Assembly: GCA_001788795.1 (NCBI GenBank)
Contig: MFXH01000009.1
Span: forward strand, 1-64,000
Length of the DNA stretch: 64,000 nt
Source: Candidatus Peregrinibacteria bacterium RIFOXYA2_FULL_41_18
GTDB taxonomy: Bacteria; Patescibacteriota; Gracilibacteria; UBA1369; UBA12470
Reading direction: 5' to 3'
Shown: positions 1 to 64,000 of the stretch, piece after piece
How positions within the stretch are numbered: position 1 is the first letter of the stretch
Layout of the letters: the number at the start of each line of letters is the position of its first letter
Translations under genes and position numbers: made by a program
The notes under the pieces: model-generated
Database searches by the model: none
What the model was told of the DNA's origin: nothing
The model's input: the letters and a program-made list of their open reading frames with translations, nothing else

Positions 1-532
1 CGCTGTCCGAGTCTATCCATTCAGAGTTGTTTGTAGAGAATACATCTTCCGTGTCAGGGTATCCATCATTGTCGTCATCGGGATCTTCTGTGTTCCCAAC
101 TCCGTCTCCGTCAGTGTCATAATCCGCCGTAATGGTTCTTGTGATAGTGTTGTTGCTTGAATCATCCCCTTCAGATATCCATGGGGTGAGTGTAACCGAA
201 ATTTCTTGAGTCCCTCCTTTTGGATACCACGTGACGAATATTGTATCTGTTGATCCGGAAATGACCGAAATCGGTTGATCTGAACCGACTTGTCTGTCAT
301 ATGTGTTGTCCCATATTTGTATCGTTCCCAATAAATCGTTACCTGAATTATTGCTGGCGATTACATATATTGTCGCAGGGGTGTTTTCTACAAATGTACT
401 TGTAGAGAATGATACATTTCCTTCTGTAAGAAACAGGTCTCCGCCGGCCGCTATTGCGGTTGGAATTGAGAGCATCGCAATTATTAGCGGAAACAAGATT
501 GATTTAATCAATATTTTTTTTGTTGTTTCCAT
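1..532 (-). CDS. Secreted CARDB-like / thrombospondin type 3 repeat protein, partial
   Basis: This reading frame runs off the left edge, so the ORF track misses it; the listed 13..300 ORF is a shadow. The ATG at 532 opens METTKKILIKSILF, a lysine-rich N-terminus followed by a hydrophobic segment ending AIAAGG, a good signal peptide. Residues 30-130 form a beta-rich region of CARDB type (phrases such as FVENTPATIYVIASNNSG and GGTQEISVTLTPW). It ends in DTDGDGVGNTEDPDDDNDGYPD-type acidic repeats, which in the thrombospondin type 3 family bind calcium. The inferred role is an exported surface protein. The C-terminus, and with it any anchor, is not visible. Confidence 0.8.
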   Translation of the reverse strand, partial: METTKKILIKSILFPLIIAMLSIPTAIAAGGDLFLTEGNVSFSTSTFVENTPATIYVIASNNSGNDLLGTIQIWDNTYDRQVGSDQPISVISGSTDTIFVTWYPKGGTQEISVTLTPWISEGDDSSNNTITRTITADYDTDGDGVGNTEDPDDDNDGYPDTEDVFSTNNSEWIDSDS

Positions 533-557
533 GATGTTTATATTTATTTTTAGAAAC

Positions 558-3224
558 TTAAACCGGTAGTTTCTCTTGTTCTTCTTCTGCTCCTTCTTCC
601 ATCATAGCTTCTCCTTCAGGCAAGTCATCGCTTTTTACAGCATCCATGACTGATATTGAAGCGACTTTGTCGCCTTCATTCAATCTCATTACATAAACTC
701 CTTGAGTCGCTCTTCCTCTTGACGGGATTGATGCCAACGGAACTCTTATTATTTGTCCTTGTTTTGAGACAACGATAAGGTCGGATTCGGTTGCTTCGCG
801 AATTACGCTTGCACCGATTACCTTACCTGTTTTTGCTGTTATGTTAGCGGTTTTCACACCGGAGCCTCCTCTTGATTGGAATCTATAGCTTACTAGCGGA
901 GTGCATTTTCCAAGTCCGTTCTCCATAACAACCAATAGGTCTTCATTGTTATTTCTGACGATGTCCATTTGTACGCAATAGTCTCCTTCTTTAACTCTTA
1001 TACCGCGCACCCCTGTTGACGCTCTTCCCATAGATCTTACGTCAGCTTCGTCGAATTGAATGCATTTGCCTTCGTGGGTGACGATTACTATTTTATCTTT
1101 TTCTATTGTTTGTCTTACCCATTCCAGAGTATCTCCTTCTCGTAATTTTATAGCTATAAGACCGGATTTCCTGATGTTTTTGAAGTCTTCCATGTCTGTT
1201 TTCTTAACCGTGCCTTTTTTGGTTGCCATGAATAGATATTTGCCTGTCTTCTCTTCATCGCTTGTTAAAATTGATGTTATCCTTTCGTCTTCTCCCAATT
1301 GGAGCAGGTTAACGATTGGAATGCCTTTTGCTTGGCGTGAAGCTTGCGGGATTTCGTAAACCGGCAATCTGAATACGCGACCTTTGTTCGTGAAGAACAT
1401 GATGTTGTCGTGGTTCATCGCGCCTTTTATTATATCTATTTCGTCTTCCTCTTTTGTGGACATTCCGATTACGCCTTTGCCTCCGCGTTTCTGTGTGCGG
1501 AAAGAAGATGGCGTAACTCGTTTGATGTAATTCTCTTCTGTTAAGGTGATGATCATCGGAGCATTTGGGATTGTGTCTTTTTGTGAAATTTCTCCGACCG
1601 CATGTTCGACGATTTCAGTTTTTCTTGCATCTGCATATTTCTCTTTGATTTCGGCAAGTTCATCCTTCATTATTTTCAATACTTTTTTCGTGTCTTTAAG
1701 AATGCCCTCGAGTTTATCGATAAGTGCTAGTTTTTCGTTGTATTCATCTTCGATTTTCTTCTGTTCAAGTCCTGCAAGGGTTTGCAATCTCATTTCAAGA
1801 ATTGCCTGTGCTTGAAGGTCTGATAATTTGAATTTCTTCATCAAAGAAGCATGTGCATCTTCTTTTGTTGGGGATTTCTTGATTGTCTCAATAATTGCAT
1901 CGATATGATCAAGAGCTATTTTCAACCCTTCCAAAATGTGAGCGCGAGCTTTTGCTATTTTTAATTCGAATTTAGTTCTGTTTGTAATGACTTCTTTTCT
2001 GTGTTCGACGAAGTATCCTATAACCTGTTTAATGTTGAGCAAGCGAGGTTGAATTCCGTCAACCAATGCGATCATGTTCATGTTGAACGATGTTTGCATC
2101 GGGGTCATCTTATAGAGCTGATTTAGGATCTTTTTCGGATAAGAATCTTTTTTCAGTTCTATTACGATTCTTATACCTTCGCGATTGGACTCGTCGCGGA
2201 TATCTGTTATCCCTTTGATTTTTTTGTCTCTAACGAGGTCGGCTATCTTGGTAACAAGAGTCGATTTATTAATTTGATATGGAATTTCCGTAACTATAAT
2301 TTGGAATTTTCCGCCTTTTTTCTCTTCGATATCGGCCTTTGCGCGCATGACTATTCCGCCTCTACCGTTCGTGTACATATCCTTTATGGCATTCACATCA
2401 TAAATAATTCCGGCTGTTGGGAAGTCGGGTCCTTTAATGTGTTGCATGATATCTTCAATCGTGCAGTCCGGATTATCTATTACAAGCATAGTTCCGTCTA
2501 TAACTTCTCCTAAGTTGTGAGGAGGGATGTTAGTCGCCATACCTACGGCGATACCTACCGTTCCGTTAAGAAGAAGTTGAGGTAATCTTGTTGGCAAAAC
2601 AGTCGGTTCTTTGAGACGTCCATCATAGTTGTCTGTCCATTTGATTGTTTCTTTTTCAATATCTGCAAGCATATCTTCAGCCATTTTTTCCATTTTTGCT
2701 TCCGTATAACGCATGGCAGCTGCAGAGTCTCCATCTATTGAACCAAAGTTACCTTGTCCTTTTACAAGCGTATATCTCATTGCGAAATCTTGAGCTAATC
2801 TCACCATAGAGTCGTAAACTGCCGAGTCGCCATGAGGATGGTATTTACCCAAAACCTCACCGACTACGGTTGCAGATTTCCTGTATGAAGAGTTTGATCT
2901 CAGGCCAAGTTCATGCATTGCGTATAATATACGTCTATGAACAGGCTTCAATCCGTCTCTCACATCCGGTAAAGCGCGCGCGACGATAACGCTCATCGCG
3001 TAATCCAGATAACATGTTTCCATCTCGTCCGATATTTCTCTCGGTGTGCTGTTTGCGTCTATTGCAAATAACGGTTGTGGCTCGCCGGCTTCAGCCGTTT
3101 TTTCCGGTTGAGGGGTGGTGTTTTCTACTGGTTTAGTCGCTTCCGGTTTCGTTTCTTCTTTTTTTGTTTCCTCTTCAGGAGTTTTCTTCTGTTCCTTCTT
3201 AGGATCTTTTTTATTTTTCGCCAT
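558..3224 (-). CDS. gyrA: DNA gyrase subunit A
   Basis: Breakage-reunion subunit of gyrase, the A2B2 enzyme that introduces negative supercoils. After a Lys/Glu/Pro-rich N-terminal extension of about 55 residues not typical of the family, the core starts at [20 protein letters not shown]. The catalytic tyrosine lies in AAMRYTE, and the quinolone-determining stretch [11 protein letters not shown] keeps Ser and the acidic residue context of E. coli S83/D87. The GyrA box TQKRGGKG near residue 575 separates it from ParC. An acidic tail ends the protein. gyrB lies 9 kb away on the other strand. The start has no SD. Length (888 aa) is normal for GyrA. Confidence 0.97.
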
Positions 3225-3307
3225 ATGGAAATATGCTTTAAAGTTTTGCTGACTTGGGTCAATTTAACACAAACTAGTTTTAAAGGGGAGTGAAAATGGA
3301 GGAGGGG

Positions 3308-3335
3308 TTGACTTTTTCGGCAAGTAGGTTATAAT
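3308..3335 (+). promoter_or_regulatory. Promoter of the GGDEF gene
   Basis: TTGACT, 16-bp spacer, TATAAT; the ATG follows 26 bp after the -10. There is no SD between promoter and start. Confidence 0.65.
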
Positions 3336-3361
3336 TCAACCTTAGTAAATTAAATAATTTT

Positions 3362-4786
3362 ATGGTTTCAGTTCCAAATTTACCTCTTCTTCGAGAGCCC
3401 GATGACCATCTTCAGAATCTCACCAGTGGATTGAGAGTTGTCAGTTCATCCGATAAAGATGTTTTTTGTACGAGAGTTACGGTTAAACTGGCAGATTTGG
3501 TTAACAGGTTCCAACTTTTGTTACCTGCCGATCCGGATTTTGAAAAATATTTAAGGCATATAATTACTTATATCAACAGTTTCTTTTCGGTTTTTGATGA
3601 TTTTTTAAAAGGAGAAGATCATGCGGATTATCTTGCGAGATTTATGGATACTGTATATCGCCCTTTTTTCGATGTGTTGAGTAAGTTTATTGATATGCGT
3701 AAGGCTGGAGATAAGGCTGTTAATTTATTTGAGACAGTATCTGATCAGAAATTTTTTAGTGAAGGTGTATCTGATTTCAAAACTGCGGCCGATAATGCTG
3801 GTGGTAAATACGTGCATGTTTTGGCTGATCAAATCAATGTACGTTGTCTTGATTTGCTAAGGTCAATGCATGAGTCTAGGGCAAATATAGATTCGCTTAC
3901 GGGTGTTTACAGCAGAAGGCGTGCTTTTGAGCTTCTTCGTAAATTATTTGATTCATATGTTTCCGATCATGATGTGCAAAGTAGTGAAAACTTTGAGTTG
4001 CCTGAAAATTGCGAGGGAGAAGATTCTCTTTCTGATTCGCATGATGAGCGAGCCTCTGAATCATTGAATGATAATGATGATCATGAAAATTTAGAGTCAA
4101 TTCTTGATCAGGATTCTTTATTTTGTTCGAGTGCCGTTTCCAATGATGAGATGTTAAATAAGAAATCGCTGGCGGTTGTTTTCATAGATTTGGATCATTT
4201 TAAACAGATTAATGACGATTTCAGTCATTCGCTTGGCGATAAAGTTTTGCGTATTGTCGGCAGAGTCTTGAAAGAGTCTGTTCGTATTTTCGATGTGGTT
4301 GGAAGATTCGGAGGGGAAGAGTTTTTCTTGGCATTGGATAATATCACTCTTAATGAGGCGGTTTTGGTTTGCAGTCGTTTAAGAGAAAATTTAGATAGAG
4401 CTGTTCGAGCAGAATGTTCCGAATTGCAGGACAGGGGGTTGACCGCTTCTGTTGGAATATCTTTTTTCGGTGATAATGGTGCTATTAGGACCGCTGAGGA
4501 TCTTATCAATGCCGGTGATGTTGCGGCTTATGGTGCCAAGAAGAATGGAAGAGATTGTATTGTTCGCATGAGAGATGGGAAATTATATAAAGTAAATTAT
4601 ACTGGCGATTCTTTTAATGAAGAAGAACTGTCCATAGTCGAAGATTCCGGTACTTCCGGAAGTGGTATAGTAAGGATTCTTGATAAAGATTTTGAAATCA
4701 CAGTAAATGTTGTTGATGGCAGAATAAAGTCTTTTTCTTCAAGAGAGATCCCTAGAGTGCGTATCGAGCCCGATTATTCTATTTAG
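3362..4786 (+). CDS. GGDEF diguanylate cyclase
   Basis: Predicted to make cyclic di-GMP from two GTP. Residues 1-175 are a mostly helical, unrecognised sensory region without membrane segments. The GGDEF domain opens at IDSLTGVYSRRRAF (about 180), continues with FIDLDHFKQINDDF (about 272) and has the active motif GGEEF at about 317. An RxxD inhibitory site (RIFD) sits five residues before GGEEF, so product inhibition is plausible. An acidic, low-complexity insert of about 65 residues (200-265) splits the first helix from the first core strand. A short C-terminal extension of about 60 residues follows ASVGISFF and AAYGAKKNGRD. No EAL, HD-GYP or PilZ protein is seen in the window. The soluble location is inferred. 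Confidence 0.92.
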   Translation: MVSVPNLPLLREPDDHLQNLTSGLRVVSSSDKDVFCTRVTVKLADLVNRFQLLLPADPDFEKYLRHIITYINSFFSVFDDFLKGEDHADYLARFMDTVYRPFFDVLSKFIDMRKAGDKAVNLFETVSDQKFFSEGVSDFKTAADNAGGKYVHVLADQINVRCLDLLRSMHESRANIDSLTGVYSRRRAFELLRKLFDSYVSDHDVQSSENFELPENCEGEDSLSDSHDERASESLNDNDDHENLESILDQDSLFCSSAVSNDEMLNKKSLAVVFIDLDHFKQINDDFSHSLGDKVLRIVGRVLKESVRIFDVVGRFGGEEFFLALDNITLNEAVLVCSRLRENLDRAVRAECSELQDRGLTASVGISFFGDNGAIRTAEDLINAGDVAAYGAKKNGRDCIVRMRDGKLYKVNYTGDSFNEEELSIVEDSGTSGSGIVRILDKDFEITVNVVDGRIKSFSSREIPRVRIEPDYSI

Positions 4787-4800
4787 CCGTCTGTGGGCTA

Positions 4801-4829
4801 TTGATTATCATATAGATTTCTGCTATAAT
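4801..4829 (+). promoter_or_regulatory. Promoter of the virB4-like gene
   Basis: TTGATT, 17-bp spacer, TATAAT with an extended TGC just before the -10. The block GCTATAATTATCAGATATAA recurs exactly at the promoter near 19.04 kb. Confidence 0.75.
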
Positions 4830-4853
4830 TATCAGATATAAATCTCAATAATT

Positions 4854-7163
4854 ATGGCGGAGAAAGAGGTCAGTCCGGCGAAAAACGATCAGGCTGTTTC
4901 TCAGGGTTCGGCTCTGGTAGCCGAAAAACCTGCTATTGATAAGCCTGTTTCCGGTGGCGAAAAGGTTGTTGCTATTCCGGCTAAGGAAGATGCGAAAAAA
5001 CCTGTCGATGCCGCTAAATCTATCAAAACAGAGTCTGCAAAGAAGGCTTCAATTGTTGATAATTTGAGAGAAAAGTTATTTGGTGCAAAGAAAACATCTG
5101 CTTTGGCTACATCTGAATCTGGCAAGGCGCAACAAGGAGAAGTTTTGACACCGCAAGAGAGGAAGGAAGTTTTGGATGCCGAGAAGCTTTATAATGACGG
5201 GTTGGCTTCGATTAGGGATTTGATTTCACCGGCGTCTTTTGAGGTTGCGTATGATCATATGAGGGTGGAAGGTTTTTATGCTCAGAGCTATTTCGTATAT
5301 GCATATCCGAGATATTTGGATACGAATTGGTTGTCTCCGATTGTGAATTTTGATGTTACGATGGATATTTCTCAATTTATTTATCCTATTAATTCGGCTG
5401 AGATAATGAAGGTTCTCAGGCGAAAAGTTGCCCAGTTTCAAGCTTCGATTCGTATGAATCGCGAGAAGGGCAATGTGAGCGATCCTGCGCTTGAAACTGC
5501 GCTTGAAGATGCGGAGCAATTGAGAATCGAATTGCAAAGGGGACAGGAGAAATTCTTTCAGTTCGGTATGTATTTTACGGTTTATGCGGATAGTATTAAG
5601 AAGCTCAAAAAAATCACAAAACAACTTGAGAGTTTGTTGGGAGGAAAATTGATTTTGACCAAGCCGGCTTATTTGCAAATGGAGTATGCTTTTAACTCAA
5701 CAATTCCTATCTGTTTGGACGAGTTGAATGTTGTTAGAAATATGAACACTTCGCCGTTATCTACGACGTTCCCGTTCATTTCTTCAGAGCTGACTTCCAA
5801 TGATGGTATTTTGTACGGATTGAATAGGCATAATGATGGGCTTGTGATTTTCGATAGGTTTACTCTTGAAAATGCGAATTCCGTTGTGTTTGCCAAGTCA
5901 GGTGCCGGTAAATCTTATGCGGTTAAACTTGAGATTTTGAGGTATTTGATGATGGGCGTTGATGTTATCGTTATTGACCCTGAAAACGAGTATAAGGCGC
6001 TTTCCGACTCTGTTGGAGGCAGTTATATGAGGGTTTCACTTAATTCGGATAGAAGAATCAACCCTTTCGATTTGCCAAAAGCGCTTGAGGGTGAAGAGGC
6101 TAAACCCGGTGATTTGCTAAGATCGGTTATTATGGATCTAACCGGTTTGATGAAGTTAATGCTTGGAAGTTTGACGCCTCTCGAGGCCAGTTTGCTCGAT
6201 AAGGCGCTCATAGATGTTTATGCGACAAAAGGTATTACGATGGATACACCTGATCCTTCTGTTTTCACTCCGCCGACTATGGAGGATTTGTATGCAGTGT
6301 TGTCTTCTATGGAAGGTGCTGAGCAGATGGCTCAAAGGGTTCAGAAATACACTACCGGTACTTTTGCTGGGTTGTTTAACAAGCCGACAAATATTGCGCT
6401 TGATAACGGACTTGTGGTGTTTTCCGTCAGGGATCTTGAGGATGAATTACGTCCTGTCGCCATGTATGTAATTCTTGGATACATTTGGAATAAAGTAAGA
6501 AGCCAGATGAAAAAAAGGCTTCTTGTAATTGATGAGGCGTGGTCGATGATGCAGCATGAAGATTCTGCAAGATTCTTGTTCGGTTTGGTTAAAAGGGCGA
6601 GAAAATATTATCTTGGAGTTACGACGATTACACAGGATGTCGAGGACTTCTTGAAGAGTTCTTACGGCAAGCCGATTATTACAAACTCGTCTATGCAGTT
6701 ATTGTTGAAACAGTCTCCGACTGCGATAGAGATTTTGAAAAAAATATTCAATCTTACGGAAGGGGAGAAGTATATGCTTCTTAACAGTGGTGTTGGACAG
6801 GGATTGTTTTTTGCCGGTCTTAAACACGTGGCTTTGCAGATAATCGCTTCTTATACTGAAGATAGAATTATTACTACAAACCCAGAAGAAATTCTTAAAG
6901 GCAGGACTGCGGATCAGAGAAATTTTGCTCCTGTGGCAGATTCTTCTTCTGCTGCCACTCCGGTGGCTGCGGCTCCAGAGGCTCCTGTTGTTGAGGAAAA
7001 GAAAGATGAAACGGTTGCACCCGCTGTTGCATCTACGTCTACTACGCCTGTTTCAGCTGAACAGAAACCTGCCGCTACTACAGCTGCAGCGCCTGCGGTT
7101 GCGCCTGTTCAAAATAATTCCGATGGGTTTGATAATACTGCGCAGTTGTTGCAGGGGAAGTAG
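4854..7163 (+). CDS. VirB4/TraC-family type IV secretion ATPase
   Basis: Hexameric motor ATPase of conjugation-type (type IV) secretion machines. Residues 1-100 are Ala/Lys-rich and low in complexity. A CagE/TrbE/VirB4-like N-terminal domain (about 105-300) precedes the ATPase core: Walker A KSGAGKSYAVKL near 348, DVIVIDPENEY shortly after, and Walker B RLLVIDEAWSMM near 555, followed by TTITQDVEDFL. A Pro/Ala-rich tail of about 70 residues ends the protein. The expected partners, a PrgI-like membrane protein and a separate TraC-like domain, lie 53 kb away in this window at 59.5-60.7 kb. It has no SD. The family call is strong; the substrate (DNA, protein or pilus) is unknown. Confidence 0.9.
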   Translation: MAEKEVSPAKNDQAVSQGSALVAEKPAIDKPVSGGEKVVAIPAKEDAKKPVDAAKSIKTESAKKASIVDNLREKLFGAKKTSALATSESGKAQQGEVLTPQERKEVLDAEKLYNDGLASIRDLISPASFEVAYDHMRVEGFYAQSYFVYAYPRYLDTNWLSPIVNFDVTMDISQFIYPINSAEIMKVLRRKVAQFQASIRMNREKGNVSDPALETALEDAEQLRIELQRGQEKFFQFGMYFTVYADSIKKLKKITKQLESLLGGKLILTKPAYLQMEYAFNSTIPICLDELNVVRNMNTSPLSTTFPFISSELTSNDGILYGLNRHNDGLVIFDRFTLENANSVVFAKSGAGKSYAVKLEILRYLMMGVDVIVIDPENEYKALSDSVGGSYMRVSLNSDRRINPFDLPKALEGEEAKPGDLLRSVIMDLTGLMKLMLGSLTPLEASLLDKALIDVYATKGITMDTPDPSVFTPPTMEDLYAVLSSMEGAEQMAQRVQKYTTGTFAGLFNKPTNIALDNGLVVFSVRDLEDELRPVAMYVILGYIWNKVRSQMKKRLLVIDEAWSMMQHEDSARFLFGLVKRARKYYLGVTTITQDVEDFLKSSYGKPIITNSSMQLLLKQSPTAIEILKKIFNLTEGEKYMLLNSGVGQGLFFAGLKHVALQIIASYTEDRIITTNPEEILKGRTADQRNFAPVADSSSAATPVAAAPEAPVVEEKKDETVAPAVASTSTTPVSAEQKPAATTAAAPAVAPVQNNSDGFDNTAQLLQGK

Positions 7164-7208
7164 GGGGAAGTAGAAGAAGTAGGGGAAGTGACATAGTTAT
7201 GTGGTGAT

Positions 7209-7256
7209 GGAGTTTTGCTAATGCAAAATGATTTGATAGTATTGCGCCGATATGAG
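7209..7256 (+). repeat. Degenerate copy of the GTTTTGC hairpin repeat (copy A)
   Basis: GAGTTTTGCTAATGCAAAAT followed by an AT-rich linker and TTGCGCC matches the left part of better copies at 26.26, 34.18, 47.09 and 53.54 kb. Its second hairpin is eroded. Confidence 0.5.
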
Positions 7257-7279
7257 TTTTTTATACAAAAAACAGCTCG

Positions 7280-7687
7280 ATGCGAGATCAAAAATGGTTG
7301 CAAAATTTGTTTGACGAAATGTGGAAAAATCATTTTTCCGATGTCCCCGTTTTGAATAATATTCTGATTAAATTTTCCAGAGTTTCAAGAACTCGGCTCG
7401 GGTCTATACGGATGACGCGTGATAAAAAGAGTTCGATTATTTTGATGAACGGCATTTTCAAAGATCCTTTAATTCCAGTTCAAGTTGTTGAGGCGGTTTT
7501 GGCGCACGAGATTGTTCATTATGTTCATGGTTTTTGTTCGCCCTTGAAGCGTGTTCATCGCCATCCTCATCAAGGTGGTGTTGTCCGAGATGAAATGATT
7601 AAAAGAGGGCTTAGGCATCAATATGAGGTCGAGAGGAGGTGGACTAAGAATAGTTGGAGGGGATTGGTGGGGAGGGGGATGAGGTAG
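7280..7687 (+). CDS. Small SprT-like / HExxH putative metallopeptidase
   Basis: A 135-aa basic protein with the zincin motif AHEIVHYVHG near residue 76 and a following His-rich stretch HRHPHQGG that could supply the third metal ligand. Layout and size resemble small SprT-like zinc proteins, though the match is short and full SprT domains are longer. There is no signal peptide or membrane segment, so it is probably cytosolic. No upstream in-frame ATG exists (TGA at 7253), so 7280 is taken as start; it has no SD. Its C-terminus is Arg/Gly-rich and runs into a low-complexity purine tract (gacagcagacagcaaggagcag). The enzymatic role is unproven. Confidence 0.6.
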   Translation: MRDQKWLQNLFDEMWKNHFSDVPVLNNILIKFSRVSRTRLGSIRMTRDKKSSIILMNGIFKDPLIPVQVVEAVLAHEIVHYVHGFCSPLKRVHRHPHQGGVVRDEMIKRGLRHQYEVERRWTKNSWRGLVGRGMR

Positions 7688-7774
7688 ACAGCAGACAGCA
7701 AGGAGCAGATGTGGTTTTGCTTGTGTTTTTTTGTTGATAGGTTGTATATTTAGCTCCTTTTTTTAAAAAAACTT

Positions 7775-8182
7775 ATGTCTAAAGGAAACGGTGAATCCGA
7801 AGAAACTGTTGAAATACTTGAGGCTGATGATGACGAGGTTACTCCTGTCGATTTTGATGGGGCTGATGATGTTGAGCTTGAAGATCCTGTGGATGTTGTT
7901 GTTAAACGAATGTTCGATTGCGCTAACTCGTTTTTGCAAGAAAATTATAATTGCTATTATTGCAAAGATGATCTTTCTGCGATTTTCCGTCGAGTTCTTG
8001 GTTCGCAAGAAATAGATGAGGTTACCGAACAACAGATTGATGCTTTTATAATTGCAGTTGTAAATAATGCAGCTGATAGCATATTCCCTGCGAATGAAGG
8101 TTCAACCTCTCTTCAGAGAATTAGGTTTGTTCAGCACTTCTTACCTTATCTACGGCAATCTTTTGGACTCGGCAGAAATTAA
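7775..8182 (+). CDS. Hypothetical acidic protein
   Basis: I do not recognise this 135-aa protein. Residues 1-40 are strongly acidic and disordered-looking. Residues 45-135 look like a compact helical domain with a CYYC pair near 62 (NCYYCKDDL), a possible redox or metal site. It converges with the S41 protease gene, and the two stop codons overlap in a TTAA tetranucleotide, which supports both gene ends. No SD. Codon use is like the neighbours. Confidence 0.65.
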   Translation: MSKGNGESEETVEILEADDDEVTPVDFDGADDVELEDPVDVVVKRMFDCANSFLQENYNCYYCKDDLSAIFRRVLGSQEIDEVTEQQIDAFIIAVVNNAADSIFPANEGSTSLQRIRFVQHFLPYLRQSFGLGRN

Positions 8183-9894
8183 TCCAGCATTTCTTCAAGC
8201 GTATCAATAGCCTCTTCCAATTGTTCGTCGTCTTCGGTTTCCGTATCGTCTTCCACGAAAACATCCGGAGTTACTCCGATCCCGTTAACGTCCACTCTGT
8301 TTGGAGTAAGCCAATGTGCGACTGTGTACTTGATGCTTGATCCGTCATAATAGTAGAAAATTTCTTGCACTGTTCCTTTCCCGTAAGATTGAGTGCCGAC
8401 GATTTCAGCAAGTCCGTACTCTTGCATTGTTGCAGCCAGTATTTCGGATGCCGAAGCGCTGTGTTCGTTTGTGAGTATGACTGTCGGATACTGTGCCAAA
8501 TCCGCAGGACCTTCCGATAAATAAATAGTATTCGAATTGTTATAGTGGATGATAACTTCGTAATCGTTTTCTTTTATGAAATTGGACATGATGGAGTTTG
8601 CCGTTGTGACGTATCCTCCCGGATTGTTCCTTACGTCGAGTATTAGGCCTTTTATATTGTGTTCTGACAATTCCGTGTCGATTGCCGTGCGGAAATCTTC
8701 ACCGACGGTTTCGCCGAAATAATCGATTTTGCAATAAAGGAATTGATTATCAAGGATTTCGGTATGTATATATTCTATTGTTATTTCTCTTCTTGTGAGT
8801 GTTATCTCGAGGGTTTGCGTTTCTCCTCGCACTAATCTTTCTATCGTTAGAATCACATCTGTTCCTGCTTCTCCTTTTATCATTGCCGAGACTTCTTCAA
8901 GGCTCTTGCCGGCAGTAGGTTCTCCGTCTACCGCTCTGATTATGTCGTCCGCTTGAAGTTCTTGTTCTTGAGCCGGCGAATTCTCGATAGTTCCCGTGAT
9001 TATAATGTCGCCATCTTCTTCTTGATCAAGATATGTTCCTATCCCGACATAATTTCCGCTAAGTGTGTCCGATAATACTTCGGCCTCAACCGGTTCGCTG
9101 AAAATAGTGTGTACGTCGTCTATTGTTTCAACCATTCCTTCTATCGCGCCGTACATGAGTTCTTCTTCGTTAAGTCCGCCACCGTAATAGTTGTTTGTGA
9201 GTTTTGTATAAACATCGGATAGAATGTCTACATATGGGATGTTTGCAATGTCTATATTATTGTATGCGAGGTAGTCTACATATTCGTCTGTTGCCATATA
9301 TCCGTCGAAGCTGTAGAGCATTTGGGCGGTTTCACCTCTTGTGATTTTTGATTGTGTGCCGAAATAATTCTCGTCTCTACCATCAATAACTCCTATAGAA
9401 AGAGCAAGCTCTATATATGGTGCATAAATGTTTCTGTATGTTAAATCCCTATATGATGTTGTCATATCTTCTTCGCTCAAATACATCGGGATTGCGAATC
9501 CTCCCCAAGTCATTATCAGTTTTGCAGCTTCGCCTTTTGTGATCTCTTTTTCAGGATTGAATGTTTTGTTTGTGCTGGTTATTTTTATAAGACCTATTTC
9601 CGCAGCTTTGTTAGCGTAAGGTGCATACCATTCATCGCCTGTAATATCTGTGAAATGGTTTTCACCCGAAGCATCTTCAGGGGTGAATCCGGCGTTTCCC
9701 AGAAGCATTTTGAAGAATTCACATCTCTTTACCGTGGAGTCCGGATTGAAATTGTCTTGTGTCGAAATTGCTCCGGCGGTTTCCAAATAAGTTATTGCTT
9801 CGTAATATTGATTGTCTTCCGTTACGTCTGAGAAAGCTGCTGTTGCTTGTAGCGGTAGCGCCAATATTATGGCTAGTGCGAAAAGTTTTTTCAT
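8179..9894 (-). CDS. SLH-domain, PDZ-containing S41 (CtpA-like) protease
   Basis: Exported C-terminal processing protease. The signal peptide MKKLFALAIILALPLQATA is followed by three S-layer homology repeats (about 20-190; FSDVTEDNQYYEAITYLE, FTDITGDEWYAPYANKA, DLTYRNIYAPYIELA). A PDZ domain (about 285-375) recognises C-termini, and the S41 core carries DVRNNPGGYVT, the nucleophile in SASASEI (about 481) and the lysine in SYGKGTVQE (about 502). An acidic tail ends it. SLH repeats usually bind cell-wall polymer, so the protease is probably tethered outside the membrane. N-terminal SLH fused to S41 is an uncommon order. No SD. Confidence 0.92.
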   Translation of the reverse strand: MKKLFALAIILALPLQATAAFSDVTEDNQYYEAITYLETAGAISTQDNFNPDSTVKRCEFFKMLLGNAGFTPEDASGENHFTDITGDEWYAPYANKAAEIGLIKITSTNKTFNPEKEITKGEAAKLIMTWGGFAIPMYLSEEDMTTSYRDLTYRNIYAPYIELALSIGVIDGRDENYFGTQSKITRGETAQMLYSFDGYMATDEYVDYLAYNNIDIANIPYVDILSDVYTKLTNNYYGGGLNEEELMYGAIEGMVETIDDVHTIFSEPVEAEVLSDTLSGNYVGIGTYLDQEEDGDIIITGTIENSPAQEQELQADDIIRAVDGEPTAGKSLEEVSAMIKGEAGTDVILTIERLVRGETQTLEITLTRREITIEYIHTEILDNQFLYCKIDYFGETVGEDFRTAIDTELSEHNIKGLILDVRNNPGGYVTTANSIMSNFIKENDYEVIIHYNNSNTIYLSEGPADLAQYPTVILTNEHSASASEILAATMQEYGLAEIVGTQSYGKGTVQEIFYYYDGSSIKYTVAHWLTPNRVDVNGIGVTPDVFVEDDTETEDDEQLEEAIDTLEEMLD

Positions 9895-10018
9895 ATTTTT
9901 GTGATTAGGTTTACGGATATGATTTATACAGGAAAGATTGATGACAGGCTAGTAATTACATTTGCAAAAGTCTGATGGACAGTATAATTTTACGGATGGA
10001 TCAATCAAAATAAAAATT

Positions 10019-12289
10019 ATGACGGAAAATTTTGAAGTAGGGGAGGTTTCGAATGAAGTGAATTGGCCGCTTTTTACGCGGTTCTTGGTGTTTTTTGTTG
10101 TTTCGGGATCTCTTTTTTTGATCTTTTTGTGGGTTGTTTTTTTGAAATCGGTTTCTGTTGATGCGATGTTGAAGCCTTCAGTTATAGCTACGGATGGAGA
10201 TTTCGAGGTTGGAGATTACGCGGTTGATAATGATTACGAAGTCTATTTTGATGGAATAGATTTGATGAGATTTACTGCCGGAAGCGAGTTTTCTATTGAA
10301 GATGTTTCAGAGGATCAAGGTTTTTATACCGTTTCGATAATTCTTGAGAATGGAGGCGTGTGGGTTGCGAATATGGGAGGAGTTTTGGACGTAAAAATTA
10401 AATCCGATGATTTCATGTTCCAAAATGTTGATGGATATTATTATGTTGAGAAGGATGATTCGAAAGTTTTTGCTTATGCGTATAAACATCCATGCGAAGT
10501 TCATTTCCTTGGCGACTCGGATAATTCTCTGAACAGTTATCTATTGCCTGAGGGATATTATGTTGATTTTTCGATTGGGGCGGTTGCTGATGTTATTGCC
10601 GATTTGAGATATGCCAAACTTGTGAAGGATTATCCTTTTTATGCAATCAGCAACAATGAAGAACGTGATTTCATAGAGGAGTTTGCAGAGTCCGATGATG
10701 ATAGGTATCGCAAGATATTGTCCGATTTTGAAAATTTGGTAATTGAAAACTATGGTTCTTATGATAGCGAAGGATTGTCTGCAAAAATTGAATCAGGGAT
10801 AGATTTTCTACGCGATAAGCTGACTTTTTCTAAGACAAAAAAGGTTGAAAACGTAGAGCAAGACACTCTTAAGTCTTTGAATTTGGCGCTCTACCTAAGT
10901 GTTCAAGGGCAGGGTGAACAGGCTATTGTCGTTTTGACAGAGATAGAGCAGGGGAGTGTTGATAGTGATCAGTATGTTTCTTATTTGAATTACCTGAATG
11001 TTGTTCTTAATAATTCGGTTTATGGAGATGATTTATATCCTGTCAAAAATTATTTAAGAGAGTTGCTTTATTCAGTTGGCGTTGAAGATGGAATAATTGT
11101 TTTAAGGGAAAGGTTGAATGAAATCTACGATCTTGTTAATTCTGGAGAGGTTGCCTTGGCAAAATCGGCTTTTTCCGATTATGAGCGCGGATGGTGGGAT
11201 TTTCTTGGTATGTCTTCGGACGAGTTGTCTGTTTACAGGAAGGATATAAGTGAAGAGAGGGAGCTTTTGTCAGTTTTGCTTTTGGGAACTGAAGGTTTTT
11301 ATAGCGCTGATTATTTTGGACTTCTTGAGAGTTTTGAAGATGCAATTTTCAAGGTTGCTGTTTCCGGTACCGATTTGGATGAGGAAAGGCAATCTTTTGT
11401 TTCATCAAAAGTAAAAGCTCTTAATAAGATAGAATCTCTTGTTGCAGGTGGTGATCTTTCGATTGATGCCGCAACGGATCTTATGATCATGCTTTTGGAG
11501 AGTGCGGATGTTCTTATGGGTGAGATAGAGTCCGAGGCTGCGGTGCTTACATATTATCAATCCGAGATAGATCATTCTTGGATTGTTGTACAGTTTATAA
11601 ATTCCGTTGAATATTCGAGCTTGTCCGGAAGTTTTGATGAGAAACTTGAGGCTTATATGCAGAAAGAGCAGGATATTGAGGAGTTGAAGAGTTATCTGCA
11701 GGGTTTGCATTTGGGTGCCGATAGCGCAAGTGAACTCACCCTTGATGAGGCGAAGTCTATTGTTGAGGATGATCTGGATGGAGTCTCGATTTCTTATGAT
11801 TCCGTTTCTTCGGTTGGAGATAGCGCTTATAGATTATTTACGATTGATGGTGCTAGTCTTGGAGGTGTTGATTTTGAAGCAAAATATGATAGAGAAAGTC
11901 GTTTGATTTACGATTTGGTTGTTGGAGAGGTTAGGTTTACGACCGGTGTTCGGTTGGAAGATTTGGAGGATGTTGTTGCAGGGCTTGAATCTGGTGGTGG
12001 TGAGGAGGAAGTAGGGGAAGTTGAAGAAGTTGGGGAAGTTGATGAGAGAAGTTTCACTTATTCCGAACAAGTTGCGATAGGATTGCTTCAGGATTATTTA
12101 GCTGAGTATGGCATTGCGATTTCGGAGTCTAATATAGTAGATGTTGATGTCGAGAATGATGTTTTTACTCTTGAGAATGTCGAAATAGGCGATGGTCTTG
12201 TTGATTTCGTTATTTATTTGGAAAGTGGGTTGGTGAGTGGGGTTGAAGGAGTTGAGACGGTTGAAGAGTTGGTGAATATTAGACAGTAG
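10019..12289 (+). CDS. Membrane-anchored FecR-like / PepSY-like surface protein
   Basis: The ORF track starts at a TTG (9962); the ATG at 10019 (MTENFEVGEV) is the better start. One membrane segment (about 18-42, RFLVFFVVSGSLFLIFLWVVF) with few cytosolic residues anchors a large outside part. Residues 55-195 resemble a FecR domain (TAGSEFSIEDV, GGVWVANMGG, LLPEGYYVDF). The middle (200-550) is helical and unrecognised. Two alpha-beta units near the end, around 570-640 and 690-756, look like PepSY-type repeats. They are joined by EEEVGEVEEVGEVDE, whose DNA is the same purine repeat seen in intergenic spots. Family calls are by pattern only; function unknown. Confidence 0.7.
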   Translation: MTENFEVGEVSNEVNWPLFTRFLVFFVVSGSLFLIFLWVVFLKSVSVDAMLKPSVIATDGDFEVGDYAVDNDYEVYFDGIDLMRFTAGSEFSIEDVSEDQGFYTVSIILENGGVWVANMGGVLDVKIKSDDFMFQNVDGYYYVEKDDSKVFAYAYKHPCEVHFLGDSDNSLNSYLLPEGYYVDFSIGAVADVIADLRYAKLVKDYPFYAISNNEERDFIEEFAESDDDRYRKILSDFENLVIENYGSYDSEGLSAKIESGIDFLRDKLTFSKTKKVENVEQDTLKSLNLALYLSVQGQGEQAIVVLTEIEQGSVDSDQYVSYLNYLNVVLNNSVYGDDLYPVKNYLRELLYSVGVEDGIIVLRERLNEIYDLVNSGEVALAKSAFSDYERGWWDFLGMSSDELSVYRKDISEERELLSVLLLGTEGFYSADYFGLLESFEDAIFKVAVSGTDLDEERQSFVSSKVKALNKIESLVAGGDLSIDAATDLMIMLLESADVLMGEIESEAAVLTYYQSEIDHSWIVVQFINSVEYSSLSGSFDEKLEAYMQKEQDIEELKSYLQGLHLGADSASELTLDEAKSIVEDDLDGVSISYDSVSSVGDSAYRLFTIDGASLGGVDFEAKYDRESRLIYDLVVGEVRFTTGVRLEDLEDVVAGLESGGGEEEVGEVEEVGEVDERSFTYSEQVAIGLLQDYLAEYGIAISESNIVDVDVENDVFTLENVEIGDGLVDFVIYLESGLVSGVEGVETVEELVNIRQ

Positions 12290-12368
12290 ACAGCAGAGCC
12301 GAAAGCTAATTCTGCTTTTGTTTTCTGTGGTCTGATGCTAAAATTTCGCAGTCTGTAATTTAAAATAA

Positions 12369-14295
<1,927 letters not shown>

Positions 14296-14297
<2 letters not shown>

Positions 14298-14346
14298 AGT
14301 AGGGGAAGTTGAAGAAGTGACATAGTGACATAGTGACATAGTGGAG
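14296..14346 (+). repeat. Low-complexity tract after gyrB with gtgacata tandem repeat
   Basis: gaagtaggggaagttgaagaagt is followed by 3.5 copies of gtgacata (14317-14344). The same 23-mer occurs inside the coding sequence near 12.0 kb, and a relative follows the virB4 gene at 7165. Confidence 0.8.
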
Positions 14347-14413
14347 AGGGGGAGGGGAAATGCAACTTACGACCTACGACTTATGACCTTCTAATCATTA
14401 AAAAATAAAAAAT

Positions 14414-14830
14414 ATGAAAACTGCGTTAAAGGTATTTTTTGTGGCGTTGGTCGTGATTATTATCGGTGGTGTATTTATGGTTAAAGGATGTTTGTCTGCT
14501 ATCAATTCTACCGAAGCTGATACAAAAGCTTTTTTCCAATCTGTTATAGATGAGGGGTCGCAAGTCGCTTATGATAAGACATCAGATTATTTCAAGGAAG
14601 CTACGACTTTTGAGGATTTTGATGCTTTTGTTCAGAGTTCAGGCGTTTTGGATTATGTTGATTTTCAAAGTACCGGATATGAGGTTTCAACTTATGATGG
14701 TGTGGCTACCAAGACTATTAATGGCACTATGATGTTTAATGATGGTACGTCGATTGATATGTATTGCGATTGGGTTCAAGTTGGGGAGGAGTGGAAGGTG
14801 CTTGGATTCGGGGGAACGGTGGTGGAGTAG
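14414..14830 (+). CDS. Small membrane-anchored NTF2-like hypothetical protein
   Basis: 138 aa. Residues 5-28 (ALKVFFVALVVIIIGGVFMVKGC) form a membrane anchor or lipoprotein-like signal; the Cys lacks a good lipobox. The rest, with TEADTKAFFQSVIDEG, EDFDAFVQSSGVLDY and a terminal GEEWKVLGFGG strand, resembles DUF4864/NTF2-like folds that sit outside the membrane. No catalytic residues can be assigned. No SD. It stands alone between gyrB and the repeat protein. Confidence 0.6.
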   Translation: MKTALKVFFVALVVIIIGGVFMVKGCLSAINSTEADTKAFFQSVIDEGSQVAYDKTSDYFKEATTFEDFDAFVQSSGVLDYVDFQSTGYEVSTYDGVATKTINGTMMFNDGTSIDMYCDWVQVGEEWKVLGFGGTVVE

Positions 14831-14882
14831 GGTTAATAGGTTAAGGTCTATTGATTTTAATATTTAACCAGTCGTGCGTGTA

Positions 14883-14911
14883 TTGACGTATGGTGTTTTT
14901 TTTGGTATAAT
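14883..14911 (+). promoter_or_regulatory. Promoter of the 856-aa repeat protein
   Basis: TTGACG, 17-bp spacer, TATAAT, then TATTGGATTTCAAT, a variant of the start-site block shared by several promoters here. Confidence 0.75.
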
Positions 14912-14943
14912 TATTGGATTTCAATTAATAATAAAAACACATT

Positions 14944-17514
14944 ATGTCCAAACTATTTTTTGCACAAAATCGTTTGCTGTTTAAGGATCCTGAACAAAAT
15001 CCTGCTCGTAATGATAGTGTTGATAGCATGTCCTCAGGTGTATCAGATCACGCTGTTTCTGTTGTTGACTCTCCGGAACTTGCTGAATTACGTGCTAAGA
15101 TTGAAGATCAGCAATCACGTATAGATGAGCTTCAAAGCAGGTCTGCCATGGATATGGTTGGTAGTGATGTTGAGAGAGTTCATGCATACATTGATGATGC
15201 GGCTGATAGAGCTGTCGATTCTTTGAAAAGCGCTTTTGGAAAAGGTTATGAGTCTGCCAAGTCTTATGTTGTTGGCAGCGCAGAAGAAGCTATGTCTGCC
15301 GCTGAAAAAGCACTTCAGCAGGCCAGAGATGCTGCAGATGCACAGTTGGCCGAATTGTATTCTGAATATACTGCAACTGTTGAACGTGTTCAGGTTGCTG
15401 TGAAAGATGGTTGGGGTGATTTAATAGAGGCTGGGGTTGTTACTCTTGAAGAGATTAACAATGTTGAGAGCTGGACAACAAAACAAGTTCTTGCCGTTGC
15501 TCAACAAGCTGTCACTGTTGGTGCTCAAATTAAGACATTGCCTGATGTATTTTGGACTGCAGTTGATAATGTTCAGAGTTTGACTTCGCAGGAGGCTAAA
15601 GTGCTATTGCAGTGCGTGAAAACACTTGGTGGCAATGTCGATACTTTTGTCGATACTTTGGTGAAGCAAGGAGGAGATATGATTGCAGTTGCTCTTAATG
15701 AAGTTAAAGATGATACTCAAAGAGTTGTTGATGTTGTTGGCATCGCTTTACAAGATGGCTCTGCTACTTTTTACAAAGCACTTGATACGGTTGTTGGGTT
15801 GCGTATGGAGGTTGGTGACGTTGTTGGTTCATTATTGGAACAGGGTAAGATGAAGGTTTCGGATGTGGCCAGACTGGTTGTTGAAAAAAAGAATTATGCT
15901 GTTGATGCAGTCAATGCTTTGATGAACTCCGGTGTGCAAAAGATTGATGCGTTTGCTCGTATTGTTGCTCAAGATGCTAGACAACTTGAAGCTACTGTTG
16001 CTGTTCTTGTAGAGTCCGGTGAGCAGGCTGTTAATAAATTTGTTGAATCTGCGTTGGTTGTCGGCAAGACGGCAGGATTAGCTGTTCTTGCAGCTCTCGC
16101 TTCTGCTGGCTATGGAGTGAATGAGACCATTCGTAGTGTTGTTTCCAGAGGCAGAGTGACTGTAGAAAATCTTGCGTGGATGGTTTCTTATAATGTTGAT
16201 TATTGCAAGGCTGTAGTCGATGGTACTTACAATGCCGGTGTCGATAAGTTTAATGAGATGTGTGCTGCGGTTATGGCTAATAAAGATTCTGCTTTAGCTT
16301 GGTTGGATGGGGTTGAAGCTGCCGGTGTTGAACAGTTGAACGCTCTTGCGCAATATCTTGGTGAGAATAAAGATGAAGCTGTTGCAATGTGTTCTTATGC
16401 GATTGCCGAAGGGCAGCAGTCATTTAACAGGGTTATGGATACGCTGGTTGGTGCTGGACTTGAGGTGAATGATCTAGTTGGTGGTTTAGTTGATAGGGGA
16501 GAGGTTGAGCTTAATGCTGTGCTTGTTTGGGCTGGTGATAATGTCGAGAAAACTCAGGTAGTGGTTGGTGCGATTATCGATGCCGGTGATCAGAAAGTTG
16601 AACAATTGCTTGCCATTGTTGGCGAACAAAAAGATAAAGTAGAAAGAGTTGCTTCTGCAGCTGTTGCTCTTGGGGATAAGTATGCTGCTGAAATTGCGAT
16701 TGGAGCTTTTGTTTTGATGAATATACGTACGGTTTTGGTCGTTGGAGCGCTTGCTGCTGCTGGGTATGGGATCAATAAAGTCTTTACTGCTGCGTTAGAT
16801 GCCGGACGTGTTCAGGCTGGAAGGTTGGTTGAATTTGTTTCAGTTCAATCAGAATATGCAGCTTCATTGGCGGAAGCGTCTTATGCTGTCGGTGTTCAGA
16901 AGTTTAATGAGGTTACTGATGCTGCTATGCAAGAGGGTGAAGTTGCGTTGGCGTGGTTTAATACTGTTAAGGAATCTGGTCAGGAAAAGGTTGCTGTTCT
17001 TGCAAAAAATTTACAGCAGAAACAGCAGGAATTGGCGGTTTTAGCAGGACAAGCTATGGATCAGGGTGAGGAAGCTTTTTACAATACGGTTGATACACTT
17101 GCAGGTGCTGGCTTGGAGGTTAAAGATGTTATGGTTGCCCTTGTTGATAAAGCTGATACAAAAATTGATCAATTGGTTGCTGTTTGTGCTGCCAAGAAAG
17201 ATTATATGGTTGGGTTGGCTTCTGCTACTGCGGTTGCAACTCGTGAGAGAGCAAGTCAGATTATTGTTGCTGTTAATGCCGAGGTTCAGGCAAAAGAGGC
17301 TTTTGTTAAGGCGACTATCAATGCTGGACAAGATGTTTTGGTTGCTAACTATGAAGCTGCACAAGCGGTTGGTATTAATCTGGGTAGGAGAGCTGAAAGA
17401 AAATATAATGCTGCGAAGAAGGATATTGCTGACGAGCAAAGAAGGTTGGAAGAGAGAGGTCGTAAGGCTAGAGTCAGTGATGCCAATGGTCCTGCTACAG
17501 ATGTTGATCTTTAA
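14944..17514 (+). CDS. Large alanine/valine-rich helical-repeat protein, unknown family
   Basis: 856 aa, no recognisable enzyme motif. Residues 1-75 include a coiled-coil (ELAELRAKIEDQQSRIDELQ). From about 80 on it consists of amphipathic helical units of about 30-35 residues with a recurring pattern (A-V-alpha-G-alpha-x-K/x-D). A longer period of about 220-250 residues is visible: GLAVLAALASAGYGVNETI returns as VLVVGALAAAGYGINKVF, AGVDKFNEMCAAVMANKDSALAW as VGVQKFNEVTDAAMQEGEVALAW, and VGAGLEVNDLVGGLVDRG as AGAGLEVKDVMVALVDKA. There is no signal peptide. The hydrophobic glycine-rich segments could touch membrane. A basic 68-aa gene follows within 26 bp and is probably co-transcribed. A structural role is a guess. 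Confidence 0.75.
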   Translation: MSKLFFAQNRLLFKDPEQNPARNDSVDSMSSGVSDHAVSVVDSPELAELRAKIEDQQSRIDELQSRSAMDMVGSDVERVHAYIDDAADRAVDSLKSAFGKGYESAKSYVVGSAEEAMSAAEKALQQARDAADAQLAELYSEYTATVERVQVAVKDGWGDLIEAGVVTLEEINNVESWTTKQVLAVAQQAVTVGAQIKTLPDVFWTAVDNVQSLTSQEAKVLLQCVKTLGGNVDTFVDTLVKQGGDMIAVALNEVKDDTQRVVDVVGIALQDGSATFYKALDTVVGLRMEVGDVVGSLLEQGKMKVSDVARLVVEKKNYAVDAVNALMNSGVQKIDAFARIVAQDARQLEATVAVLVESGEQAVNKFVESALVVGKTAGLAVLAALASAGYGVNETIRSVVSRGRVTVENLAWMVSYNVDYCKAVVDGTYNAGVDKFNEMCAAVMANKDSALAWLDGVEAAGVEQLNALAQYLGENKDEAVAMCSYAIAEGQQSFNRVMDTLVGAGLEVNDLVGGLVDRGEVELNAVLVWAGDNVEKTQVVVGAIIDAGDQKVEQLLAIVGEQKDKVERVASAAVALGDKYAAEIAIGAFVLMNIRTVLVVGALAAAGYGINKVFTAALDAGRVQAGRLVEFVSVQSEYAASLAEASYAVGVQKFNEVTDAAMQEGEVALAWFNTVKESGQEKVAVLAKNLQQKQQELAVLAGQAMDQGEEAFYNTVDTLAGAGLEVKDVMVALVDKADTKIDQLVAVCAAKKDYMVGLASATAVATRERASQIIVAVNAEVQAKEAFVKATINAGQDVLVANYEAAQAVGINLGRRAERKYNAAKKDIADEQRRLEERGRKARVSDANGPATDVDL

Positions 17515-17539
17515 ATTAAATTTTAATTAAAATACAATT

Positions 17540-17746
17540 ATGGCTAAACAAAAATCAAATGTTGGCAGTAAGCTAAATAAAATCGTGCTTGATGCCTTGA
17601 ACGATTATCAGGCAAAAAGAGATGGTTTATTAAAAGATTATCTTGTCAAAGTTAAGAAAATAAAAAAAGATAGTATGAAGAAAATAGAGATTGCTGTCGA
17701 GAAGTCCGAACAAAATGCAGCAGATGCTCTTATAGATGAGGTTTAG
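17540..17746 (+). CDS. Small lysine-rich helical protein
   Basis: 68 aa, predicted to be almost wholly helical and basic in the middle (YLVKVKKIKKDSMKKIEIAVEK). It begins 26 bp after the helical-repeat gene, has no visible promoter of its own, and so probably belongs to the same transcript. Its size and heptad spacing would suit a partner of the long helical protein, but this is inference. No SD. I do not recognise a family. Confidence 0.6.
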   Translation: MAKQKSNVGSKLNKIVLDALNDYQAKRDGLLKDYLVKVKKIKKDSMKKIEIAVEKSEQNAADALIDEV

Positions 17747-17754
17747 TACTTATC

Positions 17755-18957
17755 TTATATTTTTCTTTTCCAGATTCCGTTTTCGTATTTGAATGACAAT
17801 TCTTCTTTTGCTTTTGATGATGGATCTTCCATTGTCCATGTGAATGAGAATCCTTCATCCACATCTGATTTTGTAAATTCAAGTGGTTCATTTGAGCGTA
17901 CTGATCTTGGTGTGCTTCCTGAGTTGCTCAATTCGGTTCCATTTATTTCACTTCTGTACCAGTAATTTATTTCTTCTGGTGCTTTTAGTTGAGATACGTT
18001 GTAATAGTACACCATTATTTCCGGATGTGTTCCTTCGTCGTCTAGATTAGGAATTACAAGTAAGTTCCTTCTTTGAGTTGGCTTGAAAATATTACATTTC
18101 GATATGAATTTTTCTACTTCTGTTTTTCTGTCCGGTGATGCGTTTGCGATTATTATGTCTGGTATGTCTTTTAGGTGCGTTGGTCTAGAGCTTCTTAATT
18201 GTAGAAGTCGGTATGAAATTTCAGGGTCTATTTCTTCAAGTTCGTGCCAAAATACTCTCATCGTGTTTATTTGCAAATATTCAGTATCTGATTCCATAAA
18301 TCCTTTGGTGATGTTGCCGTCTTCTCTGAATATCCCTTCTAGGCTCATTAAGTAAGCAGGTTCCACTCTTGGCATGTCTATATTCGGGATTGGATCAGCT
18401 ATTTCATAAGCGACTCCTTCTCCTATGAAATCGGTGGAGTCTTTTGATGCTGTTGTTTGATATACGCCGTGTACAAGTTCATGAGCAACGGTTTCATCTG
18501 ATGGATTCCCGTTGATTATAATGTATTGTACTCCGTTTATTCTGTCTTTTGGTGTTAGGGCTGAAGAGTTCTCACTTGTTTGCGTATCTTCTTTGTTAAG
18601 AATGACAACCACAGCTGTTACATCTGTTGCTGGTTGTATTGGCATGCGCTTTGAAGTATCTGTAATAGTTTTTTTGATTTCTTCGATTTGTTGTCTATCT
18701 TCGTTTATTCCTATGAATTCGTAGCTTAATCCGTTTATAGTTATGGTTTCTATAGTTTCTTGATTGCGGTGTTGTTTTGCCCATTCTCTTAACTCAGTTG
18801 GTTCTTGGCTTATTGGATATCCTGTTATTGCTGTATCTATAATATTTTGACATCCTGTTGATGCGGCAAGGCTTACTGCTAGAAGTGCTGGGATTCTAGT
18901 ATTGCATTTAACGGTTTCAGCTCTTGATGGTCTTATTTTAGGGTTTTCCGAAGTCAT
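17755..18957 (-). CDS. Putative lipoprotein zincin metallopeptidase
   Basis: 400 aa. A polar N-terminus of about 24 residues precedes a hydrophobic segment ending LAASTGCQN, a passable lipobox (Cys about 36). The domain that follows contains HELVHGVYQ near residue 160 with FIGEGVAYEIADP about 20 residues later, the HExxH plus downstream Glu layout of gluzincins. The C-terminal 110 residues look beta-rich (YYYNVSQLKAPEEINYWYRS), probably an Ig-like or binding domain. Export as an anchored peptidase is inferred. A clear promoter lies upstream; no SD. Confidence 0.65.
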   Translation of the reverse strand: MTSENPKIRPSRAETVKCNTRIPALLAVSLAASTGCQNIIDTAITGYPISQEPTELREWAKQHRNQETIETITINGLSYEFIGINEDRQQIEEIKKTITDTSKRMPIQPATDVTAVVVILNKEDTQTSENSSALTPKDRINGVQYIIINGNPSDETVAHELVHGVYQTTASKDSTDFIGEGVAYEIADPIPNIDMPRVEPAYLMSLEGIFREDGNITKGFMESDTEYLQINTMRVFWHELEEIDPEISYRLLQLRSSRPTHLKDIPDIIIANASPDRKTEVEKFISKCNIFKPTQRRNLLVIPNLDDEGTHPEIMVYYYNVSQLKAPEEINYWYRSEINGTELSNSGSTPRSVRSNEPLEFTKSDVDEGFSFTWTMEDPSSKAKEELSFKYENGIWKRKI

Positions 18958-18980
18958 TTTATTTATGATTACATCTGTTA

Positions 18981-19009
18981 ATTATACGTTAAACTTGTGA
19001 CTTGGTCAA
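18981..19009 (-). promoter_or_regulatory. Promoter of the lipoprotein metallopeptidase
   Basis: On the minus strand: TTGACC, 17-bp spacer, TATAAT (plus-strand ggtcaa ... attata), ending 24 bp before the ATG. Confidence 0.75.
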
Positions 19010-19017
19010 ATGTCGGT

Positions 19018-19046
19018 TTGGCTGCTTAGTCTTTTTATGCTATAAT
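19018..19046 (+). promoter_or_regulatory. Promoter of the 104-aa gene
   Basis: TTGGCT, 17-bp spacer, TATAAT with extended TGC. A 20-nt block from the -10 (GCTATAATTATCAGATATAA) is identical to the virB4 promoter at 4822. Confidence 0.75.
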
Positions 19047-19064
19047 TATCAGATATAAACTCAT

Positions 19065-19379
19065 ATGGATCTCTCCTTCAATCTAAACTCCGACAATGAA
19101 TTAGTTGTAGAGGCGGTTGCCAAGCCGTCCGGTGATCTCTTTTTGGGCACTCTTGAAGAGTTCCAGAAGCTTATTAAGACGCTTAATCGTAAGGCTAAGG
19201 ATGAAGCTGAATATGTCTTCCAAAATATGGAGAAGGATTTCTGGGTTTTACAGGAGGATTATCATGACAGTGATGAGTTCGATTGTGCGATTTTCCGTGT
19301 AGTGAAAGGGGAGGTTTATGCGCTTAGTCATGATGTGTTGAATTTTCTGAATAAAATTAGGAATAAATTTCGTGTTTAA
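19065..19379 (+). CDS. Hypothetical protein, possible virB4 co-regulated
   Basis: 104 aa, soluble, acidic N-half, mixed alpha-beta prediction (DLFLGTLEEFQKLIKTLNRKAKDEAEYVFQNME, then DEFDCAIFRVVKGEVYALS). No recognised domain or motif. The only clue to role is that its promoter and first transcribed bases match those of the VirB4 gene. It is followed by the rpsU promoter, so it is monocistronic. Confidence 0.65.
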   Translation: MDLSFNLNSDNELVVEAVAKPSGDLFLGTLEEFQKLIKTLNRKAKDEAEYVFQNMEKDFWVLQEDYHDSDEFDCAIFRVVKGEVYALSHDVLNFLNKIRNKFRV

Positions 19380-19382
19380 TTT

Positions 19383-19411
19383 TTGACTTTTGCAGGCGCT
19401 ATCTGTAAAAT
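19383..19411 (+). promoter_or_regulatory. Promoter of rpsU
   Basis: TTGACT, 17-bp spacer, TAAAAT. The predicted leader is about 40 nt, longer than the 15-25 nt typical of neighbours, and carries the SD. Confidence 0.7.
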
Positions 19412-19440
19412 CTCTTTTTGCAGTTATATATTTAACGATT

Positions 19441-19449
19441 GAAAGGAGG
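19441..19449 (+). promoter_or_regulatory. Perfect nine-base Shine-Dalgarno of rpsU
   Basis: GAAAGGAGG lies 8 nt before the ATG and is fully complementary to CCTCCTTTC at the 3' end of the 16S gene (51959-51967). I checked the other starts in this window: almost all have AT-rich leaders with no SD. The only other GGAGG near a possible start is at the MFS gene (54361 ATG), with a 4-nt spacing. Confidence 0.9.
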
Positions 19450-19457
19450 ATTTTAAC

Positions 19458-19670
19458 ATGATAGGCGTAAAAAAATACCCGAAAGTTTCAAACGACAGAT
19501 TAGTGAATTTGTTCAACAAAGTTGTATCGAAGAGCCGTGTTCTTCTAACTGCTAAGTCTCGCAAATTCAGGGATAAACAGAGAGAAAACCCAAATCCAAG
19601 ATTAGAAAAAGCGAAAGCGATTATGGCGGCCAAGTTCCGCGCTGAAAAAGCGAAGAAGAAGTATTATTAA
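19458..19670 (+). CDS. rpsU: Ribosomal protein bS21
   Basis: 70-aa very basic protein. The opening IGVKKYPKVSNDRLVNLFNKVVSKSRVL and AKSRKFRDKQREN follow the bS21 pattern (V-K-K ... L-x-x-F-N-K-x-V-x-x-S-x-V-L, then K-x-R-x-F), with a Lys/Ala-rich helical tail ending KKKYY. In the 30S platform bS21 contacts the anti-SD end of 16S rRNA. Here the gene is monocistronic, with its own promoter and terminator, and is the only one with a full SD. That is the arrangement reported for autoregulated rpsU in Bacteroidota, where bS21 helps hide the anti-SD. Identity is by pattern; other small basic ribosomal proteins fit worse. Confidence 0.8.
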   Translation: MIGVKKYPKVSNDRLVNLFNKVVSKSRVLLTAKSRKFRDKQRENPNPRLEKAKAIMAAKFRAEKAKKKYY

Positions 19671-19678
19671 TTGCGTAA

Positions 19679-19707
19679 GGGTCGCCTCTCGGCGGCCCTT
19701 TTGTTTT
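19679..19707 (+). terminator. Intrinsic terminator of rpsU
   Basis: Stem GGGTCGCC / GGCGGCCC (one G-U pair) with loop TCTC, followed by TTTTGTTTT. The prmC ATG comes 2 bp later. Confidence 0.85.
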
Positions 19708-19709
19708 AT

Positions 19710-20555
19710 ATGAAAATTCAAGATTTATTAAACAAGGCGAAAAAAGACAAGAAACTTCTGGAGGCGGAGCTCTTGGTTTCTCATGTCCTTGATATGACTC
19801 GTGAAAGTGTTGTTGCTCATCCCGAATATGAGCTTTCCACAGATCAGATTTCTAAGCTTCATGTTTATTGGGCGCGTCTGATGAATGGCGAGCCGCTTGC
19901 GTATTTGGTGAATCGTAAGGAGTTTTATGGCTTGGATTTTTATGTAGATAAAAACGTACTGATTCCTCGTCCGGAAACGGAATTGCTAGTCGATTTGACG
20001 CTTGATGTGAGCCGCGAAGTGCGATTTGTGAATAAAAAAAGTGTTCAAGTTGTGGATGTCGGAACGGGTGCCGGTCCGGTTGCTTGCGCTCTTGCGAAGA
20101 CAGATCCTCGACTGAAGGTAACTGCTATCGATGTTAGTGAAAACGCCTGCGAGATCGCTCGTAAGAATGCGCGTGAAATAGGTGTTGATGTTGAGGTTTT
20201 GTGTGGAGATTTGCTAGAGCCTTTTAAAGGTAGGAGCGTTGATATTATCGCTGCGAATTTGCCTTATATCGGTACAAAAGAGAATAGTTTTGTTCTCAAG
20301 GAGGTTGCCGATTATGAGCCTTCCCTTGCGCTTTATGGAGGAGATGACGGGCTTAGGCTTTACGATCGAATGTTTAAGCAGATTTTGGATTTTAAATTGA
20401 AACCTGCTTATATTCTTGGAGAGTTCGGATGTTTTCAGGCTGCCGATATGTCCGAGATGATTTCACGGTATTTCCCTGATGTGCAATTTGAGATTAAACA
20501 GGATTTGGCTGGATTAGACCGCGATTTTGCAATAGAGATAATAGATAATAGATAA
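19710..20555 (+). CDS. prmC: Peptide chain release factor N5-glutamine methyltransferase
   Basis: SAM-dependent enzyme that methylates the Gln of the GGQ motif in release factors. The ORF track start (19671) lies in the rpsU terminator; the ATG at 19710 (MKIQDLLNKAKKDKK) is chosen. An N-terminal helical domain precedes the methyltransferase fold with VDVGTGAGPVACALAK near 113 and the substrate motif NLPY near 183, a known variant of NPPY. RPETELL near 90 is conserved in the family. It sits upstream of its substrate gene prfA, a common pairing, with an 81-bp gap. 281 aa is normal. Confidence 0.93.
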   Translation: MKIQDLLNKAKKDKKLLEAELLVSHVLDMTRESVVAHPEYELSTDQISKLHVYWARLMNGEPLAYLVNRKEFYGLDFYVDKNVLIPRPETELLVDLTLDVSREVRFVNKKSVQVVDVGTGAGPVACALAKTDPRLKVTAIDVSENACEIARKNAREIGVDVEVLCGDLLEPFKGRSVDIIAANLPYIGTKENSFVLKEVADYEPSLALYGGDDGLRLYDRMFKQILDFKLKPAYILGEFGCFQAADMSEMISRYFPDVQFEIKQDLAGLDRDFAIEIIDNR

Positions 20556-20636
20556 AAGATTAGGGAGACTTAATTGCTAGCGCAAGATGGCTTATAGTAT
20601 TATGATTTCGTTCGATTTCTCCGTTAATTTAATTTT

Positions 20637-21716
20637 ATGCTCGAAAAAAATCATATAGAAAAATTGCAGACGCTTGAGGATGAGCTTGTCGTTATAGAAA
20701 ACAAGCTTTCTGATCCGAATGTAATTTCAAATCAGGTGGAATATAAGAACCTTAATATAAGGCGCAATGATTTGATGAGAGTTGTTGAGTTGTTTAGAGA
20801 ATTCAAGAAGTTTGTTAAAGCCATTAAGGATTCCGAAGCTATGCTTGAAACTGAAAATGACGAGGAGCTTAGGGCGATGGCTAAGGAGGAGCTTAATAGT
20901 TCGCGTGCAAGTGTTGAAAAAATTGAGAATGATATCAAAGTTGAGCTTTTGCCCAAGGATCCTAATGATGCCAAGAATGCAATTATAGAAATTCGTGCCG
21001 GAACGGGAGGTGAAGAGGCGGCGATTTTTGGCGGAGATCTTATGAGAATGTATATGAAATATCTTGAACGAAACGGGTTTAAGGTTGAGTTGATGAGTAA
21101 AAGTGAGAGCGATCATGGACTTAAAGAAGTTATTTTTAAAGCTGTTGGGTCGGGTGCTTATGGACGTATGAAGTACGAAAGCGGAGTTCATCGCGTACAG
21201 AGAATTCCGGAGACCGAGGCGAAAGGCAGAATTCATACTTCAGTAACGAGCGTTGTCGTTTTGCCGGAGGTTGGTGAAATCGAAATTGAGATAAGAGATC
21301 AAGACTTGAGGATTGATGTTTTTCGTTCAGGTGGTTCCGGAGGCCAGAGTGTTAATAGAACGGACTCTGCTGTAAGAATGACACATTTGCCTACAGGTAT
21401 GGTTGTGCAGTGTCAGGATGAGAAATCGCAACTTAAGAATAAGGTAAAAGCGTTGTCTGTTTTGAGATCGAGATTGTATGCCGCTGCCGAAGAAAAACGC
21501 CAAAAAGAACTTGGGGCGACTCGTCTAAGCCAAATCGGGGCAGGGGATAGAAGTGATAAAATCAGAACTTATAATTTCCCTCAAGATAGAGTTACGGATC
21601 ATAGAATTCATGCGAATTTCAGTAACTTGCCCAAGATTATGGATGGGTTTATAGATGATATTATTGATAAATTGACGATGGAGGATCAGGCGATGAAGAT
21701 GGCTGGTGCGAAGTAG
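20637..21716 (+). CDS. prfA: Peptide chain release factor 1
   Basis: Terminates translation at UAA and UAG. The catalytic loop reads GGSGGQSVN near 232-240; family consensus is GAGGQHVN, so the Ala and His positions are changed to Ser while GGQ is intact. HRVQRIPETEAKGRIHTS is the RF1 rather than RF2 version of this block, with PET at the place of the P-x-T codon-reading motif. The C-terminal KIRTYNFPQDRVTDHRI is standard. 359 aa is the full family length. It follows prmC. TGA stops in the window imply that RF2 is encoded elsewhere. Confidence 0.96.
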   Translation: MLEKNHIEKLQTLEDELVVIENKLSDPNVISNQVEYKNLNIRRNDLMRVVELFREFKKFVKAIKDSEAMLETENDEELRAMAKEELNSSRASVEKIENDIKVELLPKDPNDAKNAIIEIRAGTGGEEAAIFGGDLMRMYMKYLERNGFKVELMSKSESDHGLKEVIFKAVGSGAYGRMKYESGVHRVQRIPETEAKGRIHTSVTSVVVLPEVGEIEIEIRDQDLRIDVFRSGGSGGQSVNRTDSAVRMTHLPTGMVVQCQDEKSQLKNKVKALSVLRSRLYAAAEEKRQKELGATRLSQIGAGDRSDKIRTYNFPQDRVTDHRIHANFSNLPKIMDGFIDDIIDKLTMEDQAMKMAGAK

Positions 21717-21757
21717 ATGGTAGACAGCAAGGAGCAGACAGCAGAGAAGAGAAGAAT
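21714..21757 (+). repeat. agacagcag-type low-complexity tract
   Basis: tagacagcaaggagcagacagcagagaag between the convergent ends of prfA and nadB. gacagcaaggagcaga is also found after the 7280-7687 gene; relatives lie at 12285, 33988 and 60750. Confidence 0.65.
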
Positions 21758-21762
21758 CGAGC

Positions 21763-22920
21763 TTATCTCAACTCTTTCGGTATATCCATTGTAAATACCA
21801 ATCCCTCAAGTAATGAATTCGAGGCCAGTCTATTCGCGCCATGAACTCCCGTTCTTGCCGTTTCGCCGTATGCGTACAGTCCGGGTATCGAGGTCCTACC
21901 GGAGAGATCGACTGCGATGCCGCCGCAGAGGTAGTGTTGTGCCGGAGCGATTGGGATTGAGTCTTTTGTAAGGTCGAATCCGTATTTTTTTAGATTTTTG
22001 TAAATGTATGGGAAGTCTTTTTTCGTTTTCTTTGAGTCCTTGTGTGTGAAATCTAGGAAAAAATGATGTCCTTTTTTCTCTTCCTTCCACATTGCATTGC
22101 AGATTATGTCGCGTGGCGCGAGTTCGGCTAGAGGATGGTATTTTTTAAGGAATTGTTCATGGTTTTCATTGATGATTTTTGCTCCTTCGCCTCGGAGTGT
22201 TTCAGTCAGGAGAAATCTTGGTTTTTTTGGTGCGAAAAGTACGGTTGGGTGGAATTGAATGTATTGCATGTCTTTGAGACTTGCTCCTGCAGACGATGCC
22301 ATGTCTATACCATCTCCTTCCGATATTTTTGGGTTGGTTGTGTTTTTGAATTTTTGGCCGATTCCGCCTGTTGCGAGAATGACTGCTTTCGCCCGTATTT
22401 CGTATGTGCAATTTTTTTGTTCATCATGGGCGATTATGCCTATTGCTTGGCCGTTTTTCTTAATTATTTTTATTGCCTTTGTGTGTTCTCGAATTTCAAT
22501 ATCCGGATTTTTGCTAACAGCTTTTATCAGAGTTTTTTCCACAATCGCGCCGGTGTTGTCTCCTGCATGTGCGACTCGGAAAAACGAATGTCCGCCTTCG
22601 CGACGTGCTTTTTTATCAAATTTCATTCCTAGAGATTCCAACCGTGCGATTGCGCGCGGTGCGTTTTTTACCAGATATTCAACGGCAGATTTTTTATTCT
22701 TAAAATGTCCTGCTACAAGTGTATCTTTTATGTGGCTTGCGAATGAGTCGTTTGGATCTAATACCGCGGCGATTCCTCCTTGTGCTTTTGCGGTTGCAGA
22801 GTCTATGAGCCGTTTTTTTGTTATCAAAAGTACATTTCCGTATTTGGAAGCTGACAATGCGAAATTGAGTCCGGCTATTCCGGAACCGATTACTAAAAAT
22901 TTAACGGATGATGATTCCAA
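21763..22920 (-). CDS. nadB: L-aspartate oxidase-like flavoprotein, short form
   Basis: FAD enzyme of the succinate dehydrogenase/aspartate oxidase family, first step of de novo NAD synthesis. The FAD-binding start VIGSGIAGLNFAL, KAQGGIAAV, GGHSFFRVAHAGDNTG, ATGGIGQ, the active-site stretch QFHPTVLFAP, TETLRGEGAKI, and C-terminal GLYAYGETARTGVHGANRLASNSLLEG are all family landmarks and fit NadB. At 385 aa it lacks the helical C-terminal domain of about 130 residues found in the E. coli enzyme. No nadA or nadC lies in the window. Its start overlaps the upstream small ORF by 20 bp, so the two are probably co-transcribed. Confidence 0.88.
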   Translation of the reverse strand: MESSSVKFLVIGSGIAGLNFALSASKYGNVLLITKKRLIDSATAKAQGGIAAVLDPNDSFASHIKDTLVAGHFKNKKSAVEYLVKNAPRAIARLESLGMKFDKKARREGGHSFFRVAHAGDNTGAIVEKTLIKAVSKNPDIEIREHTKAIKIIKKNGQAIGIIAHDEQKNCTYEIRAKAVILATGGIGQKFKNTTNPKISEGDGIDMASSAGASLKDMQYIQFHPTVLFAPKKPRFLLTETLRGEGAKIINENHEQFLKKYHPLAELAPRDIICNAMWKEEKKGHHFFLDFTHKDSKKTKKDFPYIYKNLKKYGFDLTKDSIPIAPAQHYLCGGIAVDLSGRTSIPGLYAYGETARTGVHGANRLASNSLLEGLVFTMDIPKELR

Positions 22921-23197
22921 TGTCGTTGTAGTAAGGGAAATATTTTCTTAGCTCTTCAAGGAATTTGTCAGCCAACTTGGCAGAATATGCCGAATTTTTG
23001 CCTTTTTCCATCTGTTTGCATAGGCGTTCGAGCCATTCTTCAACGATAACTTGAATTTCTTTACCTTCTCTATCGAACTCTTCTTTCAGTCCTTTTTTGT
23101 TTTGGCCATAATCTTGATTGAGAAGCATGAATTTCATCATTTTCTCTCTGTTGCGGTCAAACATTTCGGAAACGTATTTTTTGTATTTTGGCTCCAT
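22901..23197 (-). CDS. Small helical hypothetical protein upstream of nadB
   Basis: 98 aa, charged and helical (REKMMKFMLLNQDYGQNKKGLKEEFDREGKEIQVIVEEWLERLCKQME as one long amphipathic run, not quoted in full in any database I can check). Its last 20 bp overlap the nadB start, which argues for translational coupling and that the ORF is real. No motif or family recognised. No SD. Confidence 0.6.
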   Translation of the reverse strand: MEPKYKKYVSEMFDRNREKMMKFMLLNQDYGQNKKGLKEEFDREGKEIQVIVEEWLERLCKQMEKGKNSAYSAKLADKFLEELRKYFPYYNDIGIIIR

Positions 23198-23309
23198 GGG
23201 TAGGTTATAGATAATAGCTTATAGATAATAATGTGAAATCTTGCGTTTCTATTCTACAAGTTTCGTGTTAAATTTTCCAAGTCTTACTTACAATAAGAAA
23301 CAATACAAT

Positions 23310-24587
23310 ATGAAGATTCCAGAAATTGTCGCTCCTGCGGGCGATTATCAGAAGCTTGAATATGCTTATAAATATGGTGCGGATGCTTGTTATGCAGGGA
23401 TGAGTGCTTTTTCGCTAAGATCGAAAACCACCAAGTTCGAAATGGAGGATGTCTTGAAGGGGCGCGCTCTTGCCAAGAAGTTGGGCAAGAAGTTTTTTAT
23501 GACTGTTAATATTTATCCCAGAAGCAATAAGATTCCTGCCTTCTTGAAGCATCTGAAATGGCTTAGAGACGAAGTTAAGCCCGATGCGCTTATTGCGGCT
23601 GATGCAGGAGTTATTTCGATGATAAAAGAAGTCTGGCCGGAAGCCAGAATCCATCTATCGGTTCAGGCAAATAATGTTAATTGGAAGAGCGTTGAGTTTT
23701 GGCACAAACAAGGAGTTAAACGGGTGATACTTTCAAGAGAATTATCTCTTGAAGAAATTAAAGAGATTCGCGAAAAAGTTCCGACTGTTGAGCTTGAGGT
23801 TTTTGTTCATGGTGCGATATGTATGGCTTATAGCGGAAGATGTCTTCTTAGCAATTATATGGCGCATCGCGATCCTAATCAGGGGTCGTGCGTTCAGTCT
23901 TGTAGGTTTAAATATAAACTTCTTGAAGAGGCTCCGGATGGCCCAAAAGTCGATTTGTTGAATAAAAATATTGTTCTTGAGGAAGAGATGAGGCCGGGGC
24001 AATACATGCCGATTTCGGAAGATTCTCATGGAACGTATTTGATGAACCCAAGAGATTTATGTTTGTTACCTTATTTGAAGGATCTTGCAGAGGCCGGAGT
24101 TCATTCAATTAAGATTGAGGGGAGAAGCAAGACTGTTTATTATGTGGCTTGTGTTTGCCGAATGTATAGAAAAGCGCTTGATGATTTGCTCGCTGGGCGT
24201 GATTTTGATGAATCGCTCATGGAAGAAGCTTATAAGATTGCTTCACGCGGATATACTCCCGGATTTTTATTCGGTGATTTGGGCAAGTATTCGATGAGGT
24301 ATGAAAAAAGCAGTCCTATAGATAGCGCTAAATTCATCGGAATACTTGGATGTGAAGTTAAATCGGGTGAATACATGGTTGATGTTAGAAACAGAGTTGG
24401 AGTTGGAAGTGAGATAGAGGTTGTTATGCCGGATGAGGTTTGTAAGGCAAAAATAAAAGCTCTCAAAGATTTGAAGGGAGCCGAGCTTGATTCTGTGCAT
24501 GGTGGTGCCGGTGATAGGGTTTTTGTGATCGGCAAAAAAGGGTTGAGTGGGGGATTGGTGAGGGAGGTCGTAGGACATAGGTCATAG
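23310..24587 (+). CDS. Peptidase U32 family protein (TrhP/YegQ-like)
   Basis: The ORF track start at 23241 is upstream; MKIPEIVAPAGDYQKLEYAY at 23310 is the family N-terminus and is chosen. The U32 signature region EVFVHGAICMAYSGRCLLSNYMAHRDPNQGSCVQSCRFKY near 190-230 contains the conserved cysteines. IKIEGRSKTVYYVA follows, and the C-terminal part has a small beta domain. Relatives such as TrhP and RlhA hydroxylate cytidine or uridine in tRNA or rRNA using prephenate, an aromatic pathway product, which fits with aro genes next door. Which RNA is modified cannot be told. 425 aa after start correction. Confidence 0.88.
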   Translation: MKIPEIVAPAGDYQKLEYAYKYGADACYAGMSAFSLRSKTTKFEMEDVLKGRALAKKLGKKFFMTVNIYPRSNKIPAFLKHLKWLRDEVKPDALIAADAGVISMIKEVWPEARIHLSVQANNVNWKSVEFWHKQGVKRVILSRELSLEEIKEIREKVPTVELEVFVHGAICMAYSGRCLLSNYMAHRDPNQGSCVQSCRFKYKLLEEAPDGPKVDLLNKNIVLEEEMRPGQYMPISEDSHGTYLMNPRDLCLLPYLKDLAEAGVHSIKIEGRSKTVYYVACVCRMYRKALDDLLAGRDFDESLMEEAYKIASRGYTPGFLFGDLGKYSMRYEKSSPIDSAKFIGILGCEVKSGEYMVDVRNRVGVGSEIEVVMPDEVCKAKIKALKDLKGAELDSVHGGAGDRVFVIGKKGLSGGLVREVVGHRS

Positions 24588-24590
24588 GAC

Positions 24591-25133
24591 CTATACCGGT
24601 AAGATTTCGATAATCTCCTCTGCTTTTTCTTCCGGATCTCTGTCGTCAGAGTTGTCGTAAACGAAATCGGCGTATTTCATGTAAGTCGATTTCCTTTCTT
24701 CCCATATTTGTTCGAGCTCTTTCTTGAGCGATTTATGGCAGGTGAGTGGGGGACGTGTTTTGCTGAATTCGATTCGTTTTTTCAGGGTTTCGATGTCTGC
24801 TGTAAGAAGGATTATAAATCCGTTTTTCTTGAGTAATTTTGCGGATTTTTCATTGGTCAAAGTTCCGCCACCCGTTGAAATTATAAGATTGTTTCTTTTG
24901 GCGATATCGGCAACAGCTTGCTCTTCGAGATTTCTGAAGTGAGTCCATCCATGTGTTTCCACTATTTGAGCAATTTTTTTGTTCACAGATCGCTCGATGT
25001 ATCTGTCGAGATCAACAAATTCGTGGCCTAAATTTGCCGCTATTATTTCACCCAAAGTACTCTTGCCGCAACCGCGCATACCGGTAAGAATAATGTTCTT
25101 AGTTTTTTTGTTTTTTTTCTGAGATGTGCTCAT
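24591..25133 (-). CDS. aroK: Shikimate kinase
   Basis: Phosphorylates shikimate at O3 with ATP. P-loop LTGMRGCGKSTLGE (about 17-30), shikimate contacts in FVDLDRYIE and FRNLEEQAV, the lid and Walker-B-like region STGGGTL, and the R of TRPPL. 180 aa is typical. Last gene of the aro cluster; its start lies inside the end of the MFS gene (35-bp overlap), indicating co-transcription. Confidence 0.95.
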   Translation of the reverse strand: MSTSQKKNKKTKNIILTGMRGCGKSTLGEIIAANLGHEFVDLDRYIERSVNKKIAQIVETHGWTHFRNLEEQAVADIAKRNNLIISTGGGTLTNEKSAKLLKKNGFIILLTADIETLKKRIEFSKTRPPLTCHKSLKKELEQIWEERKSTYMKYADFVYDNSDDRDPEEKAEEIIEILPV

Positions 25134-26250
25134 ATTCTTTGAGTAAAAGAAGTGCGAGCAAAGTTGTAACCGAGCTTATTATAATCGGTATTTCATCTCC
25201 AAAGGAAGAGCCTATTGGGCCGAATACAAAAGAACTTAATGCGATAGCTGAAGTTTGTGTTAATGTAATAAGTCCTGAGTTTCCGCCAATCCGTTCTTTT
25301 TTGAAAAGTTCAGAAACTCCAGTATAAAGAAATACAAACATCATTGCGTCGCCCGATTCGTGAATTATTCTGCCTAATAGAGAGATAGGAATGATTGGAA
25401 TTATCATTATCAGATATCCGATTCCGGAGAATAATAATCCTAGTGTTACAATTGTTTTCATTTTTGTGCCTTTTTCCAACGAGCGATTTGATAATCTTAC
25501 TGTTGCGAACATGCATATGATTGCGGTTCCCATGTATGCGCCCATTTGAGGGAAAGTGAGTCCGAGTGTGTTTTTTAGAAACGGTCCATAAGATGTGAAT
25601 TCAGATCCCATATGGATTGCGAACGAGAAGATTATTGCCATGAAAAGCAAAACATGAGGTTTTTTGATGTCTTCTTTATAAGACTTCATATCGAATTTAA
25701 AAGTATCCGTGCTTGGTAGTAAAAATGATAAAACGAGTAATGTTGCAATCAGGCTGCTGGTTATTAATAAATATTTTTGAAAATCCATGTGAGCTAAGAC
25801 GTTTCCACTGAATAAGACTCCCAATCCTGCTCCGAGAAGATAGAAGCTGACGAATGTTTTTATCCTTTTTGAAGGTTTTTCTCCTTCAGATGTCTTGTAG
25901 AATAAGCTATCCATCGATACGTTATAAAGTTGTGAGCCGAATCCTCCTAAGAAAAATAGTATTAGCATTATCGTGAAAGACTGAGTGTTGCTTAGAATTA
26001 AGTATTGAAACAGCATTAATATTAATCCAAGTTGGATAATTCTTTTTGAAGGGATCCTGTCATTTAAAAGTCCTCCTGGGAGAGTTATTAACAGCCCCGT
26101 TATCGTGAAAATTGCGAAAAGTATTCCGGACTCTATTCCGTTTAATCCTATTTGTGCGAAATATATTGCCCAAAAGAATCCAAGGGAGTTGGTTGTAAAT
26201 CTTTGGATGCTATGGATTAAGGTGAGGAGATGTAAGGTTTTTTTGTGCAT
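25099..26250 (-). CDS. MFS transporter inside the aro operon
   Basis: About 12 hydrophobic segments and the MFS loop GGLLNDRIPSKRII between TM2 and TM3. The ATG at 26250 (MHKKTLHLLTLIHSI) is preferred over the ORF track start 27 bp upstream. It lies between aroA and aroK and overlaps aroK by 35 bp. Position suggests transport of an aromatic precursor or product, but the substrate cannot be read from the sequence. A hairpin repeat (26261-26344) fills the gap to aroA. Confidence 0.88.
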   Translation of the reverse strand: MHKKTLHLLTLIHSIQRFTTNSLGFFWAIYFAQIGLNGIESGILFAIFTITGLLITLPGGLLNDRIPSKRIIQLGLILMLFQYLILSNTQSFTIMLILFFLGGFGSQLYNVSMDSLFYKTSEGEKPSKRIKTFVSFYLLGAGLGVLFSGNVLAHMDFQKYLLITSSLIATLLVLSFLLPSTDTFKFDMKSYKEDIKKPHVLLFMAIIFSFAIHMGSEFTSYGPFLKNTLGLTFPQMGAYMGTAIICMFATVRLSNRSLEKGTKMKTIVTLGLLFSGIGYLIMIIPIIPISLLGRIIHESGDAMMFVFLYTGVSELFKKERIGGNSGLITLTQTSAIALSSFVFGPIGSSFGDEIPIIISSVTTLLALLLLKEYEHISEKKQKN

Positions 26251-26260
26251 TTGTTGTAAT

Positions 26261-26344
26261 GAGTTTTGCTGGTGCAAAACAGTTTATATTATGGCGCGAG
26301 GAGCGCTTCCTGCCTACCGGACAGGCAGGCGCTTCCTTGCGCTG
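26261..26344 (-). repeat. GTTTTGC hairpin repeat, copy B
   Basis: Read from the aroA side: CAGCGCAAGG, a hairpin holding CCTGCC/GGCAGG, an AT-rich linker, then GTTTTGCACCAGCAAAAC. It has the same layout as copies C and D but a different inner hairpin. It supplies the last codons and stop of aroA. Confidence 0.8.
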
Positions 26345-27474
26345 TTATAATCTTTCCAGAAGTTCGGATATGTTTTTTTTACGCAAGACGGGTTGAGTAT
26401 TTTTATACCATTTATTCTCGATTTTAATATTGCTGCGCACATTGCCATTCGGTGATCATTATATGTTTCGATTGTTGCCGGTTTTGGGTTTGGTGTGCCT
26501 GTTATTTCGAGTCCGTCTTCAAGCTCTATTACGGTTGCACCTATTTTTGAAAGTTCTGTTTTGAGGGCGTGAAGTCGATTTGTTTCTTTGAATCTAAGGT
26601 TATGGAGGCCTGTTAATGTGCTTTTTCCGTTTGCGAAACATGCTATGGTTGCAAGTGTCATTGCGGAGTCGGGGAGATCTCTTAAGTTTACTTTGCCGAG
26701 TGGTTTTAGGTTTTTTGGTGCGATGCAACTAATCCCTTCGTGATCTTCTTTTATTTCGTATCCCATTTTTTGCAAGTATTTGAGCATTTTAATGTCTGCT
26801 TGAAGACTATGCTGGCTTATGTTGAGGACTTTTACCGAACCGAGTGCGAAGAAGTAACTTGCGCTTGATGCATCTGTTTCTATTGTGTATGGCGTACGAA
26901 AATTCTTGATTATGTCTTTTGTCATTTCTATATATGGCTTTGATACTGTTTTGCCGATTATTTTTATTCTGGGGTTCCCAAGCAGCTTTTTTGCCATCAA
27001 AAGTCCAGATATGAATTGGCTGCTTATAAATCCGTTTATTTCTATTGTTTTTAATTTTAGATTTGGGTTGCCATGAATTGTGAGTGGAGGACATCCGTTT
27101 GGTGATTCAATTACGGGTAGTGCTTTTATTATGTCGTGCATTGGGCGCGATTGCATTTGTTTATTTCCGGTGATGCGTGATGTGAAATTTTGGGTTGCGA
27201 GTATTGGAATCAAAAATCTTATCGCGGTTCCCGAATTGCCTATGTTTAGTGTTTTCCGAGGTTTCTGGAAGCGCTTGCCGAGGCCGTGAACTATCATTTG
27301 TGAATCATTTTTTTGTTCAATCTTTACGCCGAGTGCGCGAAGAGCTTTTATTAGATTTCTTGAGTCTTCGCAAAGTAGTGGATTTTTGAGAACTGTTTTT
27401 TCTTTGCGAATGCTCGCAAGGACTAGTGCTCGCGCCATATAGCTTTTCGATCCGGGTACTTTTATTTTGATCAT
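26314..27474 (-). CDS. aroA: 3-phosphoshikimate 1-carboxyvinyltransferase (EPSP synthase)
   Basis: Adds enolpyruvate from PEP to shikimate-3-phosphate. VPGSKSYMARALVLAS, LNIGNSGTAIRFLIP, DASSASYFFALG, DLPDSAMTLA, RFKETNRLHALKTEL and TYNDHRMAM are family motifs; the first deviates from GSKSxSNRAL by having Tyr-Met. 386 aa is shorter than the usual 420-430. Its start overlaps aroB by 4 bp. The final residues (NSARKRLPVR) and stop are encoded by the docked repeat copy B, so the natural C-terminus has been altered. Confidence 0.95.
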   Translation of the reverse strand: MIKIKVPGSKSYMARALVLASIRKEKTVLKNPLLCEDSRNLIKALRALGVKIEQKNDSQMIVHGLGKRFQKPRKTLNIGNSGTAIRFLIPILATQNFTSRITGNKQMQSRPMHDIIKALPVIESPNGCPPLTIHGNPNLKLKTIEINGFISSQFISGLLMAKKLLGNPRIKIIGKTVSKPYIEMTKDIIKNFRTPYTIETDASSASYFFALGSVKVLNISQHSLQADIKMLKYLQKMGYEIKEDHEGISCIAPKNLKPLGKVNLRDLPDSAMTLATIACFANGKSTLTGLHNLRFKETNRLHALKTELSKIGATVIELEDGLEITGTPNPKPATIETYNDHRMAMCAAILKSRINGIKILNPSCVKKTYPNFWKDYNSARKRLPVR

Positions 27475-28394
27475 AGCGTTGATATTTTTGCAGATCCTAT
27501 TTTTTCTAGCGTAATAAATCTTAACTTGTTTCCGGTTTTTTTCTTATCTGTTTGCATGAGGTTTTCGATTTTTTTCTTGTCTAAATTTGTTTCTGTCGGT
27601 AGTCCATATAGTTTTAATAATTTTTCAACTATTTTTGTTGCCGGTGATTTTGAGAGTAGGTTTACTTGGTGCATACCGATCGAAATCGCTTCTCCGTGGC
27701 TTAATTTGTAATTCGAAGCTTGTTCGATGGCGTGACCGATGGTGTGTCCGTAATTTAGCAACATTCTTGTGTCTTTCTCTAGGTAATCCAGTTCTGTTAT
27801 TTTCTCTTTTATTGACGAGGATTGAATAATTAATTTGTTCAAGATGTCGGGGTCTTTTGCGAGAATCTTTTTGTGATTTTTTTCAAGAAATTCAAATAGC
27901 GATTCGCTTTTTATGCATGCGTGTTTAATACATTCGGCTATGCCGTTTTTCAATTCTTTTACAGGTAGTGTCTTAAGTAGTGCGGGTTCTACAATTCTTT
28001 TTGTCGGATTGTAAAAAGTTCCTATTAGATTTTTACCTGTTTTAAGATTTACTCCAGTCTTGCCACCTATGCTCGAATCTATCATCGCGAGAAGAGTAGT
28101 TGGGACTTGAATATAAGGGATCCCTCGCATATAAATTGACGCGAGGAATCCCGTAAAATCTCCTATTACTCCGCCTCCGAATGCAATCAAGCAGCTTCCT
28201 CTGTCGAGTCCTAATTCCGTGAGTTTTTCTGCGGTTTTTTCGATGTTTGCGAGTGACTTTTGTTTTTCACCGGAAATTTGGATTATCACGTCGAAACCTT
28301 TTAATTCTTTACCGTAGAATTTGTATAAGTTTTTATCCGTTATTATGCAGTAACGGTTGTATGGGAGGTTTTTTGTGAGTTCACTTAAATTCAT
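27471..28394 (-). CDS. aroB: 3-dehydroquinate synthase
   Basis: NAD- and metal-dependent cyclisation of DAHP. FGGGVIGDFTGFLASIYMRGIPYIQVPTTLLAMIDSSIGGKTGVN is the family core (NAD site and PTT loop); metal ligands lie in AECIKHACI (Glu) and GHTIGHAIE plus the later His in LSHGEAISIGM. At 307 aa it is about 45 residues shorter than usual, mostly at the N-terminal nucleotide-binding half. Overlaps by 4 bp with aroF upstream and aroA downstream, so translation is probably coupled. Confidence 0.95.
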   Translation of the reverse strand: MNLSELTKNLPYNRYCIITDKNLYKFYGKELKGFDVIIQISGEKQKSLANIEKTAEKLTELGLDRGSCLIAFGGGVIGDFTGFLASIYMRGIPYIQVPTTLLAMIDSSIGGKTGVNLKTGKNLIGTFYNPTKRIVEPALLKTLPVKELKNGIAECIKHACIKSESLFEFLEKNHKKILAKDPDILNKLIIQSSSIKEKITELDYLEKDTRMLLNYGHTIGHAIEQASNYKLSHGEAISIGMHQVNLLSKSPATKIVEKLLKLYGLPTETNLDKKKIENLMQTDKKKTGNKLRFITLEKIGSAKISTL

Positions 28395-29419
28395 TTTCTT
28401 TGTTTAGGTAGTTCCTTGTCAACAGCAACTGCTACAAGATTAAGTTTTGCCATCATATTGTCGAAGGCTTCAGGCGTAATTGATTGATCTCCATCTGTTA
28501 ATGCTTCTGCAGGGTTTGGATGGACTTCAATCATGAGTCCGTCAGCTCCGGCTGCTACTGCTGCCAATGCGACAGGGCAAACTAAGCTTGCGATACCTGT
28601 TGCGTGGCTTGGATCTACAATCAATGGAAGGTGGCTTAATTCTTTTATTCGAGCGACTGCCCCAATCGATAGAGTGTTTCTCATGTCATCTTCGTAAGTT
28701 CTAATACCTCGTTCGCATAGGATTACTTTTTGATTCCCTCCGGCCAAGATGTATTCAGCCGCAAGTAGGAATTCTTTTAGGGTTGCGCAGAGTCCTCTTT
28801 TTAACAGCACGGGTTTTTTGATTTTTCCAAGTTCTTTTAGCATTGTGAAGTTCTGCATATTTCTAGCTCCTACTTGGAAGATGTCAGTGTATTTGCCGAT
28901 GACGTCTATTTGGCTTGAGTCCATGACTTCCGTGATTACAAGCATATCGTTTTCATCGGCGGCTTTTCTGATCATCTTCAGCCCTTTTTCTTCATGTCCT
29001 TGGAATGAGTATGGGGTTGTTCGCGGTTTGAACGCGCCTCCTCTTAAGATTTTTGCTCCCGATCTTGAAACTGCTCTTGCCGTTAGGCTCATCTGTTCTT
29101 GGCTCTCGATACTGCAAGGGCCTGCCATGATTGAGAGCTCTTTTCCGCCGATTTTTATTCCGTTGATGTCTATTACTGTATCTTCGTTTTTTGTTTCTCG
29201 TGCGGCAAGTTTGTAAGGTTTGAGTACAGGCATTACATTGCTGACGCTCGGGAGGGCGCGAAGGTGATTGATGTCTAGTAAGCGTTCATCTCCGATTACT
29301 GCGATTACCGTGCGTTCGGTTCCGTATAATGGAACAGGTTTTAGTTTCTGCGATTCAAGTTCATTTATGATGTGTTCGATGTGCTCTTTTGGAGCGAATC
29401 GTTTCATTACTATAATCAT
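28391..29419 (-). CDS. aroF: 3-deoxy-7-phosphoheptulonate synthase (DAHP synthase)
   Basis: First enzyme of aromatic synthesis (PEP plus erythrose 4-phosphate). A ferredoxin-like N-terminal domain (about 1-75) precedes the barrel, as in the Thermotoga enzyme, where it mediates Tyr/Phe feedback. Barrel landmarks: MAGPCSIES, GGAFKPRTTPYSFQG, QVGARNMQNF, LLKRG, CERGIRTYE and DPSHATG. First gene of aroF-aroB-aroA-MFS-aroK and directly behind the Phe/Tyr attenuator. aroQ/D, aroE, aroC and terminal branch genes are not in the window. Confidence 0.95.
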   Translation of the reverse strand: MIIVMKRFAPKEHIEHIINELESQKLKPVPLYGTERTVIAVIGDERLLDINHLRALPSVSNVMPVLKPYKLAARETKNEDTVIDINGIKIGGKELSIMAGPCSIESQEQMSLTARAVSRSGAKILRGGAFKPRTTPYSFQGHEEKGLKMIRKAADENDMLVITEVMDSSQIDVIGKYTDIFQVGARNMQNFTMLKELGKIKKPVLLKRGLCATLKEFLLAAEYILAGGNQKVILCERGIRTYEDDMRNTLSIGAVARIKELSHLPLIVDPSHATGIASLVCPVALAAVAAGADGLMIEVHPNPAEALTDGDQSITPEAFDNMMAKLNLVAVAVDKELPKQRK

Positions 29420-29540
29420 ATTGTTGGGAGTTAGTAGATTGTAGGTTGCAGATTGCAGATTAGAATGCCTGATAAAGATAAGGTTTCCTTGTTATTTGTG
29501 CAAATTTTTGTGTTGTGTGTGTACCCATGGTTTTTTTGGT

Positions 29541-29574
29541 TAAAAAATAAAAAGGCCCCATGTTTTGCATGAGG
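29541..29574 (-). terminator. Attenuator terminator of the aro operon
   Basis: Minus strand: CCTCATG, loop CAAAA, CATGGGG (one G-U pair), then CC and TTTTTATTTTTTA. Its 5' arm, CCTCATGC (29574-29567), is also perfectly complementary over 8 nt to GCATGAGG (29611-29604), which overlaps the leader stop codon and can act as antiterminator. Confidence 0.85.
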
Positions 29575-29605
29575 TTTGGGTTTATTGTGCTGAAAAATCA
29601 CATCC

Positions 29606-29662
29606 TCATGCTAGGGGGTTAAAGTAGAAGTAAAATGCGAATTGTGAACGGAGTGTTTGCAT
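29606..29662 (-). CDS. Phe/Tyr-rich attenuator leader peptide of the aro operon
   Basis: An 18-codon ORF too short for the ORF track: MQTLRSQFAFYFYFNPLA, then TGA. Six of the seven codons 8-14 are Phe (four) or Tyr (two). Compare the E. coli pheA leader, also Phe-rich. It begins about 20 nt after the predicted transcription start and has no SD, like most genes here. The last Phe codon lies 9 nt before the antiterminator arm GCATGAGG. A ribosome waiting at the Phe/Tyr codons would leave that arm free to pair with the terminator 5' arm; a ribosome that reaches the stop codon would cover it, and the terminator would form. This is classical attenuation read from sequence; no homolog search was possible. 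Confidence 0.88.
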   Translation of the reverse strand: MQTLRSQFAFYFYFNPLA

Positions 29663-29681
29663 GTGATGTGTTTGTGATTAG

Positions 29682-29710
29682 CTTTTACTGCTAAATTTTT
29701 AAAAAGTCAA
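29682..29710 (-). promoter_or_regulatory. Promoter of the aro leader and operon
   Basis: Minus strand TTGACT, 17-bp spacer, TAAAAG. The leader ATG is 20 bp after the -10. Confidence 0.65.
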
Positions 29711-29777
29711 TTTTTATTGTTGGTTGAGATTTTTAAGAACTTATGGCTTACTTCCTATGTCTTATGACCTACGACTT

Positions 29778-30488
29778 ATGACTTACGTCTTGCAAGACAC
29801 TCATGCTCATCTCGATTTTTCGGCTTTTGATAAGGATAGGGAAGCTGTGATTGAAAGGGCGAGAAAAGCAGGTTTGCAGAAAATTATTTGTGTCGGGTGT
29901 GACCTTTTGTCTTCCGATAGGTCTATTGAGTTGGCGAAAAAATATGATTTTATTTATGCCTCAATAGGTGTTCATCCGTCTGATGCTGACAAGTGGAATA
30001 CGGATTTGGCGAGCAAATTTATTGTTCAAGCGAAAGAAGAGCAGAAAGTGGTTTCTATAGGCGAGATCGGTTTGGATTATTTCCATTTGGATCATCCTAA
30101 AGAGTTGCAAAAGCGTGTGTTTCGAGAGCAGCTCGATTTGGCGAAGCAGCTTGGGTTGCCTGTGTGTGTGCATATGAGGGAGTCGGCTTCGGATGTTTAT
30201 GATGTGCTTATTGATTCTGGAATTGAGCAAGTGACACTGCATTGTTTTAATGAAGGATTGGAGTTTGCGCAAAAGGCGTGGGCTAGGGGATGGGTGCTTG
30301 GGTTTGGGGGAACAATTACTTATCCGAAAAATGAGGAGTTGCGCAAAGTTGTTGCTGCGTGTCCTTCTGAATTGTTTGTGCTTGAGACCGATTGTCCGTT
30401 TTTGCCTCCGCAAAGCCATAGGGGAGAACGAAATGAGCCGGTGTATGTGATTGAGGTAGCGAAGATGGTTAGTGCCTTAAGGAGTTAG
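29778..30488 (+). CDS. tatD: TatD-family metal-dependent DNase
   Basis: TIM-barrel hydrolase with a two-metal site: DTHAHLD at the N-terminus, IGEIGLDYFHLDHP near 95, CVHMRESA near 130, LHCFNE near 155 and LETDCPFLPP near 210. The ATG at 29778 (MTYVLQDTHAHL) is chosen since upstream codons of the ORF track come from a tacgacttatgac repeat. Divergent from the aro leader. The 3' end overlaps the convergent 647-aa gene by 20 bp. TatD proteins act in DNA repair/degradation or as D-aminoacyl-type hydrolases; the exact substrate is not readable. Confidence 0.93.
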   Translation: MTYVLQDTHAHLDFSAFDKDREAVIERARKAGLQKIICVGCDLLSSDRSIELAKKYDFIYASIGVHPSDADKWNTDLASKFIVQAKEEQKVVSIGEIGLDYFHLDHPKELQKRVFREQLDLAKQLGLPVCVHMRESASDVYDVLIDSGIEQVTLHCFNEGLEFAQKAWARGWVLGFGGTITYPKNEELRKVVAACPSELFVLETDCPFLPPQSHRGERNEPVYVIEVAKMVSALRS

Positions 30489-32412
30489 CGTGTTCCGGAT
30501 CTATCCATGTTGAATATGTTATCCATCTCGGATTATTGCTGTCTGTTATTTGTGAATCGGGATCTGTTAGAAGTTCTTCTATGGCGGATCTTACTGCGTC
30601 GCCTGTTGTTGCTATTGCATTTGCCACTTCTGCATCATTTCTTTCGTTTTCTATTATTTTACGCATTAGCATTTTTGCATGTTCTCGGATTGTTGTAGGA
30701 GTTCTTTTCCCTCTTCTAAGTACTGTTTCCGTTTCTGTTTCGTCAATTATGATTCTTGCAAGATCGCCTATGTATTTACTTAGACTTGTTACGTAAGCGC
30801 CTGACCCTCGAAATCTTTCAACAAGACCCAATTCATCTGCTATTGTAGCGTTTTTCTTTGCTTCATATCTTGAATGGTCTTGTCCTATTTCTTGCTCCGG
30901 TACGTGTTCCACTATTTGTATTTCAAGAGGGACGCCTCTGAGCGTTTTTATTCTTGATGTATTGCCGTGAGACGTTATTTCTTCAGAAGAGATTTCAATA
31001 TCATAATCTTCCGGGATTATAGATCCCGCTTGTTTTATCAGGTTTGATATTCTAACAAGTTCGTTTCTCTCTTTTTTGGCTTTTGTCAGTTTATTTCTTG
31101 CATTTTCTTTTTTAGTCCCTTTCGATAGACATTCAATTTTGTGTTCTAGTTCAGCTATCTCTAGATTTTTTGCTGATATATTTATTGCCAGTGCTCTTTT
31201 CAGTTTGCTTCTTCTCGGCTGCGGTATTGTTATGGTTGTACTTAATATTCTTTGTGCGCAAGTTGAAGCCATGCATGCTTGTTGCAGTTCTCTTGCTATT
31301 CCAAGGACAGTTTCGTATTTGATATTCGGTCTATATGTAAGTCCGAATTTTATTCTTTTTTGCTTACCTGTCGTGGCAGGATTTTGTTCCTGTGCTACTG
31401 ATGGATCTGCGTATTCATCTCGGCCTTCTCCTCTTATTATATTAGTTCCTAATATGTTCTGCAGTATATGAGCTATAATCGTTATCGTTTCGGCTCTTTC
31501 TTCTTCGGACATACTTTCTAGAGATCCTTTTGGGAATTCTATCCTCATTCTCTCAATATCCAAGATTTCGCCTTCTATGTGATCTATGTTCTTGTTTAGA
31601 CATTTGAGTAATACGGATAATTCGGATTTTCCTGTTGCATCAACATATAGTACAGGTTGGTCTTCGTATAGATTTCCGTTTTCGTCTTGAAATATATTTA
31701 GTTTGACTCCTTGTTTCCATCTCTTTCGTTCGTGTTTACTCATTGTTTCAGGAATTTCTTTCGCGAATTCTATGTTTTCTCCCTGAGGATTAAAAAAAGT
31801 CTCTTCTATTACCGGCTTTGTTTCATCGTTTTTGCGTGCTCTTGCGCATGCTTGTCTTACATCTTCTATGAGGTTCTTTGCGATTGCTTCAACTTTTGGT
31901 TGTTCATATCCTCTTCGAATGCTGTTGATAATGTGCATTATTGCAACTTTTATTATTGCTTGATGCACCCTAGACATTGATACTTCGTCTGTTGGTATTG
32001 TTTTTTGTATTATTTCAATAAGTTCTACCGGATTGTGAATTTCTTTTATAGGTTTTCCATTTGGATCGGTCTTGGTATTTATTCTTAAGAAATTTTGTCC
32101 GAATATCTTTTGCATTGCTTGATTTGCGCTTGTTCCCATATTCATCATCTCCATCTCCAAGTCTCGATCTATTTCTTCTTCGCCGAACCATATTCTCAAA
32201 ACTGATTCCGGAGTTTCAAATCCTATAGTTTCGAAAACGGAAAATATTAATTTTTCGAGGGAGTTTTCTCTTCTGTTGGGTGCTCTTTGTGATTTTTCTT
32301 TTGCAGGCTGCTTGAATTCGTCAAATATTATTATATCTCCAAAAGAGCTTCTGCTTATGTCTTTTCTCAGACTTGGTCCTTGTTTTTGTTGTTCTGGTTG
32401 GCTTGGATTCAT
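30469..32412 (-). CDS. Large hypothetical protein, possible degenerate RelA/SpoT-like fold
   Basis: 647 aa, soluble, no signal peptide. Not recognised with confidence. Residues 1-50 are polar; about 50-210 helical; 235-400 mixed alpha-beta with EILDIERMRIEF and RDEYADPS; 400-450 a Lys-rich coiled-coil; then LRGVPLEIQIVEHVPEQEIGQDHSRYEAKKN near 520. The EIQIVEH...EIGQDHSRYEAKK stretch is reminiscent of the end of RelA/SpoT synthetase domains (EIQIRT...A..G..AHW.YK), with the earlier DIERMRI and RDEYADP blocks in the expected order. The spacing is unusual and a catalytic role is doubtful. It converges on tatD. Confidence 0.55.
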   Translation of the reverse strand: MNPSQPEQQKQGPSLRKDISRSSFGDIIIFDEFKQPAKEKSQRAPNRRENSLEKLIFSVFETIGFETPESVLRIWFGEEEIDRDLEMEMMNMGTSANQAMQKIFGQNFLRINTKTDPNGKPIKEIHNPVELIEIIQKTIPTDEVSMSRVHQAIIKVAIMHIINSIRRGYEQPKVEAIAKNLIEDVRQACARARKNDETKPVIEETFFNPQGENIEFAKEIPETMSKHERKRWKQGVKLNIFQDENGNLYEDQPVLYVDATGKSELSVLLKCLNKNIDHIEGEILDIERMRIEFPKGSLESMSEEERAETITIIAHILQNILGTNIIRGEGRDEYADPSVAQEQNPATTGKQKRIKFGLTYRPNIKYETVLGIARELQQACMASTCAQRILSTTITIPQPRRSKLKRALAINISAKNLEIAELEHKIECLSKGTKKENARNKLTKAKKERNELVRISNLIKQAGSIIPEDYDIEISSEEITSHGNTSRIKTLRGVPLEIQIVEHVPEQEIGQDHSRYEAKKNATIADELGLVERFRGSGAYVTSLSKYIGDLARIIIDETETETVLRRGKRTPTTIREHAKMLMRKIIENERNDAEVANAIATTGDAVRSAIEELLTDPDSQITDSNNPRWITYSTWIDPEHANSLRH

Positions 32413-32502
32413 GGGCGGTTTGCAAATTATCGCTAAAGTTTTCTTTAGAGTGGTTTCTGTTGGCAGTTTCTAGCGTCAGTATATCTTGAAACTTGACTTT
32501 TG

Positions 32503-33768
32503 TCAAATTTGTTTCGCGACAAGTCCCATCTTCTCAACCTGTTTTCTTGCCTCTTCCAGTTTTAGATTGCTTATTGTGTCTCCTGTCAGGCTCATTTCTC
32601 CGATGGCTATTCTGTTTTTAGGTATCGGCATACGTCTATATGACGATATAAGTGCTTCTATGACGGCTTGATCGGTTAGTGGGTCGCGGATGCGAATTCC
32701 TCCTGTTACATTGATGTAAACATCATAATTGCTCAAGTCGACTTTGAAGTGTTTTTGAAGGACTGCGATAAGGAGATTCAGGCGGTTTAGGTCGTAGCCG
32801 GAAGTGGTTCTTTTCGGGTATCCGAAATGGGTTTGGTTTACGAGTGCTTGTATTTCTACAACTATAGGGCGTGATCCTTCTATTATTAGGCTTAGGATTG
32901 AGCCGACTTTATCTTCTGTTCTGTGGGTTAGAATTTCTTCCGATGGATTCGGGCATTCTTCCAGTCCTCGCTCAGACATCTTGAAAATTCCTATTTCGTT
33001 AGTTGATCCGAATCTGTTTTTCGGTGTTCTTAAGATTCTGAGCTGTTGGTACCGGTCGCCTTCGAATTGAAGGACTGTATCTACCAAGTGTTCGAGTGTT
33101 TTCGGACCTGCGAGCATACCGTCTTTTGTAACATGGCCGATTATGATCGCCGTTATCCCGTTTTTCTTGCAATATCCGAGCAATTCTTCCGTGCAGAATC
33201 TTACTTGTGTGATTGATCCGGGGGTGCTTGGGATCATATCCGTTCCGACGACTTGAATTGAGTCTACTATTAGCAATTCCGGTTTCTCAATTTCAGTCGT
33301 TGCGACTATTGTTTCGAGTCGAGATTCATTCGCTATTTTTATGTTTGGGTTAGCCGTATTTAGCCTATACGCGCGTTCTTGCAGTTGATATTCGGATTCT
33401 TCTCCTGATATGAGAAGAACTTTCTTGTTTTGGCTTGCGATTGCGTTTGCGATTTGGAGTGTGAGTGTTGATTTTCCGATTCCCGGTTCTCCTGTTAGAA
33501 GTGTGAATGATGCTTGTAAAAATCCTCCTCCGATTGTTCGGTCGAGTTCTTCAATCCCAGTTTTCATTCTGCGGTTTTCGCTTTTTTCGAATGTTGCGAT
33601 TGATGATGTTTTTGTTGGGGCGGATTTGAGGCCTGTTGTCCTTTTCGCTTGAGCTTCTTCTATCTGTTCTTGGAGCGTATTCCATTCTCCACATTGCGGA
33701 CATTGGCCGGCCCATGCGGGGTTCTTATATTGGCAAGATGTGCAAATGTAGGAGATTTTTGGTTTCAT
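32503..33768 (-). CDS. radA: DNA repair protein RadA
   Basis: RecA-like ATPase that promotes branch migration in recombination. An N-terminal zinc finger (YICTSCQYKNPAWAGQCPQCGEWN), Walker A GEPGIGKSTL near 92, the RadA signature KNRFGSTNEIGIF near 250, and a Lon-like C-terminal domain with a GGIRIRDP stretch. 421 aa, slightly shorter than typical 450. Upstream lies the tRNA cluster promoter on the other strand. No SD. Confidence 0.96.
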   Translation of the reverse strand: MKPKISYICTSCQYKNPAWAGQCPQCGEWNTLQEQIEEAQAKRTTGLKSAPTKTSSIATFEKSENRRMKTGIEELDRTIGGGFLQASFTLLTGEPGIGKSTLTLQIANAIASQNKKVLLISGEESEYQLQERAYRLNTANPNIKIANESRLETIVATTEIEKPELLIVDSIQVVGTDMIPSTPGSITQVRFCTEELLGYCKKNGITAIIIGHVTKDGMLAGPKTLEHLVDTVLQFEGDRYQQLRILRTPKNRFGSTNEIGIFKMSERGLEECPNPSEEILTHRTEDKVGSILSLIIEGSRPIVVEIQALVNQTHFGYPKRTTSGYDLNRLNLLIAVLQKHFKVDLSNYDVYINVTGGIRIRDPLTDQAVIEALISSYRRMPIPKNRIAIGEMSLTGDTISNLKLEEARKQVEKMGLVAKQI

Positions 33769-33850
33769 GAAGTAGAAATGTAGAGTTGAAAATTTATTTA
33801 ATTGTATGGCCTGTATAGTTTAAGCTGCAAACTTATAACTTTTTTTTAAC

Positions 33851-33879
33851 TTGAAAAAACGGGAGTTTGTACATAGAAT
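33851..33879 (+). promoter_or_regulatory. Promoter of the tRNA cluster
   Basis: TTGAAA, 17-bp spacer, TAGAAT, then GCGTCGCTTTTT, which resembles the CTTTCGCTTT start-site block of the 16S and 23S promoters. Confidence 0.65.
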
Positions 33880-33910
33880 AGCGTCGCTTTTTGTGTAAGT
33901 AGAGCGGTTT

Positions 33911-33986
33911 GGGTCAGTAGCTCAGTTGGTAGAGCAGTTGCCTCTTAAGCAATTGGTCGTGGGTTCGAGTCCCACCTGACCCACCA
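33911..33986 (+). tRNA. tRNA-Lys (CTT)
   Basis: Acceptor GGGTCAG/CTGACCC, anticodon loop CTCTTAA giving CTT, T-arm GTGGGTTCGAGTCCCAC, discriminator A and encoded CCA. 76 nt. First of four tRNAs. Confidence 0.95.
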
Positions 33987-34099
33987 GAGTAGAACACAGA
34001 GAGCAGAAAACAGAACACAGATGGTAAAAATAATTTGCTAGAATTTCTTGCGCTACAGTCTTTTCAATGTTACCTTTTTACGGGTTTCTTTGAAAAATC

Positions 34100-34177
34100 G
34101 GCGACGTCGCCAAGTGGTCTAAGGCAGCGGTTTGCAAAACCGCCATCTCGTGGGTTCAAATCCCACCGTCGCCTCCA
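34100..34177 (+). tRNA. tRNA-Cys (GCA)
   Basis: Acceptor GGCGACG/CGTCGCC, anticodon loop TTGCAAA giving GCA, T-arm GTGGGTTCAAATCCCAC, discriminator T (U73, the usual Cys identity base) and encoded CCA. Repeat copy D begins at the next base. Confidence 0.95.
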
Positions 34178-34242
34178 CAGCGCAAAGACGCGAAGCATTC
34201 TTTGCGCCATATTATGAGTTGTTTTGCAGAAGGCAAAACTCC
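34178..34242 (-). repeat. GTTTTGC hairpin repeat, copy D
   Basis: Abuts the CCA of tRNA-Cys and stops 4 bp before tRNA-Trp. In the order of the plus strand it reads CAGCGCAAAGACGCGAAGCA..., a hairpin GCGCAAAG/CTTTGCGC, the linker CATATTATGAG, then TTTTGCAGAAGGCAAAA. It matches copy C in most positions. Confidence 0.85.
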
Positions 34243-34246
34243 TTCT

Positions 34247-34321
34247 AGGGGCATAGTGTCAATGGTAGCACGTTGGTCTCCAAAACCAAAAGTTCGGGTT
34301 CGAACCCTGATGCCCCTGCCA
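34247..34321 (+). tRNA. tRNA-Trp (CCA)
   Basis: Acceptor AGGGGCA/TGCCCCT, anticodon loop CTCCAAA giving CCA, T-arm CGGGTTCGAACCCTG, discriminator G and encoded CCA. Only the UGG anticodon form is present, in line with TGA being a stop. The second-family hairpin begins 4 bp downstream. Confidence 0.95.
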
Positions 34322-34325
34322 CGCA

Positions 34326-34442
34326 GGTTTTTGAATTATTTTCGTATGGATTCACTTCCTGTTTTCTCGGCCGTCTAGCTACCGCTTAGACGACTTTCGA
34401 AAACATGAGCGTTGCAGATATATCCAAAACAATTCAAAAACC
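34326..34442 (+). repeat. GTTTTC/GAAAAC compound hairpin element, copy 1
   Basis: Outer inverted repeat GGTTTTTGAATT ... AATTCAAAAACC (12 bp perfect). The inner block GTTTTC...CGTCTAGC TACC GCTTAGACG...GAAAAC folds into a second hairpin with one bulge. The inner 65 bp recur at 62650-62761, but the outer arms differ there. Confidence 0.9.
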
Positions 34443-34508
34443 TTTATGTTATATGTTTGACCTAATTTTTTTGAATATGTAAAATCCCTATCGGTTTTTG
34501 AAAATTTG

Positions 34509-34593
34509 CCCGGGTGGTGGAATGGTAGACACGCAGGACTTAAAATCCTGTCTCAGCAATGGGGTGAGGGTTCGAGTCCCTCCTCGGGCACCA
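34509..34593 (+). tRNA. tRNA-Leu (TAA)
   Basis: Class II tRNA of 85 nt. Acceptor GCCCGGG/CTCGGGC (one G-U), anticodon loop CTTAAAA giving TAA, long variable arm, T-arm GAGGGTTCGAGTCCCTC, encoded CCA. Repeat F starts at the next base. Confidence 0.95.
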
Positions 34594-34640
34594 TAGGCCG
34601 GTAGCGAAGCGGACGGCCCATATTATCAAATCGTTTTGTT
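34594..34640 (+). repeat. Hairpin repeat docked at tRNA-Leu (copy F)
   Basis: GGCCGGTAGCGAAGCGGACGGCC hairpin followed by CATATTATCAAATCGTTTTG. It shares the linker and the start of the GTTTTGC arm with the other copies, but its second hairpin is lost. Confidence 0.55.
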
Positions 34641-34649
34641 GTCTGCTCT

Positions 34650-35213
34650 CTATTTCACTTCCAAGCTTTCAATCATATGTATGGCTGTTTCGACTACGAA
34701 TTGATCTTCATCAGGGAGTAATGTTGCTGTCGCAATATAACCGAATCCTTTGTTTATTCCGTATATTTGCGTGAACTGAAGTAGGTCGCCATCAACCGAG
34801 TTTCTACCTTGGAAAACTGTCATGTAAGTAGGGGAGAGTTGTCCGCCTACGTTTATGTTTATTTCTGTTTTTTCAAGTAGTTTGTAATCTATTAATGATT
34901 CGGAATGCGATTGTAGCATTTCAAGTGCGTAATCGCCGTTGCTCAAGCCTTCTTCTACTGTGTTTGCGACTATGTTTATGTTTGCAATGAACTGGTCGTT
35001 TTTGACGTTATTTCTGAATGCCGCAATGGTGTTTTGAGGGTAGTTGGATGTAAACTCGGTAATTACCTCCCAGTCGTTTGGTACTTGAATTGAATATGAA
35101 TTGTTTCCGTAAGCGTAATAGAGTGGGTTGTTTTCGGTCGTGCTTGTTGTTGTGCTTGAGCATCCGCTTATGACAAGAATTCCAGCGAGAAAAGATATTA
35201 ATGCTTTTTTCAT
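34650..35213 (-). CDS. Lipoprotein with PsbP/DcrB-like domain
   Basis: 187 aa. Lipoprotein signal [20 protein letters not shown] with a proper lipobox (ISGC). A Thr/Ser linker is followed by a single domain resembling PsbP/Mog1/DcrB folds ([15 protein letters not shown], then beta strands and a final [12 protein letters not shown] helix). Such proteins sit on the outer face of the membrane; role unknown. The start overlaps the stop of the Clp ATPase gene by 4 bp, so it is in the same transcript. Confidence 0.8.
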
Positions 35214-37843
35214 TTTGTTTTCTTTTTAGTGAAAGTTAGCTTCTTATCTTTTACTCCAATTTTCACAATATCGCCACGTTTAAATTCGCGAGTAAGTATC
35301 CCGTTTGCGAGTTCGTTTTCAATTTGACGCTGGATTTCACGTTTGAGCGGGCGAGCGCCGAAAACCGGATCGTAACCGTCTTCCGCCAGTTTGTCTTTTG
35401 CTTCTTTTGAGATCTCAATCGAGATGCCTTGATCGGCAAGTCTTCGCATGGTTTCCGCTATTAGAAGATCGACGATTTGTCTGACTTCATCTTTTTTAAG
35501 CGAATTGAAAATTATGATGTCGTCCAATCGGTTTAGAAACTCCGGTCGGAAATGAAGTCGCAATTCGTGCATTAGTTTTTCTTTCAATTTCTCTTTTTCA
35601 TCTTTGCTGTTTTGTATCAATTCAGATCCGATATTTGAGGTCGCTATAATTACGCAGTTCTTGAAATTTACTGTTCGACCTTTGCTGTCAGTGAGTCTTC
35701 CATCTTCGAGAACTTGTAACAGTATATTGAAGACATCTGGATGTGCTTTTTCAATTTCATCGAGGAGTATTACGGAATACGGCTTCCTTCTGATTTTTTC
35801 CGTTAATTGACCGCCTTCTTCGTGACCTATGTATCCCGGAGGGGATCCGATCAGTTTTGAAACACTATGTTTCTCCATGTATTCGCTCATGTCGAGTCTT
35901 ATCATCGCTTCTTTGTCTGCGAATAGCTCTTCGGTTAGAACTTTTGTAAGCTCTGTTTTTCCTACTCCCGTTGGGCCGAGGAATAGGAAAGATCCTACAG
36001 GTCTGTTCGGGTCTTTTAATCCTGCTCGTCCTCGTCTTACCGCTTCGGAAATCGCTTTTATCGCTTCTTTTTGACCGATTACTTTATTGCCCAGTCGTTC
36101 TTCAAGTTTCATAAGTTTATCCATTTCTTCTTCCGTAAGTTTCGTTAGAGGCACTCCGCTCCATGAGCTTACAAGTTCGCGGATTTCTTCCGATGTTACT
36201 TTCCCAGATTCGGTTCCTGTGCGGATTTTTGATTGTTTTTCGAGTTCTTGTTTCTCTTTTGTGATTTTTACGATTTCTTTTTTTAGTTCATTTGCCCGTG
36301 TGAAGTTTTGTGCAGCTACAGCTGATTCTTTTTCTTTTTCAAGATTGTTTAATTCTTTCTCATGTTTTTTGATGCTGTCAGGGGCGTTAAGCATCGCCAA
36401 GTGGACTTTTGCGGAAGCTTCATCTATCAAGTCGATTGCTTTATCCGGTAGAAATCTGTCTGTTATGAATCTGTTGGATAGTGTTACTGCGGCTATTATT
36501 GCCTCGTCCAAGATTTCGACTTTGTGGTGAGCTTCGTAGCGGTCTTTTAATCCTCTCAGAATCTCTATTGCGTCTTCAACAGAAGGTTCGTTTACTTGAA
36601 TCGGTTGGAATCTGCGTTCGAGGGCGGCATCTTTTTCAATATATTTCTTGTATTCATTAAGCGTTGTGGCGCCTATTACCTGTAATTCGCCACGCGATAG
36701 GGCGGGCTTAAGCATGTTTGAGACGTCCATTTGTCCCTCTTGCGCGCCTGCACCAACAATTGTGTGAAGTTCGTCTATAAACAAGATTATATTACGTTTC
36801 TCTTTTTCGATTTCATCGAGAACTTTTTTCATGCGTTCTTCAAATTCGCCTCGATATTTTGTACCTGCGATTGTAGAGCCCAAGTCGAACGCTACGACTC
36901 GTTTGTTTTTTAGTGTTTCAGGCACGTTTCCTGTAACGATTTTTTGTGCGAGTCCTTCTGCGATTGCCGTTTTGCCGGTTCCCGGTTCGCCGATTAGTAC
37001 AGGGTTGTTTTTTGATCTTCTGGATAAGATTTGAATCATTCTTTCGACCTCTTCGCTTCTGCCGATTACAGGGTCGAGTTTTCCTGCTCGTGCCATTTGA
37101 GTGAGGTCGCGTGAAAATTTGTCGAGTTCAGGAGTGTTTGTTGGTTTTGTATCGGCTGTTTTGCCGTCTTCTGTGGGTTTAATTTTTGATAAAATTATCT
37201 GTTTGAGCTTTTCTTCCGTGAGGCCGTGTTTCGCAAGTATCATATTTGCGAGGCCTTCTTGTTCTTTTAATAGTGCGAGCAACATGTGTTCAGGGCCGAC
37301 ATAATTGTGGTGCAAGCTTTGCGCTTCTTGAAAAGCTGTTTGAAGAACGCTTTTTAGGCGAGGGGAGAGGTCTATTTCTTTTTCGCCTTCCGGTGTTGAT
37401 TGTTTCTTATCCGGAATGTTTTCTTCGGTGTAGTTTTTGAGGTCGATTGTGTTGAGTTTTAGATGTTCAAAAATTTTGTTCACAACTGGATCTTCGGCCT
37501 TCAGTATGCCAAGAAGCAGGTGTTCTGTATCTATGTGTTTCTTGTTTCTTGATACAGCTTCTTCGGCTGCGATTTGAATTGCGCGATTGGCTCGGTCCGA
37601 AAAATGATCCGCTATGTTTATTTCTTGTCGTTTGTGGTGTTTTTTCCCTGATCCGAACTGGCTTTCTCCGAAGAATGAATCGAATAGTGATCCGCCTCCG
37701 AACGGATCGTTGAAGAACGAGCTTTCGATCTTATATGCTTCAGCGCAGTGGTTGCAGAGAAGGTGATCTTTTCTGCGTCCGTTTTGAGTTGCCTGAAGCC
37801 TTATTTGAGCGGGGCGCTCCCCGCAGTTTTCGCAGGTAGACAT
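35210..37843 (-). CDS. ClpE/ClpC-type AAA+ unfoldase with N-terminal zinc finger
   Basis: 877 aa. A zinc finger [14 protein letters not shown]...LLCNHC (1-35) like that of ClpE is followed by two Clp_N repeats (about 75-220), D1 with [17 protein letters not shown] near 290 and [14 protein letters not shown], a short ClpC-length middle domain, and D2 with [14 protein letters not shown] near 610 and [10 protein letters not shown]. The ClpP-docking loop expected after SNIGSELIQ (VGF in B. subtilis ClpC, IGL in ClpA) is missing: the sequence goes straight into [23 protein letters not shown], as in ClpB. So it may be a disaggregase or dock on ClpP differently. A CIRCE operator lies in its leader. 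Symbol left blank because ClpE, ClpC and ClpB features are mixed. Confidence 0.9.
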
Positions 37844-37882
37844 GGTGTGGAGTAGATATGTAGATAATGTAGAAGTGCGTGA

Positions 37883-37909
37883 TTGGCACTCGGAAGTATA
37901 GAGTGCCAG
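37883..37909. promoter_or_regulatory. CIRCE element (HrcA operator)
   Basis: TTGGCACTC, nine bases, GAGTGCCAG; the consensus is TTAGCACTC-N9-GAGTGCTAA. It sits in the 5' leader of the Clp ATPase gene, between the -10 and the ATG, where HrcA represses. HrcA itself is not in the window. Confidence 0.88.
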
Positions 37910-37945
37910 TTTCGAGATGTCAATAATTCATTTTTACATCATATA

Positions 37946-37964
37946 ATTATACCATTTTTCAGTT
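37946..37964 (-). promoter_or_regulatory. Promoter block of the Clp ATPase gene
   Basis: Minus strand ACTGAAAAATGGTATAATT, identical over 19 nt to the clpP promoter. It has an extended -10 (TGGTATAAT) and no clear -35. Confidence 0.75.
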
Positions 37965-37967
37965 TAT

Positions 37968-38009
37968 AAAAAAAGCCCCTGCATGGCTTTTTGCTGCAGG
38001 GGCTTTTTC
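37968..38009. terminator. Terminator of the SLH protein gene
   Basis: Perfect AAAAAGCCCCTGCA / TGCAGGGGCTTTTT stem of 14 bp with an 11-nt loop. It could work on both strands, but on the minus strand it ends the SLH gene 20 bp after its stop. Confidence 0.92.
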
Positions 38010-38029
38010 GCTTGTTTCTATTTTTGTTT

Positions 38030-41000
38030 TTACATAGTCGGTGTTGCGAGAAGTCTCATGAATTCTATGATTATCTTGCAAGCTTCTGCTCTTGTTAGAG
38101 AATCTGCAGGTCGGAATGTTCCGGAATCTCCTGAGATTATTCCTGCGCTATGTCCCTCCATAACATATGTGTAGTACCAGTCATAGGTGTCTACATCGGA
38201 GAATGGATTCGTCCATGTAGCTTCGGTTCCTATTTCCGGTCTGCCTTTGTCTTCGACTCCTGAAGCTACAATTATTGCTTTTAATCCTTCAGCTCTGTTT
38301 ACAATGTTGTTTGGGCCAAAGTTGCCATTTGAATAGCCACTTATGATTTCATAGTATGCGGCTGTGTTGATATAGTCTGTGTACCAAGCGTCATCTGCCA
38401 AGTCATAGAAATATTCGTTGTATGCGATGTCTGTGATGACATCATATTCGAATGCATTGATTGCCATTTTTACCAATGCCGCTCTTGTAACATAATCATT
38501 TGGTCCGAAATTACAGTCTCCATATCCGTCAACTATACCATAATATTCGGCTTCGTTTATATATTCTGCGAACCATGAATCTGATGGGACGTCGCAGAAT
38601 CCGGCGTCATAGTCGTCTGTTGCTGCCGAATTGGTATCGTCAGCTACGGCATCAACCGTGTCTGCTGTAATTTCATCTCCGCTTGCTGTTTCTGCAGCAA
38701 TCGAATCTTCTGTTGTTTGTGCAACATCTTCCACTTCGTCGTTTGTAGTATTTTCATTTGTGGCTACGTCTGTTACTGCATCAACCAACTCATCTACAGA
38801 TTCTGATGTTTCAGCATCTGTTCCTTCAGAAACATCGACTTTTGAAATTGAATCGGTTGCTTCTTCGATTCTATCTGCTATGTAATCTTGAGCATCGTCT
38901 GCAACATCTTCGGCATCATCGCTTTCATCGACATCGCCAAATGTATCTGGGAATTCTTTGTAATCATTTAGTATTACGAATTTTATTGCATTATCTGTGC
39001 CATCTCCAAGTTCGTATGTTTGATTCAGTGCTTTTAGCGAATCGATAGTTTTTGTTACTTGTGTTCCGTCAACACTCACCTTGAATGTTGGAGTTGCGCC
39101 ATTTGCATATTCCGGATCGTAATATGCCAAGAAAATGAATCCGTCCCAATGGTCGTATACTGTGTTTTTCCATTCAAATCCAAGATCTGCAGAGTCATAG
39201 CTGTCGTCATCTTCAAGCAGTACTGATCCAACCGGTTTAATTATGAGACTGTCTGATGTTAATGTGCCGGTATAGTCCATTGTTGCATCTTTGTCTTCCG
39301 TACCCTCAAGATCGCCGAACTTCATCATGATAACAGTATATTTCTTTAACCAAGCGTTGCTTGTTGTATTGTCGGTTGTGTTTTCGTCTTGCTGGTCAAC
39401 ATCAGCATCTGTATCTCCTTGTTCATCATCAGTATCCGTATATCCCACCGGCTGATCACTATCATTATAATCATCTGCTTCGTCACCATCTTCGTCGTCA
39501 GATGTATCAGATGATCCTACTTTAGTGCTTGAACAGTCATTTCCAGAATCAGCATCTCCTACTGAAGAGTCCGGATAAACGCAAGCTTTTATCTCATGAC
39601 TTCCATCTAAAGCTTGAGGCTGTATGAGTGAAGATGATCCTGCGGTTCTAAATGTTTGATCTCCAAGTGTTGAAAGGCTATACGTCCATTCAAGTTCGTT
39701 GTCGATATATATGTACAATGAACCTTTTGCAATGTCCTTATTTGGATAATCTGCATCTCCTTTGTTGCCAAGTTCTATAGTAAGAAGCGTATCTTCTATC
39801 GAGATTGTGCCGACATATAAGTCGCTTGTTGCGGAATCGGATGCTTCTTCTTCGCCATATGTAGCATCAGTTGATGCAGTGTTGTTTGATTCATCTGATT
39901 CTTCTAAAACATCGTAGTAGTCTAGTGTTACGGTTATGGTATATGTATCTCCGTTCGTCATATTGAAGTAATCCAAGCCTGATATTTTTGTTTCATTGCA
40001 TTCTCCATCTTCCGGAGCTTGTTGTGAGTAACCATAATCTATGCCCGTTAGGTTGTAATTGATTCTTACATATTCGTCTTCCGACCCTGTTGTTCCAGAT
40101 GCGCACATTTCTGCGTATATTGAGTCGTTTTCTTCGTCCATCCAAACGCCTTTATCGCCGAAATAAAGATCTTTTTCAGATACGTTTTCTCCATTATCGT
40201 TTGCAGAAGTTGTGAATGTGTAAGTGTCTTTGTTATTGTTTTCGTTTGCTTCTGTTACGGTTTCATTTGGATCTATTGTCACATCCAATGTATATGCTGT
40301 GTTATCTGACAAACCGAATTCCGATATTTTTGCTGCTGCCTTTTGACATTGGTTTTCAGCTATATTTATTTTTACAACCTGTTTTGTGCTGTTTGTTTGG
40401 AATCTTACTTCTACTTCTTCTAATGCCGATACTGAACATACATATGTATAGAAGTATTCATCTTCTATACCGATGTTGTTTTCTTCATCGTTGAAGTATA
40501 GATCTACTTTTGATGACTGCTGATCGTCTGATTTTTCCTCGATTGTGATGTCTTTCGCATATCCATTATTTTCGTCGGATTCCGTGATTGATTGACTGTA
40601 GTCGAGTATTACGGACGCTGTATAAGTATTGCCTGCTTCTACGCTGAATTGGTCCAGATCGCTTACGCTCATGTCTTCGCATTCTCCGTCTGCCGGTGCG
40701 GTCATGTCATCTTTGTATTCGATCCCATTTACATTATAAAGTATTTGAGTTGATTCAGTTCCGTCTGTGCCTGTTGCGCATACTTCTGCGTGAACAGAGT
40801 CGTTATCATCACCAAGCCATATCCCTTTTGTTCCAAGATAGAGATCTTTTTCTGTTGTATCTTCTTCTGTTGCGGATTCCGGTACCGTTACGGATGTTGT
40901 TGTTTCATTGTCTGACAATGATGATTCTTGAATGTCTTTGAACAGAATTGTGAATGTTACTGATACCGTGCTTTCATCTGCCAGTTCGAATTCTGATAAT

Positions 41001-41479
41001 TCCTCCGAGTATACGCTTGCACATGCAGTACCATTTGTCGCTTCCGGAGCAGTAGTTAATGTTGTTTTTTCTGTTCCGTTTACATTGAAAACAGCTTTTA
41101 CAGGTTCTGTTCCGTCAGTATATGCTGCGCAAAATTCTCCCGTGAGCTTCGTGCCATCTTTTAGAAGTTTAACTTCTTTTGCGGCCAAGGCTGGAGTTGC
41201 AGCTATTGTATATGTATCTCCATCATGATATCCGCTATCATTTGTTGCTAAATCATCTGATACATCAGTAGCGCTTTGAGTTACGTCAGGATTTTTTTGC
41301 TTGGTGGCGTCTTTATTTGACGATGTGTTTTGCATCATCATGCCGAAGAAATTCGTTGTTGCACCGAGTACAATCGATGCAATCAAAAATGTTCCGACGA
41401 CTGCGCTGATAATTAACTTCTTTTTTGACTTTTTGTAGGGAGAAGTTGGTACTCCTACGGTTTGATTGTTTGTTTCCAT
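38030..41479 (-). CDS. Giant membrane-anchored CARDB/SLH surface protein
   Basis: 1149 aa, the longest protein here. A basic N-terminus (KKSKKKLIIS) and one membrane segment (about 20-42) lead into at least four CARDB-type beta repeats (about 90-640) starting with D-L-Y-x-G/N, each with paired cysteines and ending ESDENN-like. A very acidic Asp/Thr-rich linker follows, then a domain near 720-840, another acidic low-complexity stretch, and three C-terminal SLH repeats (about 960-1149). The N-terminal membrane anchor plus C-terminal wall-binding repeats could bridge membrane and wall. It is the best S-layer or envelope spacer candidate in the window. A strong promoter and terminator make it monocistronic. 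Ligand unknown. Confidence 0.88.
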   Translation of the reverse strand: METNNQTVGVPTSPYKKSKKKLIISAVVGTFLIASIVLGATTNFFGMMMQNTSSNKDATKQKNPDVTQSATDVSDDLATNDSGYHDGDTYTIAATPALAAKEVKLLKDGTKLTGEFCAAYTDGTEPVKAVFNVNGTEKTTLTTAPEATNGTACASVYSEELSEFELADESTVSVTFTILFKDIQESSLSDNETTTSVTVPESATEEDTTEKDLYLGTKGIWLGDDNDSVHAEVCATGTDGTESTQILYNVNGIEYKDDMTAPADGECEDMSVSDLDQFSVEAGNTYTASVILDYSQSITESDENNGYAKDITIEEKSDDQQSSKVDLYFNDEENNIGIEDEYFYTYVCSVSALEEVEVRFQTNSTKQVVKINIAENQCQKAAAKISEFGLSDNTAYTLDVTIDPNETVTEANENNNKDTYTFTTSANDNGENVSEKDLYFGDKGVWMDEENDSIYAEMCASGTTGSEDEYVRINYNLTGIDYGYSQQAPEDGECNETKISGLDYFNMTNGDTYTITVTLDYYDVLEESDESNNTASTDATYGEEEASDSATSDLYVGTISIEDTLLTIELGNKGDADYPNKDIAKGSLYIYIDNELEWTYSLSTLGDQTFRTAGSSSLIQPQALDGSHEIKACVYPDSSVGDADSGNDCSSTKVGSSDTSDDEDGDEADDYNDSDQPVGYTDTDDEQGDTDADVDQQDENTTDNTTSNAWLKKYTVIMMKFGDLEGTEDKDATMDYTGTLTSDSLIIKPVGSVLLEDDDSYDSADLGFEWKNTVYDHWDGFIFLAYYDPEYANGATPTFKVSVDGTQVTKTIDSLKALNQTYELGDGTDNAIKFVILNDYKEFPDTFGDVDESDDAEDVADDAQDYIADRIEEATDSISKVDVSEGTDAETSESVDELVDAVTDVATNENTTNDEVEDVAQTTEDSIAAETASGDEITADTVDAVADDTNSAATDDYDAGFCDVPSDSWFAEYINEAEYYGIVDGYGDCNFGPNDYVTRAALVKMAINAFEYDVITDIAYNEYFYDLADDAWYTDYINTAAYYEIISGYSNGNFGPNNIVNRAEGLKAIIVASGVEDKGRPEIGTEATWTNPFSDVDTYDWYYTYVMEGHSAGIISGDSGTFRPADSLTRAEACKIIIEFMRLLATPTM

Positions 41480-41509
41480 TTTATTTTGTTAAATTTTTGG
41501 AATCTTTAA

Positions 41510-41538
41510 ATTGTACCACTTTTTTGCAACTAGGTCAA
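41510..41538 (-). promoter_or_regulatory. Promoter of the SLH surface protein
   Basis: Minus strand TTGACC, 17-bp spacer, TACAAT. The -35 overlaps the end of the upstream PrsW gene. Confidence 0.75.
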
Positions 41539-42723
41539 CTGCGGATTTGAATTGTTTGTTTGTGGTGTGTTTGGCTTGTTCTCAAGTAATTTGTCTGCAT
41601 TTTTTTTGATTATCTCGATTCGTTCCATTTCAGTTTTTTTCTTTCTGAGTTCTTCAAGAATGCTCATGGTTGATTGAGTTTCGTTTTCCGAGAATAAAGA
41701 TTTGACCGAGTTTACGGCTTTGCTTACCTTTGCTTGATCTAATGCTTTTGCCTTAAATAATTGAACGACTTTGTTTGTCGGATCTCTCATGAGAAGGCGC
41801 TCGCATATCTCAATGACATCTTGATATTTGCCGTTTTGGTACCACATACCGACCAGTTCCAATACGACATCTTCGTCTGTTTTGCCCATTAAGGATTTTC
41901 CGCTTTCTCCGGCCAGCGCGAGGTGGCCCGCTTTTCTATTCATTAAGAAGTGAACATATCCATATCCTATTATAATAATTATTATGGCTTCGATAGTTCT
42001 GTTCATTTGGAGTGCGAAGTTGAATGCGGCATGTGCGCCCATCGCAATTCCGAGGCCTGTTAAGAGGCTTTCGTATCTTACGACTGTTTCTTTTGGTATT
42101 CTCGTGATTTTATTTATTATTGTTGCAAAAGTATGTTTCTCACCCGTCCATTTTTGTTGTTCTATGATTGGTTGTGCAAATTTGCCTACCCCATAGAAGT
42201 AGCCGAATATTGATGAAAAAATAAGATGTCCGCATACTGTGAATGCAGATCTGAAAATAACCGTTGTGAATAGCGCTCCAAGATTTCCGGATGACATGAC
42301 CTGCGAGAAATAAACTATGTTTTCGGAAAATGCAAAACCGAGAGCGGCAAGTATGCTGAATTTTACAGCGTCATTGATCGTTTGAATTTTCATTTTTGAC
42401 GTGTCAGCTATTCTGACGACGCCCATTTTTACTATTTCTTCTGTTACGCCAACCAATATGAATGTTGCTAATAATCCAATTGTTACGTTTGTTATGTTAT
42501 GTTCAATCCATCCATAAGGGTTTAACCAGCTTTGGAACCAGAGAATTGGAAGTACTGTTAATGTGCCGAGTAGAAATACCTTTATTAGGCTTTTTGGTGA
42601 GTGCTGTTTTCTTCTGACGAAAATGCTTACCCATATGAATACAGGTATAAAAGCCAATATCGAGGCTATCAATATTTGCCACCAAGGTATTCCTTCGAAC
42701 ATCAGTATCAAATCGTCGAACAT
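41530..42723 (-). CDS. PrsW-family intramembrane metalloprotease with TPR-like tail
   Basis: Multi-spanning membrane protein of about eight segments in residues 1-265. VGVTEEIVKMG near 105, ALGFAFSENIVYF near 140, CGHLIFSSIFGYFYG near 183 and MGAHAAFNF near 232 are the PrsW/CAAX-type catalytic blocks (Glu pair, Glu-Asn, His, His). PrsW in Bacillus cleaves an anti-sigma factor. The tail (265-397) is soluble with a TPR-like repeat (ALAGESGKSLMG...GMWYQNGKYQDVIEICERLL). Substrate unknown. Promoter TGTTATAAT upstream; no SD. Confidence 0.85.
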   Translation of the reverse strand: MFDDLILMFEGIPWWQILIASILAFIPVFIWVSIFVRRKQHSPKSLIKVFLLGTLTVLPILWFQSWLNPYGWIEHNITNVTIGLLATFILVGVTEEIVKMGVVRIADTSKMKIQTINDAVKFSILAALGFAFSENIVYFSQVMSSGNLGALFTTVIFRSAFTVCGHLIFSSIFGYFYGVGKFAQPIIEQQKWTGEKHTFATIINKITRIPKETVVRYESLLTGLGIAMGAHAAFNFALQMNRTIEAIIIIIIGYGYVHFLMNRKAGHLALAGESGKSLMGKTDEDVVLELVGMWYQNGKYQDVIEICERLLMRDPTNKVVQLFKAKALDQAKVSKAVNSVKSLFSENETQSTMSILEELRKKKTEMERIEIIKKNADKLLENKPNTPQTNNSNPQLT

Positions 42724-42813
42724 TTTTGTTTTTTTGTAATCCGATTATTATAACATAATTTTTTACGGTTGGCAAAGGTTGATTTTTTCAGATACGGGTC
42801 TACAATCTGTGCC

Positions 42814-43719
42814 ATGAAGATCGCAATTTTATGTTTCAGACCGCTTGAAGAAAAACTTTCTTATGAGGAAGTTAGGCTTAAGAAAGCCGCTATGGCGCTT
42901 GGATATGATGCTAAAATTTTTATGGCGGTTGAGTGTGAATTGAGTTTCGATGAAAAAGGGCCTTCTGTTTATTATAGAGGGAAGCCTTTTCCTAAGGTTG
43001 ATGTGATTATTCCAAGAGTTTCTTTGCTTGAAGATGTGAGTTTATATGCTTCGATTCTTAAGCAATTTCAGCTTATGGGGATTCCGGTTTTGAATACTTA
43101 TGATGCTGTTACAAGAGCGAAAAATAAATTGCGTACTTTGCAGATTTTATCTCATTATGGGATTCCAACTCCAAGGACTTTTGTTGTCAGCCAGCGTGAT
43201 GATTTGAAGGGTGCAATAGATAGGGTTGGCGGTTTTCCGGTTATCATGAAATCTCCTTTTGGATCTTGGGGTGCCGGTGTAATGATTGCCGAGAGTTTTA
43301 GAAATGCTTTGTCTTCTTTGGATTTGATTTGGAGTGCGAAAAATTCAAAACAACATATGATCTTGATTCAGGAGTATGTAAAAGAGTCGAAAGGTAAGGA
43401 TACTCGTGTTTTTGTTGTTGGAGGTGAGGTTATTGCGTCGATGGAAAGATCTGCGAAAAAAGGTGAGTTCCGTTCCAATGCGGCGCTTGGAGGTGCCGGT
43501 AGGGAGGTTTCTATCACAAAAGAGTATGAGGATATGGCGCTTAAGGCTACTCAGTTGTTGGATCTTGAAATGGCCGGTGTTGATATCATTTCAACCAAGA
43601 ATGGTCCTGCTGTTCTTGAAGTGAATGCTAATCCCGGATTTTCAGAACTTGAAGCTGCGACAGGTGTTGATGTTGCCAAATCTATTATTGAAAGAGCTGC
43701 CGCATTGCCAGTAATGTAG
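42814..43719 (+). CDS. RimK-like ATP-grasp ligase
   Basis: 302 aa after start correction to MKIAILCFRPLEEKLSY (the ORF track begins at an upstream TTG). RAKNKLRTLQIL, GGFPVIMKSPFGSWGAGV, ILIQEYV, KDTRVFVVGGEVIASMERSA, EFRSNAALGG and VLEVNANPGF are the ATP-grasp blocks of the RimK group. These attach glutamate or other amino acids to a protein C-terminus, to F420 or to small molecules. Target unknown; no RimB-like neighbour. The stop is directly followed by a 12-bp inverted repeat. Confidence 0.9.
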   Translation: MKIAILCFRPLEEKLSYEEVRLKKAAMALGYDAKIFMAVECELSFDEKGPSVYYRGKPFPKVDVIIPRVSLLEDVSLYASILKQFQLMGIPVLNTYDAVTRAKNKLRTLQILSHYGIPTPRTFVVSQRDDLKGAIDRVGGFPVIMKSPFGSWGAGVMIAESFRNALSSLDLIWSAKNSKQHMILIQEYVKESKGKDTRVFVVGGEVIASMERSAKKGEFRSNAALGGAGREVSITKEYEDMALKATQLLDLEMAGVDIISTKNGPAVLEVNANPGFSELEAATGVDVAKSIIERAAALPVM

Positions 43720-43720
43720 T

Positions 43721-43784
43721 GTGATTTTTTTACATCTCGGCTCCCGTAATCAGAATTAAGGTCGCCTCGATATAAAAAAATCAC
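43721..43784. repeat. AT-rich docked hairpin between RimK-like and MFS genes
   Basis: GTGATTTTTTTA ... TAAAAAAATCAC, a perfect 12-bp inverted repeat around a 40-nt block. It exactly fills the space between two convergent stop codons. There is no T-run after the 3' arm, so it is not an ordinary intrinsic terminator. Confidence 0.75.
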
Positions 43785-44963
43785 TTAGTATTTTTCTCTT
43801 TTTATGAAGCTGAACATTATTAATGCCAATAATGCTAGGCTTGATCCATAAATGAATGTTGCGTTTGGTCCGATTTTATCCCAAAGGAATCCGGCCATGA
43901 ATCCTCCCGGTAGTGCGACTAAACCTGTTAATGTGTGAAATGTTCCGAGTGCTGTTCCTTTTAGGTTTTCAGGTGAAAGATCTGCTACGAAGGCTCTTTG
44001 TACGCCGTCTATTATTGAGTAAAAAATCCCATATATTACGAATAGTGGAATTAATGTTGATAGCGTTGTCGGAAATATGAGACCGAATGAAAGGGCTGCA
44101 AAAAGTGCGTATCCGATTGCTATAAGTTTTTTGCGTCCGAATTTGTCGGAAAGTATTCCTGCCGGTGTTGCGAATAGGGTGTAAGTAACGTAGAAAATTA
44201 CATAAAGAATTATCGCTTTTGAATCTGTTAATCCAATTGCTTTTGCCTTAAGTAACATGAATGCGTATCCGAAATGTCCAAGCGCGAAAATAGTTGCGAT
44301 AATTATGAAAAACTTCAGGTTTTTCGGTAGAGATTTGAAGCCGATTTTTAATGTAAGCGGTTTGTGTTCTTTTTGTTCTTTAGGCTTTTTTTCATGAATC
44401 AAAATCAATACTATTATTGCCAAGATTCCTGGGAAAATTGTTATGAGGAATAGGTTCTTATATCCCAAAATAGGGAAGAGGATAAGTGAAAAAACTGCTC
44501 CCATAACAGATCCCATTCCATCCATTGTTCGGTGAAATCCGAAGGCTTTTCCTCTATGTTCTGCTTGAACAGATTCCGCTACGATTGCATCTCTCGGCGC
44601 ATCGCGCATTCCTTTACCGATTCTTTCGACTGATCTTATTATAAGTACAAGAGGCCAAGTATTTGCGAATGCGAATAACGGTTTTATAAGTGATGAAATA
44701 GTATATCCTGCAACGACAAAAGGTTTTCTTCTTCTGATTTTATCTGACCAGTATCCGGATAAGACTTTTAAAAGTGATGTTGTCGTTTCTGCGGCGCCTT
44801 CTACAAGTCCAACCGTGTAAGCCGCCGCTCCAAGAGATGTAAGATAAAGAGGTATTAAAGGGAAAATCATCTGACTGCTTAGATCGGTTACAAGGCTTAC
44901 GATGCCGAGTATGAAGATGTTGCGAGTTATGCCTGTTGCCAGCTTTTTGATGTTAATTTTCAT
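43785..44963 (-). CDS. MFS transporter
   Basis: 392 aa, about 12 membrane segments, motif A-like GYWSDKIRRRKPFV between TM2 and TM3 and GILSDKFGRKKLI in the second half. GKGMRDAPRDAIVAESV resembles the NreB/YfkF group of drug or metal exporters. Its start overlaps the HAD gene by 11 bp, so the two are in one transcript. Substrate unknown. Confidence 0.9.
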   Translation of the reverse strand: MKINIKKLATGITRNIFILGIVSLVTDLSSQMIFPLIPLYLTSLGAAAYTVGLVEGAAETTTSLLKVLSGYWSDKIRRRKPFVVAGYTISSLIKPLFAFANTWPLVLIIRSVERIGKGMRDAPRDAIVAESVQAEHRGKAFGFHRTMDGMGSVMGAVFSLILFPILGYKNLFLITIFPGILAIIVLILIHEKKPKEQKEHKPLTLKIGFKSLPKNLKFFIIIATIFALGHFGYAFMLLKAKAIGLTDSKAIILYVIFYVTYTLFATPAGILSDKFGRKKLIAIGYALFAALSFGLIFPTTLSTLIPLFVIYGIFYSIIDGVQRAFVADLSPENLKGTALGTFHTLTGLVALPGGFMAGFLWDKIGPNATFIYGSSLALLALIMFSFIKREKY

Positions 44964-45597
44964 ATTTCAAATATGTTTTAATTTTGAGTAAATTTTTGAT
45001 TTTGTGATCTGCGAGTGAGAAATCTTCCGATTTGTTATGGCTCCCAATTCTTGCGATTACTTGCATTCCTGCTGATTTTGCAGCTTTAAATCCGTTAGTC
45101 GAGTCTTCTATTACAACGATTTCTTGTGGTTTTATTTTTAGTTTTTTTGCGATTAGAAGGAAAATTTCCGGATGTGGTTTTGCGTGTTTTACTTTGTCTC
45201 CTCCTGTTATGACTTTGAAATATTTGGCTATGCCAAGTCTTTTCAGGCACATTTTTGCAAGGCGTGTATGGGCGCTTGTACCAAGTGCCAATGTGTATCT
45301 TTTTGAAAGATCTCTTATTGTCTTTTTCGTATTTGAAACTGCTGGGAAAAGTCCTCCGTAATACTTCTCGAGTGTTTTCACATGTGCTTTTACAATTTTC
45401 TCAATACTGTAATGTGCATTAAATTTTTCCTTCAAAACTTGAAAATAATCTTTTATTCCCATCCCCATATATCCTAGTATTTTTTCTTTTTTCGCTTTTA
45501 TGCCGAAAGTTTTGAGAGTTTCAAGTTCGGCTTTTAAGTGAAGTTTTTCGGAATCTATTAGAGTCCCATCCAGATCGAATATGATGGCTTTTATCAT
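44953..45597 (-). CDS. HAD-superfamily phosphatase (beta-phosphoglucomutase-like)
   Basis: Start moved to MIKAIIFDLDGTLIDSE at 45597; the upstream ORF extension lacks family sequence. Motif I DLDGT (Asp nucleophile and acid), motif II LGTSAHT, motif III Lys in KPHPEIF and motif IV IEDSTNGFKAA. The helical cap between motifs I and II marks the phosphoglucomutase/phosphoglycolate type. 214 aa, soluble. Likely a small-molecule phosphatase; substrate not assignable. Confidence 0.9.
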   Translation of the reverse strand: MIKAIIFDLDGTLIDSEKLHLKAELETLKTFGIKAKKEKILGYMGMGIKDYFQVLKEKFNAHYSIEKIVKAHVKTLEKYYGGLFPAVSNTKKTIRDLSKRYTLALGTSAHTRLAKMCLKRLGIAKYFKVITGGDKVKHAKPHPEIFLLIAKKLKIKPQEIVVIEDSTNGFKAAKSAGMQVIARIGSHNKSEDFSLADHKIKNLLKIKTYLKYEN

Positions 45598-45739
45598 CGT
45601 TTTTGTTTTATAATTTTTTGTGATGCACGAATCCAGTCTATACAAAAAACTCGAAAACAAAAAAGTTAAATGTAGTATCTTCCATCATTTTCGTGTTATC
45701 AATTATGGTGGAAAGCGTGTAATTCTTAATTGATTTTTT

Positions 45740-46531
45740 ATGTCTCTTGTCGGTTCATTTATTTTGCCGCATCCTCCTGTTATGGTTCCTTCTGTTGGTG
45801 GTAAAGAAGGGCTTAAGCCTATCGAAAAAACTGTTTCGGCTATGCTTCAAGTTGCGAAGATCACTTCCAAGCTTCAGGTCGATACTGTCGTGATTATTAC
45901 GCCACATGGTTCTGTTTATCCCGATAGAATAAGCATTCGCATGCCGGCGAACGGCAAATTGAGCGGAGATTTGAGTGCGTTTGGTTCGAGTGACGGACTT
46001 GATTTGGAGGCTGATTTGGATTTGGCGGACGATGTAATTACGGCAGCGATTGATGGTGGGATTAAGGTTATTCCCATTGATGATAGCGAGTTGGATCATG
46101 GGGTTTTGGCGCCTATGTTTTATGTAAACAAAGGACTTCCAGTCGGGTATAAATTGGTGAGCATGAATATCTCTTTTGCAGGATATAAAACACATTTTGA
46201 TTTCGGGCGTGTTCTCCGGAAGGTTTTTGATAAAAGTAATAAAAAAATCTTGTTTATAGGATCTGGTGATTTATCTCATGCTTTAACGGCATATGCGCCT
46301 TGCGGATACTCGAAAGAAGGTGCGAAATTTGATAAAAAATTGGTTTCGATGGTCGAGAAAGGGGATGTGGAAGGTGTGATTGGGTTGGATCCTTTTTGGG
46401 TTGATGAGGTGAAAGAGTGCGGTTTGCGCTCTGTTTGTACGGCGCTTGGGGTTGTGGGGGAGAAGAAGTTTAAGGTTTTGTCTTATGAAGGACCGTATGG
46501 GGTAGGGTATCTGGTGGGGAGTAGCTTATAG
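45740..46531 (+). CDS. LigB-like class III extradiol dioxygenase-family protein (AmmeMemoRadiSam)
   Basis: 263 aa. FILPHPPVMVPSVGG at the start, IITPHGSVYPD near 50, ELDHGVLAPMFY near 115 and IGSGDLSHALTAY near 172 are the metal-site blocks of the LigB-like half of AmmeMemoRadiSam protein A. In many bacteria that protein is fused to an AMMECR1 domain. Here AMMECR1 is the next ORF, 38 bp downstream, separated by a tagctaa tandem repeat. The third partner, a radical SAM enzyme, is not in the window. Function of the system is unknown. Confidence 0.85.
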   Translation: MSLVGSFILPHPPVMVPSVGGKEGLKPIEKTVSAMLQVAKITSKLQVDTVVIITPHGSVYPDRISIRMPANGKLSGDLSAFGSSDGLDLEADLDLADDVITAAIDGGIKVIPIDDSELDHGVLAPMFYVNKGLPVGYKLVSMNISFAGYKTHFDFGRVLRKVFDKSNKKILFIGSGDLSHALTAYAPCGYSKEGAKFDKKLVSMVEKGDVEGVIGLDPFWVDEVKECGLRSVCTALGVVGEKKFKVLSYEGPYGVGYLVGSSL

Positions 46532-46568
46532 CTAATAGCTAATAGCTAATAGCTAATAGATAATAGAT
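46526..46568 (+). repeat. tagctaa tandem repeat
   Basis: Five units of tagctaa/tagataa fill the whole gap between the LigB-like and AMMECR1 genes. Confidence 0.9.
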
Positions 46569-46569
46569 T

Positions 46570-47085
46570 ATGGGAAATGCGTATTGTGAAATTGCGTTTA
46601 AGACAATAAAAACCTATTTGGAAACGGGTAAGGTGATTGATTTGCCGAAAGATGTTCCTGCTGAACTTAAGACTAAGAAAGCTGGGGTATTTGTTTCATT
46701 GCATCTTAAGAACGGAGATCTTCGCGGTTGTATCGGTACGTTTCTACCTACGCGCAAATGTCTCGGTGAAGAGATTATTCGGAATGCAATTTCTGCTGCG
46801 ACCGAAGATCCTAGATTTATGCCGGTTACCGAGTCTGAGCTCGATGATTTGGATATTTCTGTTGATGTTTTGTCGAAGCCTGAGAAATGTAAAATTGTGG
46901 ATTTGGATCCGAAAAAATATGGAGTGATTGTTACTTGCGGTAGTAGGCGAGGGCTACTACTTCCTGATTTGGAAGGTGTTGATACCGTAAAAGAGCAATT
47001 AAAAATTGCTTGCAGTAAGGCTGGAATTGATTATGCGAACGAGAAATTCGAAGTAAGCAGGTTTACAGTTGCAAGATTTCACTAG
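46570..47085 (+). CDS. AMMECR1-domain protein
   Basis: 171 aa, the complete AMMECR1 fold: [20 protein letters not shown] near 40-60 contains the invariant LRGCIG, with [27 protein letters not shown] near 80-105 and [26 protein letters not shown] near 135. It is the usual partner of LigB-like/MEMO proteins, here a separate gene. Cytosolic; chemistry unknown. No SD. Confidence 0.92.
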
Positions 47086-47089
47086 AAAA

Positions 47090-47152
47090 GAGTTTTGCTT
47101 TCGCAAAACAGCTTATAATATGGCGCAAGTAATGCTTCGCGTCCTTGCGCTG
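47090..47152. repeat. GTTTTGC hairpin repeat, copy C (best preserved)
   Basis: GAGTTTTGCTTTCGCAAAAC hairpin, linker AGCTTATAATATG, then GCGCAAG/CTTGCGC hairpin with a 14-nt loop. It starts 5 bp after the AMMECR1 stop and abuts the clpP stop codon. Confidence 0.88.
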
Positions 47153-47770
47153 TTACTTCTTCTGGACGATCTTGTCGATCAGGCCGTATTTAAGTGCATC
47201 TTCGGCGCTCATGAAATTGTCGCGATCCGTATCTTTTTCTACATCGGCAACTTTTTTGCCCGAATGTTTCGCGATAATTCCATTTAATTTAGCCTTTGTT
47301 TTCAAAATATGGCGAGCGTGGATTTCGATTTCAGTAGCTTGTCCTTCTACGCCTCCAAGAGGTTGGTGGATCATCACTTCCGCATTTGGCAGTGAGAATC
47401 TTTTGCCTTTAGCCCCTCCGCAAAGAAGTACTGCGCCCATTGATGCCGCCATCCCTACGCAAACCGTCGAAACGTCGCATTTAAGGTGCTGCATTGTATC
47501 GTAAATTGCCAATCCCGCAGTTACATGTCCGCCCGGACTATTTATGTACATTGTGATGTCTTTCTTTGGATTTTCATTTTCCAAGAATAGCAATTGAGCG
47601 ATGATTAAGTTCGCAACGTTTCCATCTATTGCCGTACCCAAGAAAATAATTCTGTCTTTGAGCAGGCGAGAGTAAATGTCGTAAGATCTTTCCCCTTGAG
47701 CGGTCTTTTCCAAAACGGTTGGAACTAAGATGCTTGAGGTTAGAGGTATGTGTTTGTTTTTTGTTGCCAT
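47153..47770 (-). CDS. clpP: ATP-dependent Clp protease proteolytic subunit
   Basis: Serine protease that forms the 14-mer chamber. The catalytic triad is visible: Ser110 in GMAASMGA, His135 in VMIHQP, Asp180 in [20 protein letters not shown] is the conserved oxyanion region. 205 aa, normal. Its promoter shares a 19-nt block with the Clp ATPase gene at 37.9 kb, suggesting they respond together even though the ATPase lacks the usual docking loop. A repeat hairpin abuts its stop codon. Confidence 0.96.
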
Positions 47771-47795
47771 TTGAGATTTTATTAAATTTTCTAAT

Positions 47796-47814
47796 AAATT
47801 ATACCATTTTTCAG
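47796..47814 (-). promoter_or_regulatory. clpP promoter block
   Basis: Minus strand ACTGAAAAATGGTATAATT, identical to the block upstream of the Clp ATPase gene (37946-37964). Extended -10, no clear -35. Confidence 0.75.
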
Positions 47815-47848
47815 TATAATGTTTAACTAGGTGAGGTTGACGCTGTCT

Positions 47849-48820
47849 TTAGATGTTTTCTAAGACTTTTCTTCCGTTTGTACTCGCAATATCTGATAGT
47901 TTTTCGATATCGTAATACCTGCAAGCTTCTATAAGGAATAGTAGTTCCGTGAATATATCTCCATCTATAAAAGGGCAGAAATAGTCATATACATTATCAA
48001 CTCCGAGTGCGACGGTTACTCCCGCTTCCAACAATTCCGGTACAGGTGCGATTGAATTGTGGACGGGAGACATTTTATGTCTAGGTTGTTGATTGTCTAT
48101 CATTGCACGTGGGCAGACGATTACGTTCATGTCTGCCTTTTTCACCAATTGAGCAATCTCTTTTATATAATCATCCGGTTGTGCCGCCAATGAACAACAA
48201 TGCACTGCGTTTACGCGACCTTGTAGTCCGTGTTCTATAACTTTTTTCGCAAGCAATTCCGTGTCGCGTTCTTCAGGATCGTTATTTTGATCTATATGAA
48301 CGTCTACGGTCTTTTTATGTTTTTTTGCCATTTCAAAAATATAATCGAGGTGTTCGGATTGTTTCGGTCTGTCACGAGAGGGGAGTCCTCCAAGCACATC
48401 TACATAAGGAGCAGCTTTTTCGATCCATTCTTGAGCCGATTTATTTAGTGCTCCTTCAAGTACCTGAGAGCATATTTGTATCTCGATTTGAGACTTGTAT
48501 TTTTCTTTTATTTCAAGCGCTGCTTCTATACACATCATCCCAACGGTATTATCGACATCTATATTTGTTCTTGTCATTTTGCATCCTTGCTTGATCATGT
48601 TTTCCGCACTCAAGCACATTCTTTCGATAAGATTTTTATGAGTGTATCCTTCTTTAACTTTTTTCCATAAATCCCATTTAACCTCCATGTGTTCGAGAGT
48701 CATCTCAAGGGTTTCCGGAGTTATTACATATGCTTTGTCGAAATGCGCATGGCATGAAACGAGTCCGCCTTTTTCGGCAATTTTTTGGCGTAAAACGGAA
48801 TGTAGATCCCAAGGGTGCAT
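47849..48820 (-). CDS. Cytosine deaminase-like amidohydrolase
   Basis: 323 aa metal-dependent hydrolase barrel. Metal ligands appear as SCHAHFDKAYV near 23-30, VDVHIDQNND near 175, AVHCCSLAA near 205 and LGVDNVYDYF near 275, matching CodA-type cytosine or N-isopropylammelide deaminases. It lies 44 bp downstream of argH in the same direction, probably one transcript. The substrate (pyrimidine, pterin or other) is not certain. Confidence 0.82.
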   Translation of the reverse strand: MHPWDLHSVLRQKIAEKGGLVSCHAHFDKAYVITPETLEMTLEHMEVKWDLWKKVKEGYTHKNLIERMCLSAENMIKQGCKMTRTNIDVDNTVGMMCIEAALEIKEKYKSQIEIQICSQVLEGALNKSAQEWIEKAAPYVDVLGGLPSRDRPKQSEHLDYIFEMAKKHKKTVDVHIDQNNDPEERDTELLAKKVIEHGLQGRVNAVHCCSLAAQPDDYIKEIAQLVKKADMNVIVCPRAMIDNQQPRHKMSPVHNSIAPVPELLEAGVTVALGVDNVYDYFCPFIDGDIFTELLFLIEACRYYDIEKLSDIASTNGRKVLENI

Positions 48821-48864
48821 GTGGGGAGAGATTAAAGATAAAAGATAGAAGATTGAAGAGGGGA

Positions 48865-50193
48865 CTATTTCATCAATGAGTTTATTTCTTTCTCTACTTT
48901 ATCGAGTTGTAAATTTCCTGTTCCTCCTTGGTGCGTAGACATTTTCAACCATCTGTTGATGTCTTTTTCAGTCACTTTTATTTTATCTATATTTGAACCG
49001 ACTTCTCTATATGCATCGCGGAATGTCATACCTTCCTTAACTTTTTCAAAAGCCTTATGTGCGGCAAAAAGTCCGGGGCATCCCAGCATTGATTTTACCA
49101 GTATTTCTTTGTTGGGCTTGATGTTTTGCAGGATTACTCCCATTGCATCCAATGACATCTCTGTATATTTGAGTCCTAGGAAAAGAGGTCTTTTTATCTC
49201 TTGTCCGTCCCTGTGATATCCGGAAATTTTATTCAAAATATTCATAGTTGTTTCGTTTCTGCATGCCAGTACGGTTGCCGTACGGCCTCTTATGAGCTCT
49301 GCAACATCAAGGTTTTTCTTTTGAGGCATGATTGAAGAGCCCGTAGCTATTGAATCATCCATATTGAAGAATTGGAATTCTTGTGTAGTAAAGAACAGCA
49401 AGTCGCAGGCTAGGCGATTCAAGGTGAGCATCACTTGAGAGCATGCTTCGAGTACAAGTCCTTCGATTTTCCCTCTTGAGTTGTGGCAGTAAATAACGTT
49501 GTTTTGTGTTTTTTTAAATCCTATCTCGTGGCTAAGCCAATCTCTGTCGAAATCGAAAGGCGATCCGTATCCGGCTCCTGATCCCAGAGGGTTTTGATCA
49601 ACTATGTTATCGGCTATTGATATAAGTAATTTTGCATCATCCATTAAACTCTCTGCAAAAGCTCCAAATAGAGTGCCTACTGTTGTAGGCATAGCTTTTT
49701 GCATATGAGTATATCCCGGCATCGGTACCATCTCGTATTTGCGTGCGAATTTTATCAGTTCCATTGCCAGTTTCAGCGATTTTTCTCTTATGAATTTTGA
49801 TTTTCTTTTGAGAAACCATCTCATCATTACCAATACTTGGTCGTTTCTCGAACGTCCGGTGTGGATCTTCTTCCCTGTGTCTCCGAATCTTTGTATTAAA
49901 TAGTCTTCTATTTTCGTATGACAATCTTCGTCTTCTAGTTTTAATACGAAGTCTCCTTTCTTATATAGGTCTAAAATTTCATCAAGTCCTTGTTCTAACT
50001 GTTTCAGCTCTTTTTCCGTGAGCAAATTATGTTTTTTCAACATTCGCGCATAGCATCTTGAACACCATACGTCGTCCGGAATCATTTCTTGATCATATAG
50101 TATATCTTCGCCCGCATTAAACTCTTCAACAGTTTTGTTTAGTTGAACTTCTTTGTTCTTGAACCAGATCTTCTTTTTTATTGTTTTGGCCAT
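48865..50193 (-). CDS. argH: Argininosuccinate lyase
   Basis: Splits argininosuccinate into arginine and fumarate. Family blocks LEDEDCHTKIEDYLIQRFG (about 88-105), KKIHTGRSRNDQV, GYTHMQKAMPTT and the catalytic signature GSSIMPQKKN near 283-292 are all present. 442 aa, a little short. Other arginine genes (argG, argF) are not in the window. Divergent from the 16S promoter. N-terminus begins with a basic patch; no SD. Confidence 0.94.
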   Translation of the reverse strand: MAKTIKKKIWFKNKEVQLNKTVEEFNAGEDILYDQEMIPDDVWCSRCYARMLKKHNLLTEKELKQLEQGLDEILDLYKKGDFVLKLEDEDCHTKIEDYLIQRFGDTGKKIHTGRSRNDQVLVMMRWFLKRKSKFIREKSLKLAMELIKFARKYEMVPMPGYTHMQKAMPTTVGTLFGAFAESLMDDAKLLISIADNIVDQNPLGSGAGYGSPFDFDRDWLSHEIGFKKTQNNVIYCHNSRGKIEGLVLEACSQVMLTLNRLACDLLFFTTQEFQFFNMDDSIATGSSIMPQKKNLDVAELIRGRTATVLACRNETTMNILNKISGYHRDGQEIKRPLFLGLKYTEMSLDAMGVILQNIKPNKEILVKSMLGCPGLFAAHKAFEKVKEGMTFRDAYREVGSNIDKIKVTEKDINRWLKMSTHQGGTGNLQLDKVEKEINSLMK

Positions 50194-50361
50194 TTTTCTA
50201 TTGGTTATGTTGTGCGCCCTTTGGTCGTGTGATTATTTTTTATATTTTAACGGCTTAATAGGCCTAATACAAACAACTTTTCTTTGCGCAGTGTTTTTGG
50301 CTTGTACAAGGGCTTTATTTGTCGTGTTGTTTTTATTCTGGGACTTTTTTAGCAAATTTGT

Positions 50362-50389
50362 TTGACAATGAATTTATCCCTGCTAAAAT
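50362..50389 (+). promoter_or_regulatory. 16S rRNA promoter
   Basis: TTGACA, 16-bp spacer, TGC-TAAAAT, followed by GCTTTCGCTTTT. The CTTTCGCTTT block recurs right after the 23S promoter. Confidence 0.8.
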
Positions 50390-50426
50390 GCTTTCGCTTT
50401 TCGTTTTGAAAGCGCAATTTTGTTCC

Positions 50427-50495
50427 TTGACAGCTAAGGTGTAGTAGAGAAGCCTTGTCAATTTTTTTCAAAATTTTTTCATGCTTCGGCATGAA
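50427..50495 (+). promoter_or_regulatory. 16S leader hairpins, one terminator-like
   Basis: TTGACA...AGG pairs with CCTTGTCAA and is followed by TTTTTTT, like an intrinsic terminator. A second hairpin, TTCATGC-TTCG-GCATGAA (50478-50495), lies just before the mature 16S. A terminator between promoter and rRNA implies antitermination or processing. Confidence 0.6.
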
Positions 50496-50506
50496 TTCAT
50501 TTTTAT

Positions 50507-51968
<1,462 letters not shown>

Positions 51969-52264
51969 GGGAGAATCGTCTCACTTCGGTGAGACCTCCT
52001 AGGTCGAAATCCTGCTTGCAGGATTGGCGGATTGGTAACAATTCGCAACCTATAGATAGGGTTTTCTCTATTACACCATAGCTGTCAGGGGGAGTCGCCA
52101 AAAGGCGGTCTCTCTTTATAGGCTCTTAGGGTTTATGCTCTAGGGGTTTTTTGCATGTAGAGTTACAGAATTGCAGAATCACAGATTGGAGTGCTTTTGC
52201 CTCTGTTTTCTGCTTTCTGTGTTTTGCTTTCTGTGCTATAATTATTAGATTTAAAACCAAAAAA
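51969..52264 (+). other. Region downstream of 16S
   Basis: Holds the hairpin GTCTCAC-TTCG-GTGAGAC (about 51979), a weaker hairpin GTCGCC-AAAA-GGCG (52095-52108) before TCTCTCTTTAT that may end transcription, a low-complexity run of ctgctttctgtg, and the mscS -10 GCTATAATTATTAGAT at 52236. No gene seen. Confidence 0.5.
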
Positions 52265-53278
52265 ATGGCGAGTAGTGTCGACTTTGCATCATCGGATACT
52301 GAAGTTCTTGATACCGGTAGCGGTGGATTTTCCGATTTAACCGTTGCGATTTTTGAAAAGTTTTTTTCTGTTATGGAGGCGGCGTTAATTTTGGTTTTTG
52401 TTTATTTTGCAATGAAATGGCTTCGAAAGTATTTTGCGAAGATTGAGTCTACGCATGAACAACAGAAGACCGCTCTCAATTTTCTAGAGAGAATTATAAA
52501 TGGATTCATACTGGTTATCGGTGTAACCCTCGCTCTTAAGAATGTCGGACTGGACGTGAGTCTTCTTGTGAGTGTTGGTGTGCTTGGTTTGAGCTATGGG
52601 CTTAAGGATGTGATTAAGAACTATGTTGCCGGAATTATTATTTTCTTCAAAGCGCCTTTCAAGATAGGGGATATCGTGAAAATCAAGAAGTTTACCGGTA
52701 AGGTTGATAGAATGGATTTTCAGTCAACCGGTATTAAGACTTTTGATAATAGGGATATTACAATTTATAATTCCGATATCATTTCCGAATCTATAGAAAA
52801 CTATTCAAGATTGCCTGTACGCAGGATGGAAATAGATGTTCGTTTTGGCTACGGTACAGATTTGGAAAAGGCTGTTATTGCTCTTGAAAATATTTTAAAA
52901 AGCGAACCTGCTATTCAGCAAAAGCCTAAGTTTTCTGTTGTTTTTAAGAAGTTTGCGCAAGATGCGATGATTGTACAGCTGAGATTCTGGGTTTCCGTGC
53001 CTTCAAATATGTTAGCAGTGAGATCTTCTGTGGCGTTTAAGATTCATCAAATGTTTGATGAGATTGTGATTTATTCTCCATATATGAAAAGCATTGAGAC
53101 TGATAAGAGTTTTGCCCAGGGAGCTGAAGAAAAATCCAAACTCAAAGATTTCTTGGCAGGACCTGTTGTTACAGGCAAAGAACAGCCGGCACTTGCCGTT
53201 GCTGTTGCCGGTGCTGAAGTTACTCCTGAGATTGCCGATTCGGATGAACCTTATTCGATTGAAGAGGATTTGAAATAG
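52265..53278 (+). CDS. mscS: Small-conductance mechanosensitive channel
   Basis: The ORF track start lies in the low-complexity leader; the ATG at 52265 (MASSVDFASSD) follows the -10 at 52237 by a normal distance. Three membrane segments (about 30-50, 75-95, 100-125), the gate helix SVGVLGLSYGLKDVIKNYVAGIIIFF, then the beta domain FKIGDIVKIKKFTGKVDRMD and an alpha-beta vestibule to about 290, plus a variable Ala/Glu-rich tail. 337 aa. It releases solutes on osmotic downshock. It is one of the genes lying between 16S and 23S. Confidence 0.94.
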   Translation: MASSVDFASSDTEVLDTGSGGFSDLTVAIFEKFFSVMEAALILVFVYFAMKWLRKYFAKIESTHEQQKTALNFLERIINGFILVIGVTLALKNVGLDVSLLVSVGVLGLSYGLKDVIKNYVAGIIIFFKAPFKIGDIVKIKKFTGKVDRMDFQSTGIKTFDNRDITIYNSDIISESIENYSRLPVRRMEIDVRFGYGTDLEKAVIALENILKSEPAIQQKPKFSVVFKKFAQDAMIVQLRFWVSVPSNMLAVRSSVAFKIHQMFDEIVIYSPYMKSIETDKSFAQGAEEKSKLKDFLAGPVVTGKEQPALAVAVAGAEVTPEIADSDEPYSIEEDLK

Positions 53279-53289
53279 AGTATTTGTGT

Positions 53290-53318
53290 TTGACTCAATG
53301 AGCGTATTTTATTAAAGT
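53290..53318 (+). promoter_or_regulatory. Promoter of the tRNA-Ile/tRNA-Ala pair
   Basis: TTGACT, 17-bp spacer, TAAAGT, 31 bp before tRNA-Ile. It shows the tRNAs need not rely on read-through from 16S. Confidence 0.65.
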
Positions 53319-53348
53319 GTCCGTTGTCTTCTTTGACAAAAATGATTT

Positions 53349-53425
53349 GGGCGAGTAGCTCAGCTGGTTAGAGCGCGTCGCTGATAACGACGAGGTCAGT
53401 GGTTCGAGTCCACTCCCGCCCACCA
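53349..53425 (+). tRNA. tRNA-Ile (GAT)
   Basis: Anticodon loop CTGATAA giving GAT, T-arm AGTGGTTCGAGTCCACT, encoded CCA. The acceptor GGGCGAG/CCCGCCC has an A-C mismatch at pair 6-67. Normally located in the 16S-23S spacer; here a separate unit in the same order. Confidence 0.95.
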
Positions 53426-53461
53426 GATGCTCAATCGCTCTGGATCATAAAAAAATACTGT

Positions 53462-53538
53462 GGGGCATTAGCTTAGTTGGCTAGAGCGCCGCGTTTGCAC
53501 CGCGGAGGTCGAGGGTTCGACTCCCTCATGCTCCACCA
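53462..53538 (+). tRNA. tRNA-Ala (TGC)
   Basis: Acceptor GGGGCAT/ATGCTCC with G3-U70, the Ala identity pair. Anticodon loop TTTGCAC giving TGC, encoded CCA. Repeat copy E starts at the next base. Confidence 0.96.
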
Positions 53539-53595
53539 CAGTAGTCGCTTCATAAGCGACCTTTATTATTAAGTTGTTTTGCGGATGCAAAACTC
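53539..53595 (-). repeat. GTTTTGC hairpin repeat, copy E
   Basis: From tRNA-Ala: GTCGCTTCATAAGCGAC hairpin, AT-rich linker, then TTTTGCGGATGCAAAA. It fills the gap between the tRNA CCA and the stop codon of the convergent rluA-like gene. Confidence 0.8.
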
Positions 53596-54225
53596 CTATT
53601 TAACCCATTCAATTTCTCTTCCGATTTCTTTTCTTGTATCAATCTCCACCCAGTCCGTTTCTATTCCTATGCAGCATAAGTGCATGGAGTCTGAATATTT
53701 GCCTTTATATAATTCGTCTCCGACTATTGGACATCCTGCTGAAGCCAAATGAACTCTTATTTGATGTCTGGCGCCTTGTTGTATTTTGCATTCGAGAAGT
53801 GTTTCGCTGATTTTTTTTATATAAGTTTTTGCATTAATAGGTTTACCTTTGTAATCGATTTTTTTATCAACAGTTAATACTGCCATTCTTTTTGAAGATT
53901 TGTGTACGATAGGGAAGTTAATTTCATTGGTTTCAGGTGCGGTATCTGAAATTTCTGCAAGATAAATTTTCTTGAGATTTTTATCCTGAATGAATTTATC
54001 GTGAGCTTCTTTATTTTTTGCAAATAAAACTAGTCCGCAGGTTTCGTTATCCAATCTGTAAAGCAGGCCTCCTTCTTCTTCTTTGAATCCCGAGAAAGTG
54101 AATAGTTCCGGATGATATTTTTTAACTTCTTCTACGAAACATCCGGATTTTGCTCCGTAAGTTGTCGGTGTTCCGGCAGGTTTAAAGAATCCAATGTAGT
54201 TTTTGTCTTCAAAAAGTATTTCCAT
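53596..54225 (-). CDS. RluA-family pseudouridine synthase
   Basis: 209 aa. Isomerises uridine in rRNA or tRNA. YRLDNETCGLVLFAKN near 55-70 holds the catalytic Asp (usual motif HRLDxxTSG), AKTYIKKISETLLECKIQQGARHQIRVHLAS near 125-160 is the RluA core, and GDELYKGK follows. No S4 domain, so close to the small RluA/TruC/YqcB types. Lies on the opposite strand between tRNA-Ala and 23S. Confidence 0.92.
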   Translation of the reverse strand: MEILFEDKNYIGFFKPAGTPTTYGAKSGCFVEEVKKYHPELFTFSGFKEEEGGLLYRLDNETCGLVLFAKNKEAHDKFIQDKNLKKIYLAEISDTAPETNEINFPIVHKSSKRMAVLTVDKKIDYKGKPINAKTYIKKISETLLECKIQQGARHQIRVHLASAGCPIVGDELYKGKYSDSMHLCCIGIETDWVEIDTRKEIGREIEWVK

Positions 54226-54309
54226 GACCTGATTGTATATTGCTCAAGGCTTTATTTCCATCTCGTTTTCTGGTATAATTAAACGATTATACATTTTGTC
54301 AATCCTGTT

Positions 54310-55497
54310 GTGAATGAGATAGTAAAATACAAATCGCCAAAACTCTCTACTGGAGGAAGAATGTTCAGTTACATGATGTTCTTCTACTGTTTGGCTGTGG
54401 CGTTTGTGGCTCCGATGTTTCCGGATTATTTGGAGCGAGTTACTGGTTCGGCGATGTATGTTGGTATTTTTATCGCTATTTCTTCGTTTACAACTTTGCT
54501 TGCCAGTTTGTTTGTTTCTAAGATTCTTCATAAGGTTTCCAAGATTTTGCTTATGTACATAGGATTTTTGAGCATGGCTGTGATTTTTGCTCTTTATTCT
54601 TTTGTTGATTCCTTCTCTGTCGTTTTGGCGTTGCAAATAGTGAAAGGTATTGCGATTGCTGTTTTATTCGTTGTCATCCCGTTGATGGTCCGCGATTATA
54701 CTGCCAAGAAGAGTCTTGTTCATGAAGAAGGCGTATATTATTTCTTGTTAAATTTGGCCTGGGTTATAGGTCCTGTTGCAGGAGGTCTATTTGCTTTATA
54801 TGTGGATGATTTGTTGATGTTTTGGTTTGCTGTTGCGGTTTTTCTGATCGCGGTGATTTTTTTGCGTCATGAAGATATTATGGAAGTTGATACTAGAGAG
54901 AAAAAAAAGGTTAAAAAGTGTCTCCAAAGCTTGAAAGAGTATTTTAGCAGATGGCCACTTGTAAAAGCATATTTAATGGATTTCGGTCTTTTCGTTTGGT
55001 GGTCGATTACTACAATGTCTGTGCCTCTTTATATGGTTAAGAATGGAATGCCTGAAATTGTAGGAGGTGTCGCTATGTCTTTGCAGCTTGTACCTTTAAT
55101 TCTTCTCGAAAACTGGATTGGTAAAACTGCCAAAGATGGAAAGATGGGTTTATATATAGAAAGAGGTTTTCTTGTTATGGTTATGTTTATTTTCATGATG
55201 GCGTTTGTGGATAATGTTTATTTCTCTATAGCTATGCTTTTTTGTTCCAGTATAGGTGCGGCTTATATTGAGCCTATCAAAGAAACTTATCTGTTTAGAC
55301 ATATGAAAAAAGAAGAGGAAGATGATCTCTTCCCGATTTATGCAACTGCGAGACAAGTCGGTTATTTCGTAGGTCCGTTGATGGCAGGTTTTTTCATATC
55401 GTATTTCTCATATCAAGTGTTGTTTTTTGCTGCAGGATTTGTTTTACTTCCTATGGCTTTTATAGGTTATTTAATTCATAAGGAAACTTCCAAATGA
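54310..55497 (+). CDS. MFS transporter
   Basis: 395 aa, about 12 membrane segments. The GTG at 54310 (NEIVKYKSPKLSTGG) keeps an N-terminal tail. The alternative ATG at 54361 (MFSYMMFFYCLAV) begins the first helix and has GGAGG four bases upstream, a tight spacing. TGGTATAAT at 54271 is a likely extended -10. KEYFSRWPLVKAYLMDFG marks the middle loop. Ends in TGA and overlaps the next small membrane gene by 4 bp. Substrate unknown. Confidence 0.88.
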   Translation: MNEIVKYKSPKLSTGGRMFSYMMFFYCLAVAFVAPMFPDYLERVTGSAMYVGIFIAISSFTTLLASLFVSKILHKVSKILLMYIGFLSMAVIFALYSFVDSFSVVLALQIVKGIAIAVLFVVIPLMVRDYTAKKSLVHEEGVYYFLLNLAWVIGPVAGGLFALYVDDLLMFWFAVAVFLIAVIFLRHEDIMEVDTREKKKVKKCLQSLKEYFSRWPLVKAYLMDFGLFVWWSITTMSVPLYMVKNGMPEIVGGVAMSLQLVPLILLENWIGKTAKDGKMGLYIERGFLVMVMFIFMMAFVDNVYFSIAMLFCSSIGAAYIEPIKETYLFRHMKKEEEDDLFPIYATARQVGYFVGPLMAGFFISYFSYQVLFFAAGFVLLPMAFIGYLIHKETSK

Positions 55498-55730
55498 GTA
55501 GATATATTATAGGTTTTCTGGCCATGATTGGAGGATTTTTAATACTTGTTTATAGGGCGAAAGTAAAAGATTTGGTCGGCGATATTGGTTTTGCCGAGAA
55601 ATACATAGGTGTTGGTGGTACCTGGACTTTTTTGATTCTTTTGGGAATTGGATTTTTTATATTCGGTCTTATGTGGATGACCGGAACTTTGCAGTCCGGA
55701 GTTGGGGGTTTTCTAGGAGGGATTTTCTGA
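55494..55730 (+). CDS. Small two-helix membrane protein
   Basis: 78 aa, two membrane segments (about 3-21 and 43-62) with glycine-rich ends (SGVGGFLGGIF). Start overlaps the MFS stop as ATGA, so translation is coupled. Possibly an accessory subunit of the transporter; family unknown. Confidence 0.72.
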   Translation: MSRYIIGFLAMIGGFLILVYRAKVKDLVGDIGFAEKYIGVGGTWTFLILLGIGFFIFGLMWMTGTLQSGVGGFLGGIF

Positions 55731-55823
55731 AAAAGAGGCGAAGAATTGAAGAAGTGAAGAGTGTGAATTAACGAAGAGAATGATGGTTTCGTCAATTTCT
55801 TTTAAGATTTTGCAAAAATAATG

Positions 55824-55852
55824 TTGACATTATCTTGAGTGATAAATATAAT
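55824..55852 (+). promoter_or_regulatory. Consensus promoter of 23S-5S
   Basis: TTGACA, 17-bp spacer, TATAAT: both boxes perfect. Then CCTTTCGCTTT, the same start-site block as at 16S. Confidence 0.92.
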
Positions 55853-56176
55853 CCTTTCGCTTTGTTAGTTTTACATTCCAAATCCCTTCTAATATTTTTG
55901 TTTTTTTCGCACTCTCCAGTCTAGTAACTTAAAAGGTAAAGCCTTGGCGGTTGATAGGTTGAAGAGTGCGTAAAGTCGCACTCTTTTTTCTTCACAAGGT
56001 TGTGGGGGGAACGAACTGCCCATTGAAAATCAGGTGACTAGAATTATTCATATATATCAAAATTCAATGTTCAATATTAAGCATAATAAATTTTCAGAAT
56101 TAAATAATTAATTCTGATGTCTTTTTTTCAAATTTTTGTCTAGGTGATTTTTTCAAGTTACCAGACAAAAGGTGGG
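55853..56176 (+). promoter_or_regulatory. 23S leader with a terminator-like switch
   Basis: AAGAGTGCG / CGCACTCTT (55962-55985) followed by TTTTTTC forms a terminator-like hairpin. An upstream CGCACTCT (55908-55915) can pair with its 5' arm instead. A further stem near 56135-56172 (TTTTGTCT.GGTGA with TTACCAGACAAAA) may be for processing. No protein gene seen. Confidence 0.6.
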
Positions 56177-59187
<3,011 letters not shown>

Positions 59188-59304
59188 ATTTTTTACTTTC
59201 CTTTAGGCTTTAATCAGTGATAAGGGCGATTCATCGTCTTTGTCACTGGTTTAAAGCTCCTTTTGTCTGATATTTTGAAAAAATTCTAGGAAATTTGTTC
59301 TTTT

Positions 59305-59450
59305 AAAAAAAGGCACAATCTTGGTGGCTATAGAGGTTGGGGTACACCTGTTCCCATCCCGAACACAGAAGTTAAGCCAACCTTCGCCGATGGTACTGAC
59401 CAATTAAGGGTCGGGAGAGTAGGGCGTCGCCAAGATTGTGCCTTTTTTTT
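59305..59450. terminator. Extended 5S stem acting as terminator
   Basis: AAAAAAAGGCACAATCTTGG before and CCAAGATTGTGCCTTTTTTTT after the 5S form a stem of about 20 bp that continues the 5S terminal helix and ends in eight T. It terminates the rRNA unit before the convergent TraC-like gene. Confidence 0.85.
59318..59436 (+). rRNA. rrf: 5S rRNA
   Basis: TTGGTGGCTATAGAGG ... CCCGAACACAGAAGTTAAG ... GGTCGGGAGAGTAGGGCGTCGCCAA, with closing stem. About 120 nt. It lies 130 bp after 23S, so both are in one transcript. Confidence 0.95.
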
Positions 59451-59488
59451 ATGGTAGCGAAAAATCTGATAGAAAATCTTGATATTTC

Positions 59489-60253
59489 CTATGTCATTGC
59501 AGCGTTCAGATTCGGTTTCGAATCCGAGTCGAGTTCTACATTGATTTTGTTGATGTTTTCGATCTTTTGGCTGCGTGCGGTTAACGGATTGTATGTTTCG
59601 TAGAAGAGTTCGATTAGTTGTTGGGTGTTCAAGACGTCAACGTGCAGACCGCAGTTTTCGAGACCTGTTTTTATAATGTTAATTCGCTGATTGAGTTGTT
59701 TTTGCAGTTGGTCGAATTCGTTTTTGCGTTGTTTTATTTTAGCGACTGTATCTTTTGAATTGAAGTTCTCCAGCATTGTCTTGAAGAAGTTTGGGTTTTC
59801 GCCGATTCGATATGGATTTTGAGGAATTATGACGAAAAACTCTTTTTCCATAATGTCTGCGTACTCGATAAGTTTCTGAATATATTCGATATATTCGACG
59901 GTTTGTTCTTTCAGAAGTCGGTTTTCTTGTTTCGCTTCGATTTTCCTGAGTTTTGCGATGTAGTTATCCAAGTCGAGTTTTTTTGATCTGATAACTATTT
60001 GAAGAGGGAATTCGAGTGAGTTAAGAAAATGTTGGTATGAGAAAATTACAGCGTTTTGTTCTTCTTCCGACTTAAGGTGAAGATTGACGCTTGATGTTTT
60101 AAGCACAGCTCTCAGGCCGCCGTTTTTAAGTATGACAGTATTGTCGTGAATCTCAGCGATTTTCAGATGGAGCTGAGTGCTCATCATTGGGTTCTGATGT
60201 TTTCCTTTTACTGTATCTTTAACCTGTTGTTTTGGTGGTTGAGGTGTCGCCAT
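59489..60253 (-). CDS. TraC-like N-terminal domain protein (type IV secretion related)
   Basis: 254 aa. After a Gln/Lys-rich N-terminus, LHLKIAEIHDNTVILKNGGLRAVLKTSSVNLHLKSEEEQ and FSYQHFLNSLEFPLQIVIRSKKL fit the N-terminal domain of TraC/VirB4 ATPases, and the later HVDVLNTQQLIELFYETYNP matches the end of that domain. No Walker motifs follow, so it is a stand-alone domain. Directly downstream of the PrgI-like gene (16-bp gap). It probably works with the VirB4 ATPase at 4.9 kb. Confidence 0.82.
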   Translation of the reverse strand: MATPQPPKQQVKDTVKGKHQNPMMSTQLHLKIAEIHDNTVILKNGGLRAVLKTSSVNLHLKSEEEQNAVIFSYQHFLNSLEFPLQIVIRSKKLDLDNYIAKLRKIEAKQENRLLKEQTVEYIEYIQKLIEYADIMEKEFFVIIPQNPYRIGENPNFFKTMLENFNSKDTVAKIKQRKNEFDQLQKQLNQRINIIKTGLENCGLHVDVLNTQQLIELFYETYNPLTARSQKIENINKINVELDSDSKPNLNAAMT

Positions 60254-60269
60254 ATGTACGAATTACGGA

Positions 60270-60716
60270 TTAGGAATTGATTTTGCCTTGGGAATCGAGA
60301 ATTTTTGTTATTGAATTCAGGTTCTTGATTTTTTCTCGAGCATCATCTTCTTTTTGTTTCATTTTTTTATCTGTTTTTTTGTCTTCATCGCTTTGAGGGG
60401 TTAAAACCGATCTGTAGTTTTCGGCTTCACCCTTTTCAAAATAAACTTTCCCCGGACGTATAAGTCTTTCTATCTGTAATAGAACGAATTTGATGAAAGA
60501 TATGTCGTGTATTCTTACGAAAGCTATTGCGACTGTTATAAGTGCAGGAATTGCTGTTGCTGGGAGCCAAACTGATATGACGTATGCTTTTGAGGTGCTT
60601 ATATAAATGAAATAAGCTATGCCGCCGCCAACAGCGCAAATTATGAGCTGTTTTAGCGTGAGAGGACCTACGATTTTGTCCTCCATCTGTACGTTTTGTG
60701 GTACTTTGAATTGCAT
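60270..60716 (-). CDS. PrgI-family membrane protein
   Basis: 148 aa. FKVPQNVQMEDKIVGPLTLKQLIICAVGGGIAYFIYIS and a second hydrophobic segment (VWLPATAIPALITVAIAFVRI) are typical of PrgI-like (VirB3-like) proteins that pair with VirB4 ATPases. The C-terminus is a soluble Lys-rich tail. First gene of a two-gene unit with the TraC-like gene. Confidence 0.88.
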   Translation of the reverse strand: MQFKVPQNVQMEDKIVGPLTLKQLIICAVGGGIAYFIYISTSKAYVISVWLPATAIPALITVAIAFVRIHDISFIKFVLLQIERLIRPGKVYFEKGEAENYRSVLTPQSDEDKKTDKKMKQKEDDAREKIKNLNSITKILDSQGKINS

Positions 60717-60738
60717 TTAGGCACTTTTAAATCTAATA

Positions 60739-60767
60739 ATTATACCAGAAAGACAGCAGATAGTAAA
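60739..60767 (-). promoter_or_regulatory. Promoter of prgI-traC
   Basis: Minus strand TTTACT, 17-bp spacer, TATAAT with extended TGG, followed by TATTAGATTTAAAA, the common start-site block. Confidence 0.7.
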
Positions 60768-60854
60768 CAGCAGACAGCAGAGGAATTACATGATTGCAGA
60801 GAAGTTGACTTCCTGATAGAATCTCGCGCGTATAACAGATAAGAAGCGCTTAAA

Positions 60855-62654
60855 ATGCTAGATAATATCCGAAATTTTTGCATAATAGCTCATATAGACC
60901 ACGGTAAGTCGACTCTTGCCGATAGGTTTCTTGAAGTAACAGGTACTATAAGCAAGCGCGAAATGAAGCATGCGCAAATGCTTGATACGATGGAGCTTGA
61001 ACAAGAGAGGGGAATTACGATTAAGCTGCAGCCTGTAAGAATGGATTGGGAATATAAAGGGCAAAAATATATTTTGAATCTTATAGATACGCCCGGACAT
61101 GTGGATTTCTCTTATGAGGTTTCTAGAAGCTTGGCGGCTTGTGAGGGTGCGATTCTTATAGTCGATGCGACTCAAGGAATTGAGGCGCAGACACTTGCGA
61201 ATTGTTATATGGCGATGGAGCACAATCTGACGATTGTTCCTGTCCTTAACAAAATAGATCTTCCTGCGGCGGATGTGCCGAAGAGAGCTAAGGAAATTGA
61301 AGATGCTCTTGGGATTCCGGCTTCTGAGATTATTTCTGTTTCAGCAAAAGAAGGAACTAATGTTGCCGACGTGTTGGCGAGAGTTGTTGAGACTGTTCCG
61401 CCTCCTACATTCGCAACCGAAGAAGAGACCAAGGCTTTGATTTTTGATTCCGTATATGACAGTTACAAAGGAGTTGTTGCGTTTGTGCGTGTTATGGATG
61501 GGAGTCTTAAGAAAGGGGATAGGGCTTTTCTACTTCATACGAGAGCTGATGTCGAAGTGCTTGAAGTGGGTTATTTTAAGCCAAAATATCAGCCCGCCGA
61601 TATCCTTAAACATGGAGAGGTTGGATATGTCGTTACGGGTCTGAAAACCATTTCCGAAGTTAGGGTTGGTGATACGATTTGGAAATCCGAAACGGTTCCG
61701 CTAGAGAAGGCTCAACCTTTGGAAGGTTATAAAAAAGTTAAACCTTTTGTTTTTGCCAGTATCTTCTGTATTGCCGGTGATGATTATCCTTTGTTGCGTG
61801 ATGCGCTTGAGAAATTAAGCTTGAACGATTCTTCGCTGTCTTATGAACCTGAAAGGTCAGTTGCGCTCGGACATGGGTTCCGATGTGGTTTCTTGGGTCT
61901 TCTTCATCTTGATATTGTTCAAGAAAGGCTTGAGAGAGAGTATGGATTGAATTTGGTTATTACAGCTCCGTCTGTTTCTTATAAAGTTGTTAGGTCTTCA
62001 GGTGAGGAAGTTGATGTGCATAGCCCTTATGATATGCCTGATAGGTCTTATGTGTTAGCTGTTAAGGAACCATGGGTTAAGTTGGAACTTCTTACGCCTA
62101 AGGAATATACGGGTGCGATTATGAAGCTTGTGCAGGATAGACGAGGAATTAATAAAAGTATTAATTACTTGAATGAATCACGTGTGTTGCTCGACTTCGA
62201 AGCGCCTTTGTCGTCTATTGTTGTTGATTTCTATGATAAATTAAAAAGTATTTCTTCCGGATATGCATCTATGAATTATGAATTCATTGATTTCCGAGAA
62301 GGTGATCTTGTGAAAGTTGATATTCTTGTTTCCGGCGATCCTGTTCCGCCATTGGCGATGATCGTGCATAAGAGCGAATCTTATGCCGCCGGTTGCAAGG
62401 TTACTAAATTGCTTAAGGATTTGATTCCAAGAGCGAATTTTCTCATAACTCTTCAAGCTGCAATAGGTGGGAAAATTATTGCTCGCGAGGATATTTCGGC
62501 TTATAGAAAAGATGTTACCGGTTATTTGTATGGAGGTGATAGAACTCGAAAAGATAAACTTCTTAAGAAGCAAAAAGAGGGGAAAAAGAGGATGAAAATG
62601 GTAGGGAAGGTGAATGTGCCGCAGGAGGCGTTTATGGCGGTGTTGAAGAGATAA
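60855..62654 (+). CDS. lepA: Elongation factor 4 (LepA)
   Basis: Ribosome-bound GTPase. G1 AHIDHGKSTL near 12-21, G3 DTPGHVDFSYEV near 78, G4 NKID near 132, then the EF4 C-terminal part ending GGDRTRKDKLLKKQKEGKKRMK. 599 aa, the full family length. Upstream it has TTGACT and TATAAC but with a poor spacing of 20. The stop codon lies within the left arm of the hairpin element copy 2. Confidence 0.97.
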   Translation: MLDNIRNFCIIAHIDHGKSTLADRFLEVTGTISKREMKHAQMLDTMELEQERGITIKLQPVRMDWEYKGQKYILNLIDTPGHVDFSYEVSRSLAACEGAILIVDATQGIEAQTLANCYMAMEHNLTIVPVLNKIDLPAADVPKRAKEIEDALGIPASEIISVSAKEGTNVADVLARVVETVPPPTFATEEETKALIFDSVYDSYKGVVAFVRVMDGSLKKGDRAFLLHTRADVEVLEVGYFKPKYQPADILKHGEVGYVVTGLKTISEVRVGDTIWKSETVPLEKAQPLEGYKKVKPFVFASIFCIAGDDYPLLRDALEKLSLNDSSLSYEPERSVALGHGFRCGFLGLLHLDIVQERLEREYGLNLVITAPSVSYKVVRSSGEEVDVHSPYDMPDRSYVLAVKEPWVKLELLTPKEYTGAIMKLVQDRRGINKSINYLNESRVLLDFEAPLSSIVVDFYDKLKSISSGYASMNYEFIDFREGDLVKVDILVSGDPVPPLAMIVHKSESYAAGCKVTKLLKDLIPRANFLITLQAAIGGKIIAREDISAYRKDVTGYLYGGDRTRKDKLLKKQKEGKKRMKMVGKVNVPQEAFMAVLKR

Positions 62655-62761
62655 TAATATCCTTGTTATGGCTTCGCTTCCCGTTTTCTCACCCGTCCAG
62701 CTACCGCTTGGACGACTTTCGAAAACAGGAGCGCTGCAGATATAACAAGAATATTATTATC
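62650..62761 (+). repeat. GTTTTC/GAAAAC compound hairpin element, copy 2
   Basis: Outer arms GATAATAATAT ... ATATTATTATC (11 bp perfect, extended by CTTGTTAT pairing). The inner block GTTTTC...CGTCCAGC TACC GCTTGGACG...GAAAAC matches copy 1 except that the T-A pair in the stem is a C-G pair here, a compensatory change. The left arm covers the lepA stop. Confidence 0.9.
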
Positions 62762-62818
62762 TCTGCTTATGTTCTGCTCTTTGTAATTCTGTAACTCTAA
62801 TGTTAAACTTTCAATCGC

Positions 62819-64000
62819 ATGGAAAATACAAATCAAAGTGTAGAAAATTCTAATCACAAATGGCTTATTAAATTCGTTTTTGTGCTTTTCGGCGTGATTG
62901 TTTTGGTTGGGGTTTTGTTTTTATTGAAGAATCCGATTGTGAATTTTTTTGATGGTGTTGATGAGCAGGTTAAAGAGTCCAGCTTGGTTATATCTTATTC
63001 TGAAGGTTTTACCTCGTTGAATCCGTTGAACTATGAAGTTAGAAATAGGAATTTTATTGGCAATATTTATGAAGGATTGACGAGATTTGATAAGAATCTT
63101 GCCGTTGAATCTGCACTTGCGGTCAGTTGGGGAAAAATCGATGATGAGACATGGGAGTTCACTTTGAGAGATTTTGTTTATTTTCATGATGGTACGACTC
63201 TTGATGCGGAGGATGTGGTTGCAAGCATTGAAAAGGCTATGACAGACGAGAATTCGCAATTACAATCTTTGTTGAGTTCGATTGAGAGTGTTTCCGCTGT
63301 GTCTGATAAGACGATTCAAATAGTTACAGATGGTATTGATCCGATTTTGCCAAACAGATTGGTGCATGTTTACATTTTTCCTTCTGAAATTGAAGATGCT
63401 GCAAGCAATATTATTGGTACGGGGCCTTATTACGCTGTTTCTATTGAAGATGGCGGGATGACGCTTAAGAAATTCCCTTATTACTGGGGGTTTGAACCTG
63501 TTTATGATGATGTTAAGCTCGTTTTCGGTAGTTTCGATGATGCGGATGTTTTCGTTAATGTTCCGATTGAATCGGTTGAAACTATGAAGCAGTCCGGCTA
63601 CATTATTCAGACTCAGCCGAATTTGGATATAAATTTCATACTTTTTAATGTTTTGTATGGCGGAATATTTGCTGATCCCGATTTAAGGGAAGCGTTTTTT
63701 ATGGCTATAGATAAGGAAGATTTGATCTCCAGTCTTGGAGGATATGCCAGTGCTATAGATCAGTTTTCCGCCAAAGGGGTGAATGGTTATAATTCGCAGG
63801 TTAATGATATTGCTTATGATCCTGTTGATGCCAAGTCTGTTTTTGATGAGCATCAGGTGGTGGGATTTTCTATTTATATGGTCTCTGATATGGAGGAGTT
63901 GGGTGATTTTTTGATGCAGCAGTTTGCTGAGATTGAGGTTAATGTAAATGTTGAGTATTTGGATGTCGGTAGTTTTCAAGATGGTGTTATGAATAGTGAT
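62819..64000 (+). CDS. ABC transporter solute-binding protein (family 5), partial
   Basis: Runs off the right edge, so absent from the ORF track. The ATG at 62819 gives MENTNQSVENSNHKWLIKFVFVLFGVIVLVGVLF, an N-terminal membrane segment that would anchor rather than free the protein. Then LNPLNYEVRNRNFIGNIYEGLTRFD, WEFTLRDFVYFHDGTTLDAEDVVASIEKA, GTGPYYAVSIED and DPDLREAFFMAIDKEDLI are landmarks of peptide/nickel-type (OppA-like) binding proteins. The ligand is likely peptide. Permease and ATPase genes are not visible. 394 codons are present. Confidence 0.88.
   Translation, partial: MENTNQSVENSNHKWLIKFVFVLFGVIVLVGVLFLLKNPIVNFFDGVDEQVKESSLVISYSEGFTSLNPLNYEVRNRNFIGNIYEGLTRFDKNLAVESALAVSWGKIDDETWEFTLRDFVYFHDGTTLDAEDVVASIEKAMTDENSQLQSLLSSIESVSAVSDKTIQIVTDGIDPILPNRLVHVYIFPSEIEDAASNIIGTGPYYAVSIEDGGMTLKKFPYYWGFEPVYDDVKLVFGSFDDADVFVNVPIESVETMKQSGYIIQTQPNLDINFILFNVLYGGIFADPDLREAFFMAIDKEDLISSLGGYASAIDQFSAKGVNGYNSQVNDIAYDPVDAKSVFDEHQVVGFSIYMVSDMEELGDFLMQQFAEIEVNVNVEYLDVGSFQDGVMNSD

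Follow-up and report, generated by a model that had tools for sequence, protein, structure and literature searches.

To our knowledge, the movement of palindromic elements of the RPE and REP kind without a transposase is an open question. Integron attC sites are imperfect single-strand hairpins that lie behind genes in sense, with a conserved structure and bulged bases on one arm; their outer ends (R boxes) are conserved and their inside is variable. RPE are small (~100-150 bp) palindromic mobile DNAs that occur as several families per genome, insert in frame into essential genes, where they encode a tolerated peptide, and have no known transposase of their own (PMC10969869; PMC3733652). REPs are likewise palindromic, adjoin gene 3' ends and are sometimes intragenic; their units of 20-40 bp have conserved stems and are tagged with GTAG or CGTC, and CGTC REPs lack a dedicated transposase (PMC3733652). 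Palindromes of two further kinds are relevant here: the perfect inverted repeats in coding sequences of Nematomorpha mitochondrial DNA, in which one arm is believed to have templated the formation or upkeep of the other (PMC6649704), and the pre-existing inverted repeats deleted by IS1272, a 1.9 kb DDE transposon (PMC5678879). Here, we describe a real, mobile and structurally selected family of DNA hairpins whose distinguishing feature is that its outer arms are made from the host flank. A full-text literature search found no description of the element in Patescibacteria, and a literature search that did not reach the original RPE description found none of target-derived arms.

Two copies lie in the window, a stretch of 64,000 nt from Candidatus Peregrinibacteria bacterium RIFOXYA2_FULL_41_18 (Table 1). 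Their inner parts share 88% identity across 76 nt, in keeping with an earlier sequence-only reading that had recognized two related copies, and the compensatory change which that reading had pointed out is confirmed as T34376-A34388 in copy 1 versus C62698-G62710 in copy 2. The core of copy 1 consists of inner stems, a conserved internal loop (GGATTCACTT / GCGTTGCAGAT) and a terminal hairpin. The outer arms had been described as long perfect inverted repeats starting beside tRNA-Trp and on the lepA stop. Their positions agree with this, as the left arm of copy 1 begins 4 nt past the tRNA-Trp end (34325 versus 34321) and that of copy 2 starts within the last Lys codon of lepA and spans the stop codon TAA (62652-62654); the arms are nearly perfect rather than perfect, however, because each copy has one mismatch (17/18 paired with a single A·C in copy 1; 22/23 paired with a single C·A in copy 2). 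Folding z-scores against dinucleotide shuffles were -5.1 (copy 1) and -8.9 (copy 2), and the expectation of the core motif in shuffled windows was 0.00, which excluded a chance origin of both hairpins. No direct repeats of at least 12 nt were found around either copy.

Table 1. Features of the two hairpin copies in the window and of the neighboring tRNA gene.
Feature	Position	Strand	Basis
tRNA-Trp gene; 3' end abuts copy 1	34247..34321	+	ARAGORN
Copy 1, left outer arm (host flank beside tRNA-Trp)	34325..34342	+	Repeat search, 17/18 complementary
Copy 1, conserved core	34345..34420	+	Whole-genome similarity, fold, covariation
Copy 1, right outer arm (inverted copy of the left arm)	34426..34443	+	Repeat search
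Copy 2, left outer arm (over lepA last codons and stop)	62647..62669	+	Repeat search, lepA orthologue comparison
Copy 2, conserved core	62667..62741	+	Similarity, fold, covariation
Copy 2, right outer arm (inverted copy of the lepA 3' end)	62742..62764	+	Repeat search

Only one other comparable spaced inverted repeat was present in the whole 64 kb, a perfect 20-bp repeat (59305-59324 / 59430-59449) flanking the 5S rRNA, as expected for a processing stem. Protein genes lie between the rRNA genes of the window (50504-59435): between 16S (end 51965) and 23S (start 56187) lie tRNA-Ile, tRNA-Ala and ORFs of 375, 209 (antisense) and 395 aa, which by eye resemble a mechanosensitive channel, an RluA-type pseudouridine synthase and an MFS transporter.

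Covariance-model searches uncovered many further copies, both in the window's genome (G000) and in two other genera of its family (G001 and G002, Peregrinibacteria). A model built from five copies of the window's genome (R1) gave 8 significant matches in that genome and 10 and 15 in the other two genera, and no copies in 56 further genomes of the order. With a second model (R2), 9, 16 and 24 matches were obtained in G000, G001 and G002, respectively, and the window's genome holds about 10 copies in total. Plain blastn found no copies in relatives, where the covariance model alone detected them. According to an exact-pattern scan of named genomes, Candidatus Peregrinibacteria GWF2_43_17 and CG2_30_44_17 carry the element; a pattern scan of viral contigs returned 0 matches. 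When R2 was applied to a sample of 379 Patescibacteria, two matching genomes were identified in another family (f29), in which a pattern for this divergent subfamily recovered 22 copies in 13/121 genomes and the reversed pattern 0. A degenerate, longer relative of the element was also observed behind a tRNA in the window's genome (L008 1380-1530; C12 near 48,551-48,666), with both conserved core ends present, a different interior and unpaired arms.

The whole element measures about 95 bp, and its core (about 60-75 bp) comprises two or three short stems, a variable tip and conserved internal loops (GGCNTCRYTT / RYTGCNGAT, often also CTCG/CTCG). A pair inside the conserved loop occurs as T-A, A-T or C-G, giving three core subfamilies (GGCTTC/GCAGAT, GGCATC/GCTGAT and GTCCTC/GCGGAA). 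Covariation among relatives is massive: across 33 distinct copies, both-side changes were found in 184 cells versus 48.7 (sd 5.3) in shuffles, and the covariation score was 0.657 versus 0.190 for shuffles and at most 0.124 for slid controls. In the same alignment 92% of cells were paired, a figure inflated by fitting to an earlier version of the structure, although not to the extent of the margin over shuffled and slid controls. The helix structure of the element is under selection, as the sequence-only reading had proposed from a single pair. Neither outcome that would have counted against that reading, a lack of further copies or of covariation in relatives, was obtained. Folded as DNA, both strands form the structure, the minus strand slightly better; a minus-strand bias read from C·A mismatches was a first impression that did not hold. 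In three copies (L043, L053 and L057), the terminal loop itself contains an additional GC-rich hairpin (CCTGCCTGCCGGTAGGCGGG type, ~20 nt).

The arms behave differently from the core. Two cores can be up to 99% identical (C18 versus C34 in G001) and yet have left arms that agree at 61% of positions; among copies with core identities of 85% or more, left-arm identity was 61% versus 55% for shuffled arms. Near-identical cores with unrelated arms imply that the core is the part that spreads and that the arms are tied to the individual site, which bears out the mobile element that had been suggested for the two copies. Each arm pairs closely with its partner nonetheless: in 37 copies with scorable arms, 674 Watson-Crick pairs, 7 G·T, 11 A·C, 22 other combinations and 6 gaps were counted after extension with neutral scoring, free G·T tolerance having over-extended the arms into genes. 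Three copies from one genome (L095, L102 and L104; G513) share similar extended arms (TAACAACCAATCACCCA / TGGGTAATTGGTTGTTA) unlike those of all other copies, and may reflect a repeat unit of greater length or copies that landed in a dispersed repeat.

The origin of the arms was assessed by comparing filled and empty sites between relatives rather than closely related strains. Across 19 genomes the end of lepA is under protein constraint, its last codons being conserved in relatives without the element, and empty lepA ends of order-mates contain no comparable inverted repeat. In LeuRS of f29, the element lies in frame in a turn bounded by GAEIEF and the conserved TRPDT motif; the conserved stretch that encodes GAEIEF serves as its left arm, its right arm is the inverted copy, and in empty genes both the inverted copy and the hairpin are absent. 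The span from NWIG to the FG of TRPDTxFG is 34 aa in empty relatives versus 57 aa in the filled gene, a net gain of 69 nt that is smaller than core plus copied arm, and therefore about 18-20 nt of target were lost there. In TopA of two f29 species of one genus, the arm is what we take to be the conserved host side (VFEA.GEVV.FDGF), and the cores are oppositely oriented (L096 versus L103). In LeuRS, TopA and lepA alike, conserved host sequence makes up one arm and recurs in inverted form as the other. Formation of the outer arms by inverted copying of ~18 nt of host flank is thus well supported, and the earlier view that pairing is kept while arm sequence is free is supported with one qualification: the arms differ freely from site to site but are not arbitrary at any of them.

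The same empty sites bear on two other accounts of the arms. If the core entered the loops of pre-existing target stem-loops in the IS1272 manner, the arms would be old and empty sites should retain them, yet the empty lepA and LeuRS sites have no inverted repeat. Stem-loops are common at gene 3' ends, where the element inserts, and inverted-repeat targeting is known for IS1272 (PMC5678879); the arms, however, span stop codons and conserved codons, a canonical terminator sits separately downstream of the C7 copy, and IS1272 removes its target repeat, the opposite outcome (PMC5678879). We regard this explanation as extremely improbable and rejected IS1272-like inverted-repeat targeting as an identity for the element. 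Alternatively, a REP- or MITE-type element could be moved by a transposase acting in trans (e.g., Y1/RAYT), with arm pairing kept later by quasi-palindrome correction through template switching, a known proposal for coding palindromes (PMC6649704). Such correction needs a starting palindrome, which the empty sites do not have. Fragments of Y1_Tnp (PF01797) are present in G001, but the domain is missing from G000 and G002, and the outer ends show no conserved terminal repeats, making this alternative very unlikely.

Neither a standard MITE nor a described REP class fitted as an identity. Conserved terminal inverted repeats of the MITE kind are missing, given the 61% versus 55% arm identity, and for GTAG-type REPs the RAYT/Y1 transposase is not encoded in G000 and G002. 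Compared with GTAG and CGTC REPs, the outer ends of the element are unrelated between copies, and CGTC occurs only inside the tip of the subgroup of copies 1-3.

Insertion sites are strongly patterned. In 35/35 scorable Peregrinibacteria copies, the outer edge of the left arm falls close to where a gene on the same strand ends (-14 to +7 nt), the arm usually spanning the stop codon and last codons of protein genes and beginning 1-7 nt past CCA of tRNA genes. This strict sense orientation, less than 15 nt from the gene end, is the best argument for a transcript role or transcription-coupled targeting. Together with the very stable folds, it favors reading the element as a selected 3'-end RNA structure (an mRNA or tRNA stabiliser, or a processing or termination hairpin) that is inherited vertically and whose arms covary for transcript pairing. 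Several sites that genera have in common, with arms that are perfect yet different, point in the same direction. The tRNA-Trp 3' end is occupied in 3/3 genera, with core subfamily and arms differing each time; at lepA, G000 and G001 have the element and G002 retains its left half as a remnant, and three more gene types are occupied in two genera each. For 10 to 24 copies and an estimated 1,200 or so genes, such sharing exceeds chance.

Other features nevertheless speak for renewed insertion rather than vertical descent. At several gene ends elements are stacked, a perfect-armed one adjoining the gene and older, broken ones lying behind it, and in two cases (L038 and L080) the older remnant still terminates in an inverted copy of that gene end of its own. 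Insertion has been repeated independently at the same gene ends, and a vertically inherited RNA structure accounts poorly for these stacked remnants, for the change of core subfamily at one site and for near-identical cores at unrelated sites of one genome. At a group of genes in f29, copies are moreover often in frame within genes in either orientation (LeuRS, AlaRS, CysRS, TopA, FtsJ, RNase HII/UPF0102 and tRNA U5 methyltransferase), and those in LeuRS, AlaRS, CysRS, TopA and methyltransferase genes again weigh against a 3'-end RNA. In the window's own family, copies lay behind genes, and in-gene insertion was not seen. Finally, G·U pairs (7) are not enriched over A·C (11) in the arms and therefore lend no support to plus-strand RNA selection. 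An RNA structure of this kind thus appears unlikely, and the regulatory RNA that the sequence-only reading had offered beside a mobile element was not supported. Two specific identities were rejected as well: a known RNA family, as Rfam 15 gave only chance matches at gathering and relaxed thresholds, and an intrinsic (Rho-independent) terminator, as the arms are AT-rich and T5 directly followed the right arm in 2/44 copies examined.

Several sites hold additional features. In two f29 genomes (L107 and L109), different palindromic elements sit in the LeuRS turn used by the hairpin, one starting GTCATTGCGA (CGTC-REP-like) and one GTCATTCCGAACTTG, which indicates that this turn is a general landing site. 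LeuRS of genus g72 (L090:714-3059) has a NUDIX domain (PF00293) embedded at residues 423-544. In G002, an element behind tRNA-Leu is preceded, at a distance of ~1 kb upstream, by a group I intron (Rfam RF00028; L035 2757-2972, minus strand).

Taken together, we consider it probable that these hairpins are a non-autonomous mobile DNA family of Patescibacteria, analogous to RPE, whose arms are made at insertion by fold-back copying. Its anatomy can be written X - E - X', where E is the core, X ~18 nt of host DNA at the insertion point and X' the inverted copy of X. E, as a folded single strand, would join a DNA 3' end next to X; the 3' end of E would then fold back and be extended on X for ~18 nt, generating X', and repair would join the end downstream, with a loss of ~18-20 nt of target at the one site where this was measured. 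Host replication or repair machinery may serve as the enzyme. A reverse transcriptase or Y1 mobiliser was rejected since PF00078 and PF01797 do not track with carriers, and a genome-encoded one is not required because neither RVT_1 nor Y1_Tnp was detected in the 99%-complete G000. A direct copy (~37 nt) of the inner arm and left half lies downstream of one element (L046; G001:C34) and ends at the hairpin tip, possibly an abortive copy.

Some observations fit fold-back copying less readily. The orientation of f29 cores relative to the ancestral arm varies, as in the two TopA genes, which stands against the model, and the sense orientation of the Peregrinibacteria copies is unexplained by fold-back alone and could mean a transcript function. 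At shared sites, where arms are complementary yet differ between genera, arm-to-arm conversion or selection could also yield this pattern. The broader proposal, an undescribed mode of transposition in which a small hairpin with no dedicated enzyme in its host lands behind genes and makes its missing arm by fold-back synthesis on the flank, is offered tentatively, at slightly less than even odds. If true, each insertion would leave an inverted rather than a direct target duplication of ~18 nt, insertion sites would be re-invadable by newer copies at the same gene end, and the same signature could explain the spread of RPE-like elements. As a molecular footprint, the inverted flank copy at each insertion opens fold-back-primed insertion to testing, for which at least 37 natural insertions with scored arms are available.

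Each of the known systems shares part of this picture. Like attC sites, the element is an imperfect hairpin of conserved structure behind genes in sense, but it is variable at its outer ends and conserved inside. Like IS1272, it is a mobile element associated with host inverted repeats, some of them near gene ends; here, however, the repeat is newly formed and a transposase is lacking. The copying of arm from arm recalls the coding palindromes of Nematomorpha and template switching, with the difference that a defined element sits at the turn point, whereas no conserved mobile core has been described for those palindromes. As with REPs and REPINs, the element is palindromic, adjoins gene 3' ends and is sometimes intragenic, but its core of about 60-75 bp has no tag, it occurs in 9-24 copies, and its arms are host-derived. 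The element appears to work most like RPE, an analogy drawn from shared features: both are small, dispersed palindromic repeats with strong folds (here ~95 bp and about 10-24 copies per genome) and no known enzyme, and in-frame insertion within protein genes was seen in f29 only. In contrast to RPE, the scored copies of one family all lie behind genes in sense rather than inside them, and the outer arms reproduce the target in inverted form. The family thus adds in-frame hairpin insertions in essential Patescibacteria genes and a striking preference for gene 3' ends to what is known of such repeats, and its target-copied arms provide a clue to how ownerless hairpin elements spread.
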